Source: Geoalkalibacter halelectricus (GTDB lineage: Bacteria; Desulfobacterota; Desulfuromonadia; Desulfuromonadales; Geoalkalibacteraceae). Taken from it: a stretch of DNA of 64,000 nucleotides. Positions 1 through 64,000 of this stretch are shown here, one piece after another (the first letter of the stretch is position 1; every line of letters begins with the position of its first letter). The translations under genes were made by a program, and so were the position numbers. Under the pieces are notes generated by a model. That model ran no database searches. It was not told the DNA's origin and saw only the letters and a list, made by a program, of their open reading frames with translations. The stretch covers positions 620,001 through 684,000 of the forward strand of contig NZ_CP092109.1 of assembly GCF_025263685.1 (NCBI RefSeq), written 5' to 3'.

Positions 1-529
1 GCCACATACCCAGGTGGTGCGTCAGGCGCAGCCACTGCGAGTCGATGGGCACCAGCAGCCACCCCAGCAGCACATCCCAGAAGCCGCCCGGCTGGTACAT
101 GCCGTAAAGGGTAAAGCCGCTCACGATCATCACCAGGTAGAGAAAGAAGATCACCGCGTAGGCCAGGCAGGCCAGGGCGTTGTGCCCCACCTCGTAGGGA
201 ATCTTCTTGCCGGTGAAGGTGTAATAGCGAAAAAAGCTCAGGGCGTTGGCGCGCCCTTTTTGCGTCGCCCAGGGAAAGAACATGCGCCAGGAGCCGTATT
301 CGTTGCCGATGAGAAACCAGATGGAGCGGATGATGAAGCTCATCAGAAACACATAGGCCGCGACGAAATGAACGAAGCGCACCCAACCCATGACGTAGGC
401 TCCGTCGCCGCCGGGAAAGAAGGGGTTGCCGATATAAAAGCCGGTCAAGGAGAGCACCAGGATGCTCACCGCCGTGACCCAATGGGTCAAACGGACGGGG
501 AACTCCCACACGTAGCGAATTTCAAGCAT
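1..529 (-). CDS. cybH: [NiFe] hydrogenase b-type cytochrome subunit (partial, C-terminus outside window)
   Basis: Membrane di-heme cytochrome b that carries electrons from the periplasmic hydrogenase dimer to the quinone pool. The frame opens MLEIRYVWEFPVRLTHW, the N-terminal heme-histidine segment typical of HyaC/CybH proteins. Hydrophobic helices follow, with more histidines (RFVHF, VGHNA). About 176 residues are visible against roughly 220-240 for the family, so the C-terminus lies beyond position 1. The ATG at 529 is preceded by GGAGG. The gene starts 30 bp after the large-subunit stop and is the third gene of the operon. The family call is firm; the quinone role is known for the family. 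Confidence 0.88.
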   Translation of the reverse strand, partial: MLEIRYVWEFPVRLTHWVTAVSILVLSLTGFYIGNPFFPGGDGAYVMGWVRFVHFVAAYVFLMSFIIRSIWFLIGNEYGSWRMFFPWATQKGRANALSFFRYYTFTGKKIPYEVGHNALACLAYAVIFFLYLVMIVSGFTLYGMYQPGGFWDVLLGWLLVPIDSQWLRLTHHLGMW

Positions 530-559
530 ATATCCTCCGCGAGGCCGAAAACCAATCCC

Positions 560-2272
560 TTAGAGCGCCTTCACCCGGATGATCTCATTGCCCTTGGCGT
601 CGAGCACGTGAACCGCGCAGGCCAGGCAGGGGTCGAAGGAGTGGATGGTACGCAGAATCTCCAGGGGCTGCTTTTCATCGGCGACGGGCGTGCCGATCAG
701 CGCCTCCTCGTAGGGCCCGCGATGGTTGTTGGCGCACCGCGGTCCGGCGTTCCAGGTCGAGGGAACCACCGCCTGGAAATTGGCGATGGCGCCGCGTTCG
801 ATGCGAATCCAGTGCCCCAGCGCCCCGCGCGGCGCCTCGTGATAGCCAAAGCCCTGCGCCTCGCGCGGCCAACTGGCCGGATCCCACTTCTCGCCGTTGT
901 GCACCTCGTAGATGCCGCGCCCCATGTTGTCCGTCAGCTGATCGAGCCAGGTTTCGGCCTTCTGCGCCAGCAGCAGGGTCTCGAGGCCGCGCGCCGCGGT
1001 GCGCCCCAGGGTCGAGAACAGCACCTCGGGGCCGACCCCGAGCTTGTTCAGCGCGAAATGCGCCACCGCCTGCACTTCCTGGTGGCCCGAAGCGTAGGCC
1101 ACCAGAATGCGCGCCAGGGGGCCCACCTCCATGGGCTGATCCTCATAGCGCGGCGCCTTGACCCAGGAATACTTGGCGTCGGTGTCGAGCCACTCGTAGG
1201 GCGGCTTGGGCCCGGTGTAGCGGTGGCTGGTCTCGCCCTGCCAGGGGTGCAGGCCGCGCGCGTCGCCGCCGGCGTAGGTGTACCAGGAGCGGCTCACGTA
1301 TTCGGTGATCTTCTGCTGATCCACGGGCAGCACCCGGCTCAGGTCACGGCCCAGGATGATGCCCTGCGGGAAGTAGTAGCTCTCCTTGCCGCCGCCCTCG
1401 TAGAGGGGAAAATCACCGAAGCACAGGTAGTTGCCCACCCCGGCGCCGATGCCCGCCCAATCGGTGTAGAAAGAGGCCACCGCCAGCAGATCGGGGATGT
1501 AGACCTGCTCGGTGAAGGTGCGCGCCAGGCGGAACAGGCGGCGCAACTGCGCGATGCGGTCGGCGTTGATGGCGTTCTGGCTGTCGGGATCGACGGGGAT
1601 CGCCATGCCGCCCACCAGAAAGGTCTGGGGATGGGGATTCTTCGAGCCGAGAATGGCGTGGATCTTGATGATCTCGCGCTGGATGTCGAGGGCCTCCAGG
1701 TAATGGGCCACCGCCATGAGGTTGGCCTCGGGCGGCAGCTTGTAGGCGCTGTGCCCCCAGTAGGCGTTCTGAAATGGCCCCAGGCGCCCGGTGCCGGCAA
1801 ACGCCTTGACCCGCTCCTGAATGCCGCGGAAGTAGTCGGTGCTCGACTTTGGATAGTCGGAGATGGACTGGGCGAGCTTGCTGGTCGCCGCCGGGTCGGC
1901 CTCCAGGGCACTGACGATGTCCACCCAATCCAGAGCGTGCAGATGATAGAAATGGATGATGTGATCCTGCACGTTCTGCGCGGCCATGATCAGGTTGCGG
2001 ATCAGGCGCGCGTTGTCGGGAATCTGGATTTTGAGGGCATCCTCCACGCAGCGGATGCTGGCCATGGAATGCACCGTGGTGCACACCCCGCAAAAGCGCT
2101 GAGTGAAATGATGGGCGTCGCGCGGGTCGCGGCCTTTGAGAATCGTCTCGATGCCGCGAAAGGCGGTGGAAGAGCTCCAGGCATCGACGATGCGGCCGTT
2201 CTCAATCTTGGCCTCGATGCGCAGGTGGCCCTCGATGCGGGTAATCGGATCAACAACAATCTTCTGGGCCAT
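560..2272 (-). CDS. [NiFe] hydrogenase large subunit
   Basis: Catalytic subunit of a membrane-bound group 1-type uptake hydrogenase that splits H2 at a Ni-Fe(CN)2CO centre. The N-terminal cysteine pair is in RFCGVCTTVHSMAS (about residue 60) and the C-terminal pair in DPCLACAVHVLD. The tail after that His (VLDAKGNEIIRVKAL) is the peptide an endopeptidase normally removes after metal insertion. The length of 570 residues is normal. The start lies 4 bp after the small-subunit stop, and its AGGAGG sits inside the small-subunit 3' end, so translation is probably coupled. No maturation genes are visible; they may lie to the left of the window. Confidence 0.97.
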   Translation of the reverse strand: MAQKIVVDPITRIEGHLRIEAKIENGRIVDAWSSSTAFRGIETILKGRDPRDAHHFTQRFCGVCTTVHSMASIRCVEDALKIQIPDNARLIRNLIMAAQNVQDHIIHFYHLHALDWVDIVSALEADPAATSKLAQSISDYPKSSTDYFRGIQERVKAFAGTGRLGPFQNAYWGHSAYKLPPEANLMAVAHYLEALDIQREIIKIHAILGSKNPHPQTFLVGGMAIPVDPDSQNAINADRIAQLRRLFRLARTFTEQVYIPDLLAVASFYTDWAGIGAGVGNYLCFGDFPLYEGGGKESYYFPQGIILGRDLSRVLPVDQQKITEYVSRSWYTYAGGDARGLHPWQGETSHRYTGPKPPYEWLDTDAKYSWVKAPRYEDQPMEVGPLARILVAYASGHQEVQAVAHFALNKLGVGPEVLFSTLGRTAARGLETLLLAQKAETWLDQLTDNMGRGIYEVHNGEKWDPASWPREAQGFGYHEAPRGALGHWIRIERGAIANFQAVVPSTWNAGPRCANNHRGPYEEALIGTPVADEKQPLEILRTIHSFDPCLACAVHVLDAKGNEIIRVKAL

Positions 2273-2276
2273 CGGC

Positions 2277-3422
2277 TCAATCCTCCTTTACCACCTTGAT
2301 GTCTTCATCCTTGACCACCTCTTTGGTCTCATGCTTGTCGCCCTTGCGAAAGCCGCTGACCACTCCGTGGGCGCCGAAGGCCAGGGCCGTGGCCGCCGCC
2401 AGCCCCAAGCCGATGCGGTCGGCCGTGGCCTCGATGCCGAAGCCCGGAACCTGCGGCAGCCTCCGGTAGAAAGGCGTCATGGTGTCCCAGAAATGCGGCT
2501 CCGAGCAGCCGATGCAGCCATGCCCCGCCATCACCGGCCAACTGGTCTCGTTGTAGCGCACCGTCGGGCAGTTGTGGAAAGTCTGCGGCCCCTTGCAGCC
2601 GAGTTTGTACAGGCACCAGCCGTCGCGGTGACCCCGATCGCCGAAAGTCTCGGCGTACTGCCCGGCGTCGAAATGGCCGCGCCGCTCGCAATTGTCGTGA
2701 ATACGCTTGCCATAGGCAAAGCGCGGCCGGCCGAAGCGATCCGTCGCCGGCAGGGAGCCGAAAGTCAAAAAGTGAACGATGGTCGCGGTGAGATTTTCCG
2801 CGTTGAGGGGACAGCCCGGCAGATTGATCACCGTGGCGCTCGGCACCGCCTCCTTCACTGAAATCGAGCCGCTCGGATTGGGCGCCGCCGCCGGAATACC
2901 GCCGTAGGTGGCGCAAGTACCCACCGCGATGGTCGCCAGGGCGTTGCCGCACACCTTGCGCGCGATGGCCAGGGAACTCTCCCCCGCCACCGTGCAGTAC
3001 ACCCCGCCGTCACCCGCCGCCACCGCGCCTTCCACCACCGCGATGTACTTGCCCTTGTGCCGCTCCATGGCCTGATGCTTGGCCTCCTCGGCCTGATGGC
3101 CGGCCGCCGCCATGACCACCTCGGAATACTCCAGCGAGATGTAATCCAGAATCAGATCCGCCGCGCTCGGCGCGCGCGCCCTCAGCAGCGCCTCGGTATC
3201 GCCGCTGCAACTCTGAAACTCCAGCCAGATCACCGAAGGCCGATCATCGGCATCGAGAGCCGCGGCGATCTGCGGCACAAAGCTCATGGGCAGCGCCATG
3301 GTCGCCGCCATGGTCGTGCAGAACTTGAGAAAGTCGCGCCGGTCAATGCCGCGCGCTTCCCAGCGCTCCAGGGTTTCCTCGGGAATGCGAACTTCAGGCG
3401 GGGGGCTCTGCGGTTCCTTCAT
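2277..3422 (-). CDS. [NiFe] hydrogenase small subunit, Tat-exported
   Basis: Iron-sulfur electron-transfer subunit. It has a twin-arginine signal (RRDFLKFCTTMAA, about residues 26-38), cluster-ligand motifs GTCATYGGIPAA, LPGCPLNAENL, DNCERRGHF, GWCLYKLGCKGP and GCIGCSEPHFWD, and a hydrophobic C-terminal anchor (about residues 330-350) followed by a charged tail. The first cluster motif is FQSCSGDTEALL: the second Cys of the usual CxxC is Asp. A Cys3Asp1 proximal cluster of this kind has been described for actinobacterial-type O2-tolerant enzymes. I prefer the ATG at 3422 over the in-frame TTG at 3425 because AGGAGG lies 8 bp upstream of the ATG. It is the first gene of the operon and has a strong promoter upstream. 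Confidence 0.96.
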   Translation of the reverse strand: MKEPQSPPPEVRIPEETLERWEARGIDRRDFLKFCTTMAATMALPMSFVPQIAAALDADDRPSVIWLEFQSCSGDTEALLRARAPSAADLILDYISLEYSEVVMAAAGHQAEEAKHQAMERHKGKYIAVVEGAVAAGDGGVYCTVAGESSLAIARKVCGNALATIAVGTCATYGGIPAAAPNPSGSISVKEAVPSATVINLPGCPLNAENLTATIVHFLTFGSLPATDRFGRPRFAYGKRIHDNCERRGHFDAGQYAETFGDRGHRDGWCLYKLGCKGPQTFHNCPTVRYNETSWPVMAGHGCIGCSEPHFWDTMTPFYRRLPQVPGFGIEATADRIGLGLAAATALAFGAHGVVSGFRKGDKHETKEVVKDEDIKVVKED

Positions 3423-3539
3423 CAACTCGGCCTCCTTTCAAAGACGGCACAGGGATGGATGAAAACAAACAGCAAGCTATGTCAAAAAATGGTGACGAAA
3501 ACGAGGGCGGGACGGTGCAGCAAAAAACTAAATAACATC

Positions 3540-3568
3540 GTTATAGGATGGAGCCCTTGCCATGTCAA
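3540..3568 (-). promoter_or_regulatory. Sigma-70-type promoter of the hydrogenase operon
   Basis: On the minus strand TTGACA (3568-3563) is followed by a 17-bp spacer and TATAAC (3545-3540), about 118 bp upstream of the small-subunit start. Both hexamers are near consensus. The leader between promoter and gene is A/T-rich, with no structure I recognise. Confidence 0.7.
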
Positions 3569-3817
3569 CAACAAAAACCCACTGAAATGACAGGCGCTTT
3601 TACCTGCCAAAGCTGGGGACGTTGTTTCCCCGTCAACTAAAAAAACTTCAGGCGCCCCTGAGGGCTTTATTCTATCAACGGAAAAATCTCTCGCCCGCTA
3701 TTCGTTGCGAACTACGCCACGCATCTAATTCCCCCGGCGCCTCAGGCCGCGCCGGTACCTGCCGATAATTTGAATTCAGCGAACCGGTGCGGTTGGATTG
3801 TCCTGCGAGGAGCAATT
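3569..3817. other. Intergenic region without a recognised gene
   Basis: Lies between the divergent hydrogenase promoter and the BrnT-type gene. It contains a partial copy (near 3614-3637, GGGGACGTTGTT) of the repeat described at 3818. I see no coding frame with family features. Confidence 0.5.
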
Positions 3818-3844
3818 AGTCAACGCCGCAACAACGTCCCCTGC
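3818..3844 (-). repeat. 27-bp repeat, inverted partner at 24927-24953
   Basis: The reverse complement matches 24927-24953 at 25 of 27 positions (core GGGGACGTTGTTGCG). The two copies face each other across the 21-kb segment that holds the exported-protein locus. No similarity continues outside the 27 bp. Confidence 0.6.
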
Positions 3845-3937
3845 TTGTGACTTTTGGCGGCAGCGGCAAATGATTTACAATTCAAGCAAACGGATGTATT
3901 TATATATTTGTACATACTTTTGTGTTTGGAGGGGAAA

Positions 3938-4222
3938 ATGCGATTCGTTTGGGATGCGAAGAAAAACCTTCTCAACAAGGCCAAACATAGGGTCAGCTTT
4001 GAAACCGCGCAAAAAGTCTTCGATGACCCATTGCATTTAAGCATTCAGGATCGCCACATTGAAGGCGAGGAGCGGTGGCAGACGCTGGGGGTTGTTGAAG
4101 GGGTCGTTCTGTTGTTGGTTGCCCACACCGTTTCCACCAATTCAGACAAGGAAACCATCCGAATTATTTCAGCGCGCAAGGCGACCCGAAGGGAGAGAGC
4201 CCAATATGAGCAAGAAATTTAA
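3938..4222 (+). CDS. brnT: BrnT-type toxin (type II toxin-antitoxin)
   Basis: Small RelE-fold ribonuclease toxin of the BrnT family, 94 residues. Diagnostic features are the start MRFVWDAKKNLLNKAKHRVSF (W-D-x-x-K-N..N-x-x-K-H-x-V-S-F), the central DDPLHLSIQD and EERWQTLG, and the C-terminal IRIISARKATRRER. The ATG at 3938 follows GGAGGGG; upstream in-frame codons lack a binding site. The antitoxin gene overlaps its last 17 bp, which is normal for brnTA. It appears intact. Confidence 0.93.
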   Translation: MRFVWDAKKNLLNKAKHRVSFETAQKVFDDPLHLSIQDRHIEGEERWQTLGVVEGVVLLLVAHTVSTNSDKETIRIISARKATRRERAQYEQEI

Positions 4223-4475
4223 GAAAAAAGACGATGAACTTACCGCATTAGCCGAGCTGCGCGACGAAGAGATCGACACCTCGGACATCCCTGAAAGCGA
4301 CGACTGGAGCCAAGCCGTCAGAGGCCGCTTTTATCGGCCCGTCAAGCAATCGATCACCATTCGCCTTGATGCCGACGTGATCCATTGGCTAAAGAAGGGG
4401 GGACGCGGCTATCAAACCCGCGTCAACAAGATTCTGCGTAACGCCATGGAAAAGCAGAAGAATTCTTCAAGCTAG
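4206..4475 (+). CDS. brnA: BrnA-type antitoxin
   Basis: DNA-binding antitoxin partner of BrnT, 89 residues. The acidic, flexible N-terminal half (EEIDTSDIPESDDW) fits toxin wrapping. The C-terminal half is a ribbon-helix-helix (KQSITIRLDADVIHWLKK, then YQTRVNKILRNAM) that would bind the operon promoter. It starts inside the 3' end of brnT at the ATG at 4206, so translation is coupled. It probably autoregulates the pair. Confidence 0.92.
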   Translation: MSKKFKKKDDELTALAELRDEEIDTSDIPESDDWSQAVRGRFYRPVKQSITIRLDADVIHWLKKGGRGYQTRVNKILRNAMEKQKNSSS

Positions 4476-4516
4476 GAAGCCTGGGCACGATGAACCGTGG
4501 CTTGCCCCCTTCTCTC

Positions 4517-4798
4517 TCAAGGTCGATAGACCTCGTCATGACTGCCGACGTGTACGGGGATGATTTCCCGATCCTGCAGGATAAATTCAAGGGTGATGCG
4601 GTAGCTGATGTTGATGGAAACGGAATGCAGGTCGCTCAAGGAACCTTTCAGCCGGTGCAGGCGCAGGGAGGGATGAAAGGGATCGATTTCCAGAAGTTTG
4701 AGAGTCTTTTCGTATTGGGGCAGAAGCTCGGGGTGTTTGCGCAAAAAACGCCTTGCGCGCTTGTTGTAGGACGGTGTGTAGAGAATGCGAAAACTCAT
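4517..4798 (-). CDS. RelE/ParE-superfamily toxin
   Basis: 93-residue mRNA interferase-like toxin. It begins MSFRILYTPSYNKRARRFLRKHP (K-x-x-R-F-x-K pattern) and ends ISYRITLEFILQDREIIPVHVGSHDEVY, as in YafQ/RelE-like proteins with a C-terminal G-x-H-x-x-V-Y. Its ATG overlaps the stop codon of the upstream antitoxin gene (4795-4798), the usual order antitoxin then toxin. It appears intact. Confidence 0.85.
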   Translation of the reverse strand: MSFRILYTPSYNKRARRFLRKHPELLPQYEKTLKLLEIDPFHPSLRLHRLKGSLSDLHSVSINISYRITLEFILQDREIIPVHVGSHDEVYRP

Positions 4799-5055
4799 CG
4801 GGTGGGTTTCCGCAGCCGCTCAATATGCGCATCAACACTCTCCGTGACGGCCTTGCCTTCGGCAACATCCCGGCGCGCCTGATAGAGAGCCGCTTCCAGT
4901 TCGCAGACGCGCAGGCGATTATAGGCCTCCAGATCCATGACCACATAGCGGTTCTTACCGCGTACGGAGATAATCGCCTCTTCACTGTCGGCCAGCGCGC
5001 TCTCGATGGATGCAACTCCGCGGGTTTTAAGTTCATTGGCGGTAATCGGTTTCAT
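4795..5055 (-). CDS. Phd/YefM-family antitoxin
   Basis: 86-residue antitoxin. The N-terminal Phd/YefM DNA-binding fold is evident in ITANELKTRGVASIESAL and the strand-helix ISVRGKNRYVVMDLEAYNRLR. The C-terminal helix (LEAALYQARRDVAEGK...ESVDAHIERL) is the toxin-binding arm. It is followed with a 4-bp overlap by the RelE-like toxin and probably represses its own promoter. Confidence 0.88.
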   Translation of the reverse strand: MKPITANELKTRGVASIESALADSEEAIISVRGKNRYVVMDLEAYNRLRVCELEAALYQARRDVAEGKAVTESVDAHIERLRKPTR

Positions 5056-5142
5056 GGACGCTATCCTCCCTCAAGGCGCTGAATCGTGCTGCGAATCGCA
5101 CGATTTAGAGTACCATGGGGCTTGTGGTACTGCAAGCGGATA

Positions 5143-5176
5143 GAAAAAGGGGCGCGATGTTCCGCGCCCCTTTTTC
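5143..5176. terminator. Bidirectional intrinsic terminator
   Basis: Perfect 14-bp inverted repeat (arms 5143-5156 and 5163-5176, GAAAAAGGGGCGCG and its complement) around a 6-nt loop. The A/T tails give a T-run on both strands. It lies directly after the stop of the minus-strand gene at 5199 and ends the first exported-protein unit. Confidence 0.85.
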
Positions 5177-5198
5177 TGTCCGTTATTTCGTTAAGAGG

Positions 5199-6473
5199 TT
5201 ATTGCGGCATTATGGGGACGGCAATAAACGCATGGTCCACATAAAGCCCGCCCACGGCACCGACTTCACCTTGGCTCTGGGCGTAGGCGCGGCTGTTGCC
5301 TGCCAACGGCGTAAAGGTTGGCCCTTCGGTGAGCACCGCGTCACTGTTGGACAGGACGGTGCTGCGTGTATCCCACACCGCCGCCCGCATTTCGCCGTCG
5401 ACCATCGCCGATCCGACAATGCGATTGTTGGCGGCGCTGATGGCCATGGCCGAGGAGTTTTCACCCAGGTCTTCCGCGTCTTCCGAATGAGCCCGCCAGA
5501 GGGCGGCATGGACTATGCCAGTCCCGGTGACCGACTCACCCACGATGCGCCCGAGTGAATCAACGCCATAGGCACTGCTGGCGACATGGTTGATGCTGAG
5601 GGTTCCGAGGTCAATGGCATCACCCTGTTGGCTGCCGGCCGCACTGACGGTCCACAGGGCCGCGCGCATTCCATCGGAAGTCATCGCTTCACCCACCACC
5701 AGGCCATCGGCATTGATGTAATGGGCTGTCGCCGAACCATTTTCCATCAGGCTGCTGAGAGTCACCGGCTCGGCGTAGCCCGATACGGCCTCAGCGTCAG
5801 GCTGCCACAGCACCGCCATCAGTCCATTGTCGGTCATGATTTCACCGACGATCTGCCCCGCGGTATTAACGCCGTAGGCTGATCCGTTGGTGAAGGTGGT
5901 TACGGTTTCAATAATCTCCGGCTCCCCACCTTCTTCAGCAGGAGGAATGATCTCGCCTTCGGTTTGAGTTAAGGGCAGACGGGTTGCATCAACGCTATCG
6001 GCCGCCCAAAAGACTGGCACGAAGTTCAGGACGTCGCTATCCAGCAACGACGATTCCCCAACCGCCAGGCCATCGGCATTGACCCCATAGACTGCGCTGT
6101 ATGCCCGGTTTTGATTGGCCGCAACGCCTCCAATGGGATTCAAGGTTGCCTGGGTGACAATTTCTGTAACCGGATCAAAAGTCAAACGTTGCGCCAACAG
6201 CGTGTTGCCAACCAGGTCGGACTGGCCCCCCAGAACACTATTGCCGTTTTCAGCCACCGCTACGACAACACTGAAGGGATCAGTGTCCGTATCCGACTCA
6301 AAGGCGGCAAAACGCAAGGGATCATCCGGAAACGCATCATCCACGTTGGGAATACCGTCGCCATCACGATCCACCACGGCAGGTGTTCCGCTACCGCTGC
6401 TGCCGCAGCCCCAAAGGCCCAGGGCGAGAAGGGTGGCGGCCAGAGTCAACATCAGGATTCTCAGTACTTTCAT
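5199..6473 (-). CDS. Secreted lipoprotein with HAF-like repeats
   Basis: 424 residues. The N-terminal lipoprotein signal ends LLALGLWGC, with the lipid Cys at about residue 23. A calcium-binding-type segment DRDGDGIPNVDDAFPDDP (thrombospondin type 3 / dockerin style) follows. Then come about seven imperfect repeats of the form A-Y-G-V-N-x-x-G-x-I-V-G-E-x...A-A-L-W, as in the HAF family of predicted extracellular repeats. No enzyme motif is seen. It is transcribed after the CHRD-containing protein at 6511 (37-bp gap) and ends at the 5143 terminator. Paralogues lie at 10347 and 15997. The function is unknown; a surface role is inferred. Confidence 0.8.
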   Translation of the reverse strand: MKVLRILMLTLAATLLALGLWGCGSSGSGTPAVVDRDGDGIPNVDDAFPDDPLRFAAFESDTDTDPFSVVVAVAENGNSVLGGQSDLVGNTLLAQRLTFDPVTEIVTQATLNPIGGVAANQNRAYSAVYGVNADGLAVGESSLLDSDVLNFVPVFWAADSVDATRLPLTQTEGEIIPPAEEGGEPEIIETVTTFTNGSAYGVNTAGQIVGEIMTDNGLMAVLWQPDAEAVSGYAEPVTLSSLMENGSATAHYINADGLVVGEAMTSDGMRAALWTVSAAGSQQGDAIDLGTLSINHVASSAYGVDSLGRIVGESVTGTGIVHAALWRAHSEDAEDLGENSSAMAISAANNRIVGSAMVDGEMRAAVWDTRSTVLSNSDAVLTEGPTFTPLAGNSRAYAQSQGEVGAVGGLYVDHAFIAVPIMPQ

Positions 6474-6510
6474 GATGAATCTCCTTTATTGATGAGCTGC
6501 TCGCGCCGCC

Positions 6511-8469
6511 TTAGCGCAGCTGCAGTTCGAGGGTTTCAATAATACGCTCAGCACCCAGGAAGCTTAATGCGGACTCGGCGTGGATCATGTGCGGTGCCTC
6601 GCCCGGGGAGCCGATGGATTTGCCTTCGAAGCTCCATGTCAGATCCGGGCCAACTCCAGCCTGCACTTCCGCAACGCCAAGGGCCGGGCCATTTTCGCCG
6701 GCGCGCAGGCTTATTACGTTAACGCCGATCTGGCCGCGAACTTCGCCGGGCCCGAATGCCGCCGTGTGGACATTGACATAAGTCCTGCCATCTTGGATCG
6801 CTTCAATCCCATCGGAGAACAGATTGATTCCAACCTCGGATCGCGGGACAAATCGCGGGTCGCCATTTGCAAGGGTTTGGCTAACTGAAATCACGCCATT
6901 CTCATCAACTGCACACAAAGGAGTTCCAGCAGGTGGATTGATATTTTCACTCGGGTTGCCGCAGAGCCAGAAAATCACCGGCCCATTCACGCCGACATCA
7001 CCAAAATGGATGTGTGCCTGAGTCACGTTTGTTCCTTCGGGAACAACCACTTCAAGATCAAAGTCAAAAGAACTCAGGCCATCGTTGTCAAAAATCGCCC
7101 AGAAATCACCGGACATGGAGGTAGTCACCGGCGGCACCTCCTGAGCACCGAACAGGCCGGTGTAGTACCCGGTCAGGGTTTCGTCTTCGACAATCAAATT
7201 ACGGAAATTGCTGGTGCCATTGAGGGTCCACTTGCCGGTGCGGGCACGGTATTCGGCCTGGTTGAATTGCAGATTTTCGACAAACACGTCAACACCAGCC
7301 GTATCAAACATACCGGTGAAGGATTCAACCGTATAATCGAACCCACCAGGCCCTGCCGCAGTCGGGGTGAATTGCAGCAGAACCTTGTCGAGGTCGCGCA
7401 CCGGGGTTACAGCGCCACCTGTCAGTCCAGTGATCGCGCCATCTTTTTCCAGCGATGTCGGATTGATCGGCACATCGCCCTGCATCAGGTCGTTTTCGAG
7501 CACATCAATGATGACAGGTACGCCCAGCTTGGTTGCGGTTACATCGAAATTGGCGATGGGGGCGAGGTTTTGACCTTCGTTGAAGAAAATTTGGCCGGAA
7601 ACCAAGAAAATATTGGATTCAAGGACAAAACCTTCTGCCGCGCCTAACCCCTCCAGGCGGACATAGTTAATGCCGAAAGGGCTCCCGAAAACGGTATGAC
7701 CTTCTATTTCCTCATCAGCAGGATCAACGAAAGTGGGATCGCCAATATAGAAAATGCCACTACCTACAGGAACCTCTCTAGGCAGCAGGGTATCTGAATA
7801 AAGGAAATGCTGAATTGGACCATCCAATGCTATATCAAACAATGATCTTTCTTCTGTTGGCACAGGATGTTCAAGAGGGTCTGAATGAAAAATTTCTCCA
7901 TCAAGGTCAGACGAAACAATAAAGCTCTCCGCTGCAAATGGATGGGTTATTCTAAACTCAGCGTTTGGCATTAAACCTCGCCCACGGATCAGTACCTCGT
8001 TAAAAACACCATCAACAATCCCACCATTTTCTTCCTCAGGCAATTCTTCTATAAAACCTTCAAGGGCAAAAATAAAGCGCACCCGCCCATCACCATCTGC
8101 ACGATCAGAGTCCGGATGGGCGGGGAATTCGAACTCAGACTCAGCGGCCCAATAGATAAATTCTTCTTCGAATAAATCCTCGGTACCGTTTTCCCCATTA
8201 CCATTATCGCCATTCTCGTCATCCAGTTCCTGCAAACACATGTCGGGGTCATCTAGACAGGCCTGAAGCATCAAGAACTTGGCGTCCATATACCAAAGGG
8301 GGAAATTAAAAATCTCGGGCACCCCCTCCTCAATTTCTACTACAATTGGTAGTGTTAGCGCATCGTCATAAGCTTCAAGCTCCGCCGCCGCCGGCTGCCA
8401 AAAGCCGAACGCCAGCACCATTGCTGCGACAAATAGCAGCAGCCTTCGTACACCTTCCTTGATTCCCAT
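6511..8469 (-). CDS. Large secreted modular protein with CHRD domain
   Basis: 652 residues. Signal peptide 1-29. Residues 57-295 form the module shared with the proteins at 11469, 14023 and 22528: it starts with PLWY, has the Cys pair ACLDDPDMC, ITHPF and YIGDP, and ends GSPFGINYVRLE...LVSGQIF. Residues about 303-397 are a cadherin/Big-like domain (GVPVIIDVLENDLMQGD). Residues 404-420 (YRARTGKWTLNGTS) and 590-652 (ending LELQLR) form the shared C-terminal module. A CHRD domain (about 435-585, with AHIHFGDVG and YVNVHTAAFGPGEVRGQ) is inserted within it. It is the first gene of the unit with the lipoprotein at 5199. The exact role is unknown. Confidence 0.82.
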   Translation of the reverse strand: MGIKEGVRRLLLFVAAMVLAFGFWQPAAAELEAYDDALTLPIVVEIEEGVPEIFNFPLWYMDAKFLMLQACLDDPDMCLQELDDENGDNGNGENGTEDLFEEEFIYWAAESEFEFPAHPDSDRADGDGRVRFIFALEGFIEELPEEENGGIVDGVFNEVLIRGRGLMPNAEFRITHPFAAESFIVSSDLDGEIFHSDPLEHPVPTEERSLFDIALDGPIQHFLYSDTLLPREVPVGSGIFYIGDPTFVDPADEEIEGHTVFGSPFGINYVRLEGLGAAEGFVLESNIFLVSGQIFFNEGQNLAPIANFDVTATKLGVPVIIDVLENDLMQGDVPINPTSLEKDGAITGLTGGAVTPVRDLDKVLLQFTPTAAGPGGFDYTVESFTGMFDTAGVDVFVENLQFNQAEYRARTGKWTLNGTSNFRNLIVEDETLTGYYTGLFGAQEVPPVTTSMSGDFWAIFDNDGLSSFDFDLEVVVPEGTNVTQAHIHFGDVGVNGPVIFWLCGNPSENINPPAGTPLCAVDENGVISVSQTLANGDPRFVPRSEVGINLFSDGIEAIQDGRTYVNVHTAAFGPGEVRGQIGVNVISLRAGENGPALGVAEVQAGVGPDLTWSFEGKSIGSPGEAPHMIHAESALSFLGAERIIETLELQLR

Positions 8470-8778
8470 GATTTCACCTCCACGTAGAAGTTAAACTTCC
8501 CGCCCACCAGCGCCAAAACAAGCAACTTTCCAATGAACATTCCAAGAAAAAACAACAATCCCCCGGAAGCGAAAAACGTCCCGAAAAATCAGAACCTTAA
8601 ATGGTTTCAGAAGCTTGCGTGTTTCTTTGATGAATCCGCCGGACAACAATCCGTTCGGCCTGCTCATGCCTTGCACACATTTAGCTGAAATTCATACAAA
8701 AACACTCATCTTTTTCTTCGCAAAACACGAAGAACTTGACATCCTGAGTTAAGGAAAGCAGGTGCAAAGAAAACCACC
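8470..8778. other. Leader/intergenic region upstream of the CHRD protein
   Basis: Contains the ribosome-binding region of the gene at 8469 and AT-rich sequence. No gene with recognisable features was found. The conserved inverted-repeat element at 8779 closes it. Confidence 0.5.
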
Positions 8779-8818
8779 ATGGGGAGCTTCCCCCATTTTT
8801 GGGTAGGATTTCCCTACC
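8779..8818. promoter_or_regulatory. Putative regulator-binding element, also present at 24830
   Basis: Two adjacent inverted repeats: ATGGGGAGCTTCCCCCAT, then GGGTAGGATTTCCCTACC. The element at 24830-24867 has the same order, spacing and most bases. Both lie upstream (187-310 bp) of a CHRD-bearing secreted-protein gene on the minus strand. Symmetry, conservation and position suggest an operator for a dimeric regulator. The identity of the regulator is inference. Confidence 0.5.
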
Positions 8819-8990
8819 TTTTTTCTGCGCAAGAAAGAGAGGTCCGCGCGACAGCCCGATAAATAAGGAAAGGCCGGCAACCAATAGGAGATCGTCCGCT
8901 TTTGGGTTGCGCAAACCAACGCCTCTTTTTTGTGCGTATCTGGGCTCTTTTTGCTATGCTTTGTTCATTCCAAGGCGCAAGAGAGGGCAA

Positions 8991-9415
8991 ATGTCGGCGC
9001 GAAAAAAAGATATGGGAAAAATTGACCCTCTGGTTGCCGAGTATCTTGCCCATGCGGTGCCGGGCTTATTGGCTGTGTATCGTTTCGGCAGCTTCGGCAC
9101 TCCAGGCGAAAGAAAAGAAAGCGATATCGACCTGGCTTTCCTGGCGGAGGCTCCAGTGCCGAATATAACGCGCTGGAATCTGGCTCAGGAATTAGCTTCA
9201 ACTGTGGGCAGGAACGTGGATCTGGTGGATCTGAGGCAGGCAACCACCGTCATGCGCATGCAGGTCGTAGCCCAGGGCACAAGGTTTACTCTACCGAGGA
9301 TGGCCGGATCGACACCTTTGAAAACATGGTGTTTTCAGCCTATGCGCGCTTGAATGAAGAGCGCCGCGGAATTCTGGACGACATTCAAGCCAGGGGTAGC
9401 GTCTATGGCGGATGA
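8991..9415 (+). pseudogene. MntA-like nucleotidyltransferase, frameshifted
   Basis: Reads MSARKKDMGKIDPLVAEYL... with the nucleotidyltransferase signature FGSFGTPGERKESDIDLAF (GS-x-D-x-D). After residue ~97 the frame is lost in the T-run near 9283. The continuation is intact in another frame (YSTEDGRIDTFENMVFSAY...SVYGG, stop at 9415). One missing T explains it. The ATG follows GAGAGGG. A HepT-like start (MADDVLVRV) overlaps the end at 9405 and stops after nine codons, so the partner is also lost. A working pair of this type would be an AMPylating antitoxin and a HEPN RNase. Confidence 0.8.
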
Positions 9416-9453
9416 TGTACTTGTACGGGTCTGAGCTGTTTTTGCTATGCTTC

Positions 9454-9620
9454 TAGGAGGCTGTCGGACTATCCGGGCCGAAGCGAAAATTTGGATGTTT
9501 GAGTCCGGATTTTGGCTCCTTTGAGAGTGCATAGCCGTAGCTACGTGCCGAAAAGGAGCCGGAATCCGGGCCAAACAGCCGGATTTGCAGCCGGCTCATG
9601 GATAGTCCGACAGCCTCCTA
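9454..9620 (-). mobile_element. MITE, 167 bp, copy 1 of 3
   Basis: Perfect 21-bp terminal inverted repeats (TAGGAGGCTGTCGGACTATC plus C) enclose an imperfectly palindromic interior with no coding capacity. The same 167-bp element occurs at 58045 and 61872 in the opposite orientation. The flanks read CTAG at the left and CTAA at the right. It separates a promoter-like segment (9425-9453) from the nucleotidyltransferase gene at 9646. Confidence 0.9.
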
Positions 9621-9645
9621 AAACATCTTGCCTGGGGATTTCCAA

Positions 9646-9987
9646 ATGGATCTGGCTGAAGACATAAAATCAGAGATTGTTGAAAAGCTCAAAGCTGTCG
9701 ACCCGGAAAAAATCATTCTTTTCGGAAGTCGCGCCTGGGGCAGGCCCTCGGCTGAAAGCGACATTGATCTTTATGTGGTCACCAAAGACAATTTCATGCC
9801 GCAGACATGGAGCGAGAAGAATCGCGTCTATCTCAAGGTAGCCAGGGCGTTACAGGAGATAGTGCGCCAATACCCGACGGATCTCATTGTCCATACACGG
9901 CCTATGCACCAGAAATTCATGGAAATGAACAGTTCCTTCGCAAGAGAAATTGCTGCCAAAGGGCAAAAGCTCTATGAATCAAATTAG
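9646..9987 (+). CDS. MNT-type nucleotidyltransferase (HEPN/MNT pair)
   Basis: 113 residues. The minimal nucleotidyltransferase motif is IILFGSRAWGRPSAESDIDLYVV (G-S-x(10)-D-x-D), with a third acidic residue near DLIVHTRP. I chose the ATG at 9646 because GGGG lies 8 bp upstream. The 3' end overlaps the following HEPN gene by 14 bp. The intact partner would be a HEPN protein, but here it is shortened. Normal promoter sequence may have been cut off by the MITE at 9454. Confidence 0.85.
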   Translation: MDLAEDIKSEIVEKLKAVDPEKIILFGSRAWGRPSAESDIDLYVVTKDNFMPQTWSEKNRVYLKVARALQEIVRQYPTDLIVHTRPMHQKFMEMNSSFAREIAAKGQKLYESN

Positions 9988-10195
9988 CCGTGAGTGGCTC
10001 AAGTCGGCTCAAGACGACCTCAGCTTGATTGAGCGTATCCTGGATGAAGGACAACTCTCCCACCTTGTCGCTTTTCATGCGCAGCAGGCCATCGAAAAAT
10101 GTCTCAAGGCACTTCTGGCAAGCCATCTCTCCATGAAGCACGCATATTTTTTTAGGCTGCCCAGGATATATTCAATACCGTCAGCAATACCTTGA
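9974..10195 (+). pseudogene. HEPN-domain protein, truncated
   Basis: 73 residues, of which only the first ~55 match a HEPN domain: NQISREWLKSAQDDLSLIERIL and the helix FHAQQAIEKCLKALLASH. A full HEPN partner is about 125-135 residues. The remainder (MKHAYFFRLPRIYS) is unrelated read-through after a deletion near 10143. It overlaps the nucleotidyltransferase gene upstream. The C-terminal half of the domain is missing, so it is probably non-functional. Confidence 0.75.
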
Positions 10196-10290
10196 AGCCT
10201 GAAGGTTGCCCTCCCGGCCGGGATGACTAGGGCCCACTCCGGCAGCGTCATTCCAGCCTTGCCCCACTTTTCGGTTGCTCCAAAAACACG

Positions 10291-10322
10291 ACGGGGGAAC
10301 GGATCTGCATCCGTTCCCCCGT
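10291..10322 (-). terminator. Intrinsic terminator
   Basis: Perfect 14-bp stem (arms 10291-10304 and 10309-10322, ACGGGGGAACGGAT and its complement) with the loop CTGC. A T-run follows on the minus strand. It lies 25 bp beyond the stop of the lipoprotein gene at 10347. Confidence 0.88.
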
Positions 10323-10346
10323 GTGGTTCATGGGTTGGGTTGTTGG

Positions 10347-11444
10347 TTAGTTGACGCGGATGACGAAGCCCTGATTGCCTTTGCGGCCGACGGCCAGATT
10401 TTCGTTGTTGATGTCAAAAGCCTTGCTGTCGACATTCAACAACCGGGTGGGAACGGCGGCTTCCCAGACCACGGCGCGGTCGTTCTCCCAACCGGCAATC
10501 AGACCCGCGTCGTTTACAGCCTCGGCGCGGCTATCAAGGCCATTCGCACCGAGGTCAATGGCCGGCGAAACGCTTCCGTCCGCAGCGACCTCCCAAGCCA
10601 CCGCGCGGACCTCAATGCCCTCAGCCACTTCACCCACAACCAGCAAAGGCTCTCCCGGTGCGGGATTGTTCAGCCCCAAGGCCGCTGCGTGGGTGTAATC
10701 GGCAAGTGTCGGCAGATCGAGACGCACATAATTGCCGCCGACCAGTCGCCAGATGGCTGCGCGGGAGATTCCCGAAGCATCAATGAGTTCGCCGGCAATG
10801 GTGTTGCTGTTGTTGATCGCATAAGCCGCGGCATCCCACTCCGCGGGAACACCTGGCAGGACAGGCTGCATGGTTATGGTGCCGTCACCTGCCTGCTGCC
10901 AGTAAACCGCCCGGAAAAAGCCGGCATTGTTTTCGGCCTCACCGACGATCCTGCCGCTGCCGTTGACCGCGAATGCAGCGGTATCGCCGCCACCCGCCAA
11001 AGTTGGAAGGAGAACGGGCTGAGCATCAAATCCGGCCCAGGCAGCGGCCCGGTCAACACCTGCCATGCCGACGATCAGTTCATTGTTGTTCAGTCCGAGG
11101 GCTGCGGCAAAAAGGCTTCTGGGGTGAAGGGCAAGGGGCTCATCCGCTCGGATCACCTGCCCATCGGCATCCACCTGCCACCACACGGGCTTAAGCGTGC
11201 CACCCGCCTCGATTTCGGAAGAACCGATGATGAGGTTGCCATCGTTGATGGCCGCGGGCACTGCGAAAACCGCTGGGGACGTGTTCGGATCACCGTCCTG
11301 GACGGGCATCAGGGTCAGCCCCGTGTCCAAGGTTTCCACCGCGGACCCCTGGGGGCCGCTGCTGCCGCTGCCGCCGCATCCACCCAAGGTCAGGCTCGCA
11401 GCGGCAACCAGCACGACCAGTATTTTCAATATGTGATTACGCAT
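10347..11444 (-). CDS. Secreted lipoprotein with HAF-like repeats
   Basis: 365 residues. Lipoprotein signal with lipobox (SLTLGGC, Cys at about residue 23), then a short Gly/Ser linker. About six repeats follow with the pattern A-A-L-G-L-N-N-x-E-L-I-V-G-x...A-A-A-W, a paralogue of the proteins at 5199 and 15997. There is no catalytic motif. It follows the modular protein at 11469 by 24 bp, so the two form one unit ending at 10291. The repeats suggest a beta-propeller-like fold; that is inference. It is probably anchored in the outer membrane. Confidence 0.8.
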   Translation of the reverse strand: MRNHILKILVVLVAAASLTLGGCGGSGSSGPQGSAVETLDTGLTLMPVQDGDPNTSPAVFAVPAAINDGNLIIGSSEIEAGGTLKPVWWQVDADGQVIRADEPLALHPRSLFAAALGLNNNELIVGMAGVDRAAAWAGFDAQPVLLPTLAGGGDTAAFAVNGSGRIVGEAENNAGFFRAVYWQQAGDGTITMQPVLPGVPAEWDAAAYAINNSNTIAGELIDASGISRAAIWRLVGGNYVRLDLPTLADYTHAAALGLNNPAPGEPLLVVGEVAEGIEVRAVAWEVAADGSVSPAIDLGANGLDSRAEAVNDAGLIAGWENDRAVVWEAAVPTRLLNVDSKAFDINNENLAVGRKGNQGFVIRVN

Positions 11445-11468
11445 AGCTTGATCTCCTTGGCTGATGCC

Positions 11469-13823
11469 TTAACGTACCTGAACCGCGAATGGTCCATGAT
11501 CCTTCCTATCCGTGACCAGGTAAATCACCACGTTGCCCGCGGGAGGTGCCGTGTCCGTGGTGTCCCTGATAGTCCAGCGACCGTTGTTCACTGACCCCGT
11601 GGCGATCAGGGTGCCGTCCGGGGCGTTCTGGCGCACCTCAAACGCGACCCCTTCGGCCGTGGCGTTACCGGTCCCGCGCAGATCCCAACGCATCCGGCGC
11701 GTGTCGAGACGGGCGCGGGTGACGGCCATGTCTTCTTCCGGCAGCACGGTGACGGTCACCAGGGCCGGATCGGATTCAATGACCGGATCAGTGCCGTCAA
11801 TAACCACCCGATAGCTAAAAGTTGCATCGCCGATGAAACCTTGGGCAGCGGTGAAGGTAATGGTGTTGTCAAGGTTGACTACGGCATCACCTTGGTTGAC
11901 TGCTGGCGAACTTACCAACTCAACCGTCACCAGGCTGGGGACAATCAGCTCTCCACCAAGGGTATCATTCGCCAACACATTGATCGTCACAGGCACCGTA
12001 CCAATCGTCGTTGCGAAATCGGGATTGGCAACCGGGATGGTGTCGGGCACGATGACCTGGAAAGTGTCCTCAAAAAAGACTTTGCCGGAGACGGAGAAGA
12101 GGTCGGTTCTCACATCCAGGTCATTGGGGCCAATCACACGGAAATAGTTGACTTCTTCATCGAACTCTTCAATAAAAGAGCCGCCCGTAACCTCGTGCGC
12201 TACCGCGGGATCACCGACGTAATAGACCCTCCGTTCCACCTCGTCGCCCTCTGCATCAAGGAAGGTTTCGATCCGCACCAGCTCATGAAGCTCCTCCTCA
12301 GTGCTTTCGATCATCGCGTCCAGATCAAAGGTCGTCCAGGTCAGAAAGCGCGGGCCGATGGCGCTGTACAGCGCGCCGTCGAAGGCCGCATCAGGATCGA
12401 AGGGGTTGACCCCGCCGATGTCCTGGGTGTAGTTGATGGCACGCCCACCGGGCGGCACATTTTCGAAAGTCACGACGCCGTAGGGATGGATGATGGTGTA
12501 GTCTCCGCCATAGCCATTGGGCACGTCGATGCGGATGCGCACCCGGCCGAAGCCGACCTGGTTGCCGTCTTCAATGGCCTCATCGCCGCCGAAAGCGGCC
12601 TCCAGCGCCAGACCGAGTTCGGCGTCGAAGCCGGGAGGAACCGTGCCTGTCACATCTGCGGCAACATCTGCATTGATCTCGGCATCGGCAGTCCACCAAA
12701 AAGCCTCATCACCGATGCCCAGGGCCAGCGAACCCGGATCGGTCGGAATGATAGGGAAGGAGACGCACATGTCATGGCCTGGCGGGCACAAGGTCAGCTT
12801 CAGGCCGTCTTCGGTACCGTCATCTTCCTGATACCAGAGGGGATAGCCCAAAGGATAACCGGGAAAAAAACCAGCAATGGCTGCCGGTGTAACCGGATTG
12901 AAGCCAACATCCCGATTCACCGGCCCTACCGCCAGCAGCCTCTGCTCAGGGACATTTTCGTATACAGTTTTTTCAATACCAGGGTTGCCGCTCCAGACCC
13001 GACCATGAACCGCAAACAAATCGGTTTCCGTGTAAAGCTCCCAGGTTTCATTGACGAGCCGCTCAACTCGGAAGAAATTATTTTCCGTTGGGCTGCCCAC
13101 AACAACATGATCCGTGCCGGGGTGGCCGATATATTGCTCATGCCCGATTTCCACGCCTTCATCATCCATAATCGGTATGCGCAACTGGGGATGGACGTCG
13201 GGGTCATCATAGTCCGGCCAGGTCAGGAAGTGGGTGATGGGGCTCGCCCCAGCACCGCTAAATGCCGCACCGGGGTTTCCCGGATTGACACCGCCGATAT
13301 CTTGGGTGAAGTCAATAGTGCGCCGGCCCGCCGCGACATTTTCAAATACGAGAGCAGTATCTTCATCATTGTAGGGATGAATGACGCGATAAGTGCCAGG
13401 CTGATCGACGTCGATACGCACTCTTATACGGCCGAAGGCAATCTGATTCCCGTCCTGCACCGCTTCGTCAGCCCCAAATGCGGCCTCCAAACCTAGCACC
13501 AGAATGGCGCGGCCTGGTCTATCCAGTCGGCCAGGGACCGGCGGAGTTGCAGCTTCTGCCTCGGCCAAAAACCAGAAGGCCTCAGGGCCAAAACCGTTTG
13601 CTTCGGAAAATTCATTTCCCGGGATGACCGGATCAAAAAAACACATGGTGGTGTTTTCTAGGCACAATTCCAGGCTTAAGGAAGTGGCATCCGTGTAAAA
13701 CTGCGGATACCCGTGGGGCTCGACCGTTGGTCCGGGCGCCACTGCAGCCCCAACCGGCGTCGCGGCGGCCCAGGCCAGGCCCAGCACCGCGACCAGAAAC
13801 AAAAACCGTAATCTCTTCAGCAT
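11469..13823 (-). CDS. Large secreted modular protein with duplicated N-terminal module
   Basis: 784 residues. I start at MLKRLRFLFLVAVLG because AAAGGAGA lies just upstream and a signal peptide follows at once. Two tandem copies of the shared module occupy about 33-275 (PQFYTD, Cys pair LCLENTTMC, GRRTIDFTQDIGG, GSPTENNFFRVE) and 320-600 (PLWYQE, LCPPGHDMC, GRAINYTQDIGG, VNYFRV). A cadherin/Big-like domain is at about 605-700 (VPVTINVLANDTLGG). The shared C-terminal module (MRWDLRGTGN...GPFAVQVR) ends the protein, without a CHRD insertion. It is the first gene of a two-gene unit. The function is unknown. Confidence 0.8.
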   Translation of the reverse strand: MLKRLRFLFLVAVLGLAWAAATPVGAAVAPGPTVEPHGYPQFYTDATSLSLELCLENTTMCFFDPVIPGNEFSEANGFGPEAFWFLAEAEAATPPVPGRLDRPGRAILVLGLEAAFGADEAVQDGNQIAFGRIRVRIDVDQPGTYRVIHPYNDEDTALVFENVAAGRRTIDFTQDIGGVNPGNPGAAFSGAGASPITHFLTWPDYDDPDVHPQLRIPIMDDEGVEIGHEQYIGHPGTDHVVVGSPTENNFFRVERLVNETWELYTETDLFAVHGRVWSGNPGIEKTVYENVPEQRLLAVGPVNRDVGFNPVTPAAIAGFFPGYPLGYPLWYQEDDGTEDGLKLTLCPPGHDMCVSFPIIPTDPGSLALGIGDEAFWWTADAEINADVAADVTGTVPPGFDAELGLALEAAFGGDEAIEDGNQVGFGRVRIRIDVPNGYGGDYTIIHPYGVVTFENVPPGGRAINYTQDIGGVNPFDPDAAFDGALYSAIGPRFLTWTTFDLDAMIESTEEELHELVRIETFLDAEGDEVERRVYYVGDPAVAHEVTGGSFIEEFDEEVNYFRVIGPNDLDVRTDLFSVSGKVFFEDTFQVIVPDTIPVANPDFATTIGTVPVTINVLANDTLGGELIVPSLVTVELVSSPAVNQGDAVVNLDNTITFTAAQGFIGDATFSYRVVIDGTDPVIESDPALVTVTVLPEEDMAVTRARLDTRRMRWDLRGTGNATAEGVAFEVRQNAPDGTLIATGSVNNGRWTIRDTTDTAPPAGNVVIYLVTDRKDHGPFAVQVR

Positions 13824-13936
13824 CGTGATTCTCCTTTGCTTCTGCGTTGTTGTTACGTTGGTACCTGGCCCGTGGGGTGCTGCGCGGGTCACTGAAAACT
13901 CATTCAAGACCTTTTTGGTCAATTATACAGAAGGTT

Positions 13937-13953
13937 ATCACCCTTATGGTCAA
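13937..13953 (-). promoter_or_regulatory. 17-bp conserved upstream motif, copy 1
   Basis: Minus-strand TTGACCATAAGGGTGAT, about 115 bp before the gene at 13823. It is matched at 16 of 17 positions at 24686-24702, upstream of the secreted protein at 24642. TTGACC could be part of a -35 element, with TATAAT 20 bp further on. It could also be an activator site. Confidence 0.45.
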
Positions 13954-13988
13954 TCGCAACATTATTCTTTATTGCTTAAAAGGTGTTT

Positions 13989-14013
13989 GGGCGAGGGCTT
14001 TTGGCCCTCGCCC
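13989..14013 (-). terminator. Intrinsic terminator
   Basis: 10-bp GC-rich stem (13989-13998 and 14004-14013, GGGCGAGGGC and its complement). On the minus strand it is followed by a T-rich stretch, 10 bp after the stop of the gene at 14023. Confidence 0.75.
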
Positions 14014-14022
14014 GCTGGTCTT

Positions 14023-15882
14023 TTATCGAATCAACAAACTCATCGGCTCGGTATGGATCTCCAGGGCCGATACTGCCGTAACGCTTCCGCCCGCCGGACT
14101 GACGACGGATTTGCCGCTGAAAGTCCAGTTGCCGTTTTCATCAACGTCGGCCTCGCCGATCAGCAGGTTGCTCTCCGGGTTGTCGGCGTCATAGGCGCCG
14201 ACGTAGAGGCTGATGCGGTTGTCTGTGCGATGCGATGATGTGCCGCTGATATCCCATTTGCCTAGACGGACGCGGAACTCGGCTTGGTTGAGTTGCAGGT
14301 CTTCTACGAATACTGTGACCGTTGCTTCTTCCGAAAGCAGACCGCAGTGGTCAGAAACCTGATATTTGAATTCCACCGACTCTAAGAACTCGCCATCGGA
14401 CACATAAGTTATCGTGCCGTCGCCGTTGACGGTTGCCGTCCCTTGCGCGGGCGGATCAGTTATGACTATGGAGGTGGTGCGGATCGGGGAAATCGACCCG
14501 TCGGGATCGTCGTTTTCCAGCACGGGAATGATAACCTGGCCTCCATGGCGCACACGCGCGGAATCATCTACGGTCAGAGGCGCCACATTATCGGGATTGT
14601 CGCAGTTTGCAACTTTACCGGCAACATTGAAAAGGTCGGTAAAACCGACTATTGTCCACCCCTCAGTACCTTCGGAAGGCAATGTATTAATATTTCCACT
14701 GAAGAATTCAATTTTAAAATAATTGGCCAGGGTCGGTGTGCCATCATTTGTCGGTCCACGAGGGTCTAAAAACGGCGATCCAATGACAGCATGCCCACTA
14801 TCAGGTTCTTCTATGGGATTCCCAATGTACTGGTGAAACAGCCCTGTCTCGTTTCCGTCCTCATCCAAAATTGGGATTCGCAGGTCAGGGTCTTCCAAAT
14901 AATCCGGCTTGACCAAAAACGGCCCGATATTCTTCAGCCCCACCGACGCGTCATTGGAAAAGCCGATGGATTGATCTATATCCGTCACATTCGATCCGCC
15001 CACATCGACATAATTCGCCAGCGCGGTAGGCTGGCCGAAACGGCCAATCAAAGTGTCGGGATCATTGAGGACAATGGTGTAGTCGGGATTTTCGGTCCCA
15101 CTAAAATCACCGACCTGCTGGCGCACCTGCGAGCGATCGTCGCCTTCGTCGTCATCAATGACTTCTGGGAGATGATAAAAAGTTTTCACGCCATACGGAT
15201 GGGTGATGCGGTACCAGCCGGCATGGCCCGCCTGATCGCCGAGAAGGCGCAGACGGATACGCGAAAACAGCAACTCGGAGCCGGGCGCCACGCGGTGAAG
15301 GTCGGCGCCGACGGCTGAAACACAGGTGCCGTCCTCCTCCTCAATGAAAATATCCTGGTCACCGACGCGACCGGTATTTTCATCAAAACGTGTATCCTCA
15401 CCCCAGGTGGTTTCCAGCAGCAACGCGAGCTGCGCCGACGCCCCGTCAACAGGATGGTCTTCCAATGGGACATCAAAGGGATGACTGGTGGCCTTGAAAT
15501 AAAAGGCTTCATCGCCAAAGCCCACGACATCCTGGTAGGGATAAAGAGGTTCGGTGCACTCTGAGTCTGTAAACACTGGTGACCCTTCCCAGCCACAGGG
15601 GAAACTCTCTTCTTCGCCATCCAGACACAAGGTCAACTGCAAGCCGGTGGTGTCCTGGTACCAGATGGGAAAACCGGCGCCGCGATAATCGCCCTCGGTC
15701 AACAGTTCTTCATTTACGGGGTCCCAAGGCGCGGCGGGAAACAAGGCCACCTCCGCCGGATCACCATCGGCATCGACCGGACCGGCCGTGCCGGATACAT
15801 ACGCCAGTTCCGCCCAGGCGCCGGCCGCCAAGGCAAGGCTCAGAAACCAGGCCATCGCTGTTTTAAACATCGTCTTTTTCAT
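14023..15882 (-). CDS. Large secreted modular protein
   Basis: 619 residues. Signal peptide about 1-24 (ending AAGAWA). The shared N-terminal module spans about 55-425: FPIWYQDTTGLQLTLCLDG with a second Cys shortly after, ITHPYGVKTF, QYIGNP, GSPFLD and NYFKIEF. A cadherin/Big-like domain (VIIPVLENDDPDGS) lies at about 437-530. The last 88 residues are the shared C-terminal module (FRVRLGKWDISGTS, then GNWTFSGKS, ending MSLLIR). There is no CHRD insertion. It is the last gene before the terminator at 13989, 114 bp after the lipoprotein at 15997. No enzyme motif is seen. Confidence 0.8.
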   Translation of the reverse strand: MKKTMFKTAMAWFLSLALAAGAWAELAYVSGTAGPVDADGDPAEVALFPAAPWDPVNEELLTEGDYRGAGFPIWYQDTTGLQLTLCLDGEEESFPCGWEGSPVFTDSECTEPLYPYQDVVGFGDEAFYFKATSHPFDVPLEDHPVDGASAQLALLLETTWGEDTRFDENTGRVGDQDIFIEEEDGTCVSAVGADLHRVAPGSELLFSRIRLRLLGDQAGHAGWYRITHPYGVKTFYHLPEVIDDDEGDDRSQVRQQVGDFSGTENPDYTIVLNDPDTLIGRFGQPTALANYVDVGGSNVTDIDQSIGFSNDASVGLKNIGPFLVKPDYLEDPDLRIPILDEDGNETGLFHQYIGNPIEEPDSGHAVIGSPFLDPRGPTNDGTPTLANYFKIEFFSGNINTLPSEGTEGWTIVGFTDLFNVAGKVANCDNPDNVAPLTVDDSARVRHGGQVIIPVLENDDPDGSISPIRTTSIVITDPPAQGTATVNGDGTITYVSDGEFLESVEFKYQVSDHCGLLSEEATVTVFVEDLQLNQAEFRVRLGKWDISGTSSHRTDNRISLYVGAYDADNPESNLLIGEADVDENGNWTFSGKSVVSPAGGSVTAVSALEIHTEPMSLLIR

Positions 15883-15996
15883 CGTTCACCCCCGGGGGAT
15901 GCGACGATTCAACGAACCGTCGGCATCCGCCAATTGAGTGAAAACAGGGGCACGGCACGGTGCGCGGCGCCCCCACTCTCGGTTTGCGCAACAGGC

Positions 15997-17112
15997 TTAC
16001 GGCTCCACCGGCACTGCGATTGCCACCTGGTTGTCAGCAATCCCGACCACCTGGGAGTCGTCATTGATGCCAAAAGCCATGCTGAAGGCCGGCGCCAACG
16101 CCTGGTTGTCGTTCAGATCGGCGCGGTTCCAGATGGTTGCGGTTTCCTGCCCGCCGCTGAGGGCTTGTGTATAGCCGACAATGCGGTTGTTGACCGTGGT
16201 GTTGATGGACTGGAAGGAAGCGCCGGCCAGAGATTGGAGAACTACACCGTCGGTGTCCCAGAGCATCCCATAAACCACGCGGTTCCCATTTTCAAGGAGC
16301 TCGGCCTCGCCGACCACGCGGCCTTCAAAATCGACACCGAAGGCGACACTGGCCGTCTGGTTGTTATCCAGAACATCCATAGGTTCCGGCGGCAGAAATC
16401 CACCGTTGCCGTTCGGTTCCCATTTCACGGCGCGAAGCCGGTCATCCATGACAGACTCACCGACGATGACGCCATTGTCGCCGATGAAATAGGCGGAACT
16501 GACGGCCGCATCTGAGAGGTGGGCCAAGACCAGCGGAGTTGCACTGAAACTTTCCCAATAAACCGCAACCGTGTTGCCATCCAGATCACTGGCTTCACCG
16601 ACGATTTCACCCCCGCTGTTGATGCTGTATGCCGCACTCGGGCCTGCGGGAAGATCGCCGTGCAGAAGAAGAACGGCTTCGCCGTTACCCTGCCAGTACG
16701 CCGCGCGGGTATTGGCATCTGCCGCTTCACCGACAACAATACCGGTTTCACCAACGCTAAGTTCGTCGGCGACGCCGTAGGCCGCGCTATATTGGTTGCC
16801 CTCGACAGGCAGCAATACAACCGCCGTTGCGGGGTCGGTCACGTCCCACCTGACGCCTTTGGTGACGCCCGTGCCGTCATCGCCGTAGCCCACCGCGAAA
16901 CCCTCGGCGCTGATGGCCACGCCGGCACTGAAGGTGCTGTCCGCATGGGGGGGGGCCACGTCCGGGGTCTCAAATTCAATCTCCGCGACCGGAGGGGGGA
17001 CCTCGGGATCGGGGCCGGGCCCAGGGCCGCTACTGCTGCTGCCGCCGCAGCCTGCCATGGTCATTGCGCCTACCGCGACCAGGCCGATTAAGAACAGTCT
17101 GAAACGTTTCAT
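15997..17112 (-). CDS. Secreted lipoprotein with HAF-like repeats
   Basis: 371 residues. Lipoprotein signal ends AMTMAGC (Cys at about residue 22). A Gly-Pro/acidic linker follows, then HAF-like repeats (SAAYSINSGGEIVGEAS, SSAYFIGDNGVIVGESV, ASVAFGVDFEGRVVGEA), each closing with A-V-x-W-type strands. It is a paralogue of 5199 and 10347. It lies between the di-heme peroxidase (52 bp upstream) and the modular protein at 14023, so it is probably co-transcribed with both. The function is unknown. Confidence 0.8.
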   Translation of the reverse strand: MKRFRLFLIGLVAVGAMTMAGCGGSSSSGPGPGPDPEVPPPVAEIEFETPDVAPPHADSTFSAGVAISAEGFAVGYGDDGTGVTKGVRWDVTDPATAVVLLPVEGNQYSAAYGVADELSVGETGIVVGEAADANTRAAYWQGNGEAVLLLHGDLPAGPSAAYSINSGGEIVGEASDLDGNTVAVYWESFSATPLVLAHLSDAAVSSAYFIGDNGVIVGESVMDDRLRAVKWEPNGNGGFLPPEPMDVLDNNQTASVAFGVDFEGRVVGEAELLENGNRVVYGMLWDTDGVVLQSLAGASFQSINTTVNNRIVGYTQALSGGQETATIWNRADLNDNQALAPAFSMAFGINDDSQVVGIADNQVAIAVPVEP

Positions 17113-17164
17113 GATTCACTCCTTTGCCGTTGGTGAAGGGTGTACGGATTGCTCCGTCAAAGTT

Positions 17165-19168
17165 CTACCGTCGATAATGAAAAGTCCTATTTTGCTGATA
17201 ATAATCGTCCGGCGCGAGAAAGGGTCGCAGCGGCTCCGTGCGCCCGGCGGCGCCCACAGCCGGCAGGGTCACCATGTTGTCGGCCAGAACCCGGGTGCGC
17301 TTGGGGTTGCCCGGCACCAGGTCCGTATGGCCGTCGGGGATGCGCAGCTCGGGATGATCGAAGGGGGCGCGCGCAAAACGCACCCGCTCGTCGGTCAGAG
17401 CGAGCATAAAATCGACCAACGCCTGCCGGTTGGCGGCCCCGGGCGAGCCAGGCGGTCCCTGCAAGGCGCCCAGGGGATTCATCTCGGGATCGAGATCGGC
17501 CAGGTTTTCCTGATGGAAATTGCCGCCGCGGGCATAGAAATCCACAATCTGCATGAGCGTCAGCATGCCGCCGTCGTGCATGTAGGGGCCGGTCAGCTCG
17601 ACATTGCGCAAGCCCGGAGTCTTGAAGGCACCATTGACAGCGACCCGGGTGGTTGCGACCGAAATCTCGTCGCAGATGGTGGGCGGCTCATCCTGAAAAT
17701 CATTGATGCAGCCCGGTTGACCCAGGGGCGGAAAACCAAGCAACGCTTCGCCGATAAAATAATGATAGCTAAACGCCAGGGGCATGCGTTCGCCATTGGT
17801 CAGCGTGATATGCGGGGGCGCATTGCGCCCGCGTCCAAGGTCGTCGTTGGTCGGCGTCACCCCGATGTTGTAGAAACCGATATCATAATTGGCAAATTCG
17901 TTGTTGCCCATGCGCATGGTTTCGATGATGCCTTCCTCGCGCGCGAAGCTCACCGAGGCGCCGGTCATCTCCGGGCCGATATGGCAGGCGGTGCAGCCCA
18001 GGGTTTCGAAAAAGAGGATGCGGCCGGCTTCGGCACTTGGAGACAGCGGGTTGTTGTCGGGGTCAAGGTTCCACAGGTCAAAGGGGGTGCGGTCGGCGAT
18101 CAGCGTCGCCTGGTAGAGCTGAACGGCCAGCCCGAAGAACAGGGAGAAGTTCTGCTCCATGTGGCTGTAGCCGCTCTCATGATCGGGACCGTTCCAGAAT
18201 TCGGGGTGAAACGTGGCACGAATCAAATCGCCGTACGTGGTGGCCAGACCCTGGCCGCTGCTGTGGCGCAAAGCGCCCAGAGCGCTGTCCTGGGGATGGA
18301 CCTGCTGTTTGGCCAGCGGGCGCAGTGAAAGCATCTTTTTGCCCACATCGGGCCAGCGGCGGCCGATCCAGGACATCTCGCCCGTATCCAGGGGCGGCCC
18401 GACCGCCTGAGACGCCAGGCTGGCGTTTTCGAGGACATAATCCGAGGTCAGATCATCGACCAGACTTTGCGCGCGCAGGCTGCCGCCCTCATTGATGTAC
18501 ACCACCGCATCGGGGCTCTGGTTGAGCGGCCCGAAGGGGTCAACGCCGTTGAAGAAGGGATGGGCGCGCCCGTCCCAGAAATTGGCGAAGTTGAACACCG
18601 CGTTGATGACCGTGGGTGCGGTGCGCGGCGTGTTTTGGCGCACATTGCGTGCATTGTGGACGAAGGTATCGTCGCGCACGTGCACGCCGGGCTCTTCAGC
18701 CTGCCCTTCGACAATGCCGAGCAGACGGGTGCGATTGACACCCTGCGTACCGACCCGATCATCGCGCCGCACGGTGCGCGCGGACGTTTCCAAATCCGGG
18801 TGTTCGGCAAACTGCACGAAGGGAAAATCTTCGATACGCAGATCCGTGTTGGCTCGCCCGTCCTGAAACCGGTCGTCCACACCGGGATGCAGGGTGTTGC
18901 GCACCCGGCTGTCGGTGCCGGCATGGTGATGGCAGGTGGCGCAAGCGGTCATCCCGTCGCTGCCCACCTGCATGTCCCAGAACAGCGCCTTGCCCAACTG
19001 AATGGCTGTCGCGCGGTCGGCGACGTACATGTCGAGGTTGGGCGGCTCGGGCACCGGCACGTTGAAAGGCGCGAAAGCGGTCTGCTGGGCCAGGGCCGGC
19101 AGGGCAAGCAGCAGGCCAGTCAAAACCAGGGCAGGCAGAATAAAATTAAGAAACAGGCGATGTTTCAT
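17165..19168 (-). CDS. Di-heme cytochrome c peroxidase / MauG-like protein
   Basis: 667 residues. Periplasmic di-heme protein of the CcpA/MauG superfamily, which reduces H2O2 or oxidises partner proteins. The signal peptide ends LPALAQQ. Two c-type heme sites are seen: [13 protein letters not shown] (first domain) and [12 protein letters not shown] (second domain). GVNRTRLLG and [18 protein letters not shown] are typical of the family. It is longer than the ~330-350 residues of classical CCPs, mainly through extra sequence between the hemes. The ATG at 19168 is used because GGAGG lies 4 bp before it; the upstream GTG would put that site inside the gene. It lies 22 bp after the oxidase at 19191. 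Confidence 0.88.
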
Positions 19169-19190
19169 GGGGCCTCCGTCCACCTAACCT

Positions 19191-20771
19191 TTACCCAGGA
19201 ATGGGCACCCTGATGGGCAAAAACACCGATTGCAGGACACGAGAAGTGTTCACATCCGCATCCCCCAACCAATGATGGTATTCGACAATGACACGATGCT
19301 CGCGAAAACCGGGTTCGCCATCCGTGTCGCCTGCAAGCGGATCTACTGAATCAATCAGGATATCCCAGCGTTGCGCGGTGGTGAGCGTGAAAAAGCGGAA
19401 TCCGTTTGCGTCCTGCGGGAGTTCGGACAGGCGAAACGGCTGCGAATAGGAGCCAAAACCCGCCCGGCCCAGGGTGCGGGCATCCGCCGCGATGACCGTG
19501 CCGTCGACGCTGGCCGGGAAGCGCCATACGGTAGTGCAATAACTGGCGTTGAGGGCACGAATGAGCAGTTTTTCCCCTGGATTATAGATGGGGCGGATGA
19601 AGTTGTAGAGGGCCCCGAGAGATTCATTATCTTTGATTCGTGGGCTGTCTAGCGGATCTTCTTCGTCCGGGTCGATCGGGTTGTCCAATACACCATGAAC
19701 AGTTCCGTTTTCTCCATTTCCAACGGTCACCCCCGTCACCACGAAGAAATACTCACTGTTTAAAAAATCATTAAAATGGGGATTTTCGGGATCATTGGCC
19801 AGCATGAAAACCGGATTTCCGTCCTCATCCACTTCAGGGTCTGGAATACCGGCAGACCGATGCAGGTGCTGGCCGCCAAAACCATGCCAGCGCACATCGA
19901 TGTCATCAACCACCCAGAAGGTCTCGGTATGGTAGTAAGTCGGCGCATTACCCACGAGGGTGAAGCCGGGGCCACCGTCGGCATAGGGTGCCTCCGGCGC
20001 ATCAGCCGGTGCGTCCGGCGGCAATATCTGAGGCCTCGGGGTGTCAATGATCAGCGGCCCATACATGCCCAATTCGAAATGCAATACGGTGTTTCGGTGG
20101 CAGTGGTAAAAATAGGTGCCGGCCTCGGCCGCTTTCCACTGATAGTGGTACTCGCCGCCCTCACCGCCAACATCTTCATCGCCATCGCCACCAAGATCCC
20201 CACCAACCTCCATCGTCAAATGGCCGACGCCGTCATTGACCGGTGTGGGCTCGATACCATGATGATGGATGGTATGGACGCCGTGGCTGTTGCTCATAAG
20301 AGTGTGAACGATGGCGCCTTCGGGGACGCGAATAGTCGGGGCCGGCCATCTTTCAGGAGGCTCGACGTCTTCGCCCTCAAAGCCATTGGTGCCATGGAAA
20401 CTCCAAACACGCACATCGTTATTCGCTTGGACATCACCAGGGGGGAAAATATCGACGGTACGGGCACGGCCGGAGCGGAAGAAGAATTGATTCGGCTCAA
20501 CCCGGTCTGGGGTGGGGAATTCGTCGCCCGCCTCCCCGCCAGTTGCAGCAATGACCGGCAAAAACCCATCTGAGAAAAGGTTAGCCGCACGGATGCGGTT
20601 CGCAGTCGCATTCTCGGGATTGAGCAATCCAGCCCGTGTTGGATTTTCCCTTGCAGCAGCAATAAGGCCGCGCGTGTTGGGCACATCGGAGAAAAAACCC
20701 TCAAATTCAGCAAGCTCAATGGGGTCGTTGGGGTTGAATGGACTCCCCAGGTCGCGTGGAATTCTTGCCAT
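19191..20771 (-). CDS. Multicopper-oxidase-like protein carrying the type 1 Cu motif, no signal peptide
   Basis: 526 residues with cupredoxin domains. The N-terminal domain holds two copper motifs, VHTIHHHGIEP and YFYHCHRNTVLHFELGM (HCH-x5-H-x4-M, with the type 1 Cu Cys). The second domain (GEKLLIRALNASY...QRWDILID) is cupredoxin-like without ligands. The HxxHxH-type motif of a full laccase is missing here but present in the gene just upstream (20805). There is no signal peptide, although copper oxidases work outside the cytoplasm. Export piggy-backed on the Tat-exported partner is therefore likely (inference). The substrate is unknown. Confidence 0.85.
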   Translation of the reverse strand: MARIPRDLGSPFNPNDPIELAEFEGFFSDVPNTRGLIAAARENPTRAGLLNPENATANRIRAANLFSDGFLPVIAATGGEAGDEFPTPDRVEPNQFFFRSGRARTVDIFPPGDVQANNDVRVWSFHGTNGFEGEDVEPPERWPAPTIRVPEGAIVHTLMSNSHGVHTIHHHGIEPTPVNDGVGHLTMEVGGDLGGDGDEDVGGEGGEYHYQWKAAEAGTYFYHCHRNTVLHFELGMYGPLIIDTPRPQILPPDAPADAPEAPYADGGPGFTLVGNAPTYYHTETFWVVDDIDVRWHGFGGQHLHRSAGIPDPEVDEDGNPVFMLANDPENPHFNDFLNSEYFFVVTGVTVGNGENGTVHGVLDNPIDPDEEDPLDSPRIKDNESLGALYNFIRPIYNPGEKLLIRALNASYCTTVWRFPASVDGTVIAADARTLGRAGFGSYSQPFRLSELPQDANGFRFFTLTTAQRWDILIDSVDPLAGDTDGEPGFREHRVIVEYHHWLGDADVNTSRVLQSVFLPIRVPIPG

Positions 20772-20804
20772 GACTATAGTCTCCTTGGATCAAGGTTAAG
20801 ATTG

Positions 20805-22460
20805 TTACCGCAACCGCAGTGGCACGGTGCGCACGGCATGGACAACGACATGATCATCACCGTTGCCATTGTCATCGCTGTGACCATGGTGCATCAACGT
20901 AACGAAGCGCCGCCCCAGAGCCTTCAGCGCTCTGCCGCGGAACCTGAAGCGACCGTCCGTCCCCACCCTGATGCTGCCGGTGATCATCGGGCCGCTCGCG
21001 CCGCCGGCATGCAGGTGCAGGAAAAGCGGGTCACTGTCACTGGGGCTGGCTACGGTGAAGCGCCCTTCAACAACGAGTTGCCCGGTTTTGACGCGCAGGT
21101 CGGCGCGGTCAATGAGAATGACGCCGGTGGCCGGGTCGGTCGGGTCAAAGTCGGCATCAATCTGCCAATGGGTGGTAATCCCATGGGGGTAGTTGCCCCC
21201 GGCAGCCGTGTTGGTGATTTCGTTGTGGTCGTGCATGGGGTAAACCAGCGGGAAGCGTTCGTCCACCGGCGGCCAGGCCTTGCGCCCCCCCCCCACGACA
21301 TCGGCATCAACTGGGATGTCCGGCGGGATAGTAAAGGGGTGCAGCACATCTTTGATGCCGCCCGGTTCCAAGGCCCAGGTATCGATCATGAACAAATTGG
21401 TTTCAAGCTTGGGAAAGGTCTCCGCGGGCCGCATGATATTGTTGTGCGACAGGGGGAAGACATGGGTGCCGTGAATATGCGGGGAGTGCCACATGTTGCC
21501 GGCATTGAGAGTTCGGACCAGCATGGGCTGGCCCACGGTGCCCTTAAAGGAGACATTTGATTGCATGTCGTAAACGGCATTGGCGATGATGATGCGCCCG
21601 TCGTCCGTGTCATGGACAACATCCATCTCGTCGCTGTGATGGGAGTGTTGGGCGCCGAAAAACCCGCTCTTGCCGTTGATGGTGAAATAGTCGGGAAGAA
21701 AACGATTCCCCCCAACGAAGGTCATGAAAGTACTGCTGGGAAGAGCTGTGGCGCTCTCTGCAACATCCCCAAACTTTTCGCTATCGATCACATTGAACAC
21801 CCAGATGGTGTTGCGCGCCATATCCCAGGGATTGCCAGGCGAGAAATGCGGCGCAGTGCCGAGATCGTTGAAGAGCTTCTGGATGTTGCTGGTGGGGCTG
21901 AGATAAGGGGTGTTATTGCCGACCGGATTGGCCATCGACACCAGTACTCCGTGCAGGCCCATCATGCGATTGATGGGGGCGTTCTCCGGATCAAGATACA
22001 TATAGGTGCCGGGCGCCGGGGCGGTGAATTCGATATCCACACGGTCATCGTGAGGCACAACCACCGAATCCATCTGCGTGCCATTGACCGTCAAGGTTAC
22101 CCCAGGAATGGCAAAACGGTGCGTTCTGGTGCCAGCAATGCTGTTGGTGATCCTCAGGCGAATGCGGTCGCCAGCCAGCGCGACCAGGGCCGGGCCGGGG
22201 ATGCGCGCGGCGGTGATGTGATGCTCCATGCCCTCGCCTTCATGGTCATCGTCATCGATCTTGAACGCCCACATGGGAACCGGAATACCGTCGACCATTT
22301 CGGCGTCGACCGCGACCATCTCCAGTTCGAGCCGATCCAGACCAAAGCTTGACGCATGCGCCTGAGAGCCGCGCCAGAACGCGGGCCAGTCGGCCATGCT
22401 GCCCACGGCCACCACAGCCAGGCCTGTCGAAGTGAATTTAAGAAAGTCTCGTCTTTTCAT
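20805..22460 (-). CDS. Tat-exported multicopper-oxidase-like protein, complementary half
   Basis: 551 residues. Starts MKRRDFLKFTSTGLAVVAVG, a twin-arginine signal. The cupredoxin domains contain NMWHSPHIHGTHVFPL (HxxHxH motif) and YPMHDHNEIT, where the usual HCH reads HDH, so the type 1 Cu Cys is absent. The corresponding motif of the first domain is also degenerate (YLDPENAPINRMMG). The last ~95 residues (LRVKTGQLVVEG...FRFRGRAL...PLRLR) resemble the C-terminal module of the neighbouring modular proteins. It lies 33 bp before the second oxidase gene. The two together hold the four H-x-H motifs of one trinuclear copper site. Confidence 0.86.
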   Translation of the reverse strand: MKRRDFLKFTSTGLAVVAVGSMADWPAFWRGSQAHASSFGLDRLELEMVAVDAEMVDGIPVPMWAFKIDDDDHEGEGMEHHITAARIPGPALVALAGDRIRLRITNSIAGTRTHRFAIPGVTLTVNGTQMDSVVVPHDDRVDIEFTAPAPGTYMYLDPENAPINRMMGLHGVLVSMANPVGNNTPYLSPTSNIQKLFNDLGTAPHFSPGNPWDMARNTIWVFNVIDSEKFGDVAESATALPSSTFMTFVGGNRFLPDYFTINGKSGFFGAQHSHHSDEMDVVHDTDDGRIIIANAVYDMQSNVSFKGTVGQPMLVRTLNAGNMWHSPHIHGTHVFPLSHNNIMRPAETFPKLETNLFMIDTWALEPGGIKDVLHPFTIPPDIPVDADVVGGGRKAWPPVDERFPLVYPMHDHNEITNTAAGGNYPHGITTHWQIDADFDPTDPATGVILIDRADLRVKTGQLVVEGRFTVASPSDSDPLFLHLHAGGASGPMITGSIRVGTDGRFRFRGRALKALGRRFVTLMHHGHSDDNGNGDDHVVVHAVRTVPLRLR

Positions 22461-22527
22461 GGCTGCCCTTCCTTGTTGTTGATTTGTCTAAAACTCTCTC
22501 AGTTCAATACTGAACATTATTTTTATT

Positions 22528-24642
22528 TCAGCGTAAAACAACTGGAATGCTGTATGTCTGTGCGCCAATGGCCGAACGCACCGTCACATTGGGCAAAAAG
22601 CCCGGGGAAAACAAGGGCTTACCCTGAATTCCCCAGACTCCACCGGTGGTTTTGACATTTTCGGCAATTACCGGAGTTTCCAGGTTGCCGCGCACCTGCG
22701 CGTCGGGGTTGCCGCTGTTAACCACGCTGACATAGGTATTGCCGGCGAAAATCGCGTCGATGGCACCGTCCAGATCAAGCACACCCAACGCACCGGCGAA
22801 TAGCAGATCATCAAATGCATTTAAATCACCGCGGATATCCAGACGGCCGTCGATGACTTCACATCTGGGCGGGTTGGGGAAGATAAAGGGATTGCCGCAC
22901 AAGCGAAAGATGACCGGTTGACCCGGACCATCCACATGCAGGTTGACGGCGGTGATATTGTCCTGCGGGGGCGGCGAGATGCCGTCAAGGGTCAGGCGAT
23001 AGTCGATGGACTGCGGACCGGCTGAGAGAGCCACCTGCCCGGTCATGGCCGTATCGCCTGTGCCGCTCAAACGCGCATGCGGTCCGGCCATGATTGTCAG
23101 AGTATTCGGAGTATCGTCATCCGCCATGGTCTGGTCGGTGGTGCCGCTGATATGCCATTTACCGGTCCTGACACGGAAATCGGCGCGCTCGACCTGCAAA
23201 TCCTCGATCACCACGTTGACGGCGGCCGGTGCGGACATCAGCCCGCCCGTATCCTGCACCACGTAGTGGAAGGTATCAATCCCTGCGGCGGCGGTCGAAG
23301 GGAGATAGCGAAACAGGCTCTGCCCGGAGGCCAAACGGGTGATGCGGCGAATACTGCCTTCGTTCAGCGTTCGCGGCTGTGTGAGCAGCGGCATGTTCGT
23401 CTCAGCGCGGCGATAAACGCCCTCGATCGGGTCGGCCAGAGCGATGGCCATGGGATCAACGCCGTGGACGTTGTCGTCGCCGAGCGGATCGAGGGCGTCG
23501 AGATCAACCCCGGCGAACACGTCAATATCCACCACCGAGCGCCCCTTGAGCAAGCCGACGGTGACTTCCGGCGCGGCGGGGGGTACATTGGGATCACCGT
23601 TGAAAATCTTGCCGACCACCTGGAAAAGATTTGTTTCGAGGATTTGGGTCTCGTCTGCTGCATTCAGAAAGAAATTTTCCGGTGGATTCAGAAGCTCAAT
23701 ACGGAAATAAGCGACTTCTTCCAGCCCCCCATCAAGAAGCTCAATTTCAGGGCCAGGGGTCACGGGCTGAAAAATACCCACAGGAGGCGTGCCTGGTACC
23801 AGCGGGGCGAAGGGAAGACCGATGTACAGATCACCGTTGGCGGCTTCTACCGGACCACCCAGGAAATCATCGGTATTAAATTCAAGGGTCGGCACCAGAA
23901 ACGGCCCAATGGTGCGTCCGTCCTGATTGACTATGGCGCCAAAGGGGCCTTCGTCCTCATCCGGCGAAAACAGGTCGTCGGGACCTGGCAGTTGAAAATC
24001 AACCCGGTTGTTCATAGCGACCAGAAAATTCTGCACATCGCCTGCCAGCTTGCCCACATCCTGGGTCTGGTTAATGGAGCGGCGGCCCGGATCGTCAATC
24101 ACATAGTCAACTGTGCCGAAGGGGTGCGTCACCCGGTAGGTGCCGGGAACCGGCACATCGATGCGCAGGCGAATGCGGCTGGAAACCGCCTGGTTGCCCT
24201 CGACCAGAGCGCCGATTCCGGCCCCCTCGCCCGCCAGACGCAGCACCAGCAGGGCAAAACCGCCCTGTTCCGCTCCGGTTTCCGGATCGGGCGTGCTGAG
24301 GTAGTTAAAGGCAGCCGTGGCTTCCCAGTAGCTAAGTCGGGACAAGTTGGTGAGAGAGGGCGGAAACTGCGGAAAGGTGACGCCGATGTTGCAGGGATTA
24401 ACGGTTCCGACTTCCTCGGAGATCAGAATATTTTGGTCAAGGCATTGCGCCAGCTTGAGACCCGTTTCATCCTCGTACCAGATGGGCAAACCGTTGGCGA
24501 GACTCACGGCGACCTGATGTGGATCGCCATCGAAAGTTATGCCATCGGAAACTTCCTCCAGCGTCGCAAACCCCGGAGCCGCAAAACAAAAAAACCACGC
24601 CAGGGCCACAAGCCCCGCTATCAATCTGCCCTGATAATCCAT
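22528..24642 (-). CDS. Large secreted modular protein with CHRD-like domain
   Basis: 704 residues. Signal peptide about 1-26 (ending AAPGFA). The shared N-terminal module at about 52-372 contains LPIWYEDETGLKLAQCLDQ with a later Cys, VTHPFGTVDY, INQTQDVG and YFRIEL...LFQVVGKIF. A cadherin/Big-like segment follows at about 380-480. The C-terminal module begins FRVRTGKWHISGTT and ends YSIPVVLR. Between these lies a divergent CHRD-like domain (AVNLHVDGPGQPVIFRLCGNP, YVSVVNSGNPDAQVRG). The ATG at 24642 follows CGGGAG. It is the first gene of the string that continues through both oxidases and the peroxidase. Confidence 0.8.
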   Translation of the reverse strand: MDYQGRLIAGLVALAWFFCFAAPGFATLEEVSDGITFDGDPHQVAVSLANGLPIWYEDETGLKLAQCLDQNILISEEVGTVNPCNIGVTFPQFPPSLTNLSRLSYWEATAAFNYLSTPDPETGAEQGGFALLVLRLAGEGAGIGALVEGNQAVSSRIRLRIDVPVPGTYRVTHPFGTVDYVIDDPGRRSINQTQDVGKLAGDVQNFLVAMNNRVDFQLPGPDDLFSPDEDEGPFGAIVNQDGRTIGPFLVPTLEFNTDDFLGGPVEAANGDLYIGLPFAPLVPGTPPVGIFQPVTPGPEIELLDGGLEEVAYFRIELLNPPENFFLNAADETQILETNLFQVVGKIFNGDPNVPPAAPEVTVGLLKGRSVVDIDVFAGVDLDALDPLGDDNVHGVDPMAIALADPIEGVYRRAETNMPLLTQPRTLNEGSIRRITRLASGQSLFRYLPSTAAAGIDTFHYVVQDTGGLMSAPAAVNVVIEDLQVERADFRVRTGKWHISGTTDQTMADDDTPNTLTIMAGPHARLSGTGDTAMTGQVALSAGPQSIDYRLTLDGISPPPQDNITAVNLHVDGPGQPVIFRLCGNPFIFPNPPRCEVIDGRLDIRGDLNAFDDLLFAGALGVLDLDGAIDAIFAGNTYVSVVNSGNPDAQVRGNLETPVIAENVKTTGGVWGIQGKPLFSPGFLPNVTVRSAIGAQTYSIPVVLR

Positions 24643-24685
24643 TGTGCAAGCTCCCGAAGGAAAATAGTTATTTGCCCCTCAAATC

Positions 24686-24702
24686 ATCACCCTTTTGGTC
24701 AA
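24686..24702 (-). promoter_or_regulatory. 17-bp conserved upstream motif, copy 2
   Basis: Minus-strand TTGACCAAAAGGGTGAT, 44-60 bp before the start codon of the gene at 24642. It differs at one base from the motif at 13937. Confidence 0.45.
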
Positions 24703-24829
24703 AATTCCCGGCCACATTCTTAATGAAAAAGACAGAAAAAGTGTTCTATCCGCCCATGCAATTACCACAGATCCAAAAAGGTTCGTGTTTCCGTTTGTCT
24801 ACATTAAATCAGGGAAGAGGAAAATCACT

Positions 24830-24867
24830 ATGGGGGCAATCCCCCAATTCTGGGTAGGAATTTCCTA
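24830..24867. promoter_or_regulatory. Putative regulator-binding element, partner of 8779
   Basis: ATGGGGGCAATCCCCCA followed by TGGGTAGGAATTTCCTA. The layout matches 8779-8818. It lies 187 bp upstream of the secreted-protein start at 24642. Confidence 0.5.
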
Positions 24868-24926
24868 TTCCTATCAAAAACAATCCCACACAAACAAGAT
24901 CGGGGAATTTCTTAGATACAAGTGAG

Positions 24927-24953
24927 GCAGGGGACGTTGTTGCGCTGTTGACT
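24927..24953 (+). repeat. 27-bp repeat, inverted partner of 3818-3844
   Basis: 25 of 27 bases match the reverse complement of 3818-3844. The following ~100 bp (to 25052) shows no gene. Confidence 0.6.
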
Positions 24954-25052
24954 TCTGCGCTTCGAGCAAGCAGTAACATTCACCCGGCGCGGGGTCGCAA
25001 CACCAACCTGCATAATTTTACACCAACACAATGAATCCGCCAGATCCGCTCT

Positions 25053-25173
25053 TTAGATTTTCCAGCTATCCGGATCGACCACACCAACGCGGATGGCGAA
25101 TTTGACCATATCGACGGGGCTGTTCAGGGCGAGCTTGCGGCCGATGGCGGCGCGGTGCTTTTCGACGGTTTTT
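25053..25173 (-). pseudogene. Remnant of a NarL/LuxR-type response regulator (C-terminal end only)
   Basis: Translates on the minus strand as KTVEKHRAAIGRKLALNS...PDSWKI with a proper stop. It is nearly the same as the last 39 residues of the intact regulator at 26015. The copy breaks off at 25173, where the similarity ends abruptly. It is probably the footprint of a duplication and deletion around the VapBC-like pair. Confidence 0.8.
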
Positions 25174-25258
25174 CGAATAGGAGACGCTATTGCGCCATTG
25201 CGTAAAGTATCTTGCCTTTGCGAAGTACGCGAAGCGGGTGGGAGGCCGATGGGACGTG

Positions 25259-25702
25259 TTACCTCAAGTCGGCAAGCAATACGATCTTTGGCGACTGCAA
25301 TGCCTGCAACCGCCGGTCATTCGTCAGAAAGTACCCACATCCGGCACTGATCGCGGTCGCTGCATGAATCGCATCGGGCAACCGTAGAGATGTATACTGC
25401 GCGCGAAGCTGCGCCGCCCAAACGAGAATATCGCGGTGCACCGGCACCACGTATAACAGCGGGCCATCCTGAATGGTCGCCTGGTAGATGGATACCAGCT
25501 TTTCATTTCCATCCATCATCGGCTTGACCAAGGCTTCACCTAGTGCCAGTTCACTGGAAACCGCCGCGGTTTGGCCAGACTCAATCAGATTGAACAGCAC
25601 GTCCAACAACCCGGAATAGTCCGCGTAACCCTCTAGTGCATAGATGAAGATGTTCGTGTCGAGATAGATTTTCTGGCCATTGAATATCGCCAAGTCCCTC
25701 AT
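25259..25702 (-). CDS. PIN-domain toxin (VapC-like)
   Basis: 147 residues. PIN-domain ribonuclease: KIYLDTNIFIYALEG provides the first acidic residue, SELALGEALVKP the second, LPDAIHAATAISAGC the third, and FLTNDRRLQAL the C-terminal motif. These are the usual four acidic positions. The ATG at 25702 overlaps the antitoxin stop (ATGA), which I prefer to the upstream GTG at 25708. It appears intact and would act as a site-specific RNase held in check by the partner. Confidence 0.9.
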   Translation of the reverse strand: MRDLAIFNGQKIYLDTNIFIYALEGYADYSGLLDVLFNLIESGQTAAVSSELALGEALVKPMMDGNEKLVSIYQATIQDGPLLYVVPVHRDILVWAAQLRAQYTSLRLPDAIHAATAISAGCGYFLTNDRRLQALQSPKIVLLADLR

Positions 25703-25923
25703 GGCCACTGATCCCGCTCATGGCGCAAAAACCGATCGACCTCCCCTGGGGAGGCAAAGCAACCTTTCCCGGCCCCGATAAGGTTGCGAAGGGACGGCTT
25801 TTGAGAAGGCGAACCCACCAGAATAATCACTTCGGCGCGGGTGCCTTCTTGCAGTTCGCTCGATTGTATCTCGATAATCCCACCGGACTTGATTATGACT
25901 TCCTTGCGCAGTGCCTGCTGCAT
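25699..25923 (-). CDS. Antitoxin partner of the PIN toxin
   Basis: 74 residues, starting MQQALRKEVIIKSGGIIEIQSSELQEG, a strand-rich N-terminus of AbrB-like type. The tail (NLIGAGKGCFASPGEVDRFLRHERDQW) resembles VapB-type toxin-binding arms. The assignment rests on size, order and the 4-bp overlap with the PIN gene; the exact antitoxin family is uncertain. Confidence 0.75.
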   Translation of the reverse strand: MQQALRKEVIIKSGGIIEIQSSELQEGTRAEVIILVGSPSQKPSLRNLIGAGKGCFASPGEVDRFLRHERDQWP

Positions 25924-26014
25924 GGCCGACCTTCTTTCTGCTGTATTATCAAGAACAAAACACCTTGGCTGCGAAGAATTTTATCGCGTGGGAGAGATCA
26001 AAGCAAGGAAGGCC

Positions 26015-26677
26015 TCAAATCTTCCAACTCTCCGGATCGACCACCCCGATGCGGATGGCGAACTTGACCATTTCGATGGCGCTGTTCAGGCCGAGCTTGC
26101 GGCTGATGGCGGTGCGGTGCTTTTCGACGGTTTTGCTGCTGATGCAGAGAATTTTACTGATTTGGGCGGTGCTGTTGCCTTGCACCAGCAGGCCAAAAAC
26201 CTCTTTTTCGCGCTCGCTGAGCTCGTCATATTCACTGGTTGGCGCCGTGGGCCGTTCATGGGCGAGGTAGGTTTCGATGACCGCGGCCTGGATGCGACGG
26301 CACAGATAGTAATTGCCGCCTGCTGCGGTGCGGATGGCGGTGAGCAGATCTTCGCTTTTACCGGCTTTGAGGACGTAGCCGTAGGCTCCGGCGCTGAGCG
26401 CCTGGTGGGCGTAGAGTTCTTTTTCGAACATGGAGAGGATCACCACCCGCGTTTCGGGGGAGGCTTCGCGCAGCAGGCGGGTGGTGTCGATGCCGTTCAT
26501 GCGCGGCATGGCGACATCGAGCAGGGCGATGTCGGGCTTGAGGCGGCGCCCCAGCTCCAGGGCTTCCACGCCGTCGCCGGCTTCGCCGACCACCTTGAGG
26601 TCGGACTGGGTTTCGAGAAGCAGCCGCAACCCTTCGCGCATTATGGCGTGGTCGTCGGCGATCAGCACGCGAATCAT
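26015..26677 (-). CDS. NarL/FixJ-family response regulator
   Basis: 220 residues. Receiver domain (1-120: IRVLIADDHAIMREGL, phospho-Asp in DIALLDVAMPRMNG, KAGKSEDLL). The C-terminal LuxR-type helix-turn-helix (about 155-215) contains LSEREKEVFGLLVQGNSTAQIS and SSKTVEKHRTAISRKLGLNS. Its ATG overlaps the kinase stop (ATGA), in the order kinase then regulator. A truncated duplicate lies at 25053. It is a candidate regulator of the adjacent exported-protein locus because dimeric LuxR-type regulators bind short inverted repeats; that link is inference. Confidence 0.93.
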   Translation of the reverse strand: MIRVLIADDHAIMREGLRLLLETQSDLKVVGEAGDGVEALELGRRLKPDIALLDVAMPRMNGIDTTRLLREASPETRVVILSMFEKELYAHQALSAGAYGYVLKAGKSEDLLTAIRTAAGGNYYLCRRIQAAVIETYLAHERPTAPTSEYDELSEREKEVFGLLVQGNSTAQISKILCISSKTVEKHRTAISRKLGLNSAIEMVKFAIRIGVVDPESWKI

Positions 26678-27642
26678 GAATTTGCCCTTTCCTCGACGGG
26701 GATGACGACCTGGATCAAGGTTCCGCCCCCCGGGGAGCTTCGAATGTTGATGCTCCCACCCACGGCCAAGACCCGCTCGCGCATGCCGAGCAAGCCGATG
26801 CCATCGAGGCTGCTCTCCTCGCGGGCATGGGTATCGGCATCAAAACCCTGGCCGTCGTCGCGCAGGGTCAAACGCAGCAGGTCAGGGCTACAGCATAGGT
26901 CCACGGAAATATTTTGGGGTTGGCCATGGCGCAGGGCATTGCACAGCCCTTCCTGGCAAACCCGGTAGAGGGCCAGTCCGATCTCAGCATCGCGAAAGCC
27001 CTCGCGGCCGGAGTGGCTAAAGGTGATGCGGGTTTGCGGAAAACGCCGCGCGCATTCTTGCGTAAGCGACTGAAGCGCGCCGACCAACCCCTTTCCAGAG
27101 AGGTCGGGGGGCAGCAGGCTGGTCGCCACTTGATGCACGCGATCGCGGGTCTGGTCGAGCAGTTGATCGATGCGCAACAATTGATTTTTTATCCCTTGAT
27201 CTTCGGTTCCCGGCGTGTTGGCCAGGGTCGCCACCGCCATTTTGAGCGCGGCGATGTATTGCGCCGCGTCGTCGTGCAGATCACGGCCCAAGCGGGCGCG
27301 CTCGCCCTCGACCGCGTGAATCAGTTGGCGACTGAGCATCCGTGCTTCATCCGCCAGGGCTTGTCGTGCCCGATTCATGGGACGGTAAATGAAAAAATAA
27401 ACCGGAACCAGAACCAGAAGGAGCAAAATGGCGGAATCAATCAACGGGCGTGCCCAGGGGTAGAGCCCGGGCAGCAAGTTAAGCAAAAGCATCACCCCCA
27501 GCTCTCCTACGAACACTGCCGCTGCAAATACCAGGGCAAGCTTAAGTGGTGAGTGTGGCAAGGGTGATCCCTCTTCGGCCTGTATTTGTTCCAAGGATGC
27601 GCGGCCCAACGCATCTCGGATCGTGAAGGTCGGTGCCTTCAT
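26674..27642 (-). CDS. Sensor histidine kinase, NarX/DegS type (HisKA_3)
   Basis: 322 residues. Two membrane helices (about 32-55 and 65-85) with almost no periplasmic loop are followed by a HisKA_3 dimerisation domain (ARLGRDLHDDAAQYIAAL, phospho-His in LHDD). A HATPase domain (EGLCNALRHGQPQNISV, LRDDGQGFD, GIGLLGMRERVLAVGG) ends the protein. The short sensor part suggests it senses a membrane or cytoplasmic cue. It forms a pair with the regulator at 26015. There is a 249-bp gap to the next gene. Confidence 0.92.
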   Translation of the reverse strand: MKAPTFTIRDALGRASLEQIQAEEGSPLPHSPLKLALVFAAAVFVGELGVMLLLNLLPGLYPWARPLIDSAILLLLVLVPVYFFIYRPMNRARQALADEARMLSRQLIHAVEGERARLGRDLHDDAAQYIAALKMAVATLANTPGTEDQGIKNQLLRIDQLLDQTRDRVHQVATSLLPPDLSGKGLVGALQSLTQECARRFPQTRITFSHSGREGFRDAEIGLALYRVCQEGLCNALRHGQPQNISVDLCCSPDLLRLTLRDDGQGFDADTHAREESSLDGIGLLGMRERVLAVGGSINIRSSPGGGTLIQVVIPVEERANS

Positions 27643-27823
27643 CTTCGTGGCCTTTCAGTTCAGGCCCCCCTGGATTTAAAGCTATCACAAAATAAGCGAA
27701 TTTCCTGTAATTCGTGTTTTATCATTAACATTTTCCTATTTTCTTAGATTTTTTTTAGAATGTCAAGAAGGATATTGCTGGAGGGGTGCTGCGCAGAACG
27801 CATGGGCGGGAGGCAGAAAGAGA

Positions 27824-27856
27824 ACTGCCGGGCGAGCACAAGGCCCGCCCGGCAGT
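27824..27856 (-). terminator. Intrinsic terminator
   Basis: 11-bp perfect stem (27824-27834 and 27846-27856, ACTGCCGGGCG and its complement), followed on the minus strand by a T-rich tract. It lies 36 bp beyond the stop of the gene at 27892. Confidence 0.78.
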
Positions 27857-27891
27857 GGGAAATTAATGGGAGGCTATCTGGCGAGGCCCGT

Positions 27892-29640
27892 CTAGGGATG
27901 CAGCTCGTAAACCACCACCGCGGCGCGCCCTGAACCGGCCATCAGGGGGCGGCTGAAGGTCACGGTCTGCACAATTTCGGCGCGGCCGTCGCCGGTGACG
28001 TCGGCCAGCCGAAAATTGACGAGATAGCCGTCCTGGGGCTGGGTGTGCCAAACTTCGCGCAGCAGCGAACCTTCGGGCTGCATGGCCACCAGGCGGCTCG
28101 GACCAAGGCCGCGGATGCGGATCGAAACCCGCCGACCCTCGCTGAGGGGCACCAGGATCTCGCCCGCCGGACCGATGCCGAGGTCGGGGTGAATCAGCAC
28201 CTCGCGGATGTCCTGGGCGGTACCGGCGGCGGGAGAGAGGCGCTCGAAATACACCTCACTGCCGCCGAAGCGCCGGCTGCTTTCCCACAGGACCCGACCG
28301 TCGGCGTTGAGCACCTGCAGGCGGTCGACGGGGTTGAGACGGGCGAAGAGGGTGGCCCCGTCGCGTCCGGCAAAGGGCACGAATCCAAAAAGGTCGAGGT
28401 TGCGTGGCGTGGCCATGGCGGGCCCTTCGCTCAACTGACCGCCGGTTAGGCGCACGCGGAAAATCGAGCCGGTGAAGTCATGCTCGAGCCCGCCCATGCG
28501 CTGGGCGAGGAGAATGCGACCCTCATCGAGCCACTGGACGCTGCGCAGATACCAGGGGATGTTGCTTTGGGCGATGTGCAGCAGGTTGCCTTCGAGAACC
28601 ACCACGCGCGATGCCAACTGGCCGTTGCGCACGGCGGTGATGTAGAGTTCGTTGCGACCGTTGCCGTCGAGGTCGGCGGCGGAGATGGCAAGGCTGCGCT
28701 CCATGCCGTCGAAGTTGAGGGTGGCCAGGGTATGGTAGTCGCGCCCTTCGAGGCGGCCCACTTCCAGGCGGTCATGGAACAGAACGGCGACTTCATTGCG
28801 GCCGTCGCCGGTCAGGTCAGTGACTTCCATGCCGACCGGGGTGCCGTCGATTTCGGCGGTGATCCAGACGCCTTCCCACTGCTGTTGCTGGGCACGTTGA
28901 ATGCCCGCGGCCGTGGGTACGGGCGCGGCGACAATGCCGGGCGCGGCGGGGGTTGCCACCGGCGCCGCGGGCACGGGTACGGGAACCGGCGTGGCGGCAA
29001 CAGGCTGAGGCATTGCAACGGCGCTGGGCGCCGCGGCAACCAGGGGATAGGAGTGCATCACCTGACCACCGGGACCGAGCACGTCAAGGGCGCCGGGGCG
29101 CGCCACGAAGGCCAGATGAGCATCGAATTTAAGCGGCGCCTCGGGTGTCGCGGGGCGCCGCGCCTGGGCGGCGTCGTAGGCCTGCCAATCAAGCACCGGC
29201 AGGGCTTCGCGCAACTGCTGAAAATAACTCTCGCCCTGGTCGGTGTAATCCCAGAACAGCGCACTGAGGTGTTCGAAACGGCGGATCTTATCGCCGCGAT
29301 TAATGGCCGCCGCATCGCCCACGGGCACGGCATAGCTGTACCCCGAGCGTACACGCGTCACGCGCAGCACCGCCTTGGCATCATCCAGGGTGCCGATCAC
29401 CTCGCCGCTGACCGGGTGCACGATACGCTCACCGGTGCGCACCACCGCAAACAGATCGCCAGGTGCCACGCCGCGCGCGGCATCGAGATCGATAAGAAAC
29501 TCGCCGTCCACGGGCATGATGACCACACCCGAAAGGGGCGTGAAGTCCTTTTGCAGCCTTTCAAATACATCAGCCGCGGCCGGCACCACCGCCAAAGCCA
29601 CAAGCACCAGGGACAAAAAAGCCAAGCGTAGATACTTCAA
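27892..29640 (-). CDS. Secreted FG-GAP/VCBS-repeat protein
   Basis: 582 residues, start TTG at 29640 because GGAGG lies 8 bp upstream; the in-frame GTG at 29655 would have no site. Signal peptide ends VVPAAADV. An N-terminal beta-rich domain (about 30-110) precedes a Pro/Ala linker (about 195-260). At least three FG-GAP calcium-binding repeats follow: VTDLTGDGRNEVAVLF, AADLDGNGRNELYITA and LADVTGDGRAEIVQTV. These repeats build beta-propellers in surface proteins. It is a single-gene unit with its own terminator. No enzymatic motif is seen. Confidence 0.82.
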   Translation of the reverse strand: MKYLRLAFLSLVLVALAVVPAAADVFERLQKDFTPLSGVVIMPVDGEFLIDLDAARGVAPGDLFAVVRTGERIVHPVSGEVIGTLDDAKAVLRVTRVRSGYSYAVPVGDAAAINRGDKIRRFEHLSALFWDYTDQGESYFQQLREALPVLDWQAYDAAQARRPATPEAPLKFDAHLAFVARPGALDVLGPGGQVMHSYPLVAAAPSAVAMPQPVAATPVPVPVPAAPVATPAAPGIVAAPVPTAAGIQRAQQQQWEGVWITAEIDGTPVGMEVTDLTGDGRNEVAVLFHDRLEVGRLEGRDYHTLATLNFDGMERSLAISAADLDGNGRNELYITAVRNGQLASRVVVLEGNLLHIAQSNIPWYLRSVQWLDEGRILLAQRMGGLEHDFTGSIFRVRLTGGQLSEGPAMATPRNLDLFGFVPFAGRDGATLFARLNPVDRLQVLNADGRVLWESSRRFGGSEVYFERLSPAAGTAQDIREVLIHPDLGIGPAGEILVPLSEGRRVSIRIRGLGPSRLVAMQPEGSLLREVWHTQPQDGYLVNFRLADVTGDGRAEIVQTVTFSRPLMAGSGRAAVVVYELHP

Positions 29641-29750
29641 GGCACGATCCTCCACTCTGTAGCAAATCTGGGACGTAAATTAAACCGAACTGAACCCGGC
29701 CAAGTTAGCACAATACCTAGATCCAAGGCAATTGGAGGGAGCCTTCGGGC

Positions 29751-30037
29751 AAAAAAATAGCCCAGGTGGATTGCTCCACCCGGGCCAAACGCAGTCACGG
29801 CAAATTTCCCCGGTCCGTTAAAACCGGACCCCTCCTTCACTTTCGACGAATCCCGGCGCCGAACCCCTTCGGCATGCCGAGATGATGCTAGCTGCTGATG
29901 AGGTAGACAATACATGTTTTCGCGCGGCTTGCCTATCAGGAGAAACCTGAAAATGAGGGGCATTTTTACTGAAAATCGGGTCAGGAAATGGAGCAGAAGG
30001 GCATAATCGAGAAGGACGGTGGCTTGCGAAAATGAAT
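29751..30037 (-). ncRNA. Candidate leader RNA or small RNA ending in a terminator
   Basis: Between the porin terminator and the gene at 29640 lies a 287-bp segment that ends with a GC-rich hairpin (29760-29785, one mismatch) and seven T's on the minus strand. It contains other possible stems such as GGTCCG...CGGACC (about 29810-29830). No convincing reading frame is present. It could be a riboswitch-like attenuator of the downstream gene or an independent sRNA. I could not match it to a known class. Confidence 0.35.
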
Positions 30038-30040
30038 AAA

Positions 30041-30065
30041 AAAAGGCCGGGCACAAGGCCCGGCC
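30041..30065 (-). terminator. Intrinsic terminator of the porin gene
   Basis: 8-bp GGCCGGGC stem (30045-30052 and 30058-30065), followed on the minus strand by a run of T's. It lies 49 bp beyond the porin stop. Confidence 0.88.
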
Positions 30066-30113
30066 AAAGAATTTATCAAATTCTAGAAATTTCGTGTGAC
30101 GCGCAATGGCTGC

Positions 30114-31457
30114 TTAGAAAGGAACGCGAGCCATCAGAGCGACGGTGTAGACGTCGTCGGCGTCGTTGTTGTTGACGTCGACATCGTCATAGAACTTGCC
30201 GAGGAAGGCATAGGCACCGCGCAGGCTGACGTCGAACTTGTCGGCGAACACCTTGCCGACGCGAGCGGCAACTTCATAGCCCAGGGTGCGGTTCATTTCG
30301 CCGAAATCACCACCTTTGGGATCTTTCTTGGCGACGAAGAAAGCACCGGCGCCGAGGTTGGCGTAGGTGTTCATGGGCAGGTTACGCAGATTGGCGCTAC
30401 CCACCACGGCATGCAGACCGTAGCCGCTCTCAACGGCGTCGGTGATGGCGCGACGGTTCTTGCCTTCGTTGTTGACCCACTTGTCGACGAGGAAGATCAT
30501 GAGGTTCTCGTCGGTGAACTCATAATTACCCTGGGACAGGTAGAAGCGCTCAAGATCCTGCTCGCTGTCGTCGGGGCTGAAGTAAATGTAACGCAGACCG
30601 ACGTCACCGTTGGGGATGATCATGGAGCCTTTGACGGTTGCCGCCCAGGCGCGGGTGTCGGCATAGGTGTTGTTGGGCGCGTCGACCAGCACTTCGCCGG
30701 TCTGATAGAGCGCGAAGCCCTGGAAAGCCAAGTTGGCAAAACGATAGTCGCCATAGAGGCCGGCCCACCACACTTCGGCATCGAGATTCACGCCCTCGCC
30801 GCCGGCGGGAATGTTGTTGATGTCGAAGTTGCTGTTGTTGTCCAGGTAGTACACGGCCACACCGGCCTTGGCGAAATCACCGTAGCGGTGGGAGACGTCG
30901 ATGCCGTAGAAATCGGTGTCCTTGTACTCGGTACGCAGGCCAACGCGATCGCGGCCGGCATAAGCGTTGGTGTCCCACTTGGAGTAGAACAACTGGTAGT
31001 CGATGTTGAAGGGCATCTTGCCGCTCAGGTTGGCGGCGGCGAAATCGTCGAAGAACACCACGCCGCTGAAGGAGTCGCGCAGACCCTGGAGACCGAGGCG
31101 GAAGTTGCTGTCGATCTGAGGGATCTTCAGGTCGGCATAGAGGTTCTTGGTCTGCACATTGTAGCCGTCAGCGCCGGTACGGCCGTCGCGGCCCAAGGAG
31201 ATGCTCTCACCCCACACCGTGTCGACTTCGGCAAAGTAGGTCAGGCTGATGAGGTCGTTGACGCGGTAGTCGAGCTTGGGACGAAAACGCTGCTGGATGA
31301 TGTTGAAGCTGCGGGCATCGTTGCTACCAATGTCCTGGACAGTCTGGTGATGGCCCTGGACGCGGAACTCACCGCTGAACTTGAAGTCCGCCATGGCGGG
31401 TGCGGCGAGAGCCAGCATCGCAGCCACGGCAATAAATGTCTTAACGCTCTTACTCAC
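30114..31457 (-). CDS. Outer-membrane porin-like beta-barrel protein
   Basis: 447 residues. The signal peptide (KTFIAVAAMLALAAPAMA) is followed by DFKFSGEFRVQGHHQ, alternating beta strands and a final aromatic residue (ALMARVPF), the outer-membrane assembly signature. The start is GTG at 31457, five bases after AGGAGG; the in-frame ATG upstream lacks a site. The closest general type is the alginate-export/OprO-like porin group found in Geobacter relatives. The substrate is unknown. Upstream by 88 bp lies a small possible lipoprotein. Confidence 0.82.
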   Translation of the reverse strand: MSKSVKTFIAVAAMLALAAPAMADFKFSGEFRVQGHHQTVQDIGSNDARSFNIIQQRFRPKLDYRVNDLISLTYFAEVDTVWGESISLGRDGRTGADGYNVQTKNLYADLKIPQIDSNFRLGLQGLRDSFSGVVFFDDFAAANLSGKMPFNIDYQLFYSKWDTNAYAGRDRVGLRTEYKDTDFYGIDVSHRYGDFAKAGVAVYYLDNNSNFDINNIPAGGEGVNLDAEVWWAGLYGDYRFANLAFQGFALYQTGEVLVDAPNNTYADTRAWAATVKGSMIIPNGDVGLRYIYFSPDDSEQDLERFYLSQGNYEFTDENLMIFLVDKWVNNEGKNRRAITDAVESGYGLHAVVGSANLRNLPMNTYANLGAGAFFVAKKDPKGGDFGEMNRTLGYEVAARVGKVFADKFDVSLRGAYAFLGKFYDDVDVNNNDADDVYTVALMARVPF

Positions 31458-31545
31458 TTTGGCCTCCTGAATGCAAATAAGCAATGTTGGGTTGGATCAG
31501 TGCGGGCCGTTTTCTGCAAGCAGGACTGCGGCCGGCCTGTCCGGT

Positions 31546-31689
31546 TTAGTTGTGATGCCGGGGAGCTTCGAACTCGTACCCGCAGGCGGGGCACTTGACG
31601 CGAACTTGTTCGTCGGCCTTCATGGGGGCGCAGGCCGCGAAGGATACAGCGATCATGGACGCCATGATCAGGGTCATGAGCTTTTTCAT
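31546..31689 (-). CDS. 47-residue possible lipoprotein with CPxCG motif
   Basis: The ATG at 31689 follows AAAGGAGGTGAC, a near-perfect ribosome-binding site. The product starts MKKLMTLIMASMIAVSFAAC, a probable signal peptide with Cys20. The mature part contains VKCPACGYEFEAPRHHN, a CPxCG half zinc ribbon with two terminal histidines. The gene is only 144 bp and precedes the porin by 88 bp. A periplasmic metal-binding or thiol role is possible; nothing more can be said. Confidence 0.7.
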   Translation of the reverse strand: MKKLMTLIMASMIAVSFAACAPMKADEQVRVKCPACGYEFEAPRHHN

Positions 31690-31972
31690 CTTGTCACCTC
31701 CTTTCACATCAAGTCAGTTCATGTTCTGAGGTTTTATCCGGATTTGTCGACAAAAATCAACATCTTTTCAACATATAGCAAATCAGATGCCAGCATTCAG
31801 CCAAACTCAAAAAAATTTTCATCTGATTAACTTGCTGAAAAACAGTTGTTTTTTGTGCGCTCCGGACCTCCTTGCCGAAATCGCGGTTGCCGCGATTGTT
31901 GAGCATTTGCCACAGTGTAGACGTTACGCCACAGTGGGTGGCGGGTTTTGCGCAAGCCGGGTTGAGGGGCCG
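31690..31972. other. Intergenic, AT-rich; possible promoter only
   Basis: On the minus strand TTGATT, 17 bp and ATAAAA form a weak promoter about 40-70 bp upstream of the small possible lipoprotein gene. Nothing else is recognised. Confidence 0.35.
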
Positions 31973-31998
31973 AAAAACCTGTGCGACGCGTGCGTCGC
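31973..31998 (-). terminator. Probable terminator after the thioredoxin-like gene
   Basis: Palindrome GCGACGC-GT-GCGTCGC (31983-31998) directly after the stop, followed by CAGGTTTTT on the minus strand. Confidence 0.6.
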
Positions 31999-32000
31999 CC

Positions 32001-32510
32001 CTACGGGGCCGGCTTCAGGGCGGCGACTTCGCCGACGAGGCGGCGCAGATCCTCCTCGAAGAGTTGGCCGCCGTCGTGAAAGACGCGGTGCTCGCGATCC
32101 AGCACCAGCATGCGCGGAATCAGGTAGACGTTGTAGGCGCGGTGGGCCTGACCGTTGTCCATGAGGGCCTCGAAGGTCATGGGAAAGGTCTTGCCGCGCA
32201 GGTAGCGGCGCACCATGCGCTCGGAATCCTGCACGAAGACCTCGAGAACCACCACATCGTGCTCGACCAGCAGGTCGGCGGCGCGCAGGATGTCGTCGGT
32301 CTGCTGCTTGCAGGTCGGGCACCAGGTGGTGGCCAACTTGAGCAGCACGATGCGCCCGCGATAGTCGGACAGGCTGACCTCTCGCCCGTCGAGATTCTTC
32401 AAAGTGAATTCAGGGGCCTGGTCGCCGCGCTCGAGGGCCGCCGCGGGCAGGGAAACCACCAGCAGCAGCACAGCCAGAACTGCCAGGGCGCGAAGCACGA
32501 CTTTTTTCAT
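32001..32510 (-). CDS. TlpA/ResA-like thioredoxin-fold protein
   Basis: 169 residues from the ATG at 32510 (GGAGG 8 bp upstream). The N-terminal signal peptide or anchor ends VVSLPAAALE. The AhpC/TSA-type domain has APEFTLKNLDGREVSLSDYRG, the active site TTWCPTCKQQ (CxxC) and LIPRMLVLDREHRV with the cis-Pro region. Such proteins reduce disulfides in the periplasm, often for cytochrome c maturation. No partner gene adjoins. The family is certain, the substrate unknown. Confidence 0.9.
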   Translation of the reverse strand: MKKVVLRALAVLAVLLLVVSLPAAALERGDQAPEFTLKNLDGREVSLSDYRGRIVLLKLATTWCPTCKQQTDDILRAADLLVEHDVVVLEVFVQDSERMVRRYLRGKTFPMTFEALMDNGQAHRAYNVYLIPRMLVLDREHRVFHDGGQLFEEDLRRLVGEVAALKPAP

Positions 32511-32856
32511 CAGGAAAACCTCCGGGACGGGTTGACGACCTTGTCGGCGCCCCAAAAACCCATGCGGGACCAAAGCCGACGCCTTGCTGTTCCCTCCCCC
32601 TGCCGAAGCCGATCCGGCCTGTTTCGAAGCCGGCTTCTTGCGCCTTTCCCGCCAAAACGGGATTTAACCAACCAAACGCAGAACAGTTTAACCAGCTTGA
32701 TCCGCATGTCAAGCGCCACCAATTTTGTGGCGCCGTTTTAAAAACAATGAAAACAGATTCTTAGATTTTTCCTCAACTGTCAACCACAAAAAAACAACCT
32801 AATGCTTTCAGCTTATTAGGCGATAAATTTTTCGACAAACGTTGTTTGTTAATCTT
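32511..32856. other. Intergenic region, no gene seen
   Basis: On the minus strand TTGACA (about 32780) with a poor -10 could drive the thioredoxin-like gene. Otherwise nothing recognisable. Confidence 0.4.
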
Positions 32857-33267
32857 TCAATGCTTGCCTGGCTGACACAATTCGGTCAACACCCCGCCGG
32901 TGGCCTTGGGATGCAGAAATGCGATGGACGTGCCGTGGGCGCCGCGCCGGGGTTCGGTATCGATGAGGCGCACGCCCTGCCCCTGGAGGGCGGCGATGGC
33001 CGCGGAGAGATCGTCGACCTCGTAGGCGAGATGGTGAACACCCTCGCCGTTTTTCTCGATGAATTTGGCCACGGGCGAATCGTCGCTGGTGGCTTCGAGC
33101 AGCTCGATGCGGCTTTCGCCGGAAATGAAGAACGCGACCCTGACCTTTTGCTCGGCGACCTCCTCGGTGCCCTCGAACTCCATGCCGAGCACGTCGCGGT
33201 ACAGGGGCAGCGCGGCCTCAAGGCTTTTTACGGCGATGCCGACATGGCTGATTTTTTTGGTTTTCAT
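32857..33267 (-). CDS. mce: Methylmalonyl-CoA epimerase
   Basis: 136 residues, the normal length. Interconverts (R)- and (S)-methylmalonyl-CoA in propionate metabolism. Glyoxalase/VOC fold with the metal and base residues in KISHVGIAVKSLEAAL (His), the Glu of SRIELLEATSDDSPVAKF, GVHHLAYEVDD (His) and GVLTELCQ (Glu). The mutase is not in the window. The assignment is firm. Confidence 0.95.
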   Translation of the reverse strand: MKTKKISHVGIAVKSLEAALPLYRDVLGMEFEGTEEVAEQKVRVAFFISGESRIELLEATSDDSPVAKFIEKNGEGVHHLAYEVDDLSAAIAALQGQGVRLIDTEPRRGAHGTSIAFLHPKATGGVLTELCQPGKH

Positions 33268-33321
33268 GGCTTGACTCCTGAAAATTCATGGGACATAGGG
33301 GACACAGGCGACTCAGGGGAT

Positions 33322-33672
33322 CTAGATGAGCCGCAGGCGATCTTTTTGGGCCTGCCGCCAGAAACTGGTGGGATGGGTTTCGAGTTGAGCGAATTCCTCG
33401 GGGGTGTAAACCAGCAGATCAACGGGAACATCCAACACGTTCAGGGAGCTGAACAGGCGCGGCCGCTCGACGAAAGGCAGGTCGGTTTCACACACCAGGA
33501 TCAGGTCGATGTCGGACCAGGGCTTTGCCTCGCCGCGCGCGCAAGAGCCGATAAGCCAGGCCGAAGCCAACTGCTCGCGCCCGAGTATCTCACACAGCCG
33601 CTCTATGAGCTGTTCGCGGCTGAAATCAACCACGGACACCGCCGGGCGGCTGCGCTCGAGAACCGGTTTCAT
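33322..33672 (-). CDS. MNT-type nucleotidyltransferase
   Basis: 116 residues. The minimal nucleotidyltransferase motif is AWLIGSCARGEAKPWSDIDLILV (G-S-x-D-x-D). Its ATG overlaps the stop of the HEPN gene (33669-33672). In characterised HEPN/MNT pairs the MNT protein AMPylates and silences the HEPN RNase. Both genes look intact here, unlike the other pairs in the window. Confidence 0.88.
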   Translation of the reverse strand: MKPVLERSRPAVSVVDFSREQLIERLCEILGREQLASAWLIGSCARGEAKPWSDIDLILVCETDLPFVERPRLFSSLNVLDVPVDLLVYTPEEFAQLETHPTSFWRQAQKDRLRLI

Positions 33673-34061
33673 GGCTGTTCCGCCCCGGAAAGCCGCGAAC
33701 CCACCAGGTCGAAAATACCCTCGGCGGCCCTCAGCGCGCCCTGGGCCTGTTCGGGGGTGAGAATTTCAAAGGGCGCTCCGGCGGGCAAGGCATCGGGGTA
33801 GCGAGCGGAGATGTAGTAGATATCGAGCTCGCGAGCCCATCTCTCCAGGTCGCCGTTTTCTCCCAGGGCGCGCACGATCTGGAAAATGGAATGGCTGCGC
33901 ACGATGTCGAACCCCTTGAAGAAACACCAGGACTTGAGGGCCTTTTCGGCGGCCTGCTGCGCAATGAAGCAGGTCTGGGCGAAGAAACCGCCGGAAAAAC
34001 TGTGGCGCGCCCACTGGAGATCGTTTTCCGCCTGCCTGAGCCAGTCCTGGTAACGGTTCAT
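33669..34061 (-). CDS. HEPN-domain protein (partner of MNT)
   Basis: 130 residues from the ATG at 34061. The HEPN domain spans most of the protein: YQDWLRQAENDLQWARHSF, CFIAQQAAEKALKSWCFFKG, then RSHSIFQIV and YYISARYPDA. RSHSIF may be the R-x(4-6)-H-like RNase site. It precedes MNT with a 4-bp overlap. It lies between cysS and mce, the only intact pair in a housekeeping neighbourhood. Confidence 0.87.
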   Translation of the reverse strand: MNRYQDWLRQAENDLQWARHSFSGGFFAQTCFIAQQAAEKALKSWCFFKGFDIVRSHSIFQIVRALGENGDLERWARELDIYYISARYPDALPAGAPFEILTPEQAQGALRAAEGIFDLVGSRLSGAEQP

Positions 34062-34074
34062 CGGCACCGCTCCT

Positions 34075-35520
34075 TCAATCCACCTTCCAGGTTGTCCCCT
34101 GCGGGCCGTCGAGAAGCTGCACCCCTTGGGCGGCCAGGGCGTCGCGGATCTGGTCGGCGCGGGCGAAATCCTTGGCGGCGCGGGCCTCAAGGCGTTCGGC
34201 GATGCGCGCCTGCACCTCTTCAACACTCAAGCCCAGCTCCAGAAGCCCGGAGAGGTTGCGCTGCTTGAGCCATTGGGCCGGGTCGGAGATGAACAAGCCG
34301 AGCACCCCGCCCAGGCGCAGGATGGTGTCGTGCAGATCGCGCACGACGGCGGCTTTACCGGCATCCTTGCGCCATTTTTTTTCGCTCATGAGGCGATTGA
34401 GGGTGCGTACGCCGTCGAACAGGTGGCCGAGGGCCTGGGCGGTGTTGAAATCGTCGTCCATGGCTTCGCGAAAGCGCTGCTCAAGCTGCTCGCCCTCGGC
34501 GCTGGGGGCCGGGGTGGGAAGCAGGTCGGCCAGGGCCTCGGCGGAAGCGTGCAGGGCTTCGTAGAAGCGGGTCAGGCCCGCGCGGGCCTCGCGCAGATTC
34601 TGGTCGGAGAAATCGATGGGCGAGCGGTAGTGGGCGGTGAGGATGAAAAAGCGCACCACCTCGGGATCGAATTTTTCCAGAATGGTGCGGATGGTGAAGA
34701 AATTGCCCAGGGATTTGCTCATTTTCTCCTGGTTGACGTTGACGAAGCCGTTGTGCAGCCAGTACTTGGCGAAGGGCTTGCCGGTGGCCGCCTCGCTCTG
34801 GGCGATTTCGTTTTCATGGTGGGGAAAGACCAGATCCTTGCCGCCGCCGTGAATGTCGAAGGATTCACCGAGAAACGCCATGCTCATGGCCGAGCATTCG
34901 ATGTGCCAGCCGGGACGCCCCGGCCCCCAGGGCGACTCCCAGGCGGGCTCGCCGGGCTTGGCGGCCTTCCACAAAGCGAAATCCATGGGATGGCGCTTGT
35001 GCTCGCCGGGGGCGATGCGGGCGCCGGCCTGCATCTCGTCGAGTTGGCGCTTGGAGAGCTTGAGATAAGTGGGAAACTTCTCGACGCTGAAATAGACGTC
35101 GCCGCCCGCCGCGTAGGCCATGCCGCGCTCGATGAGGCGCTCGACCAGGGCGATGATGTCGCCGATGTGCTCGGTGGCCTTGGGCTGATGGGTGGGCAGA
35201 TCGAGGCCGAGAGCGGCCATGTCCTCGTCGAAGGCGCGGATGAACTGCTCGGCCAACTCCTGGCTGGGGATGCCGCGCTCGTTGGCGCGCTGGATGATCT
35301 TGTCGTCGACGTCGGTGTAGTTGCGCACGTAGGTGACGTCGAAATCGCGATAGCGCAGGTAGCGGTAGACGATGTCGAAGACGATGTTGGCGCGGGCATG
35401 CCCCATGTGGCAGTAGTCGTAGGTGGTGACGCCACAGACGTACATCCGGACCTTGCCGGGCTCCAGGGGTTGAAAGTCTTCCTTGCGGCCGCTGAGGGTG
35501 TTGAAGACGCGGATGCTCAT
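34075..35520 (-). CDS. cysS: Cysteinyl-tRNA synthetase
   Basis: 481 residues, normal length. Charges tRNA-Cys. The class I signatures are [20 protein letters not shown] (HIGH-like HMGH, and the zinc Cys) and [10 protein letters not shown]. Other zinc ligands are in WHIECSAM and [11 protein letters not shown]. The C-terminal helical domain and a short DALR-like tail are complete. GGAG precedes the ATG at 35520. It is transcribed towards the HEPN/MNT pair, with a 13-bp gap. Confidence 0.98.
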
Positions 35521-35679
35521 GGAGGTGGAACTCCTTTGTATGTATGTATCTGATCCAAGAGCGAAAAAACGGGCGCAGCGTAGCGAGCCTGATTGGCGAC
35601 TCAGACTTTGCGAGAAGTTGTCTCCGCGCCCTCGGCGCTCTCGGCGGTAAAAAAACGCCTTACCCGTGGTCTCCGGAAC

Positions 35680-36726
35680 TTAGCACAAACGCTCGGCACG
35701 GTCCAGAAGCCGCGCGAGCACACGGGGGATTTCTTCCAGGGGCAGCACGCGCTGGGCGGCATCGAGGGCGATGGCGGCACGTGGCATGCCGAACACGACG
35801 CTGGTCGCTTCGTCCTGGGCCAGGGTGGTCGCACCGGCCAGGCGCAGGGCGGCAAGGCCCTCGGCGCCGTCGCGGCCCATGCCGGTCAGCAGCACGGCGG
35901 CGACCTCACGCGGCGCTTCATGGGCCAGGGAGGTGAACAGAACGTCGACGGAGGGCTTGCAACTGTTGACCGGCAAACCGTCGGTGAGACGGATGCGGTC
36001 GTTGCGCACCTCCATGTGGCGGTTGTTGGGCGCCACCAGCACCTGCCCAGGACGCAAGGGGTCGCCGTCGGCGGCGGTGCGCACACTGAAAGGCACCTCG
36101 CGCGCCAGCCAGTCGGCGAAGCCCTCGGCAAAGCCCTGGGCGATGTGCTGCACCACCAGGATTTTCGCCCGGCAATCGGCCGGCAAATGCCGCAGCACAC
36201 TCAGCACCGCCTTGGGACCGCCGGTGGAAGCGCCGATGGCCAGAACCGAGCGCGTGCGCCCATCGAACAGGGCCTCGCGGGAGCGCGGCGCGGGGGTGCT
36301 GGGAATGAGCCGCACGGGCAGCCGCGCCAGCACCTTGACCTTGTCGATGAGGCTTTGCGCCAGGGGGGCGAAGACTTCCTGCACCGCGCCGCGCGGCTTT
36401 TCCATGACATCGAGGGCGCCCAGGGCGATGGCGTTGAAGGCGCCGCGCGCATCGCCGGGACGCACGTTGGCCGAGAGCACCAGGATCGGCGTCGGCCGTC
36501 TGGACATGATCTCCTTGACGGCGGTAATGCCATCCATGACCGGCATGACCACATCCATGATCACCAGATCCGGTTGCAGGCGCAGCACCGCATCCACGGC
36601 CTCGCGCCCGTCGCGCGCCTCGCCCACCACGCACAAGCGCGGATCGCTCTGTAGAATGTCGCGCAAAACAACGCGGGTCAGCAGGGAGTCATCGACGATG
36701 AGGATGTTGATTTTGTCCTTTGTCAT
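35680..36726 (-). CDS. cheB: Chemotaxis response regulator, protein-glutamate methylesterase
   Basis: 348 residues. Receiver domain (1-120, phospho-Asp in DLVIMDVVMPVMDG). The methylesterase domain has the catalytic triad in AIGASTGGPKAV (Ser), VVQHIAQGF (His) and LTGMGRDGAEGL (Asp). It demethylates or deamidates chemoreceptors. It is the last gene of the cheR-cheW-mcp-cheA-cheB string, 160 bp after cheA. Confidence 0.96.
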   Translation of the reverse strand: MTKDKINILIVDDSLLTRVVLRDILQSDPRLCVVGEARDGREAVDAVLRLQPDLVIMDVVMPVMDGITAVKEIMSRRPTPILVLSANVRPGDARGAFNAIALGALDVMEKPRGAVQEVFAPLAQSLIDKVKVLARLPVRLIPSTPAPRSREALFDGRTRSVLAIGASTGGPKAVLSVLRHLPADCRAKILVVQHIAQGFAEGFADWLAREVPFSVRTAADGDPLRPGQVLVAPNNRHMEVRNDRIRLTDGLPVNSCKPSVDVLFTSLAHEAPREVAAVLLTGMGRDGAEGLAALRLAGATTLAQDEATSVVFGMPRAAIALDAAQRVLPLEEIPRVLARLLDRAERLC

Positions 36727-36862
36727 TGGTCCTTTGTCATTTGTTTAAAGCGAAAAGCTGTCATTGGTCATTTGTTTAGTAGCGAAAATTCTCACCGTCC
36801 GCGAAGAAAAATAACGGGATTTTATGATTTTAACAAATGACAAATAACCAAGGACCAAGGAC

Positions 36863-36892
36863 CGGCTGAAGCCGCCTTGGCGGCTTCAGCCG
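36863..36892. terminator. Perfect hairpin overlapping the cheA stop codon
   Basis: 14-bp perfect stem (36863-36876 and 36879-36892, CGGCTGAAGCCGCC and its complement) around a TT loop. It has no T-run, so it may attenuate transcription or protect the mRNA end rather than terminate fully. Confidence 0.5.
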
Positions 36893-38988
36893 ATTAGCGT
36901 CTCCACCGCATCCACCAGTTTGCCCTGGTCGAAGCTGCCCTTGACGATGTAGGCCTGGGCGCCTACTTCGATGCCGCGGCGTTTGTCCTCGTCGGTGGCA
37001 CGCGAGGTGACGATGATCACCGGGATATCGCCCTGGTGGTCGCGGGTGCGCACCTGGCGGGTCAGCTCGAAGCCGTCGATGCCGGGCATTTCGATATCGG
37101 TGACGATCAGATCGAAGCTGCGCGCGGCGAGAATGTCCAGGGCGTCTTCGCCGGACACGGCCACCTCGACCTGGTAGCCTTGGGTTTCGAGGATGTTTTT
37201 TTCCATGGTGCGGGTGGTGATGGAATCATCGACCACCAGCACCCGGCCGCGTTTTTTGCGCGCGCGGGCGGCGGCCAGATCGGCGCGCACCGCCGGGGCG
37301 CCGAGGCGCCGCGGGGTGAAGAGTTCGGGCACCGAGAGAATCAGCGCGGGAAGGCCGTCGGCGAGCAGCGCGGCCCCGGCATAGCCGGAGAGGGCACGCA
37401 GTTGCGGCCCGAGGCTCTTGACCGTCACCTCCTGCATGCCCAGCACCTCCCCCACCGCCCAGACCGCCTGCTGCTCGTGGTGACGCACCACCACGGCCGG
37501 GATGCGGCGGCTGTCAATGAGCATGCGCGGCGCCAGCCCCAGCAGATCGCGCAGGGCAACCAGGGGGCGGGTGCGGCCCTCGATGCGCACCAGCTCGCGG
37601 CCGCCCTGAACGAGAACGTCTTCCTCACGGATATGGACCACGCCGTTGACGTATTGCAGGGGCAGCACGTAGCGCTCGCCCTCGCAGCGCACCACCAGCC
37701 CGGCCAGGCGCGCCAGGGTCAGGGGCAGGTCCAGGCGAATTTCGGTACCCAGGCCGATCCGGGAGTGGATGGCCAGGTTGCCCTTGGCCTGCTCCATGGC
37801 GGCGCGCACTACGTCCATGCCGATACCGCGCCCGGACACGTCGGAGAGCTCGGCGCGGGTGGAAAGGCCCGGGCGCAGGATCAGGTAGAGAGCGTCCTGA
37901 TCACTTAAGGAAGCGGCTTCCTCGGCGTCGATGCGGCCGCCGGCCACGGCCTTGCGGCGCACCTCGGCGGGGTCGATGCCGCATCCGTCGTCGGCGAGGC
38001 TGATGCACACCCCGCCGCGCTCGTAATGGGCGCTAAGGACCACCTCGCCGGCCGCCTTCTTGCCGGCTGCGCGCCGTTCGCGCGGGCCTTCGATGCCGTG
38101 ATCGACGGCGTTGCGCAGCATGTGGATCAGGGCCGGTCGCAGGCTCTCCCACAGCAGGCGATCCAGGGCCACGTCCTCGCCGCTGACGCGAAAACGGATG
38201 TCCTTGCCCTGCTCGCGGGCCAGATCGCGCACCACCCGGCGCAGATCATCGACCAGCAGGGCCAGGGGCACCATGCGCAGACCCTGGGCTTCCTGGGTGA
38301 GCAAATCGGTGCTCAGGTGAAAGGCGATGAGATCCTTGTCCAGCTGTCGGCGCACCTCGCGCATGCGGGCCAGAATCGCGCTGAGTCGGCGATAGTTCTC
38401 CTCGCGCCGCAGTCCGCCGAGAAAGGTTTCCAAATCACCTTCAAGTTCCTGAAGGCGCAGATCGCCCTGCCGCAGGTGATCGACGGCCAAGGCGCTTTCG
38501 CCGACGAGATTGACCAGCCGGTCAAGGCGCGCCACTTCGACGCGAATGCTGTCCTCGGCGCGCGCCCCGGAGTCCTCGCCGCCGGGTGGAGCGGCCGCAA
38601 GCCGGGCCTCGGCAGGCGCGGCGCCGGCGCGCAGACCGGCGATGACGGCCTCAAGATCGAAGGGGGCCGCGGCGCCGCCTACCGCTTGGGTTGCCAGGGC
38701 CTCAAGGGCGTCGGTGGCGAGCAGCAGCATGTCGACCAGGGGTCCGTCGCAGACGCGCGCCCCCTCCTCCACCTCCTTGAGGCTGTCCTCGAGACTGTGC
38801 GCCAGGCGACTAATGTCGCCGAACCCGAGCATGCGCGCCGCGCCCTTGAGGGTATGGGCGCAGCGCAGCAAGGCATGCACCTGTTCGGGGCGTGCGCCCT
38901 GCTCCTCGAAGTTGAGAAAGCCCTGACGCAGGTGCGCCAGGTGCTCCTGGACCTCGCGGGTGAAGATGTCGAAATACTTCTTGTCCAT
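36886..38988 (-). CDS. cheA: Hybrid chemotaxis kinase CheA with C-terminal receiver
   Basis: 700 residues. HPt domain (1-105, phospho-His45 in CAHTLKGAARML). Dimerisation and HATPase regions follow (HMLRNAVDHGIEGPRERRAA, SLADDGCGIDP, GRGIGMDVVRAAM). A CheW-like domain (about 425-555) and a receiver (about 580-700: GRVLVVDDSITTRTMEKN, phospho-Asp in DLIVTDIEMPGIDG) complete it. The HPt-HATPase-CheW-receiver order is that of WspE/FrzE. The operon has no separate cheY. It receives signals from the MCP at 39005. Confidence 0.95.
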   Translation of the reverse strand: MDKKYFDIFTREVQEHLAHLRQGFLNFEEQGARPEQVHALLRCAHTLKGAARMLGFGDISRLAHSLEDSLKEVEEGARVCDGPLVDMLLLATDALEALATQAVGGAAAPFDLEAVIAGLRAGAAPAEARLAAAPPGGEDSGARAEDSIRVEVARLDRLVNLVGESALAVDHLRQGDLRLQELEGDLETFLGGLRREENYRRLSAILARMREVRRQLDKDLIAFHLSTDLLTQEAQGLRMVPLALLVDDLRRVVRDLAREQGKDIRFRVSGEDVALDRLLWESLRPALIHMLRNAVDHGIEGPRERRAAGKKAAGEVVLSAHYERGGVCISLADDGCGIDPAEVRRKAVAGGRIDAEEAASLSDQDALYLILRPGLSTRAELSDVSGRGIGMDVVRAAMEQAKGNLAIHSRIGLGTEIRLDLPLTLARLAGLVVRCEGERYVLPLQYVNGVVHIREEDVLVQGGRELVRIEGRTRPLVALRDLLGLAPRMLIDSRRIPAVVVRHHEQQAVWAVGEVLGMQEVTVKSLGPQLRALSGYAGAALLADGLPALILSVPELFTPRRLGAPAVRADLAAARARKKRGRVLVVDDSITTRTMEKNILETQGYQVEVAVSGEDALDILAARSFDLIVTDIEMPGIDGFELTRQVRTRDHQGDIPVIIVTSRATDEDKRRGIEVGAQAYIVKGSFDQGKLVDAVETLIG

Positions 38989-39004
38989 CGTCCCCGATCC
39001 TCGC

Positions 39005-40780
39005 TCAGGGCTCCTCGACCAGCTGCTTGAGGCGCTCGGCCAGATCGTTGAGCTCGGCGATGGAGTGCGCGGTTTCCTCGGCGCTGGTGGCCACCTGGGC
39101 GGCGACGTCGCGCACTTCGCTGATGGTTTCGGTCATCTGCTCGCTGGCGGAGAACTGGTGCTGGGTGGAGACCTTGATGTCGCGCGCCGCGGTGGTGGTT
39201 TCGTCGATGGTGGCGATGATCTGGTCGAGGGACTGCGCGATGCGCCCCACCCGCTGATTGGCGTTGTCGAGCTTCTTGGTGCCTTCCTCGGTCTGCACGA
39301 TGGTGGCGTTGGTGGATTTCTGGATCTGCTCGATGAGCCCGTTGATCTGGCGCGTGGCCTCGGCGGTGCGGTCGGCAAGGCGCTTGACCTCATTGGCGAC
39401 GATGGAGAAGCGCCGCCCGGCCTCGCCGGCCCCGGCGGCCTCGATGGCGGCGTTGAGGGCCAGCAGGTTGGTCTGATCGCTGATTTCGTCGATCAAGTCC
39501 ACGATCCCGCCGATTTTCTGCGAATTCTCGCCGAGTTCGAGCATCGCCTCGGCGATCTGCTGCACCTGAATACGCAGCAGATCCATGCCTTCGCCGGCGT
39601 CGTCCACCGCCGTCTTGCCCTGGTTGCCGGCCTTGACCGCTTCCTCGGCCAGGGCTTCGACGCGCTTGGCGTTTTCCGCCACCTGGCGGGCGGTGGCGGC
39701 GAACTCCTCGGCGGTGGAGGTCGCCTCGTGCACGGCGGCGGCCTGCTGGCTGGCGCCCGAGGACTGCTGGGAGGTGATGGCCATGATTTCGTTGGAGGCC
39801 GAGGAGAGCTGCAAAACAGCCTCCTTGACATTGTGAATCAGGCGCGCGCTGCGGTCGATTTCGCCCTGCAGATTGCGCAGGATGACCTGGGTCATGTGGT
39901 TGAAGGCTTCGGCCAGGCTGCCAATTTCGTCCTGGGAGCGTATGCCGATGGGCTCCTGGGCCTCCCCCCGTGCGATACGTTCAGCGCTCAGGGTCAGGGC
40001 CTTGAGAGGCTGGGTCAGGTGGCGCACCACGAAAAAGATGGTCAGGGAGGCCACCAGCAGCAGCCCCAGCATCAGCAGGCTGACATGGTTGCGCAATTCG
40101 GTGACCAGTTGCTGGGTTTCCTCGATGGAGTAGCCCAAGCGAAAGGCTCCCCAGTGATCGCCGCGGACAAAGATCGGCACACTGATGTCCCAGAGGATCT
40201 CGCCGGTGTCACGCTCGTAGACCTGGTGCAGCACCCCCTTGCCGTCGCCGCCGTCATAGCGCGCGGCGCGCAGCCCGACCGGGTCGTTGAACATCTGCTT
40301 GGTGCGGTTGGCCTGCAGGTCACGCGCGGCATCGCCGATCAGGGGCTGAGCGTAGCGACTGTTGTGGGTGGGCAGGTAGCCGTTGCGATCGACGGGAATG
40401 GCAAACACCACCGCCGCATCTTCTTCGATAAACGAGTCGATGATGGCGGGCAGGCGTTTATCGAGAAAAGCATCGTAAGCGGTGGTGAATTTGGCCACCG
40501 GCGCACGGGACAGGGGCCCCGCGGTGATGCGCTGATAATCGGTGTCGAAGATTTCCGCCCGGGTGAAGCGCCCGTTTGCCAGGGCCTCCTCCAGAATCTG
40601 CTCGACGGCGCGGGCCCCGACCAGCGCGAAGGTGCGCGCCTTGGTCAGGCTCTCTTCCCTGAGCACCTCGCCGCGCTGATGTACGACGATGGCGGTGAAC
40701 AGGGTGGCCAACAGCGCCAGAACCACCACCAGGGAAAAGGTGATTTTGAGGGAAATGCTTTTCCTGATCCATGAGAACAT
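39005..40780 (-). CDS. Methyl-accepting chemotaxis protein
   Basis: 591 residues; I start at MFSWIRKSISLKITFSLVVV (ATG 40780, GAGG upstream). TM1 is at about 10-32. The periplasmic sensor of ~165 residues includes GYLPTHNSRYAQPL, DPVGLRAARY and DTGEILWDISVPI. TM2 is at about 205-225, then HAMP and the signalling domain with the hairpin tip DQTNLLALNAAIEAAGAGEAG. The ligand is unknown. It lies between cheW and cheA. Confidence 0.95.
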   Translation of the reverse strand: MFSWIRKSISLKITFSLVVVLALLATLFTAIVVHQRGEVLREESLTKARTFALVGARAVEQILEEALANGRFTRAEIFDTDYQRITAGPLSRAPVAKFTTAYDAFLDKRLPAIIDSFIEEDAAVVFAIPVDRNGYLPTHNSRYAQPLIGDAARDLQANRTKQMFNDPVGLRAARYDGGDGKGVLHQVYERDTGEILWDISVPIFVRGDHWGAFRLGYSIEETQQLVTELRNHVSLLMLGLLLVASLTIFFVVRHLTQPLKALTLSAERIARGEAQEPIGIRSQDEIGSLAEAFNHMTQVILRNLQGEIDRSARLIHNVKEAVLQLSSASNEIMAITSQQSSGASQQAAAVHEATSTAEEFAATARQVAENAKRVEALAEEAVKAGNQGKTAVDDAGEGMDLLRIQVQQIAEAMLELGENSQKIGGIVDLIDEISDQTNLLALNAAIEAAGAGEAGRRFSIVANEVKRLADRTAEATRQINGLIEQIQKSTNATIVQTEEGTKKLDNANQRVGRIAQSLDQIIATIDETTTAARDIKVSTQHQFSASEQMTETISEVRDVAAQVATSAEETAHSIAELNDLAERLKQLVEEP

Positions 40781-40862
40781 AGCCAACCTCGCATCTAAGG
40801 GCGCCCCGCGAGCCGCCCAAGTCCCTACTCCAGAAAACGACGACGGCGCGGACCGCCCCCTC

Positions 40863-41408
40863 TCAACCCTCTTGCCCCGACTGTTCCGCAAGTGCGAGCA
40901 CCTGAGCCGTATCGAGCAGGGTCAGCAGACCCTCGGCGCAGGCCACCCGACCAGAAACCAGGGGGCTCCGGAGGCCCTCCGCCTCGCCCGGCGCCTCGAT
41001 GGCCGCCTCTTCCACGGCGCGCAACTCACGGACCTCATCCACCAGCAGCGCGCTCTTCAGATCGCCGGCGGCCATCACCACCAGCCGCGCGCTGCGCGCG
41101 GGCGCTGCGGCGGCCAGCTTGAAAACGGGACGCAAGTCGGTCACCGGCAGAATTTCACCGCGCACGCTGATGATGCCGGCAATGTGCGCGGCGGCACCGG
41201 GCACTCGCACCAGGGGCGGAACCCGCAACACTTCGCGCACCCCGCCGCAGGGCAGGCCAAACCAATCCGGGCCCAGACGCACCACCAGCACGTCGTGCCG
41301 CGCCCGGCTCTCGGCCGCCTCATCCTGCTCCAGGCCACGCCAGTAGTCTTCACGCACGACGGTCAGGGCGGCGCGGATATCCTGCATGTCTTGCCTTGTT
41401 TCGGCCAT
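40863..41408 (-). CDS. cheW: CheW-type coupling protein
   Basis: 181 residues. CheW fold with LVVRLGPDWFGLPCGGVREVL, GIISVRGEILPVTDLRPVF and the C-terminal LLTLLDTAQVLALAE. It links the receptor at 39005 with CheA. A ~35-residue N-terminal extension precedes the fold. It lies 14 bp after cheR. Confidence 0.93.
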   Translation of the reverse strand: MAETRQDMQDIRAALTVVREDYWRGLEQDEAAESRARHDVLVVRLGPDWFGLPCGGVREVLRVPPLVRVPGAAAHIAGIISVRGEILPVTDLRPVFKLAAAAPARSARLVVMAAGDLKSALLVDEVRELRAVEEAAIEAPGEAEGLRSPLVSGRVACAEGLLTLLDTAQVLALAEQSGQEG

Positions 41409-41421
41409 GGTTCACACCCCT

Positions 41422-43284
41422 TCAGGAAGAGGGCAACTGGTTGAGCTGATCGCGGCAGACTTCGAGAAAAACCTCGCGGGTCAAGCCCCCCGACAGGGGC
41501 ACCAGGGCCTCGTTGGGCAACCGTTCGAGCAGACGCACGCTGTTGCGCAGCTCGCGGCGGGCATCGGCCCCCTGCCCCAGCCGCTCATGGATTCCGCCCA
41601 GATGAAAACGCGGCATGATGAAATCCATGTCGATGAGCAACGCCTTGCGGTATTCCTCACGCGCCTCCAGCCAATGGCCTTCGAGTTCCAGCAGCAGTCC
41701 CTTGAGGAAATAAGCGGGAGCATGGAGATCATCCGCGGCCAGGGCGTGTTCGCAGCAGGTGCGCGCCTGCTCGATGGCGCCGCGATTGGCATGGACAAAG
41801 CCGCTGCCGACCCAGGCGCCGGGATGCTGTTCATCGACGGCGAGAATTTTTTCGAAGCACGCCCGGGCGCCGGCGAAATCTTCGCGGTTGAAGGCTTCCT
41901 GGCCCTCGGCGTAGAGCTGCTCGGCGTCGCGGGCAGGTGCGGGCGGTGCGTCCGCCTCCGTCGTTCGCGCCCGCGCAACTTCGGGCAGCGTTTGTGGAGC
42001 CACAGGCGGCTCGGGGGGGCGGGGCGGCGCCTCCAGGGTGGGCGGCGCGGCGGGCAGACGGTAGAAAAAGCTGCGCTCATGGCTCGCCCGCTCGAATTGC
42101 CGGGAAAGATTGATGAGAGTCTCGGCATGCCCGAGAAACAGGCTGCCGCCGGGGGCCAGGGAGCGCGCCAGCCCCTCGACCACCTTGCGGCTGGTGGCCT
42201 GGCGGAAGTAGATCAACACGTTGCGGCAAAAGATGATGTCAAAGTCGGCGATTCCCGCGCCCGGGTCCGGATAGCTGCCGGTTTGCAGGTTGAGATAGCG
42301 AAAATCGACCAGGGCGCGGATGCTTTCATCGAGGAGGTATTCGCTGCCGCGCTGCTCAAACCAGGTGCTGATCAGCGCCGGATCGGTGACCCGCAGGGAT
42401 CTGGAACCGTAAACCCCGCGTCGTGCCTTGTTGAGGGCCTGGTGATTGATGTCGGTGGCCAGGATGCGCACATCCCATTCACGCAATTCGGGGAAATGCG
42501 CGCGCAGCAGGATGCCCAGGGAATAGGGTTCCTCGCCCGTGGAGCAGCCCGCCGACCACAACCGCAGGGTGCGCCGCGCGCGATTGCGGGCGATGAGTTC
42601 CGGCAGCACCTGGTGGCGCAGGGCCTCGAAATGGGCGAGATAGCGAAAAAAATAGGTCTCGCCCACGGTGAGCAGGCCGAGCAGTTTCTTCAGCTCCTGA
42701 CGCGCTTCGCCGAAGGATTCGAGATAGTCGAAATAGGCACGGTAGGATGACAGGCCCAGGGCGCGCATGCGGCGGGTCAGCCCGTGCTGCAGGATGCGCA
42801 GGTTGCGCTGATCGAAATGCAGGCCGCTGTGCTGCACGAGATAATTTTGAAACAGGATCAGGTCGAGAGCCTCAAGGGGCGGCAGGCGCTGTTCCTCGAT
42901 GCGCGCGACGCTCGCGGCGCGGCGCACCCCGGCGAGCAGGCGCCGCGCATCAACGGGCAGGGTCAGAAAATCAAAGGCGTCGGGCAGTTCGTACTCGAGC
43001 TCGGCGCGATTGGCGACGACGATGACCGGCACCTGGCGGCTGAGGCGACCGCTTTCGAAACGGCGCAGACGCTCCAGGGCCTGGGGGCCGGGCAATTCGA
43101 TGCCCAGAACCAGCACATCGCAGTCGCCGACGCGCACCGCCGGCAGGGGCGCATCGTCCGTCGCGACGCACTGCACCGTGCAGCCCGCCTCGCCGAGCAG
43201 CGGGACGAGATCGGCGCACAGCCCGCCGGGCGTTTCGGCAACCCACACCCGCAGGGGTTTGCTGGTGCCGGGGTGCGGATTCAT
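41422..43284 (-). CDS. cheR: Chemotaxis methyltransferase CheR with pseudo-receiver and TPR domains
   Basis: 620 residues. Start ATG 43284, 20 bp after the glnS stop. Residues about 10-125 are receiver-like, but the phospho-acceptor position reads LVLGIELPG (Gly for Asp), so phosphorylation is unlikely. The CheR domain (about 145-405) has the SAM site LRLWSAGCSTGEEPYSLGIL, ATDINHQAL and DIIFCRNVLIYF. After a Pro-rich linker come TPR repeats (about 455-580: ARACFEKILAVDEQHPGAW). WspC and FrzF also carry TPRs. Confidence 0.93.
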   Translation of the reverse strand: MNPHPGTSKPLRVWVAETPGGLCADLVPLLGEAGCTVQCVATDDAPLPAVRVGDCDVLVLGIELPGPQALERLRRFESGRLSRQVPVIVVANRAELEYELPDAFDFLTLPVDARRLLAGVRRAASVARIEEQRLPPLEALDLILFQNYLVQHSGLHFDQRNLRILQHGLTRRMRALGLSSYRAYFDYLESFGEARQELKKLLGLLTVGETYFFRYLAHFEALRHQVLPELIARNRARRTLRLWSAGCSTGEEPYSLGILLRAHFPELREWDVRILATDINHQALNKARRGVYGSRSLRVTDPALISTWFEQRGSEYLLDESIRALVDFRYLNLQTGSYPDPGAGIADFDIIFCRNVLIYFRQATSRKVVEGLARSLAPGGSLFLGHAETLINLSRQFERASHERSFFYRLPAAPPTLEAPPRPPEPPVAPQTLPEVARARTTEADAPPAPARDAEQLYAEGQEAFNREDFAGARACFEKILAVDEQHPGAWVGSGFVHANRGAIEQARTCCEHALAADDLHAPAYFLKGLLLELEGHWLEAREEYRKALLIDMDFIMPRFHLGGIHERLGQGADARRELRNSVRLLERLPNEALVPLSGGLTREVFLEVCRDQLNQLPSS

Positions 43285-43303
43285 CGGTTCTGACCGCCGC
43301 CGG

Positions 43304-45004
43304 TCATGACCCACCGGCCTCCAGCTTGGCCCAGGAATCACGCAGGGTCGCGGCGCGGTTGAAAACCGGACGGCCGGGGGTGCTGTCGTGGGGATCGACA
43401 AAGAAATAGCCGAGGCGCTCGAACTGAACGTGGGTGCCCACGGCGGCCTGGGCCAGCCCCGGCTCGATGAGCGCCCTGAGGGTGGTGAGGCTGTGCGGAT
43501 TGAGATCCGCGCGCCAATCGCGGCCCTCGCGCCCGGCGCCGGGAGTGGGCACGGCGAACAGCCGGTCATAGAGCCGCACCTCGGCGGGCACGCCGTGACG
43601 CGCCGACACCCAATGAATGGTGCCCTTGACCTTGCGCCCATCGGCGGGATTGGCCCCGAGGGTGGCCGGGTCGTGGGTGCAGCGCAACTCGACGACCTCG
43701 CCCGTGACCGGATCCTTCACTACCTCCTCGCAGCGGATGATGTAGCCGAAACGCAACCGCACCTCGCGCCCCGGAGCCAGGCGGAAGAACTTCTTGGGCG
43801 GCTCCTCCATGAAGTCATCGCGCTCGATGTAGAATTCGCGGCAGAAGGGCACCTGGCGGCTGCCCTCCTCGGGCTGTTGCGGATGGTTGGCCGCGTCGAA
43901 AAATTCCTCGCGCTCCTCCGGGTAATCGGTGAGCACCACCTTGAGGGGGTTGAGCACCGCCAGGGCGCGCGGCGCGCCCTGGTTGAGATCCTCGCGCAGG
44001 CAATCCTCGAGCACGCTCATGTCAATCCAACTGTCGCTCTTGCCCACCCCGATGCGCTCGCAGAAGGCGCGAATGGCCGCCGGAGTGAAGCCGCGCCGGC
44101 GCAACCCCACCAGGGTCGGCATGCGCGGGTCGTCCCAGCCCGCCACCAGGCCTTCGCGTACCAGTTCGAGCAGGCGGCGCTTGCTCATCAGGGTATAGCT
44201 GAGGTTGAGGCGGGCGAATTCGACCTGACGCGGCCGCGCCGGCAGCAGGTCGGCCAGTTGTTCGAGAAACCAGTCGTAAAGGGGGCGATGATCCTCGAAT
44301 TCCAGGGTGCAGATGGAGTGCGTGATGCCCTCGATGGCGTCGCTCAAGGGATGGGCGTAGTCATACATGGGGTAGATGCACCAGGCATCCCCCGTGCGGT
44401 AGTGATGATGACGCTGGATGCGGTAGATGACCGGATCGCGCAGGTTCATGTTGGGTGAAGCCATGTCGATGCGCGCGCGCAGGGTGTAGGCGCCGTCGGG
44501 AAATTCGCCGGCGCGCATGCGCCGAAACAGATCGAGGCTTTCGGCGGCGGGGCGATCGCGGTCGGGGCTTTCGCGTCCGGGCTCGGTGAGGGTGCCGCGA
44601 TGGGCGCGCATCTGCTCGGCATCGAGGCTGTCGACATAGGCGCGTTCGCGGCGAATGAGTTCCTCGGCCCACAGGTAGAGTTGCTCGTAGTAATCCGAGG
44701 CAAAGTAGAGGTGGGTGCCCCAGTCAAAACCCAGCCACCGCACCACGTCCTGAATCGCCTCGGCGTATTCGATGCTTTCCTTTTCCGGGTTAGTGTCGTC
44801 CATACGCAGATGGCAGCGCCCGCCATAGGCGGCGGCCAGCCCGAAATTAAGGCAGATGGCTTTGGCGTGGCCGATGTGCAGATAGCCGTTGGGCTCGGGA
44901 GGAAAGCGGGTCACCACTTCGGAGCGCGCCCCGGCGGCGAGGTCGGCATCGATGAGGTTGCGGATGAAATTGGTCGCTGGCGGTGTGGTCTCGGGAGTGC
45001 TCAT
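43304..45004 (-). CDS. glnS: Glutaminyl-tRNA synthetase
   Basis: 566 residues. Class I enzyme that charges tRNA-Gln. [19 protein letters not shown] carries the HIGH motif, [11 protein letters not shown] the KMSKS equivalent. [11 protein letters not shown] and the C-terminal anticodon-binding barrels are complete. GlnRS rather than GluRS is indicated by [14 protein letters not shown] and the long C-terminal domain. It forms a minus-strand string with ispF, ispD and carD. Confidence 0.97.
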
Positions 45005-45069
45005 GAGGATTTCGACCTGCGCGTCCTTTCGGGAAAAATGGCGACGGCGCGAGAAAACCGCGCGCCGCT

Positions 45070-45576
45070 TCAGACATCGAGTTCTTCGGATACGGAAATT
45101 TTCTCCAGCAGCACCACCGCCTGGGCGCTGATGCCTTCGCCGCGCCCCTCGAAGCCGAGCCCCTCGGTGGTGGTGGCCTTGATGTTGATGCGGTGGATGT
45201 CGGCGGCGCAGGCCGCGGCGATATTTTCCACCATGGCGCGAATATGGGGCGCCAGGCGCGGCGCCTGGGCCACCACCGTGGAATCGAGGTTGCCGATGCG
45301 ATACCCCCGGGCGGAGGCCAGGGCCATGACCTCGCGCAGCAGCTTGAGGCTCGAAATGCCGCGGTAGGCTGGATCGGTGTCGGGAAAATGCCGCCCGATG
45401 TCGCCCTCGCCCAGGGCGCCGAGCACCGCGTCGCAGATGGCATGCAGCAGCACATCGGCATCGGAATGACCAAGCAGGCCGAGGCCGTAGGGAATTTCGA
45501 CGCCGCCGAGAATCAGGCGGCGCTCCGCGGTCAGGCGGTGCACATCGTAACCTTGGCCGATACGAAACGGGTTCAC
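45070..45576 (-). CDS. ispF: 2-C-methyl-D-erythritol 2,4-cyclodiphosphate synthase
   Basis: 168 residues. Fifth step of the MEP isoprenoid pathway. [12 protein letters not shown] holds the Asp/His zinc ligands, [15 protein letters not shown] the third, and [18 protein letters not shown] the substrate motif. It overlaps ispD by 4 bp, so the two are translated together. Confidence 0.98.
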
Positions 45577-46268
45577 GGCTCCTCCGGTCGGGTCAAAAAG
45601 GCTTCGGCCACCAGCAGGTCTTCCGGCGTGGTGATCTTGATGTTGCGGTAGCTGCCCTCGAGCATGGCCGGGCGATGACCCAGGCGCTCCACCAGAGAGG
45701 CATCATCGGTGCCGCGAAATCCGTCGGCCAGCGCCTGCTCATGGGCATCCCGCACCAGGGCGCAGGAAAACGCCTGCGGGGTCTGGGCCAGCCACAGCCG
45801 CCCGCGCTCGGGGGTAGCGCGGATGCGGCCATCCTCAACTTCCTTGACGGTATCCTTGACCGGCACGCCCACCACGCAGCCGCCCTGCTCCGCGGCCGCG
45901 GCGATGACCCGTGGGATCAGCCGCGCCGGGAAAAACGGGCGCACGCCGTCATGGATCAGGACCACACCCGGCTCCCGTTCGCCGAGATGACGCAGGCCGT
46001 TGCGCACCGAATCCTGGCGCTCGGCGCCTCCGGCGATGACCGCCTCGACCTTGCGCAGGCCGAAACGCGCCACCACCTCGCGACGACAATACGCGATTTC
46101 GTCGGCCGGGGAAACAACAATGATGCGGCTCACATGGGGGGATTGATCGAACAGCGAGAGGGTGTGCGCCAATATCGGGCGCCCCGCCAGTTGCAGGTAC
46201 TGCTTGTTGATGTCGGCGCCCATACGCCGGCCCATGCCGGCGGCGGGGATCAGCACGGTGGCGGTCAT
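45573..46268 (-). CDS. ispD: 2-C-methyl-D-erythritol 4-phosphate cytidylyltransferase
   Basis: 231 residues from the ATG at 46268 (GGAGAG just upstream). Makes CDP-methylerythritol from MEP and CTP. The nucleotide motif is [53 protein letters not shown] and [11 protein letters not shown] are all canonical. Confidence 0.98.
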
Positions 46269-46393
46269 GGCTCTCCAGGGACGAACGACTTTGGGACACA
46301 CGGCGGGGCAGGCCCCGCGCCCGGGTTTTCATGGGGAAAGGCGGCGGCGCAAGAGCCGCGCGCGGAAGAGACGCCGCCTGGCGGCGGAGTCGA

Positions 46394-46873
46394 TCAGTGG
46401 AAAATTTTCTCGATGCGCTGGATGACCGTGTCCTCCTCGGCGCCCTGCGCAAAGGCGATCTCCTTGATGAGCAGCTTTTGCGCTTGCTCGAGCACTTTTT
46501 TCTCGCCGTAGGACAATTCCTTGTCGCAGCGAATCTGGTAGAGGTCACGCAACACGGCGGCGACTTCGAACAGATCGCCGGACTTGATCTTGTCGTGGTA
46601 CTCGCGCTGGCGGCGGCTCCAGGAAGCCACCGGCCCGCCGGGCGCGGCGCTTTCGAGCAGGCCGTAGATGGAATCGACGGTATCGCGGTCGACCAGGCAG
46701 CGCAGGCCCACGGAATGGCAATTATTCACCGGAACCATGATGGTCATGTCGCTGTCGACGATACGCAAGATGTAGAATTCGAGCTTCTGACCCTGAAATT
46801 CCCTCGCCTCGATGGACTCAATCACTCCGACCCCCTGGGTCGGGTAAACCGCCATATCACCGATCTTGAACAT
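46394..46873 (-). CDS. carD: CarD-family transcription regulator
   Basis: 159 residues. Binds the RNA polymerase beta subunit and stabilises open complexes at promoters. The N-terminal Tudor-like RNAP-interaction domain reads MFKIGDMAVYPTQGVGVIESIE. The helical C-terminal part has WSRRQREYHDKIKSGD and the LSYGEKKVLEQAQKLLIKEIA helix. It precedes ispD by 125 bp; this carD-ispD-ispF order is common in deltaproteobacteria. Confidence 0.95.
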   Translation of the reverse strand: MFKIGDMAVYPTQGVGVIESIEAREFQGQKLEFYILRIVDSDMTIMVPVNNCHSVGLRCLVDRDTVDSIYGLLESAAPGGPVASWSRRQREYHDKIKSGDLFEVAAVLRDLYQIRCDKELSYGEKKVLEQAQKLLIKEIAFAQGAEEDTVIQRIEKIFH

Positions 46874-47047
46874 GGGCTACGCCTCCTTTTGCAAAGGATA
46901 GAATATAGCATAGTCGAGCCCAACGGTCAAGGACGCGGTCCCCGGGGCAGGCAACCTAACTGCGCGACGCGCAAAGATGTTTTTTTCTTCCTAAGTCCCC
47001 TAGACATAATGGTTGACAGTTGACAAAAAAAGACCTGCCCCTTGCCG

Positions 47048-47072
47048 GGCGGGTTGCGGGACGGCTATGATG
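47048..47072 (+). promoter_or_regulatory. Possible sigma-70 promoter for panE
   Basis: TTGCCG, 18 bp, TATGAT about 65-90 bp upstream of the panE start. The -10 is good, the -35 poor. The coordinates are approximate. Confidence 0.35.
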
Positions 47073-47133
47073 CCCTGAAACGGGTGCCGCGCGGCGCCCG
47101 GGAATCCACCCCTTAGCCACGGAGAAAAACGCC

Positions 47134-48042
47134 ATGACCATCGGCATCGTCGGCGCCGGCGCCCTGGGCCTTTACTACGGTGCCTTGTTGCAACGCGCCG
47201 GTCACGAGGTGCGCTTTCTGCTGCGCCGCGACTTCGACGCCATCACTCGCAACGGCCTGCGGGTCACCTCGCCCAACGGCGATTTTCACCTCGCGCGAGT
47301 GCTCGGCTTTCGCGAGACGCACCACATGGGCCAGGTCGATCTGGTGCTGGTCGGCCTCAAGACCTTCGCCAACCACCACCTGCCCGAACTGGTCGCCCCC
47401 CTGCTGGGTCCCGAAACCCGAATCCTGACCCTGCAAAACGGCCTCGGCAACGAGGAGTTGCTGGCCGCGAACTTCGACGCCGCGCGCGTGCTGGGCGGCA
47501 TTGCCTTTCTGTGTTCCAACCGCGGTGAGCCGGGCGTAGTCCATCATCTCGACCAGGGGCGCATTCGCCTGGGCGAATTCACCGGCGGACTCTCCGCCTA
47601 TGCCGACTCCCTCGCCGCAACCTTTCGCCAGGCCGGCATCCCCTGCGAGGCGGTCGCCGATCTACCCAAGGCACGCTGGGAAAAACTGGTGTGGAACATT
47701 CCCTTCAACGGCCTGTGCGCCCTGACCGGACTCACCACCGACCGCCTGCTCGCGCTCCCCGCAACCCGCGACCAAGTGCGCGCCATCATGGAAGAAGTCA
47801 TCACGGCCGCCAACGCCCAGGAGCTCTCCGCCCCCATCACCACCGAATTCGCCGCGCGCATGATCACCCTGACCACCGCCATGGGCGCCTATCGCCCCAG
47901 CATGATGATCGACCGCGCGGAGGGCCGCCCCCTGGAACTCGAAGCCATCTACGCCCTGCCCCTGGCGCGCGCCGCTGAACACGGGGTAGCGATGACGCGG
48001 GTCGCAATGCTGCATGCGCTGCTCGAGGCTGGAGAAGCCTAA
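47134..48042 (+). CDS. panE: 2-dehydropantoate 2-reductase
   Basis: 302 residues. NADPH-dependent reduction of ketopantoate to pantoate in coenzyme A synthesis. Rossmann motif TIGIVGAGALGLYYGALL, substrate motif LVGLKTF...LTLQNGLGNEE, catalytic Lys in ARWEKLVWNIPFNGLCAL, and the C-terminal PSMMIDRAEGRPLELEAI. GGAG lies upstream of the ATG. It is the only plus-strand housekeeping gene in this part and appears to be a single-gene unit. Confidence 0.95.
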   Translation: MTIGIVGAGALGLYYGALLQRAGHEVRFLLRRDFDAITRNGLRVTSPNGDFHLARVLGFRETHHMGQVDLVLVGLKTFANHHLPELVAPLLGPETRILTLQNGLGNEELLAANFDAARVLGGIAFLCSNRGEPGVVHHLDQGRIRLGEFTGGLSAYADSLAATFRQAGIPCEAVADLPKARWEKLVWNIPFNGLCALTGLTTDRLLALPATRDQVRAIMEEVITAANAQELSAPITTEFAARMITLTTAMGAYRPSMMIDRAEGRPLELEAIYALPLARAAEHGVAMTRVAMLHALLEAGEA

Positions 48043-48055
48043 GATCAGGACGACA

Positions 48056-48085
48056 GCAAGAAAAACCCCCTATGTAAGTAGGGGG
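48056..48085 (-). terminator. Intrinsic terminator of the gene at 48152
   Basis: 7-bp stem CCCCCTA/TAGGGGG (48066-48072 and 48079-48085), followed on the minus strand by TTTTTC. It may also slow transcription from panE. Confidence 0.7.
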
Positions 48086-48151
48086 AAGAAAGTGTAGAGC
48101 AGCAGGGGTGTCTTTAAAGCAGAGGAAATGGCTCTCAGCTTAAGCCGAAGC

Positions 48152-49045
48152 TCAGCGATCCACGCTCACCGGCAGCGGCTGGTCGGTGTTGATGACGCAG
48201 CGGAAACCCCAGGAAGCCGTCGCCTCTCTTTCAAAGGTGCCGGCACCCCTGATCACGGTGCTGCTTGAGCCTGGTGAACTCCCCACGCCGCCACCCCTAT
48301 AAACCTTTTTTTCACCAGTGGGGGGCCCCTGGGGATTGATTCCGGGGGATATGCTGTAGTACTCCGGGTCGTACCAGTCGGACACCCACTCATAAGCATT
48401 GCCGCTCATGTCGTGAAAACCCAGAGGGTTTGGGGGAAATTGCCCGACAGGAAGAGGCCAATCGAGGGGTTCAGGGTAATTGATTCCCGGCTCGATCAGA
48501 CCCGTATCCGTGGCAAACGGGACCACCTTGCCGCGACTGCGCGCGGCGTATTCCCACTGCGCCTCGGTGGGCAGGGCGAAAGGCAGACCCGTTTGCTCGC
48601 CGAGCCATGCGCAATAATCGTGCGCCCCCTGCCAGTTCACACCCGCGGGGTGATTGGGTCCACCTCGCCAGAGTTCACCGATGTCATCCGCCATCGTTGG
48701 TCTGCGGCCGGTCACCTTTGAAAAAAGGTCGTGCTCGCCAAAGGTGATCTCGTAGCGGCTCATATAGTAGCTGTCGAGCGTGACCTTGTGGGCAGGGCGG
48801 GAATCTTGGCGTGGTAAATAAAAGTAAATGATCTTGTCGTCATAGGCTGCAGCCAGTTCTTCCCCTGGATCGCCCATCATAAAACTTCCCCCTTCGACGA
48901 AAACCATATCGCCCAGAGTGCGCCCGATCAGCGCTTGAATTTCGGGATCGGCATGGGGCAAATTTGATCCTTGAGCCGCCTGGGGCGGGCTGCAGGCGCT
49001 TAATATAACGATGAGCATGATCCACAATAAACTCTTCACCTTCAT
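48152..49045 (-). CDS. Lipoprotein with formylglycine-generating-enzyme (SUMF1) fold
   Basis: 297 residues. The lipoprotein signal ends IVILSAC (Cys18). The FGE-sulfatase fold reads MVFVEGGSFMMGDPG, HKVTLDSYYMSRYEITFGEH, NHPAGVNWQGAHDYCAWLG, LPTEAQWEYAARS, GFHDMSGNAYEWVSDWY and WGFRCVI. The active-site cysteine pair of true FGE is not evident in the last third (GSSPGSSSTVIRGAG...SWGFRC has one Cys). A structural or carbohydrate-binding role is therefore as likely as sulfatase activation. No sulfatase adjoins. It is a single-gene unit with the terminator at 48056. Confidence 0.88.
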   Translation of the reverse strand: MKVKSLLWIMLIVILSACSPPQAAQGSNLPHADPEIQALIGRTLGDMVFVEGGSFMMGDPGEELAAAYDDKIIYFYLPRQDSRPAHKVTLDSYYMSRYEITFGEHDLFSKVTGRRPTMADDIGELWRGGPNHPAGVNWQGAHDYCAWLGEQTGLPFALPTEAQWEYAARSRGKVVPFATDTGLIEPGINYPEPLDWPLPVGQFPPNPLGFHDMSGNAYEWVSDWYDPEYYSISPGINPQGPPTGEKKVYRGGGVGSSPGSSSTVIRGAGTFEREATASWGFRCVINTDQPLPVSVDR

Positions 49046-49196
49046 CTCCTTGCTAAGCCAACGCGATACCGTTGTCGCGCACTGCGGCGGTATGGATTTG
49101 AGGCCGGCGGGTTAAGGCATTCGGGGTCGGACCAAGACAACCCCCTGATATTCCGAAAGATTATGCCAAAAAATAAGCGTTTTTCACCCTTATAGC

Positions 49197-49530
49197 CTAA
49201 TTTTTCAGGGTGAAATCAGCGCCATAGCTCTCTTCCGATTCACGTAAAACGAAAAAATCTCCTTGTCCGACAATGTTGCGGCTTTTCCCCCCTGCGCCGA
49301 GCAAATCCTGGGTTCCGAGAACAAACGATTCACTTCCGACGGCAAGGCTTTTACTCCAGGCCTCGTTGCGCCCCAGGTCATTGGTGCGCAAGGCCTCCTG
49401 CACCCACTCTTTGTGAATATCCACCAGTGCAGGTAAGCTGCCGATGCCGGCAGAGCTCGCCAAGGCATCAAGATCAAGGAGTCGATTGCGACGCCGCTGT
49501 CCCTGAATCTCAAGGTACCCGCAAAACCAT
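49197..49530 (-). pseudogene. C-terminal remnant of a REP-associated tyrosine transposase (RAYT)
   Basis: Minus-strand translation gives WFCGYLEIQGQRRRNRLLD... and EAWSKSLAVGSESFVLGTQDL, the W-S-x-S-x-A-V-G-S-x-x-F-V signature near the end of IS200-like RAYT transposases. The catalytic HUH half is missing. The cut end meets the HIT gene at 49543. Short GGTCGGACC-type repeats nearby (49124, 51266, 56012) may be its REP substrates. Confidence 0.75.
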
Positions 49531-49542
49531 GACGATAATCAG

Positions 49543-49929
49543 ATGCAATTTAATCTGAGATTCTCATTGCCCTCTCTAACACATTCTGAGAATAACCTGC
49601 CAGTTTTTATCAACTCAGTCTGGGAACCAACACCCGTCACCCCAGGCCACACCCTCATCATCCTAAAGCGCCACGCCACCTCGTTCTTCGAAACCAGCAG
49701 AGAAGAGCAGACCGCCATGCTCGACCTGCTCGACAAAACGCGCCGGCTGCTGCTCGGTGAACGCAATCCCGACGGCTTCAACATCGGCATCAATGACGGT
49801 GCCGCCGCCGGCCAGACGGTGATGCACCTGCACATCCACCTGATCCCCCGCTATCAAGGCGACATGCCGGACCCGCGCGGCGGGGTGCGGTGGATTTTTC
49901 CCGACAAAGCGGCATACTGGAATAAATGA
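49543..49929 (+). CDS. HIT-family hydrolase, copy 1 (altered N-terminus)
   Basis: 128 residues. Histidine triad protein that hydrolyses or transfers nucleotide phosphates. HIT motif HLHIHLIPR, with GFNIGINDGAAAGQTVMHLH before it. From about residue 31 it is nearly identical to copy 2 (51396). The first 30 residues (MQFNLRFSLPSLTHSENNLP...) are unrelated and replace the CPFC-containing start of copy 2. The start is uncertain, but the catalytic part is intact. The stop overlaps the HNH start (ATGA). Confidence 0.8.
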   Translation: MQFNLRFSLPSLTHSENNLPVFINSVWEPTPVTPGHTLIILKRHATSFFETSREEQTAMLDLLDKTRRLLLGERNPDGFNIGINDGAAAGQTVMHLHIHLIPRYQGDMPDPRGGVRWIFPDKAAYWNK

Positions 49930-50906
49930 CTTCCCTTGAAACTCACATCAAGCATTTCTCCACCCTCAACCGCGCCCCCGGTGCGATCTGGTCCGACGCG
50001 ACCAAACGCAAGGCACCGCACAAGCCCATCCTCCTGCTGGCGGTGCTCGACCTGGTGCATCGCGGCGTCATCATCACGCCCTTTATCGCTGTCACCGAAG
50101 ATCTCGTCGAACTCAACGAGCTTTTCAACCTCTACTGGCGCCGGGTCGTCCCCCTCGGGCAGACCAGCAGCATTGCCTTTCCCTTTTCGCGCCTGTCTCG
50201 CGAACCCTTCTGGCAATTGGTGCCCCAGCCTGGCAAAAAAATCACCCCGGCGGTCATCAACAATACCTCCTCCGTGAGCTATCTGCGCAAATACGCCCTG
50301 GGAGCCAGGCTCGATGAAGATCTGTTCCAGATCATGCTGAGCGGGGAGGGGAGGGAGGCGCTGCGGGAGGCACTGCAGCTCTCCTGCTTTGCGCCCGAAG
50401 CGGCGGCCATGTTGCGCGAACAGTCCCTCATCAATCGCGAAGCCTTTGATTACAGTCGACTGCTGGAAGAAAAAGCCCACCTGCCGCTGGTGCAGGACAT
50501 CGTCGAAGCCGCCAGTTTCCGTCCGGCGGCGCGGGACCAGGGATTCCGGCGGCTGGTGGTGAAAACCTATGATCATCGCTGCGCCCTGTGCGGTATCCGC
50601 ATCGTCACACCGGACGGCCACACCGTCGTGGAAGCCGCTCACATCATCCCCTGGAGCAAAACCCAAAACGACGACATCCGCAACGGCCTGGCCCTGTGCC
50701 GCACCTGCCATTGGGGTTTTGACGAGGGGATGCTCGGCGTGTCGGACAGCTACACCGTAATCACCGCCCGCACCCTGATCACCGATCCCAATGTCCCCGG
50801 CCTGCTGTCGATGCTTTCGGGACGCGGCATCATCCCGCCAGCAGAGCACGATCACTGGCCGGCGCAGGAATTTCTCGGCGAACATCGGCGGGCGTGGCAA
50901 CTCTGA
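49926..50906 (+). CDS. HNH endonuclease, copy 1 (intact)
   Basis: 326 residues. The C-terminal HNH nuclease domain has YDHRCALCGIRI, then VEAAHIIPWSKTQNDDIRNG and LALCRTCHWGFDEGML. The two CxxC pairs hold the structural zinc, and the HII/N/H residues the catalytic metal. The N-terminal ~190 residues (KRKAPHKPILLLAVLDLVHRG) match the N-terminal region of predicted restriction-type HNH proteins. It is coupled to the HIT gene by a 4-bp overlap. No methyltransferase is present. Defence is a reasonable guess, not shown. Confidence 0.88.
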   Translation: MTSLETHIKHFSTLNRAPGAIWSDATKRKAPHKPILLLAVLDLVHRGVIITPFIAVTEDLVELNELFNLYWRRVVPLGQTSSIAFPFSRLSREPFWQLVPQPGKKITPAVINNTSSVSYLRKYALGARLDEDLFQIMLSGEGREALREALQLSCFAPEAAAMLREQSLINREAFDYSRLLEEKAHLPLVQDIVEAASFRPAARDQGFRRLVVKTYDHRCALCGIRIVTPDGHTVVEAAHIIPWSKTQNDDIRNGLALCRTCHWGFDEGMLGVSDSYTVITARTLITDPNVPGLLSMLSGRGIIPPAEHDHWPAQEFLGEHRRAWQL

Positions 50907-51090
50907 CCCCCCTCAATCCCCCCTATGCAACAGGGGGGAGGCAAACATTTCACTCTTCCCCCTGTGACGCAGCCGGAGGGCACCCGGCGATGCAAAGCGT
51001 CGGCGGGCAAGGAGTTGGGGGCGCCCTTTTTGTCCAACTTGTTGGGCGAGCAACAAGTTGGGCGGCGTGCGGGGCCGCCACCCCGCGATC
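50907..51090 (+). repeat. Dispersed hairpin repeat, copy A
   Basis: Starts right after the HNH stop with a CCCCCCTATGCAACAGGGGGG stem. It continues with a CGGCGGGCAAGGAGTTGG segment and an 11-bp perfect stem CCAACTTGTTG/CAACAAGTTGG, and ends CCCCGCGATC. Copies B to F follow in the next 7.5 kb. Frames inside it repeat with the element and are not genes. Confidence 0.88.
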
Positions 51091-51256
51091 CTGAACCTAC
51101 TCTATTGCTTTGCACCAACGTCAATCATTTTTTGGCAATCTGTTGGTACAAAAAACTTGTACTACTTTTATGCAAAACAATGGTAGATTGTCGGTACAAA
51201 GTGGAGAGAGCGATGCGTGCTGCGAAAAAAGACCAATCCGTGTTTAATATGAGGAC
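51091..51256 (+). pseudogene. Truncated duplicate of the promoter and first codons of the gene at 55036
   Basis: Almost identical to 54915-55077: the leader, the start ATGCGTGCTGCG and MRAAKKDQSVFNM are conserved. The sequence then switches to an unrelated stretch with a GGTCGGACCAAGGTAAG motif. Only about 13 codons remain. Confidence 0.8.
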
Positions 51257-51395
51257 CTGCTTGTGGGGTCGGACCAAGGTAAGCCCCCGAATTCGCAAGC
51301 GAAAACCCAAAAATCCGCCGTGAAAAGAGGCTTATAGAGCGATTTTCAAGGGCAAAATGGCGACTCTAACTCGCTGAATACAATGAGTGCAAGTT

Positions 51396-51776
51396 ATGAC
51401 ACCCTGCCCCTTCTGCAACCCAGACCCCTCCAGAACAATCCTCACCAACGCCCACGCCTTGGCAATCTCCGACGCCTACCCCGTCACCCCCGGCCACACC
51501 CTTATCATCCCAAAGCGCCACGTCACCTCCTTCTTCGAAACCACCAGGGAAGAGCAGACCGCCATGCTCGACCTGCTCGATAAGACGCGCCTGCTGCTGC
51601 TCGATGAGCGCAAACCCGACGGTTTCAACATCGGCATCAACGACGGTACCGCTGCCGGCCAGACGGTGATGCACCTGCACATCCACCTGATCCCCCGCTA
51701 TCAAGGCGACATGCCGGATCCGCGCGGCGGGGTGCGGTGGATTTTTCCCGACAAAGCGGCATACTGGAACAAATGA
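51396..51776 (+). CDS. HIT-family hydrolase, copy 2 (complete)
   Basis: 126 residues. It begins MTPCPFCNPDPSRTILTNAH with the CPFC zinc half-site that copy 1 has lost. Then come AISDAYPVTPGHTLIIPKRH and HIT motif HLHIHLIPRYQG. The ATG at 51396 is chosen because the family starts just before CPFC; the ribosome-binding site is weak and an in-frame GTG lies at 51387. It overlaps the broken HNH copy by 4 bp. Confidence 0.85.
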   Translation: MTPCPFCNPDPSRTILTNAHALAISDAYPVTPGHTLIIPKRHVTSFFETTREEQTAMLDLLDKTRLLLLDERKPDGFNIGINDGTAAGQTVMHLHIHLIPRYQGDMPDPRGGVRWIFPDKAAYWNK

Positions 51777-52753
51777 CTCCCCTTGAAACCCACATCAAGC
51801 ATTTTTCGACCCTCAACCGCGCCCCCGGCGCGATATGGTCCGACGCGACCAAACGCAAGGCGCTGCACTAGCCCATCCTCCTGCTGGCGGTGCTCGACCT
51901 GGTGCATCGCGGCGTCATCAGTACGCCCTTTATCGCTGTCACCGAAGATCTCGTCGAACTCAACGAGCTGTTCAACCTCTACTGGCGCCGTGTTGTCCCC
52001 CTCGGGCAGACCAGCAGCATTGCCTTTCCCTTTTCGCGCCTGTCTCGCGAACCCTTCTGGCAATTGGTGCCCCAGCCTAGCAAAAAAATCACCCCGGCGG
52101 TCATCAACAATACCTCCTCCGTGAGCTATCTGCGCAAATACGCCCTGGGAGCCAGGCTCGATGAAGATCTGTTCCAGATCATGCTGAGCGGGGAGGGGAG
52201 AGAGGCGCTGCGCGAGGCCCTGCTGCTCTCCTGCTTTGCGCCCGAAGCGGCGGCCATATTGCGCGAACAGTCCCTCATCAATCGCGAAGCCTTTGATTAC
52301 AGTCGACTGCTGGAAGAAAAAGCCCACCTGCCGCTGGTGCAGGACATCGTCGAAGCCACCAGCTTCCGTCCGGCGGCGCGGGACCAGGGATTCCGGCGGC
52401 TGGTGGTGAAAACCTATGATCATCGCTGCGCGCTGTGCGGCATCCGTATCGTCACACCGGACGGCCACACCGTCGTGGAAGCCGCTCACATCATCCCCTG
52501 GAGCAAAACCCAAAACGACGACATCCGCAACGGCCTTGCCCTGTGCCGCACCTGCCATTGGGGTTTTGACGAGGGGATGCTCGGCGTGTCGGACAGCTAC
52601 ACCGTAATCACCGCCCGCACCCTGATCACCGATCCCAATGTCCCCGGCCTGCTGTCGATGCTTTCGGGACGCGGTATCATCCCGCCAGCAGAGCACGATC
52701 ACTGGCCGGCGCAGGAATTTCTCGGCGAACATCGACGGGCGTGGCGGCTCTGA
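51773..52753 (+). pseudogene. HNH endonuclease, copy 2, with amber codon at residue 33
   Basis: About 95% identical to copy 1, but codon 33 (AAG, Lys, in copy 1) is TAG at 51869-51871. The rest of the frame, including the HNH motifs, is intact. A shorter product from a later GTG (51890) would lack the first ~39 residues. It is probably inactive. Confidence 0.88.
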
Positions 52754-53025
52754 CCCCCCTCAATCTCCCCAAGCAATATGGGGGAGCAAGCATTTCGCCC
52801 TTCCCCCTGTGACGCAGCCGGAGGGTCGCTAAGGGGCGGCGGAAGAAAAACGGCAAATGTTTGAGGCGCAAGCCGAGTTTTTGCCGTTTCCGCTGAACCG
52901 CAGCGACCCGGAGGGCACCCGGCGATGCGAAGCGTCGGCGGGCAAGGAGTTGGGGGCGCCCTTTTTGTCCAACTTGTTGGGCGAGCAACAAGTTGGGCGG
53001 CGTGCGGGGCCGCCACCCCGCGATC
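52754..53025 (+). repeat. Dispersed hairpin repeat, copy B (long form)
   Basis: As copy A, but with an extra ~85-bp internal segment (AACGGCAAATGTTTGAGGCG...) also present in copies C and D. Follows the HNH copy 2 stop directly. Confidence 0.88.
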
Positions 53026-53067
53026 CCTGAAGGTTTTTGTTGAGAAACTTCGGGGGGACGCTCCTCG

Positions 53068-53135
53068 CGCATATGCTACAACCGTAGCAGGTAGCAGGTA
53101 GCGGGTGGGTTCCTGAATTTCGTGGTTCGCGGCGT
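53068..53135 (-). pseudogene. ParE-type toxin remnant (C-terminal end)
   Basis: Minus-strand sequence matches the last ~25 codons of the ParE-like gene at 58447 (NHEIQEPTRYLLPATVV against RYEIQGFTIYVLRLWHT), in the same position relative to the hairpin repeat. Only the 3' end survives. Confidence 0.5.
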
Positions 53136-53208
53136 AGCGTGAGCCGCGCCTTTCCCGGTTCCGCCGCACGACTCCAAAGTTGTGCGGAGGGCCGACAGTG
53201 CTACACTT

Positions 53209-53526
53209 TCAAAACTTTTCACTATGGAGAATGATCGTCGTTCTCCACTGGGCCGCTCTTACATTTCGGCAGATCTGATAAATCTGATCGTGATTTGCCG
53301 CCCGTCGAGCCATGTCGCGGAGCTGGCGCCGGAAGTAGTCCTTGTCAATAACGCCACCAGGCCGCGGTACATAGTCCATTGCCTGACTGCAATTCTTGAT
53401 GCTTGAAAGCATTTCGGCTGTAGCCGCAAGAGTGCCGGCGTTCATGTTCCAACCATTCGCTTCTTGCCCGTAGATGCTGACGAGGATAGTCCTCAGGTCT
53501 TTTTTTTCACCCTCTGTAAGTTCCAT
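53209..53526 (-). CDS. Hypothetical protein
   Basis: 105 residues from the ATG at 53526, with GGGGG 6 bp before it. The product is soluble, mostly helical and charged, starting MELTEGEKKDLRTILVSIYG. No family is recognised. It lies 32 bp after the secreted protein at 53559 and may be co-transcribed. Base use is less GC-rich than in the housekeeping genes, which suggests transfer. Confidence 0.55.
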   Translation of the reverse strand: MELTEGEKKDLRTILVSIYGQEANGWNMNAGTLAATAEMLSSIKNCSQAMDYVPRPGGVIDKDYFRRQLRDMARRAANHDQIYQICRNVRAAQWRTTIILHSEKF

Positions 53527-53558
53527 GCGCGCCCCCATAGAAAAGCATTTAAAATCAA

Positions 53559-54227
53559 TTATTTCATTGTCACCGAGCCGACAATTTTCTTGAATTCATC
53601 AAAAGTGATGTCACGGGCATGGACCCGGACGTAGCATTCAGGACTTTCAGAGTCAAAAATGAAAGCCCTGGCACTGTCCTTAGACCGGATATCCTCCCAG
53701 AAGTACACAGTGAGAGACCCCTTGGTTGCGGTATAGACTGGATTGTCCTTGCCAAAGAACATCTGTTTTTCATCGATAGCCCAAAGCCATATCCAAAGGT
53801 CGTTAGGATCCTCGGGCCGCGAATCCTCGACAGTTTTGGTAAAGATGAAGCGCCCCGAATCAGCAACCGAGAAGTTGCTCTTCTGTGGCATTGGAACCCC
53901 TTCTACGCCCCCATACGTGGTCACCAGGCTAAAAACAAACAGGCTGTTATCCTGGCCAGCGACAAACACGTCTCCGCCCCATTGACGAGCGACACGTTTT
54001 GGCTGCGAGGGGAGGGCAAGGCTGAAGCGGTGCAGTTCCATGGTGAAAACACTTTCCTGCGGTGACGAAGGCCAATCGGTCATCTGCGCAGTGCGTAGGC
54101 AGCCAGGTTCTTCACACTCAGGAGGGTAGACAAGTTCCCCGGCGTATGAAGCCGAACCAAGGATAAAAAAAAGAATAAATCCAAAAAGTGATGCCCTGAA
54201 TGACCGAAAGCCATAGTGGATTCGCAT
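53559..54227 (-). CDS. Hypothetical secreted protein
   Basis: 222 residues from the ATG at 54227, seven bases after AGGAGG. Signal peptide MRIHYGFRSFRASLFGFIL...GSASYAGE. The mature part has a Cys pair near its start (PPECEEPGC) and is beta-rich, ending FDEFKKIVGSVTMK. No family is recognised. It lies between two decayed HIT-HNH copies and has lower GC than its surroundings, which suggests horizontal origin. Confidence 0.65.
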   Translation of the reverse strand: MRIHYGFRSFRASLFGFILFFILGSASYAGELVYPPECEEPGCLRTAQMTDWPSSPQESVFTMELHRFSLALPSQPKRVARQWGGDVFVAGQDNSLFVFSLVTTYGGVEGVPMPQKSNFSVADSGRFIFTKTVEDSRPEDPNDLWIWLWAIDEKQMFFGKDNPVYTATKGSLTVYFWEDIRSKDSARAFIFDSESPECYVRVHARDITFDEFKKIVGSVTMK

Positions 54228-54392
54228 ATTGCACCCTCCTGATGTTGCAAGAATTTCGTGAAATTGGCGTGGCCAACTCCCCAGAAAACCATATTGATTA
54301 ACGAGAACACGTATATAGCTTGGGGCTGTCCCCAGCGTCAACCCGATTCTGTTTACGTCGGGCAAAGTATCATTGCAAGTCCCCGTATTCAC

Positions 54393-54640
54393 GGCCTGCC
54401 CCTTTCGCAATCCGGATGCCTTCCAGAATAATCATCGCCAACGCCCATACCTTGGCCATTTCCGAGTTCGGCGTGTCGGACAGCTACACCGTAATCACCG
54501 CCCGCAACCTGATCACCGATCCCAATGTCCCCGGCCTGCTGTCGATGCTTTCGGGACGCGGTATCATCCTGCCAGTTGAGCGTGATCACTGGCCGGCGCA
54601 GGAATTTCTCGGCAAACATCGGCGGGCGTGGCGTCTCTGA
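54393..54640 (+). pseudogene. HIT-HNH copy 3, internally deleted
   Basis: The first part matches the start of HIT copy 2 (with one extra base). At about 54466 it jumps to HNH residue ~275 (GVSDSYTVITARNLI...) and runs to the HNH stop at 54640. About 1.1 kb of the module is missing. Repeat C follows immediately. Confidence 0.85.
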
Positions 54641-54914
54641 CCCCCCTCAATCCCCCCTATGCAACAGGGGGGAGGCAAGCATTTCGCTCTTCCCCCCTGT
54701 GACGCAGCCGGAGGGGCGCCAAGGGGCAGCGGAAAAAAACGGCAAATGTTTGAGACGCACGCCGAGTTTTTGCCGTTTCCGCTGAACCGCAGTGACCCGA
54801 AGGGCACCCGGCGATGCGAAGCGGCGGCGGGCAAGAAGTTGGGGGCGCCCTTTTTGTCCAACTTGTTGGGCGAGCAACAAGTTGGGCGGCGTGCGGGGCC
54901 GATACCCCGCGATC
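54641..54914 (+). repeat. Dispersed hairpin repeat, copy C (long form)
   Basis: Begins with the CCCCCCTATGCAACAGGGGGG stem after the HNH stop and includes the extra internal segment and the CCAACTTGTTG stem. Confidence 0.88.
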
Positions 54915-55035
54915 CTGAACCTACTCTATTACTTTGCACCAACGGCAATCATTTTTTGGCAATCTGTTGGTACAAAAAACTTGTACTACATTTATGCAAA
55001 AAATGGTAGATTGTCGGTACAAAGTGGAGAGAGCG

Positions 55036-55371
55036 ATGCGTGCTGCGAAAAAAGACCAATCCGTGTTTAACATGCTGAAATCTGAGCGAGACCGTTGCGT
55101 TGAGCTTGCCGAGCGTCTGCGTCGGGAAATCGACCAGTTCCCAAAAGGGTCTCTGGGGAAGCGCAAGGTCAAAAGCCAAGGCAAAGAGTACATTTACCCC
55201 TGCCTGCGCTACCGTGACGGGACCAAGGTGACCTATGAGCACCTTTCAAAACAGCAGGCCGAGGAAATCCAGCCGCTGCTGGAGCGCCGCAAGAAGCTTG
55301 AAAAGAGTCTCAGGGCTAATAAAAAGCGCATTGCGACCATTGATGCACTCCTGGTGAAAGGAGAGAAATGA
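55036..55371 (+). CDS. Small coiled-coil protein (DUF6788-like)
   Basis: 111 residues: MRAAKKDQSVFNMLKSERDR...LRREIDQFPKGS, a Gly/Lys-rich middle (GKEYIYPCLRYRDGTKVTYEHL) and a long C-terminal coiled coil (LLERRKKLEKSLRANKKRI). It resembles DUF6788-type proteins that often precede nucleotidyltransferase or transposase-like genes. The stop overlaps the next gene (ATGA). The upstream region is duplicated at 51091. Confidence 0.6.
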   Translation: MRAAKKDQSVFNMLKSERDRCVELAERLRREIDQFPKGSLGKRKVKSQGKEYIYPCLRYRDGTKVTYEHLSKQQAEEIQPLLERRKKLEKSLRANKKRIATIDALLVKGEK

Positions 55372-55538
55372 TGGAACTGAGCCTTCGTCCGTCTCCTTTC
55401 ATCGAACCAGTCGATACGCTGCTGCGCGAACTGAGCTGGGTTGGATTTTTTGAATATGACCTCTGTGGGAGTCAGGTCGACACTTTGATAGCCAATGCTG
55501 AAGAGTGTTTGCCGGGTCGGCCCGAGTCAACCCATTGA
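55368..55538 (+). pseudogene. Truncated downstream partner of the DUF6788-like gene
   Basis: 56 codons, starting MMELSLRPSPFIEPVDTLLR, overlapping the gene at 55036 by 4 bp. It stops abruptly, as if a longer gene had been cut. No family is recognised. Confidence 0.45.
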
Positions 55539-55629
55539 TTTTGTGAGGTCTTTTGGTTGTTTTTTGCCGATTTTAAGCGCATTCCAAGAGTCGAATCAGG
55601 CCTCTAAGGGCCAAACATCGAGGGCAGCC

Positions 55630-55974
55630 ATGGTCTTGTCAGAATTGGAAAAGAAGAGGGTCGAGAAGTTGTTGACCGCTTATTGCGAGAACAAAATACC
55701 GCCGGACCTCCGCGAGCAGATCCGGATCGAATACCGAATCCGCGGCAACGAGGTGAGCCTGTTCGAAAGCCGGCCGCACTGGCAGGGCGGCGGCGAGTGG
55801 ATCTCCATGAAGGTGGCCCGCTTCAAAAAGGATCCGAAGACCGAGACCTGGCAGCTCTACTGGGCCGACCGCAACAGCAAATGGCGGCCCTACCCGCCGC
55901 TGCCGTATCACCGCGATATCGAGAAGCTGCTGCAAGAGGTGGAGAAGAACGAAACCGGGGCGTTCTGGGGGTGA
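55630..55974 (+). CDS. DUF3024-family protein
   Basis: 114 residues. RIEYRIRGNEVSLFESRPHW, MKVARFKKDPKTETWQLYW and DRNSKWRPYPPLPYHRDIE match the R-P-x-W...W-x-L-Y-W-x-D-R-N-x-K-W pattern of DUF3024. The function is unknown. It is an intact frame between the truncated gene at 55368 and repeat D. Confidence 0.75.
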   Translation: MVLSELEKKRVEKLLTAYCENKIPPDLREQIRIEYRIRGNEVSLFESRPHWQGGGEWISMKVARFKKDPKTETWQLYWADRNSKWRPYPPLPYHRDIEKLLQEVEKNETGAFWG

Positions 55975-56033
55975 GAGGGGAGGTCAAGGTCTCGATCAAC
56001 GGTGCTTGTGGGTCGGACCAAAGTAAGTTCCCG

Positions 56034-56268
56034 CATTTCGCCCTTCCCCCTGTGACGCAGCCGGAGGGTCGTCAAGGGACAGCGGAAGAAAAACGGCAAA
56101 TGTTTGAGGCGCAAGCCGAGTTTTTGCCGTTTCCGCTGAACCGCAGCGACCCGGAGGGCACCCGGCGATGCGAAGCGTCGGCGGGCAAGGAGGTGGGGGC
56201 GCCCTTTTTGTCCAACTTGTTGGGCGAGCAACAAGTTGGGCGGCGTGCGGGGCCGCCTCCCCGCGATC
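56034..56268 (+). repeat. Dispersed hairpin repeat, copy D (long form, left end missing)
   Basis: Starts at the CTTCCCCCTGTGACGCAGC part, preceded by a GGTCGGACCAAAGTAAG motif, and runs to CCCCGCGATC. Confidence 0.87.
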
Positions 56269-56411
56269 CTTAATCGGGCGTAGGGTAGAGTAGGGGGGCA
56301 GGCTTCACCCTGCCCTCTACTCTACCCGATAAGCTTGCCCATCGATAACCTTGCACAGTTTTCCAATTTTCCATTAGCATTTCAGGCAGTTGCCTGCTAT
56401 AGTCCATAGCT

Positions 56412-56614
56412 ATGGAGAAGCGAACGGAAGAATGGCTCCGCCAATCGGATTATGATTTTGAGACCGCCGAAGTCATGTTCAACAGCGGGCGACAAATCTA
56501 TGCTGTTTTCATGTGCCATCTGGCTATCGGGATTTTTCTTCCGAGGTGGTCCGGGAAATCCTGGATCGAGGACAAGAGGTTATCACATGGATAAAGAATC
56601 AGTTGTTGCTGTAG
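56412..56614 (+). pseudogene. HEPN-domain protein with internal deletion and frameshift
   Basis: Starts MEKRTEEWLRQSDYDFETAEVMF and CHLAI as in HEPN proteins. It then jumps to the C-terminal end in another frame (SSEVVREILDRGQEVITW, stop at 56612). About half of the domain is missing. It overlaps the MNT gene, the normal order for such pairs. Confidence 0.8.
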
Positions 56615-56907
56615 TCGAGCAATTCATCCGTGAATTACAGGAGCGCGGCATTCGGCCGCAGACGGTGATTCTCTATGGCTCCCAGGCTGCGGGAACGGCA
56701 ACGGAGGCCAGCGATATCGATTTGGTGGTGATTTCGGAGAGTTTTTCTGGAAAAAATTACTGGGAACGCATCGATATCCTGACTGATGCAATCTATGCGG
56801 TTTACGCCCCGGTTGAAGCGGTTGCCATGACACCGGAGGAGTGGGCGGCAGGCGACTCCTCCATTGTCGATTATGCCGGCAAAGGGGAGGTTCTGTACGC
56901 CGCCTGA
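56587..56907 (+). CDS. MNT-type nucleotidyltransferase
   Basis: 106 residues. Motif VILYGSQAAGTATEASDIDLVVIS with both Asp residues, and a third acidic residue in VEAVAMTPEEW. The ATG at 56587 lies inside the 3' end of the broken HEPN gene. The antitoxin-like member survives while its toxin partner is destroyed. Confidence 0.85.
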   Translation: MDKESVVAVVEQFIRELQERGIRPQTVILYGSQAAGTATEASDIDLVVISESFSGKNYWERIDILTDAIYAVYAPVEAVAMTPEEWAAGDSSIVDYAGKGEVLYAA

Positions 56908-56913
56908 GGTTCC

Positions 56914-57089
56914 ATGCCTTGTCAAAGCAAGATACCTCCAGATATATCCTCACTAACATCCACGCATTGACAGCTTCCTTCGCCTATCCCGTCACCTCTG
57001 ACCACTCCCACATCATACCGCCCATGGAGCGCGATCACTGGCCGTCACAGGAATATCTCGGCGAACATCGGCGGGCGTGGCGACTCTGA
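56914..57089 (+). pseudogene. HIT-HNH copy 4, internally deleted
   Basis: Degenerate start of the HIT gene (YILTNIHALTASFAYPVTSDH), fused at about 57022 to the last ~20 codons of the HNH gene (ERDHWPSQEYLGEHRRAWRL, stop at 57089). It has lost more of the HNH part than copy 3. Confidence 0.83.
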
Positions 57090-57246
57090 CCCCCCTCAAT
57101 CCCCCCTATGCAACAGGGGGGAGGCAAACATTTCGCTCTTCCCCCTGTGACGCAGCCGGCGGGCAAGGAGTTGGGGGCGCCCTTTTTGTCCAACTTGTTG
57201 GGCGAGCAACAAGTTGGGCGGCGTGCGGGGCCGCCACCCCGCGATC
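57090..57246 (+). repeat. Dispersed hairpin repeat, copy E (short form with internal deletion)
   Basis: Starts after the HNH stop. It lacks the GGCACCCGGCGATGCGAAGCG segment seen in copies A to D and F, but the two stems are kept. Confidence 0.87.
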
Positions 57247-57425
57247 CTGAAACTTTCTGCTGAGGCGGTTATCGCCGAGGATTGAAACCTCAGGATGTTT
57301 CTGATGCCTGGATTTTCCGTTTAAATTGCCGTTGATCGTTCTCAGTATGGGTATTATAGTACTTCATTAGGGTACGTATGGGAGCCAACTTTTCCAACAC
57401 AATGAAGCGCTGACGTGAGTTTGCC

Positions 57426-57725
57426 ATGAAATCCGAGGACATATTTCAGACAATCAACAGACATCAGGGCGAACTTTCGGATCTTGGAGTACACCGTATT
57501 GGTTTGTTCGGCTCGGCCGTGCGTGGCGAGCTGAAGTCGGACAGCGATCTTGATTTTCTGGTGGAATTTCGCCGTGGCAAGAAAAATTACGATCGGTTTT
57601 TTGAATTGGCGGAATTGCTGGAAAGGCTTTTCGGGCGCAAGGTGGATCTGCTCACAGTTGAATCTCTTCATCCATCCCTGAGGCAACGGATTTTCCAGGA
57701 GGCCCGGTTTGAAACCATCCACTAG
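57426..57725 (+). CDS. MntA-like nucleotidyltransferase antitoxin
   Basis: 99 residues. HRIGLFGSAVRGELKSDSDLDFLVEF carries the GS-x-D-x-D motif; a further acidic residue is in KVDLLTVESLHPSLR. It is the usual MntA partner of HepT and is followed, with overlap, by a HepT gene broken by a stop codon. Confidence 0.9.
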   Translation: MKSEDIFQTINRHQGELSDLGVHRIGLFGSAVRGELKSDSDLDFLVEFRRGKKNYDRFFELAELLERLFGRKVDLLTVESLHPSLRQRIFQEARFETIH

Positions 57726-58047
57726 CTTCCTGGAGCATATCCTTGCCGAGACCGAATATTTGCTGAAAACGGCTCGTCCCCTCACCCTGGATGAATTCCT
57801 TGCCGATTAAACACTGAAGCGTGCTTTTGTGCGCAGTCTGGAAATCATTGGCGAAGCGGTAAAAAATCTCCCTGATGATCTGAAAATCCGTTATCCGGAC
57901 CTTGACTGGAGACGCATGGCCGGGACCCGTGACCGTCTGATTCATGGGTATTTCAGCGTTGACTTCGAGTTGGTCTGGGACATCATTCAGAATAAAATTC
58001 CACCCCTGGATGCAGGTATCCGTCAAATTATTTCTCAAGAAACCTAG
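57709..58047 (+). pseudogene. HepT-like HEPN toxin with ochre codon at residue 34
   Basis: TTG start six bases after AGGAGG. The frame LKPSTSFLEHILAETEYLL...LDEFLAD is interrupted by TAA (57808-57810). It then continues TLKRAFVRSLEIIGEAVKNL, GTRDRLIHGYFSVDFELVW, to a stop at 58045. The catalytic R-x4-H motif (RDRLIH) is intact beyond the stop. A Glu codon (GAA) is expected at the stop position. The final TAG is also the left edge of the MITE. Confidence 0.88.
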
Positions 58048-58211
58048 GAGGCTGTCGGACTATCCATGAGCCGGCTGCAAATCCGGCTGTTTGGCCCGGA
58101 TTCCAGCTCCTTTTCGGCACGTAGCTTCGGCTATGCACTCTCAAAGGAGCCAAAATCCGGACTCAAACATCCAAATTTTCGCTTCGGCCCGGATAGTCCG
58201 ACAGCCTCCTA
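58045..58211 (+). mobile_element. MITE, 167 bp, copy 2 of 3
   Basis: Same element as at 9454 (opposite orientation). It is flanked by CTAG on both sides, consistent with insertion at CTAG or at TA. It has perfect 21-bp terminal inverted repeats and no coding capacity. Confidence 0.92.
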
Positions 58212-58257
58212 GGATAGAACTGCCTTCAGTCACGACGCGACGAAATGCGCCGGTTCC

Positions 58258-58392
58258 TGCTCTCCCCCCTATGACGCAGCCGGAGGGCACCCGACGATGC
58301 GAAGCGTTGGCGGGCAAGGAGTTGGGGGCGCCCTTTTTGTCCAACTTGTTGTGCGAGCAACAAATTGGGCGGCGTGCGGGGCCGCCACCCCG
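58258..58392 (+). repeat. Dispersed hairpin repeat, copy F (diverged)
   Basis: Starts CCCCCCTATGACGCAGCC. Its hairpin has one change per arm (GTTGTGCGAG and CAAATTGG), so it is the most diverged copy. It lies downstream of the minus-strand ParE gene at 58447. Confidence 0.85.
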
Positions 58393-58446
58393 CTTAATAA
58401 AGTCTTTTTGTTGAGACGGTCATCGCTGGGGGTGCCCCCGGCAGCG

Positions 58447-58725
58447 TTATCGCTCCTCGCGAGTATGCCACAACCGGAGTACGTAGATGGTGAATCCCTG
58501 AATTTCGTAACGCATCTCATAATGCCCGACGAGAATTCGACGGACCTCGCGTGGCTCGAATTCTTCAAGTTTTTCGCCGAGGCGCGGGTTTGCCAACAAG
58601 CTGGTCGGGGCGCTGGTAAGCGCCTGCACCGTGCGCGCGGCCGCTTCCCGGTTGACTGGCGCCAAAAACTCATAAAGCCGCGCCAGGTCGGAAACCGCCC
58701 TGTTTGTCCACTTCAGCACAATCAC
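58447..58725 (-). CDS. ParE-type toxin
   Basis: 92 residues of the RelE/ParE fold: IVLKWTNRAVSDLARLYEFLA, NPRLGEKLEEFEPREVRRIL and GHYEMRYEIQGFTIYVLRLWHTREER. The last motif is the usual Y-E-I...I-x-x-L-R-L-W-H-x-R-E-x-R. The ATG overlaps the antitoxin stop (58722-58725). It appears intact. Confidence 0.92.
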   Translation of the reverse strand: MIVLKWTNRAVSDLARLYEFLAPVNREAAARTVQALTSAPTSLLANPRLGEKLEEFEPREVRRILVGHYEMRYEIQGFTIYVLRLWHTREER

Positions 58726-58991
58726 CGCGGCACAGGCAACGGCTTGTCGGTGCTCAAGCTTTCAGCCCAGGCCTGTACGGCCTGGTGGTCAATGACGCTG
58801 CCGTCATCGACGTCAGCCAAAGCCTCCCGGGTCAGGCGACTGCGTTCCTCTTCCTGTTCAACCCAGGCAGACAGCGCCTGCTTCATTATCCAGCCGCGTG
58901 ACCGATCAAGGCGGGCGGCCATCTGATCAATTTTTTCGGCCAATGGGATGGGCAGGTGTGCCGTAAAGACTTTTGTTCTGGTCTGTGGCAT
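58722..58991 (-). CDS. CopG/ParD-type ribbon-helix-helix antitoxin
   Basis: 89 residues. The ribbon-helix-helix is in TKVFTAHLPIPLAEKIDQMAARLDRSRGWIMKQAL. The acidic C-terminal tail (EEERSRLTREALADVDDG...) binds the toxin. It probably represses the pair and has an intact 4-bp overlap with parE. Confidence 0.9.
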   Translation of the reverse strand: MPQTRTKVFTAHLPIPLAEKIDQMAARLDRSRGWIMKQALSAWVEQEEERSRLTREALADVDDGSVIDHQAVQAWAESLSTDKPLPVPR

Positions 58992-59192
58992 GACTCAGCT
59001 CCTGTTTCGTTCCGTTATTATTATTTTTGAATCGTAACGATTAATAGTGATTGTGTCAAACATGGGACGTTGAGGGTGACAGGCCTCACTTTGACAATGT
59101 ATAGCAGTCACTCGTTGGTGGTGTTTGGGGTAAAATTGCGAGTGACAGAGGTTTCGCCGTCCCCAAGCGCCCTTTCACTTGGAAATCAGCCC

Positions 59193-59537
59193 ATGAATTT
59201 TGCAACCCTTCGCGCCTACCTCGCCGCCAAACCCGGCGCCGTTGAAGACTTCCCCTTCGACCACGTCACCCTGGTTTTCAAAGTCGGCGAAAAGATGTTC
59301 GCCCTGGTTGCCACCGACGTGGATCCCCTGCGCATCAACCTCAAATGCGATCCGGAGAAAGCGGAAATCCTGCGCGACTGCTTTCCCTCCGTCCTCCCCG
59401 GATACCATATGAACAAGCGCCACTGGAACACCGTCGTCCTGGACGGATCGATTCCCGACGAGGATGTGCTCGCGATGATCGATGATTCTTATGGGCTGGT
59501 GGTGCAGGGCCTGCCCAAGGCCAGGCGACCGGTGTGA
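59193..59537 (+). CDS. MmcQ/YjbR-family protein
   Basis: 114 residues, normal for the family. MNFATLRAYLAAKPGAVEDFPF, VTLVFKVGEKMFAL, INLKCDPEKAEILRD, PGYHMNKRHWNTVVLDG and the C-terminal DDSYGLVVQGLPK match the MmcQ/YjbR fold (CyaY-like, predicted DNA binding). The start is set by the family N-terminus. Function in the cell is unproven. Confidence 0.9.
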   Translation: MNFATLRAYLAAKPGAVEDFPFDHVTLVFKVGEKMFALVATDVDPLRINLKCDPEKAEILRDCFPSVLPGYHMNKRHWNTVVLDGSIPDEDVLAMIDDSYGLVVQGLPKARRPV

Positions 59538-59655
59538 GGAGGCCGTTGGTTTTGGGATCAGACCGAGTGTCTTACGGGTTGATTTTCGATGGTAAATTGG
59601 CGACTCCGCTACAGAATTCCTCTGAAAATCCCAATCAATAAGGAGGCGCCACCTT

Positions 59656-60210
59656 ATGCCCCGTATCCCATACTTGTCCAGTGATCTCCACGAACCGGCG
59701 GAGCTTGTCTCAGCGATCCGTGCCCGACGCGGCGGACGTCTGCTGCACCTGGATCGGATGCTGCTGCACAGCCCGGCGTTCGCCCGGGGCTGGAACGCCT
59801 TTTTGGGTGCTGTCCGCAGTGAACTGGATCTGCCTGCCCGGCTTCGCGAGCTGGCCATTTGCGCCGTCGCGGTGCTGAACGGGGCGGACTACGAGTTCGC
59901 CCATCACGCCCCGGAGTTTCTCAAGGCGGGAGGAACGCAGGCACAGTTGGCGGGGGTGCGGCGCATGGCTCAGGAAGATCCCGCGCCGCCGCTTTTCAAT
60001 GGTGTGGAGGTGGCAGTGCTGCGGCTGACCGCCGAGATGACCCGTCAGATCACGGTGAGCGACGCCACCTTCGCCGAGGTGCGGGCGGCGCTGGCCGATG
60101 AGCAGCAGGTGGTGGAACTGGTTGGGATCGTGGCGGCCTACAACATGGTCTCCCGCTTTCTGGTGGCGCTGCACGTCAGCCCTGAAGATTCCGCGGGAGC
60201 GACACGATAA
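59656..60210 (+). CDS. Carboxymuconolactone-decarboxylase-fold (AhpD-like) protein
   Basis: 184 residues, start ATG after AAGGAGGCGCC. All-helical CMD/AhpD fold: FARGWNAFLGAVRSELDLPARLRELAICAVAVLNGADYEFAHHAPEF has the R-E-L...N-x-x-Y-E-x-x-H-H pattern. The CxxC of peroxidase-type AhpD is absent (ICAVAVL), so thiol peroxidase activity is unlikely. The substrate is unknown. It stands convergent to the flavoprotein at 60318. Confidence 0.87.
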   Translation: MPRIPYLSSDLHEPAELVSAIRARRGGRLLHLDRMLLHSPAFARGWNAFLGAVRSELDLPARLRELAICAVAVLNGADYEFAHHAPEFLKAGGTQAQLAGVRRMAQEDPAPPLFNGVEVAVLRLTAEMTRQITVSDATFAEVRAALADEQQVVELVGIVAAYNMVSRFLVALHVSPEDSAGATR

Positions 60211-60317
60211 TCGATGCGGGGATGGTGCCTTGAATCTGCGCGGCGCTGGCATCGGTGGCCACCTCCCGCTAAAAGTGATCGGCCAGGAGGCTGGCCACTG
60301 CCGCAGGCGCAATACCT

Positions 60318-61745
60318 TCAGCCCGGTTTGATATTGAGCAGGCCGGGGAACAGGTTGTCCGGGTCATACTTGGTCTTGATTTGTTTGAGCCGCTCCAGGT
60401 TGCCTCCGTAGGCGCCGCGCAGCATGGCATCCTGATCCTCGACATAGCCGGGGAAGTTGAGATAGTTGCCGCCGCTGGAGAAGGGTTGCAGCGCTTTGTG
60501 CAGGGCGCGCGCCCAGGCAATGTTGGCATCCGAATCGGCACGCTCGCTCCAGTTGGCCTCAATGGCCACCATGAACGGAATCCGGCGGTTGAAAAAGGCC
60601 GTGGCGGTTGGTTCCACGCGGCTCATGGCCCCGCCCATATGCCAGATGTCAATGGATGTTTCCGGTGACGGGCGGCTGCGCGCATATTCTTCCATAACCG
60701 CCATGACGGCCTCGTCGAGTCGATCCAGGTAAATGGATTTCCAGTAATAATATTTCCCGTTTGGATAATCCTCGTCCAGCAGGCGCTGCAGATCCTTCCA
60801 GCTCATGGCGCTGGTCAAATCGGCGATGGGCTCCGCCAGCGAGCGCAGCGGGCCGGTGACTTTTTCGGCGTTCTCCGCGGGGCCGCTGTAGCAGCCAAGC
60901 AGGATGACCACCGGCTTGCCATGATGTTCTTCCGGGATGTCCGCTATGGGCGGAGCGCTCCAGTAGGTGCCGAGCACCATCAATTCTTCCGGCGCGTCAT
61001 TCATGTAATCGCGACAGCCTGCGATGACCTGCGCGGCCATTTCCAGTGGATAGACAGGCATGGCAAAGGTGATTGACTCCGGAATGGGATGCAGCTTGAA
61101 TTCAAAAGCGGTTGCAACGCCGAAATTGCCGCCGCCGCCGCGCAATGCCCAGAACAGATCGGGGTGTTCATCGGCCGAGGCTCTCAAGAGCCGGCCATCG
61201 GAGGTTACAATCTCAACCGCCAGCAGGTTGTCGATGGTCAACCCGTGCTTGCGCATCAGCCAACCGGTGCCGCCATGCAGGGTGAGTCCCGCCACTCCGG
61301 TTTCAGAAACCACCCCGACCGGCGCCGCCAGACCAAAGGCTGTTGTTTCATGATCCAGATCGCCAAGCAGGGCGCCGCCTTCAGCGCGGGCAACACGTTC
61401 ACGGGGATTCACCTGGACGCTGCGCATATGGGAAAGATCGATCACCAGGCCCTGCTCTGAAATCGCTGCGCCGGATACATTGTGGCCGCCGGAGCGAATG
61501 GAGATTGCCAGTTGGTGCTCACGCGCAAAATTTACCACCGCCATCACGTCCGCCGCTCCCCGGCAGCGGGCAATCAGTGCCGGTCGTTTGTCGATGGTGC
61601 CGTTCCACACCTTGCGAGCCTGGTCATACTCTTCATCACCATGTTTGAGCAGGGTGCCGCGAAACTGATTTTTGAAGTTGTCCAGGATTTCTAGCTGCAA
61701 ACTCACCACGGTTCCGCGGCGGGTCAGAATTTGGATTTCAGACAT
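60318..61745 (-). CDS. FAD-linked oxidase, berberine-bridge type (PCMH domain)
   Basis: 475 residues, start ATG 61745 after AAGGAGA. PCMH-type FAD domain: AISIRSGGHNVSGAAISEQG, whose His is the usual covalent flavin site. GDLDHETTAFGLAAPVGVVSETGVAGLTLHGGTGWL follows, then the substrate domain. The C-terminal berberine-bridge segment is NYLNFPGY...AYGGNLERLKQIKTKYDPDNLF. The second (Cys) flavin attachment site is absent, so flavin linkage is single. The substrate is unknown. Confidence 0.92.
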   Translation of the reverse strand: MSEIQILTRRGTVVSLQLEILDNFKNQFRGTLLKHGDEEYDQARKVWNGTIDKRPALIARCRGAADVMAVVNFAREHQLAISIRSGGHNVSGAAISEQGLVIDLSHMRSVQVNPRERVARAEGGALLGDLDHETTAFGLAAPVGVVSETGVAGLTLHGGTGWLMRKHGLTIDNLLAVEIVTSDGRLLRASADEHPDLFWALRGGGGNFGVATAFEFKLHPIPESITFAMPVYPLEMAAQVIAGCRDYMNDAPEELMVLGTYWSAPPIADIPEEHHGKPVVILLGCYSGPAENAEKVTGPLRSLAEPIADLTSAMSWKDLQRLLDEDYPNGKYYYWKSIYLDRLDEAVMAVMEEYARSRPSPETSIDIWHMGGAMSRVEPTATAFFNRRIPFMVAIEANWSERADSDANIAWARALHKALQPFSSGGNYLNFPGYVEDQDAMLRGAYGGNLERLKQIKTKYDPDNLFPGLLNIKPG

Positions 61746-61871
61746 CGCAAATCTCCTTTTCCGACAAAGGGTTAGTTGTTCTTTCCCATGGGTTAAGCAT
61801 AGAGGGATGAATTGAATTTTCAATCCTCTGCGGAATGGCAGGGATATGGTTGTGCTTGAGGGGAATCGGCC

Positions 61872-62038
61872 TAGGAGGCTGTCGGACTATCCATGAGCCG
61901 GCTGCAAATCCGGCTGTTTGGCCCGTATTCCGGCTCCTTTTCGGTACGTAGCTACGGCTATGCACTCTCAAAGGAGCCAAAATCCGGACTCAAACATCCA
62001 AATTTTCGCTTCGGCCCGGATAGTCCGACAGCCTCCTA
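61872..62038 (+). mobile_element. MITE, 167 bp, copy 3 of 3
   Basis: Same element and orientation as 58045, flanked by CTAG on both sides, with perfect 21-bp terminal inverted repeats. It lies between the flavoprotein promoter region and the CIA30-like gene. Confidence 0.92.
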
Positions 62039-62243
62039 GGGATGTCCTTGAAAGTAGAAGAAATACAATTAATCTTATCTTGTAAAACGACTTCAAGGTC
62101 CATCTGTTCGGCAACAAGCAGGGCGACATGAACCCGGCTGGGCTCTGGCCCTCGGACCATGCCGGCGTCGCGGCGCGTCTTCAGTATGGGGCGAAACAGC
62201 AGATTGCGGGCAACTGATCGCGGATTTTGGTCGGGAGGCGCGG

Positions 62244-62810
62244 ATGGTGGTACAGGTCATTTTCGATTTTCTTGATCCGGACGTCATCCGTGGGTGGTAC
62301 AGCATCGATGATGTGGTGATGGGCGGCCGGTCGCGCAGTCAGGTATCCGGAGATCCCGCGGAGGGCATGATTTTCTCCGGCACCCTGTCCCTGGAAAACG
62401 GCGGGGGCTTCGCATCGATCCGCTCGGCGGTCGGCAGCTACGATCTGGGCCGTGCCAGTGGTGTGCAGTTGGTCGTCCGGGGCGATGGGCTGCGCTACAA
62501 GCTGTCCTTGCGCTGTGACAGCGCCTTTGACGGTATCGCCTATCAGGCCGGCTTTGCCACCAGAAGGGATGAGATACAGACCATTCCTTTACCCTGGACG
62601 GTCTTTGCTCCGAGCTACCACGGCCGGGTGCTGCCCGATGCGCCGTCTCTCAACCCCGCCCGAATCCGCAGCTTCGGTTTTCTTTGCGCCGAACGCCGGC
62701 CAGGCCCCTTCCGCCTAGCCATCCGTTGCCTGCTCCCCTTGGAAGAAGAGTGGAATGCGACCGCCTCAGGCGATGCCGTGCCGGGGCCTGCGGACCCGGG
62801 AGAGAACTGA
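62244..62810 (+). CDS. CIA30-family protein
   Basis: 188 residues. The CIA30 (complex I intermediate-associated protein 30) fold is seen in WYSIDDVVMGGRSRSQVSG, IFSGTLSLENGGGFASIRS, LRYKLSLRCDS and IRSFGFLCAERRPGPFRL. In bacteria these proteins are often of unknown role. The ATG at 62244 follows GGGAGGCGCGG. The C-terminal ~20 residues (ATASGDAVPGPADPG) are disordered. Confidence 0.85.
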   Translation: MVVQVIFDFLDPDVIRGWYSIDDVVMGGRSRSQVSGDPAEGMIFSGTLSLENGGGFASIRSAVGSYDLGRASGVQLVVRGDGLRYKLSLRCDSAFDGIAYQAGFATRRDEIQTIPLPWTVFAPSYHGRVLPDAPSLNPARIRSFGFLCAERRPGPFRLAIRCLLPLEEEWNATASGDAVPGPADPGEN

Positions 62811-63024
62811 TCCATCCTGCTGTGGCTTGGTGTTACCCTGGTGCTGTTCCACCTGCTGTTAACCCGCGGCGCCACCTCTTTGTTTCGTGAGTTCTAACCA
62901 CCAAATCAAAAAATAAAAAACGACCTCAAGGGTAAGTTTACAAATCAAAAAAACGAGATAGATTATGATCGTAGGCAATAACACCAAAACTTTATAAACC
63001 ATTAAATTCCTAAGGAGTTTCGCG

Positions 63025-63261
63025 ATGAAGGTTTTCGTTAAATGTTTCGCTCAACTCGCCAAGGAGGATGTCTGCGATTATCACGGAAGTACTCCTCATG
63101 AGCTTGCTGAGGGAGCTAAGGTCAAGGATCTAATCCAGAAACTTGGCCTGCCGGTGGGTGATATCAAATTGATATTCGTAAACAACCTTATTGTTGGGAG
63201 TGATACCATTCTTCGCAATGAAGATAAGGTTGCTCTCGCTCCCGCAACAGGAGGAATGTAA
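63025..63261 (+). CDS. MoaD/ThiS-type ubiquitin-like protein
   Basis: 78 residues of beta-grasp fold: VKVFVKCFAQL-like start, LIQKLGLPVGDIKLIFVNN, and DKVALAPATGGM. The Gly-Gly near the end is followed by one Met, as in sulfur carriers that need trimming or in tungstoenzyme-associated MoaD proteins. AAGGAG precedes the ATG. No molybdopterin genes are adjacent, so the pathway is open. A terminator follows. Confidence 0.82.
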   Translation: MKVFVKCFAQLAKEDVCDYHGSTPHELAEGAKVKDLIQKLGLPVGDIKLIFVNNLIVGSDTILRNEDKVALAPATGGM

Positions 63262-63315
63262 ACGATAAACCCGACATGTAATTGATTTCTGGTTTTAAGT
63301 TCTGAAAGCACACTT

Positions 63316-63350
63316 AAAAACAGCTTCCTGGTTGGAGGCTGTTTTTTTTT
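63316..63350 (+). terminator. Intrinsic terminator of the MoaD-like gene
   Basis: Stem ACAGCTTCC/GGAGGCTGT (one wobble pair), followed by ten T's. Confidence 0.88.
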
Positions 63351-63481
63351 GATCGCTCACGATTCGAAAAAAAAATTATTTGGCCCCTTTTTTGCTGAAT
63401 TTTGTAGAGCAAATACCCCTTTTATGCGTATTATTGTTAAAAATTTAATTCTCCTAATCCCATTTTGAAGGTTTCCAACGC

Positions 63482-64000
63482 ATGAAGCTATCAAAATCAT
63501 TAAACTTAATTCTCTTGCTTCTATTTTTCGTTGGTTCCCTGGCGGTGATACTGACGGTTAATTTCAGTCTAAAAAAACAGGCATATCTCGACGCTGAACG
63601 GGAAGCGGAATTGTTGATCGGCATGCATGAGGCGATTTATCAATATTTTGTGCACGAACTACAACCCGAGGTTAAAAAAATGGCAGAACGGCTGGATGAG
63701 CAGAATGTATATAATCCAGTCTGGATGTCATCGCTATATGCCCTACGCAAAATCGGGCAGGAGTTCAAAACCATCACCGGTGAACGCTACGCCTTTCGGA
63801 AGACTATTGTCGGAGCGCGCAATCAAGACAATGAGGCCAATGCATTCGAACGTAAATTCATTGCGCAACTCGAACTTGATCCAGACTTGAAGGAGTTGTC
63901 GCGGATCGTTTACCTGGAAGATGGCCCCTATTACCTGTCCATGCGTCGGTCCTCATCCATGGTTGAGAATTGCCTGCGTTGTCACAGTACTCCGGACAAC
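63482..64000 (+). CDS. Membrane sensor with c-type heme (Tll0287/DUF3365-like), partial
   Basis: First 173 residues; the gene continues beyond the window. MKLSKSLNLILLLLFFVGSL is a membrane anchor. The periplasmic domain contains YQYFVHELQPEV, FKTITGERYAFRKTIVGARNQDNEANAFER and the heme motif NCLRCHSTP (CxxCH). These features fit the Tll0287-like (DUF3365) heme sensor found on histidine kinases, chemoreceptors and cyclases. The output domain is not visible. GAAGG precedes the ATG. Confidence 0.88.
   Translation, partial: MKLSKSLNLILLLLFFVGSLAVILTVNFSLKKQAYLDAEREAELLIGMHEAIYQYFVHELQPEVKKMAERLDEQNVYNPVWMSSLYALRKIGQEFKTITGERYAFRKTIVGARNQDNEANAFERKFIAQLELDPDLKELSRIVYLEDGPYYLSMRRSSSMVENCLRCHSTPDN

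Follow-up and report, generated by a model that had tools for sequence, protein, structure and literature searches.

Group 1f of the [NiFe] hydrogenases is described as polyphyletic and poorly studied, with roles ranging from oxidative-stress defense to the use of H2 at sub-atmospheric levels (passage in PMC6896113). Replacement of a Cys by Asn or Asp has been recorded for the 1f enzymes of Roseiflexus, Geobacter and Frankia (passage in PMC5364354), and a listing within PMC4070099, in which the cluster carries a question mark, gives Cys-to-Asp at proximal position 2 for Geobacter and Cys-to-Asn for Nostoc. The Hya enzyme of Geobacter sulfurreducens, a 1f hydrogenase, is encoded by GSU0120–0123, with HyaL as GSU0122 (passages in PMC10582990 and PMC7894505). 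Group 1h/5 is set apart, in the portion of PMC5364354 that treats it, by other L1 and L2 motifs and by the absence of both a Tat signal and a C-terminal anchor.

The stretch analyzed here (the window; 64,000 nucleotides, positions 620001–684000 of a single-contig 4.13 Mb genome) begins within a hydrogenase operon on the (−) strand. A HyaS-like, Tat-exported [NiFe]-hydrogenase small subunit is encoded at 2277–3422 (−), as judged from the translation, a profile match to TIGR00391 (442.6 bits; cut-off 179.5) and alignment to solved enzymes. The full open reading frame spans 2277–3425 (−) and is opened by a TTG at 3425, but the ATG at 3422, with AAGGAGG upstream, is the likelier start; ligand numbers given below count from the TTG and are lowered by one for the ATG. 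A twin-arginine motif, RRDFLKF, lies at 3321–3341 (−), and the profile search matched the Tat-signal family TIGR01409 (23.6 bits; cut-off 16.7). Toward the other end of the translation, a hydrophobic stretch at 2376–2435 (−), picked out by eye, is a probable C-terminal membrane anchor.

The proximal-cluster motif reads C-S-G-D (3198–3209 (−)), encoded by TGC AGC GGC GAT from 3209 down to 3198, with the Asp codon at 3198–3200. An earlier note on this DNA had pointed out this motif, and alignments bear it out: in 1h2a and in E. coli Hyd-2 (6ehq plus three other entries), the residue opposite the Asp is the second Cys of C-T-G-C. By ligand alignment, the third and fourth proximal ligands are Cys171 (2913–2915 (−)) and Cys205 (2811–2813 (−), in GCPLN). 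The ligands of the other two clusters are intact, with H243, C246, C271 and C277 at the distal cluster and C286, P297, C304 and C307 at the medial one, where the Pro indicates the 3Fe-4S type.

The large subunit, HyaL-like and 570 residues long, is encoded at 560–2272 (−) and matches PF00374 with 777.6 bits. Its best PDB sequence match, from a search made with the large subunit alone, is chain 3myr_B (729 bits). The nickel ligands are ordinary cysteines, C-G-V-C in L1 (2081–2092 (−), read from the frame) and C-L-A-C in L2 (617–628 (−), within SFDPCLACAVH in the translation). There is no in-frame stop, and hence no UGA at a nickel-ligand codon, the classical mark of a [NiFeSe] enzyme. A b-type cytochrome gene, cut by the window edge (2–529 (−)), lies directly downstream of the hydrogenase genes, confirming the earlier description of a Tat-exported enzyme with its own cytochrome b. 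The truncated piece scores above the cut-off of PF01292 and slightly below that of TIGR02125; the complete gene (216 aa) is found at L084:13879–14529 (−), L084 being this same locus taken from the genome with sequence past the edge. Beyond the edge, the cytochrome b gene is completed, and genes for a HycI-type maturation protease and a cytochrome c come next in the operon. The last of these (L084:12828–13517 (−)) has one CxxCH and a lipobox-like start. Adjoining the operon, at L084:8916–12747, genes for a GTP-type and an ATP-type phosphoenolpyruvate carboxykinase stand side by side.

The gene order of Geobacter Hya, which we take to be hyaSLBP, is the same small subunit–large subunit–cytochrome b–protease arrangement as in the window; a difference is the extra cytochrome c gene that follows the operon in the window genome. 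Among the 63 relatives with at least 2 kb of sequence past the large subunit, cytochrome b occurs within 2 kb downstream in all 63, the protease in 55 and a cytochrome c in 27.

To gauge how widespread the Asp is, we searched one genome from each of 84,980 species and obtained 307 relatives, of which the best 80 by similarity to the query were kept; being chosen by likeness, these describe the neighborhood of the query rather than all of group 1. The proximal position is Asp in 76 of these best 80 and Asn in the other four. The nearest relative found (L004, a Geoalkalibacter MAG, 88% identical) also reads CSGD. Since this relative shares the motif and the best 80 of 307 relatives are all D/N, a sequencing slip was rejected as the source of the Asp.

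We also built a tree of the large subunit, a check that the earlier note had called for. The tree has 80 rows and took in 29 of the 80 relative loci; ten loci from our numbered genomes were omitted as near-duplicates or for room, as were matches shorter than 300 residues. The clade that includes the window has 43 rows, 42 of them D/N and one Cys (L137), and an SH-aLRT of 89, below the starred level of 95. Hyd-1/HoxG, Hyd-2 and HofG, which we assign to subgroups 1d, 1c and 1h, respectively, all lie outside this clade, so that the placement puts the window away from 1h. The root was set by hand on HofG plus a Thermus plasmid enzyme, both long-branched, and the gene of the tree is the large subunit, not the carrier of the Asp trait. 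The tree's minimum of four state changes was left unused, inflated as it is by a long-branch paralogue (L079_1009_2451_m) that carries the label of its locus. The tree label UL1 denotes any TGA read as a residue, and is wrong for L012.

Other residues near the cluster follow the same division. The residue after the Cys-Pro of the fourth ligand, a non-Pro in the window as in nearly all of the clade, is V, L, C or M in 100 of 101 distinct D/N rows, compared to Pro in 30 of 33 Cys-type rows. This comparison leaves out HofK, L085, L086 and the Thermus row and counts L137 as Cys-type; merging was limited to identical sequences (105 to 101), and the 101 rows still contain near-duplicate genomes and two entries for the window (Q and L084). 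Asp or Asn at the proximal position is thus a trait of the clade and not a peculiarity of this genome. The finding in the window is an ordinary one, and the trait has already been published at the level of the clade.

The window enzyme is very probably a group-1f-type, Geobacter Hya-like, membrane-bound and periplasm-facing [NiFe] uptake hydrogenase linked to cytochrome b. This assignment draws on the published Geobacter statement and on the tree (clade SH-aLRT 89) rather than on HydDB. As in group 1f, a Tat signal is combined with Asp/Asn in place of a proximal Cys. The window further shares the small–large–cytochrome b–protease operon, the medial Pro of a 3Fe-4S cluster and the His/three-Cys distal ligands. 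It clusters with two Geobacter-named loci (L047 and L079), which stand in for Geobacter here; the G. sulfurreducens Hya sequence itself was not recognized among the compared loci.

Two other subgroups were considered and rejected. In the 1h enzyme HofKG of C. necator (5aa5), the small subunit reads CDGD (L139), with its Asp in the same alignment column as that of the window. To this extent the likeness to actinobacterial-type enzymes drawn in the earlier note holds; in the tree, however, Cys-type enzymes separate 1h from the clade of the window. HofKG, far from the window in the large-subunit tree, has CGICG in L1. The 1h motifs given in a passage of PMC5364354, TSRICGICGDNH for L1 and SFDPCLPCGVH for L2, differ from RFCGVCTTVH and SFDPCLACAVH in the window, and the Tat signal that 1h lacks is present, as the TIGR01409 match indicates. 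Tat signal, motifs and tree position thus exclude 1h. Because 1h is distant in the large-subunit tree, the shared Asp looks convergent and probably has separate origins. The 1d enzymes (E. coli Hyd-1 and C. necator HoxKG) are linked to cytochrome b and their operons start much like that of the window, but their 4Fe-3S cluster relies on CTCC plus an additional Cys past the third ligand, whereas the window has CSGD and a Gly at the latter site. Membership in 1d was rejected on the absence of these two extra cysteines, and a 4Fe-3S cluster is ruled out by the predicted ligand set.

Starting from the observed sequence, gene order, Asp position and clade, we propose the following working of the enzyme. 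H2 would be split at an ordinary four-cysteine NiFe site. The proximal cluster would be held by three Cys and probably by the Asp; instead of Asp ligation, one Fe could be water-ligated or the cluster could be 3Fe-4S. Electrons would pass from the proximal cluster to the medial 3Fe-4S, the His-ligated distal 4Fe-4S, the b heme and the quinone pool. A probable effect of the Asp is a changed potential at the proximal cluster; it does not provide the redox-flexible 4Fe-3S cluster of the O2-tolerant group-1d enzymes. The likely role is H2 uptake, perhaps with disposal of O2 under microoxic stress. In profile searches, the window genome gave two heme-copper oxidase matches, so electrons from H2 could reach O2; there was no match to cytochrome bd.

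The direction of the reaction could also be the reverse. We consider it quite unlikely that the enzyme normally evolves H2 to discard surplus electrons from quinol: at ordinary H2 levels menaquinol would have to drive an uphill reaction to make H2, and P297 marks the medial cluster as a high-potential 3Fe-4S one. What speaks for this direction comes from Geobacter, where Hya might turn excess reducing equivalents of the menaquinone pool into H2 and HyaL is most abundant on formate (passage in PMC7894505). H2 uptake remains our preferred reading.

The earlier note took the Asp together with the cytochrome b as a hint of O2 tolerance or high-affinity use of H2. According to this reading, which is compatible with filing the enzyme under 1f, the Asp would confer these properties by working as it does in 1h. 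The window Asp does share its column with that of HofK, and the work describing the C. necator AH structure (5aa5) reportedly ties the Asp to apparent O2 insensitivity by mutagenesis. The 1h Asp has likewise been called a possible clue to O2 tolerance (passage in PMC5364354), Geobacter Hya, and Hyb too, is cited in oxidative-stress defense (passage in PMC10582990), and group 1f includes an enzyme for sub-atmospheric H2 (passage in PMC6896113). Against this, 1h stands far off in the tree, and its export and its L1 and L2 motifs are different. Because Cys-type enzymes separate 1h from the clade (in a tree rooted on long-branched 1h), the O2 insensitivity of 1h is not simply transferable. The closest case to a counterexample is a Methylacidimicrobium strain whose small subunit has Asn at one of the four proximal ligand positions, and which in a preliminary result was inactivated above ∼0.01% dissolved O2; the passage reporting it (PMC5364354) places the enzyme near group 1b and is silent on which Cys is replaced. 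A fully O2-sensitive homologue with the same Asp was not found in the literature searched, this Asn-bearing case being the only one. The gas-channel residues V63 and L111 are the common V and L seen in 134 of 136 rows; as O2-tolerant 1d enzymes have V/L too, this weighs only against a gas-filter mechanism. When a Cys-to-Asp change was made in an already altered hydrogenase of A. macleodii, the enzyme was still active in an assay of H2 evolution only (passage in PMC4070099). Ordinary group-1 operons such as hya of E. coli and hox of C. necator contain a cytochrome b partner as well. Since the trait is general in the clade and already published, the Asp carries no special message here; taken alone it does not establish O2 tolerance, and we regard O2 tolerance or high affinity conferred by the Asp as unlikely.

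Could the Asp instead be a near-neutral historical substitution, tolerated with the cluster kept and without special physiological meaning? Asp and Asn interchange inside the clade and one member has Cys (L137), and in the A. macleodii enzyme both engineered forms, C81D and C81N, are active in H2 evolution (passage in PMC4070099). However, D/N is kept in 42 of the 43 clade members of the tree, and the other near-cluster residues that differ from Cys-type enzymes suggest a tuned site, not drift. We therefore hold near-neutrality to be possible but doubtful, and retain the view that the Asp probably adjusts the proximal cluster. Among Tat-exported hydrogenases, CxGD marks the clade consistently and has a seemingly independent counterpart in 1h, so the motif by itself is unfit for predicting O2 tolerance. 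The clade does supply natural Asp, Asn and Cys forms for probing the function of the proximal ligand.

Classical [NiFeSe] hydrogenases contain one selenocysteine (Sec), which lies in L2, and at the NiFe site one L1 ligand bridges Ni and Fe. Some large subunits of the clade seemed to start only at residue 65; in these, both L1 Cys codons are actually TGA. When 138 large-subunit frames were read with TGA as a residue, L1 was UU in five and CU in two, and L2, reachable in 103 of the 138, had two Cys in each. One such locus, L074, belongs to genome G299, and we scanned 148 genomes from the same phylum for the DNA pattern of U-G-V-U-T-T-V-H. The pattern occurred in 17 genomes and a reversed control pattern in none. 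All 17 loci (16 new matches plus L074) have an in-frame UGA at both L1 places, Cys in L2 and, directly upstream, a small subunit with D or N at the proximal position. Third bases, the only freedom that the pattern left, vary among the matches. An additional UGA occurs in some of the loci, either before the probable start or where the gene probably ends.

Across all collected loci, where TGC, TGT, TGA, TAA and TAG were sought at both places and overlapping loci counted twice, L1-TTVH occurs 137 times: 22 with TGA-TGA, four with TGC-TGA, 111 with two Cys codons and none with TAA or TAG. SelB is above the cut-off in all 17 pattern-bearing genomes and tRNA-Sec in 14, figures that cover these 17 of the 148. 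In a first set of seven UGA-bearing genomes, six have both SelB and tRNA-Sec. Counting against the Sec reading are the seventh, the genome of L083, with neither above cut-off, and the three of the 17 that have no tRNA-Sec above cut-off. The window's own genome has tRNA-Sec and SelB, though L1 of its enzyme has cysteines. A hairpin follows the second UGA in the UGA genes, in two pairing registers; because nine Cys-coding relatives also fold there (−7.0 to −18.0 kcal/mol) and the register is not single, such candidate SECIS elements are weak evidence. The case for Sec is carried by the position of the UGA, the absence of UAA and UAG, and SelB.

Based on these data, the Asp/Asn-proximal, group-1f-like clade likely includes hydrogenases with Sec at both L1 nickel ligands (U-G-V-U) and Cys in L2. 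The double-UGA loci, group-1f-like with proximal D/N, are L064, L069, L074, L083, L105/L194 and L196–L211. UGA at the second L1 Cys only (C-G-V-U) is seen in L106/L195, L191, L125/L193 and L185–L190. Since L106 lies inside the D/N clade and L125 outside, L1 Sec seems to occur in two lineages. If the double-Sec reading is true, Se would replace S in two of the four Ni ligands, one of them in the position that bridges Ni and Fe; this would be a [NiFeSe] site of a new kind, joined to a non-cysteine proximal cluster, and the protection of hydrogenases against O2 by Se would become newly testable. In a 2026 review on the selenoproteins of prokaryotes, UxxC is the form stated for the alpha subunits of hydrogenases, which we take as L2 (passage in PMC13188914). 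We found no report of Sec in L1 in the open-licence literature, which is not proof of novelty.

A looser pattern with one UGA matched 141 of 395 genomes, mostly by chance. Among the one-UGA places listed, 11 were examined, nine because a known small subunit lies alongside and two (G365 and G375) on the strength of their sequence; ten proved to be in-frame UGA L1, and L192 (G365) did not. L012 was rejected as a Sec frame, as its TAG and TGA lie outside L1 and it looks damaged or misread. A scan of viral contigs gave no match to the double-UGA pattern.

The window genome encodes two other hydrogenase pairs, L085 and L086, whose small subunits read CTGC and CSGC, respectively, and both have Cys at the medial Pro position. 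In L086:6554–10925 (G000:C1, about 1927554–1931925), the large subunit stops at DPCIACAVH, without the C-terminal extension for processing. After the small-subunit gene there comes one for a methyl-accepting chemotaxis protein whose N-terminal part contains a CxxCH, which may point to H2-sensing chemotaxis. A further arrangement was seen at L135:5327–10398 (−), where one large subunit is flanked on both sides by CTGD small subunits on the same strand.
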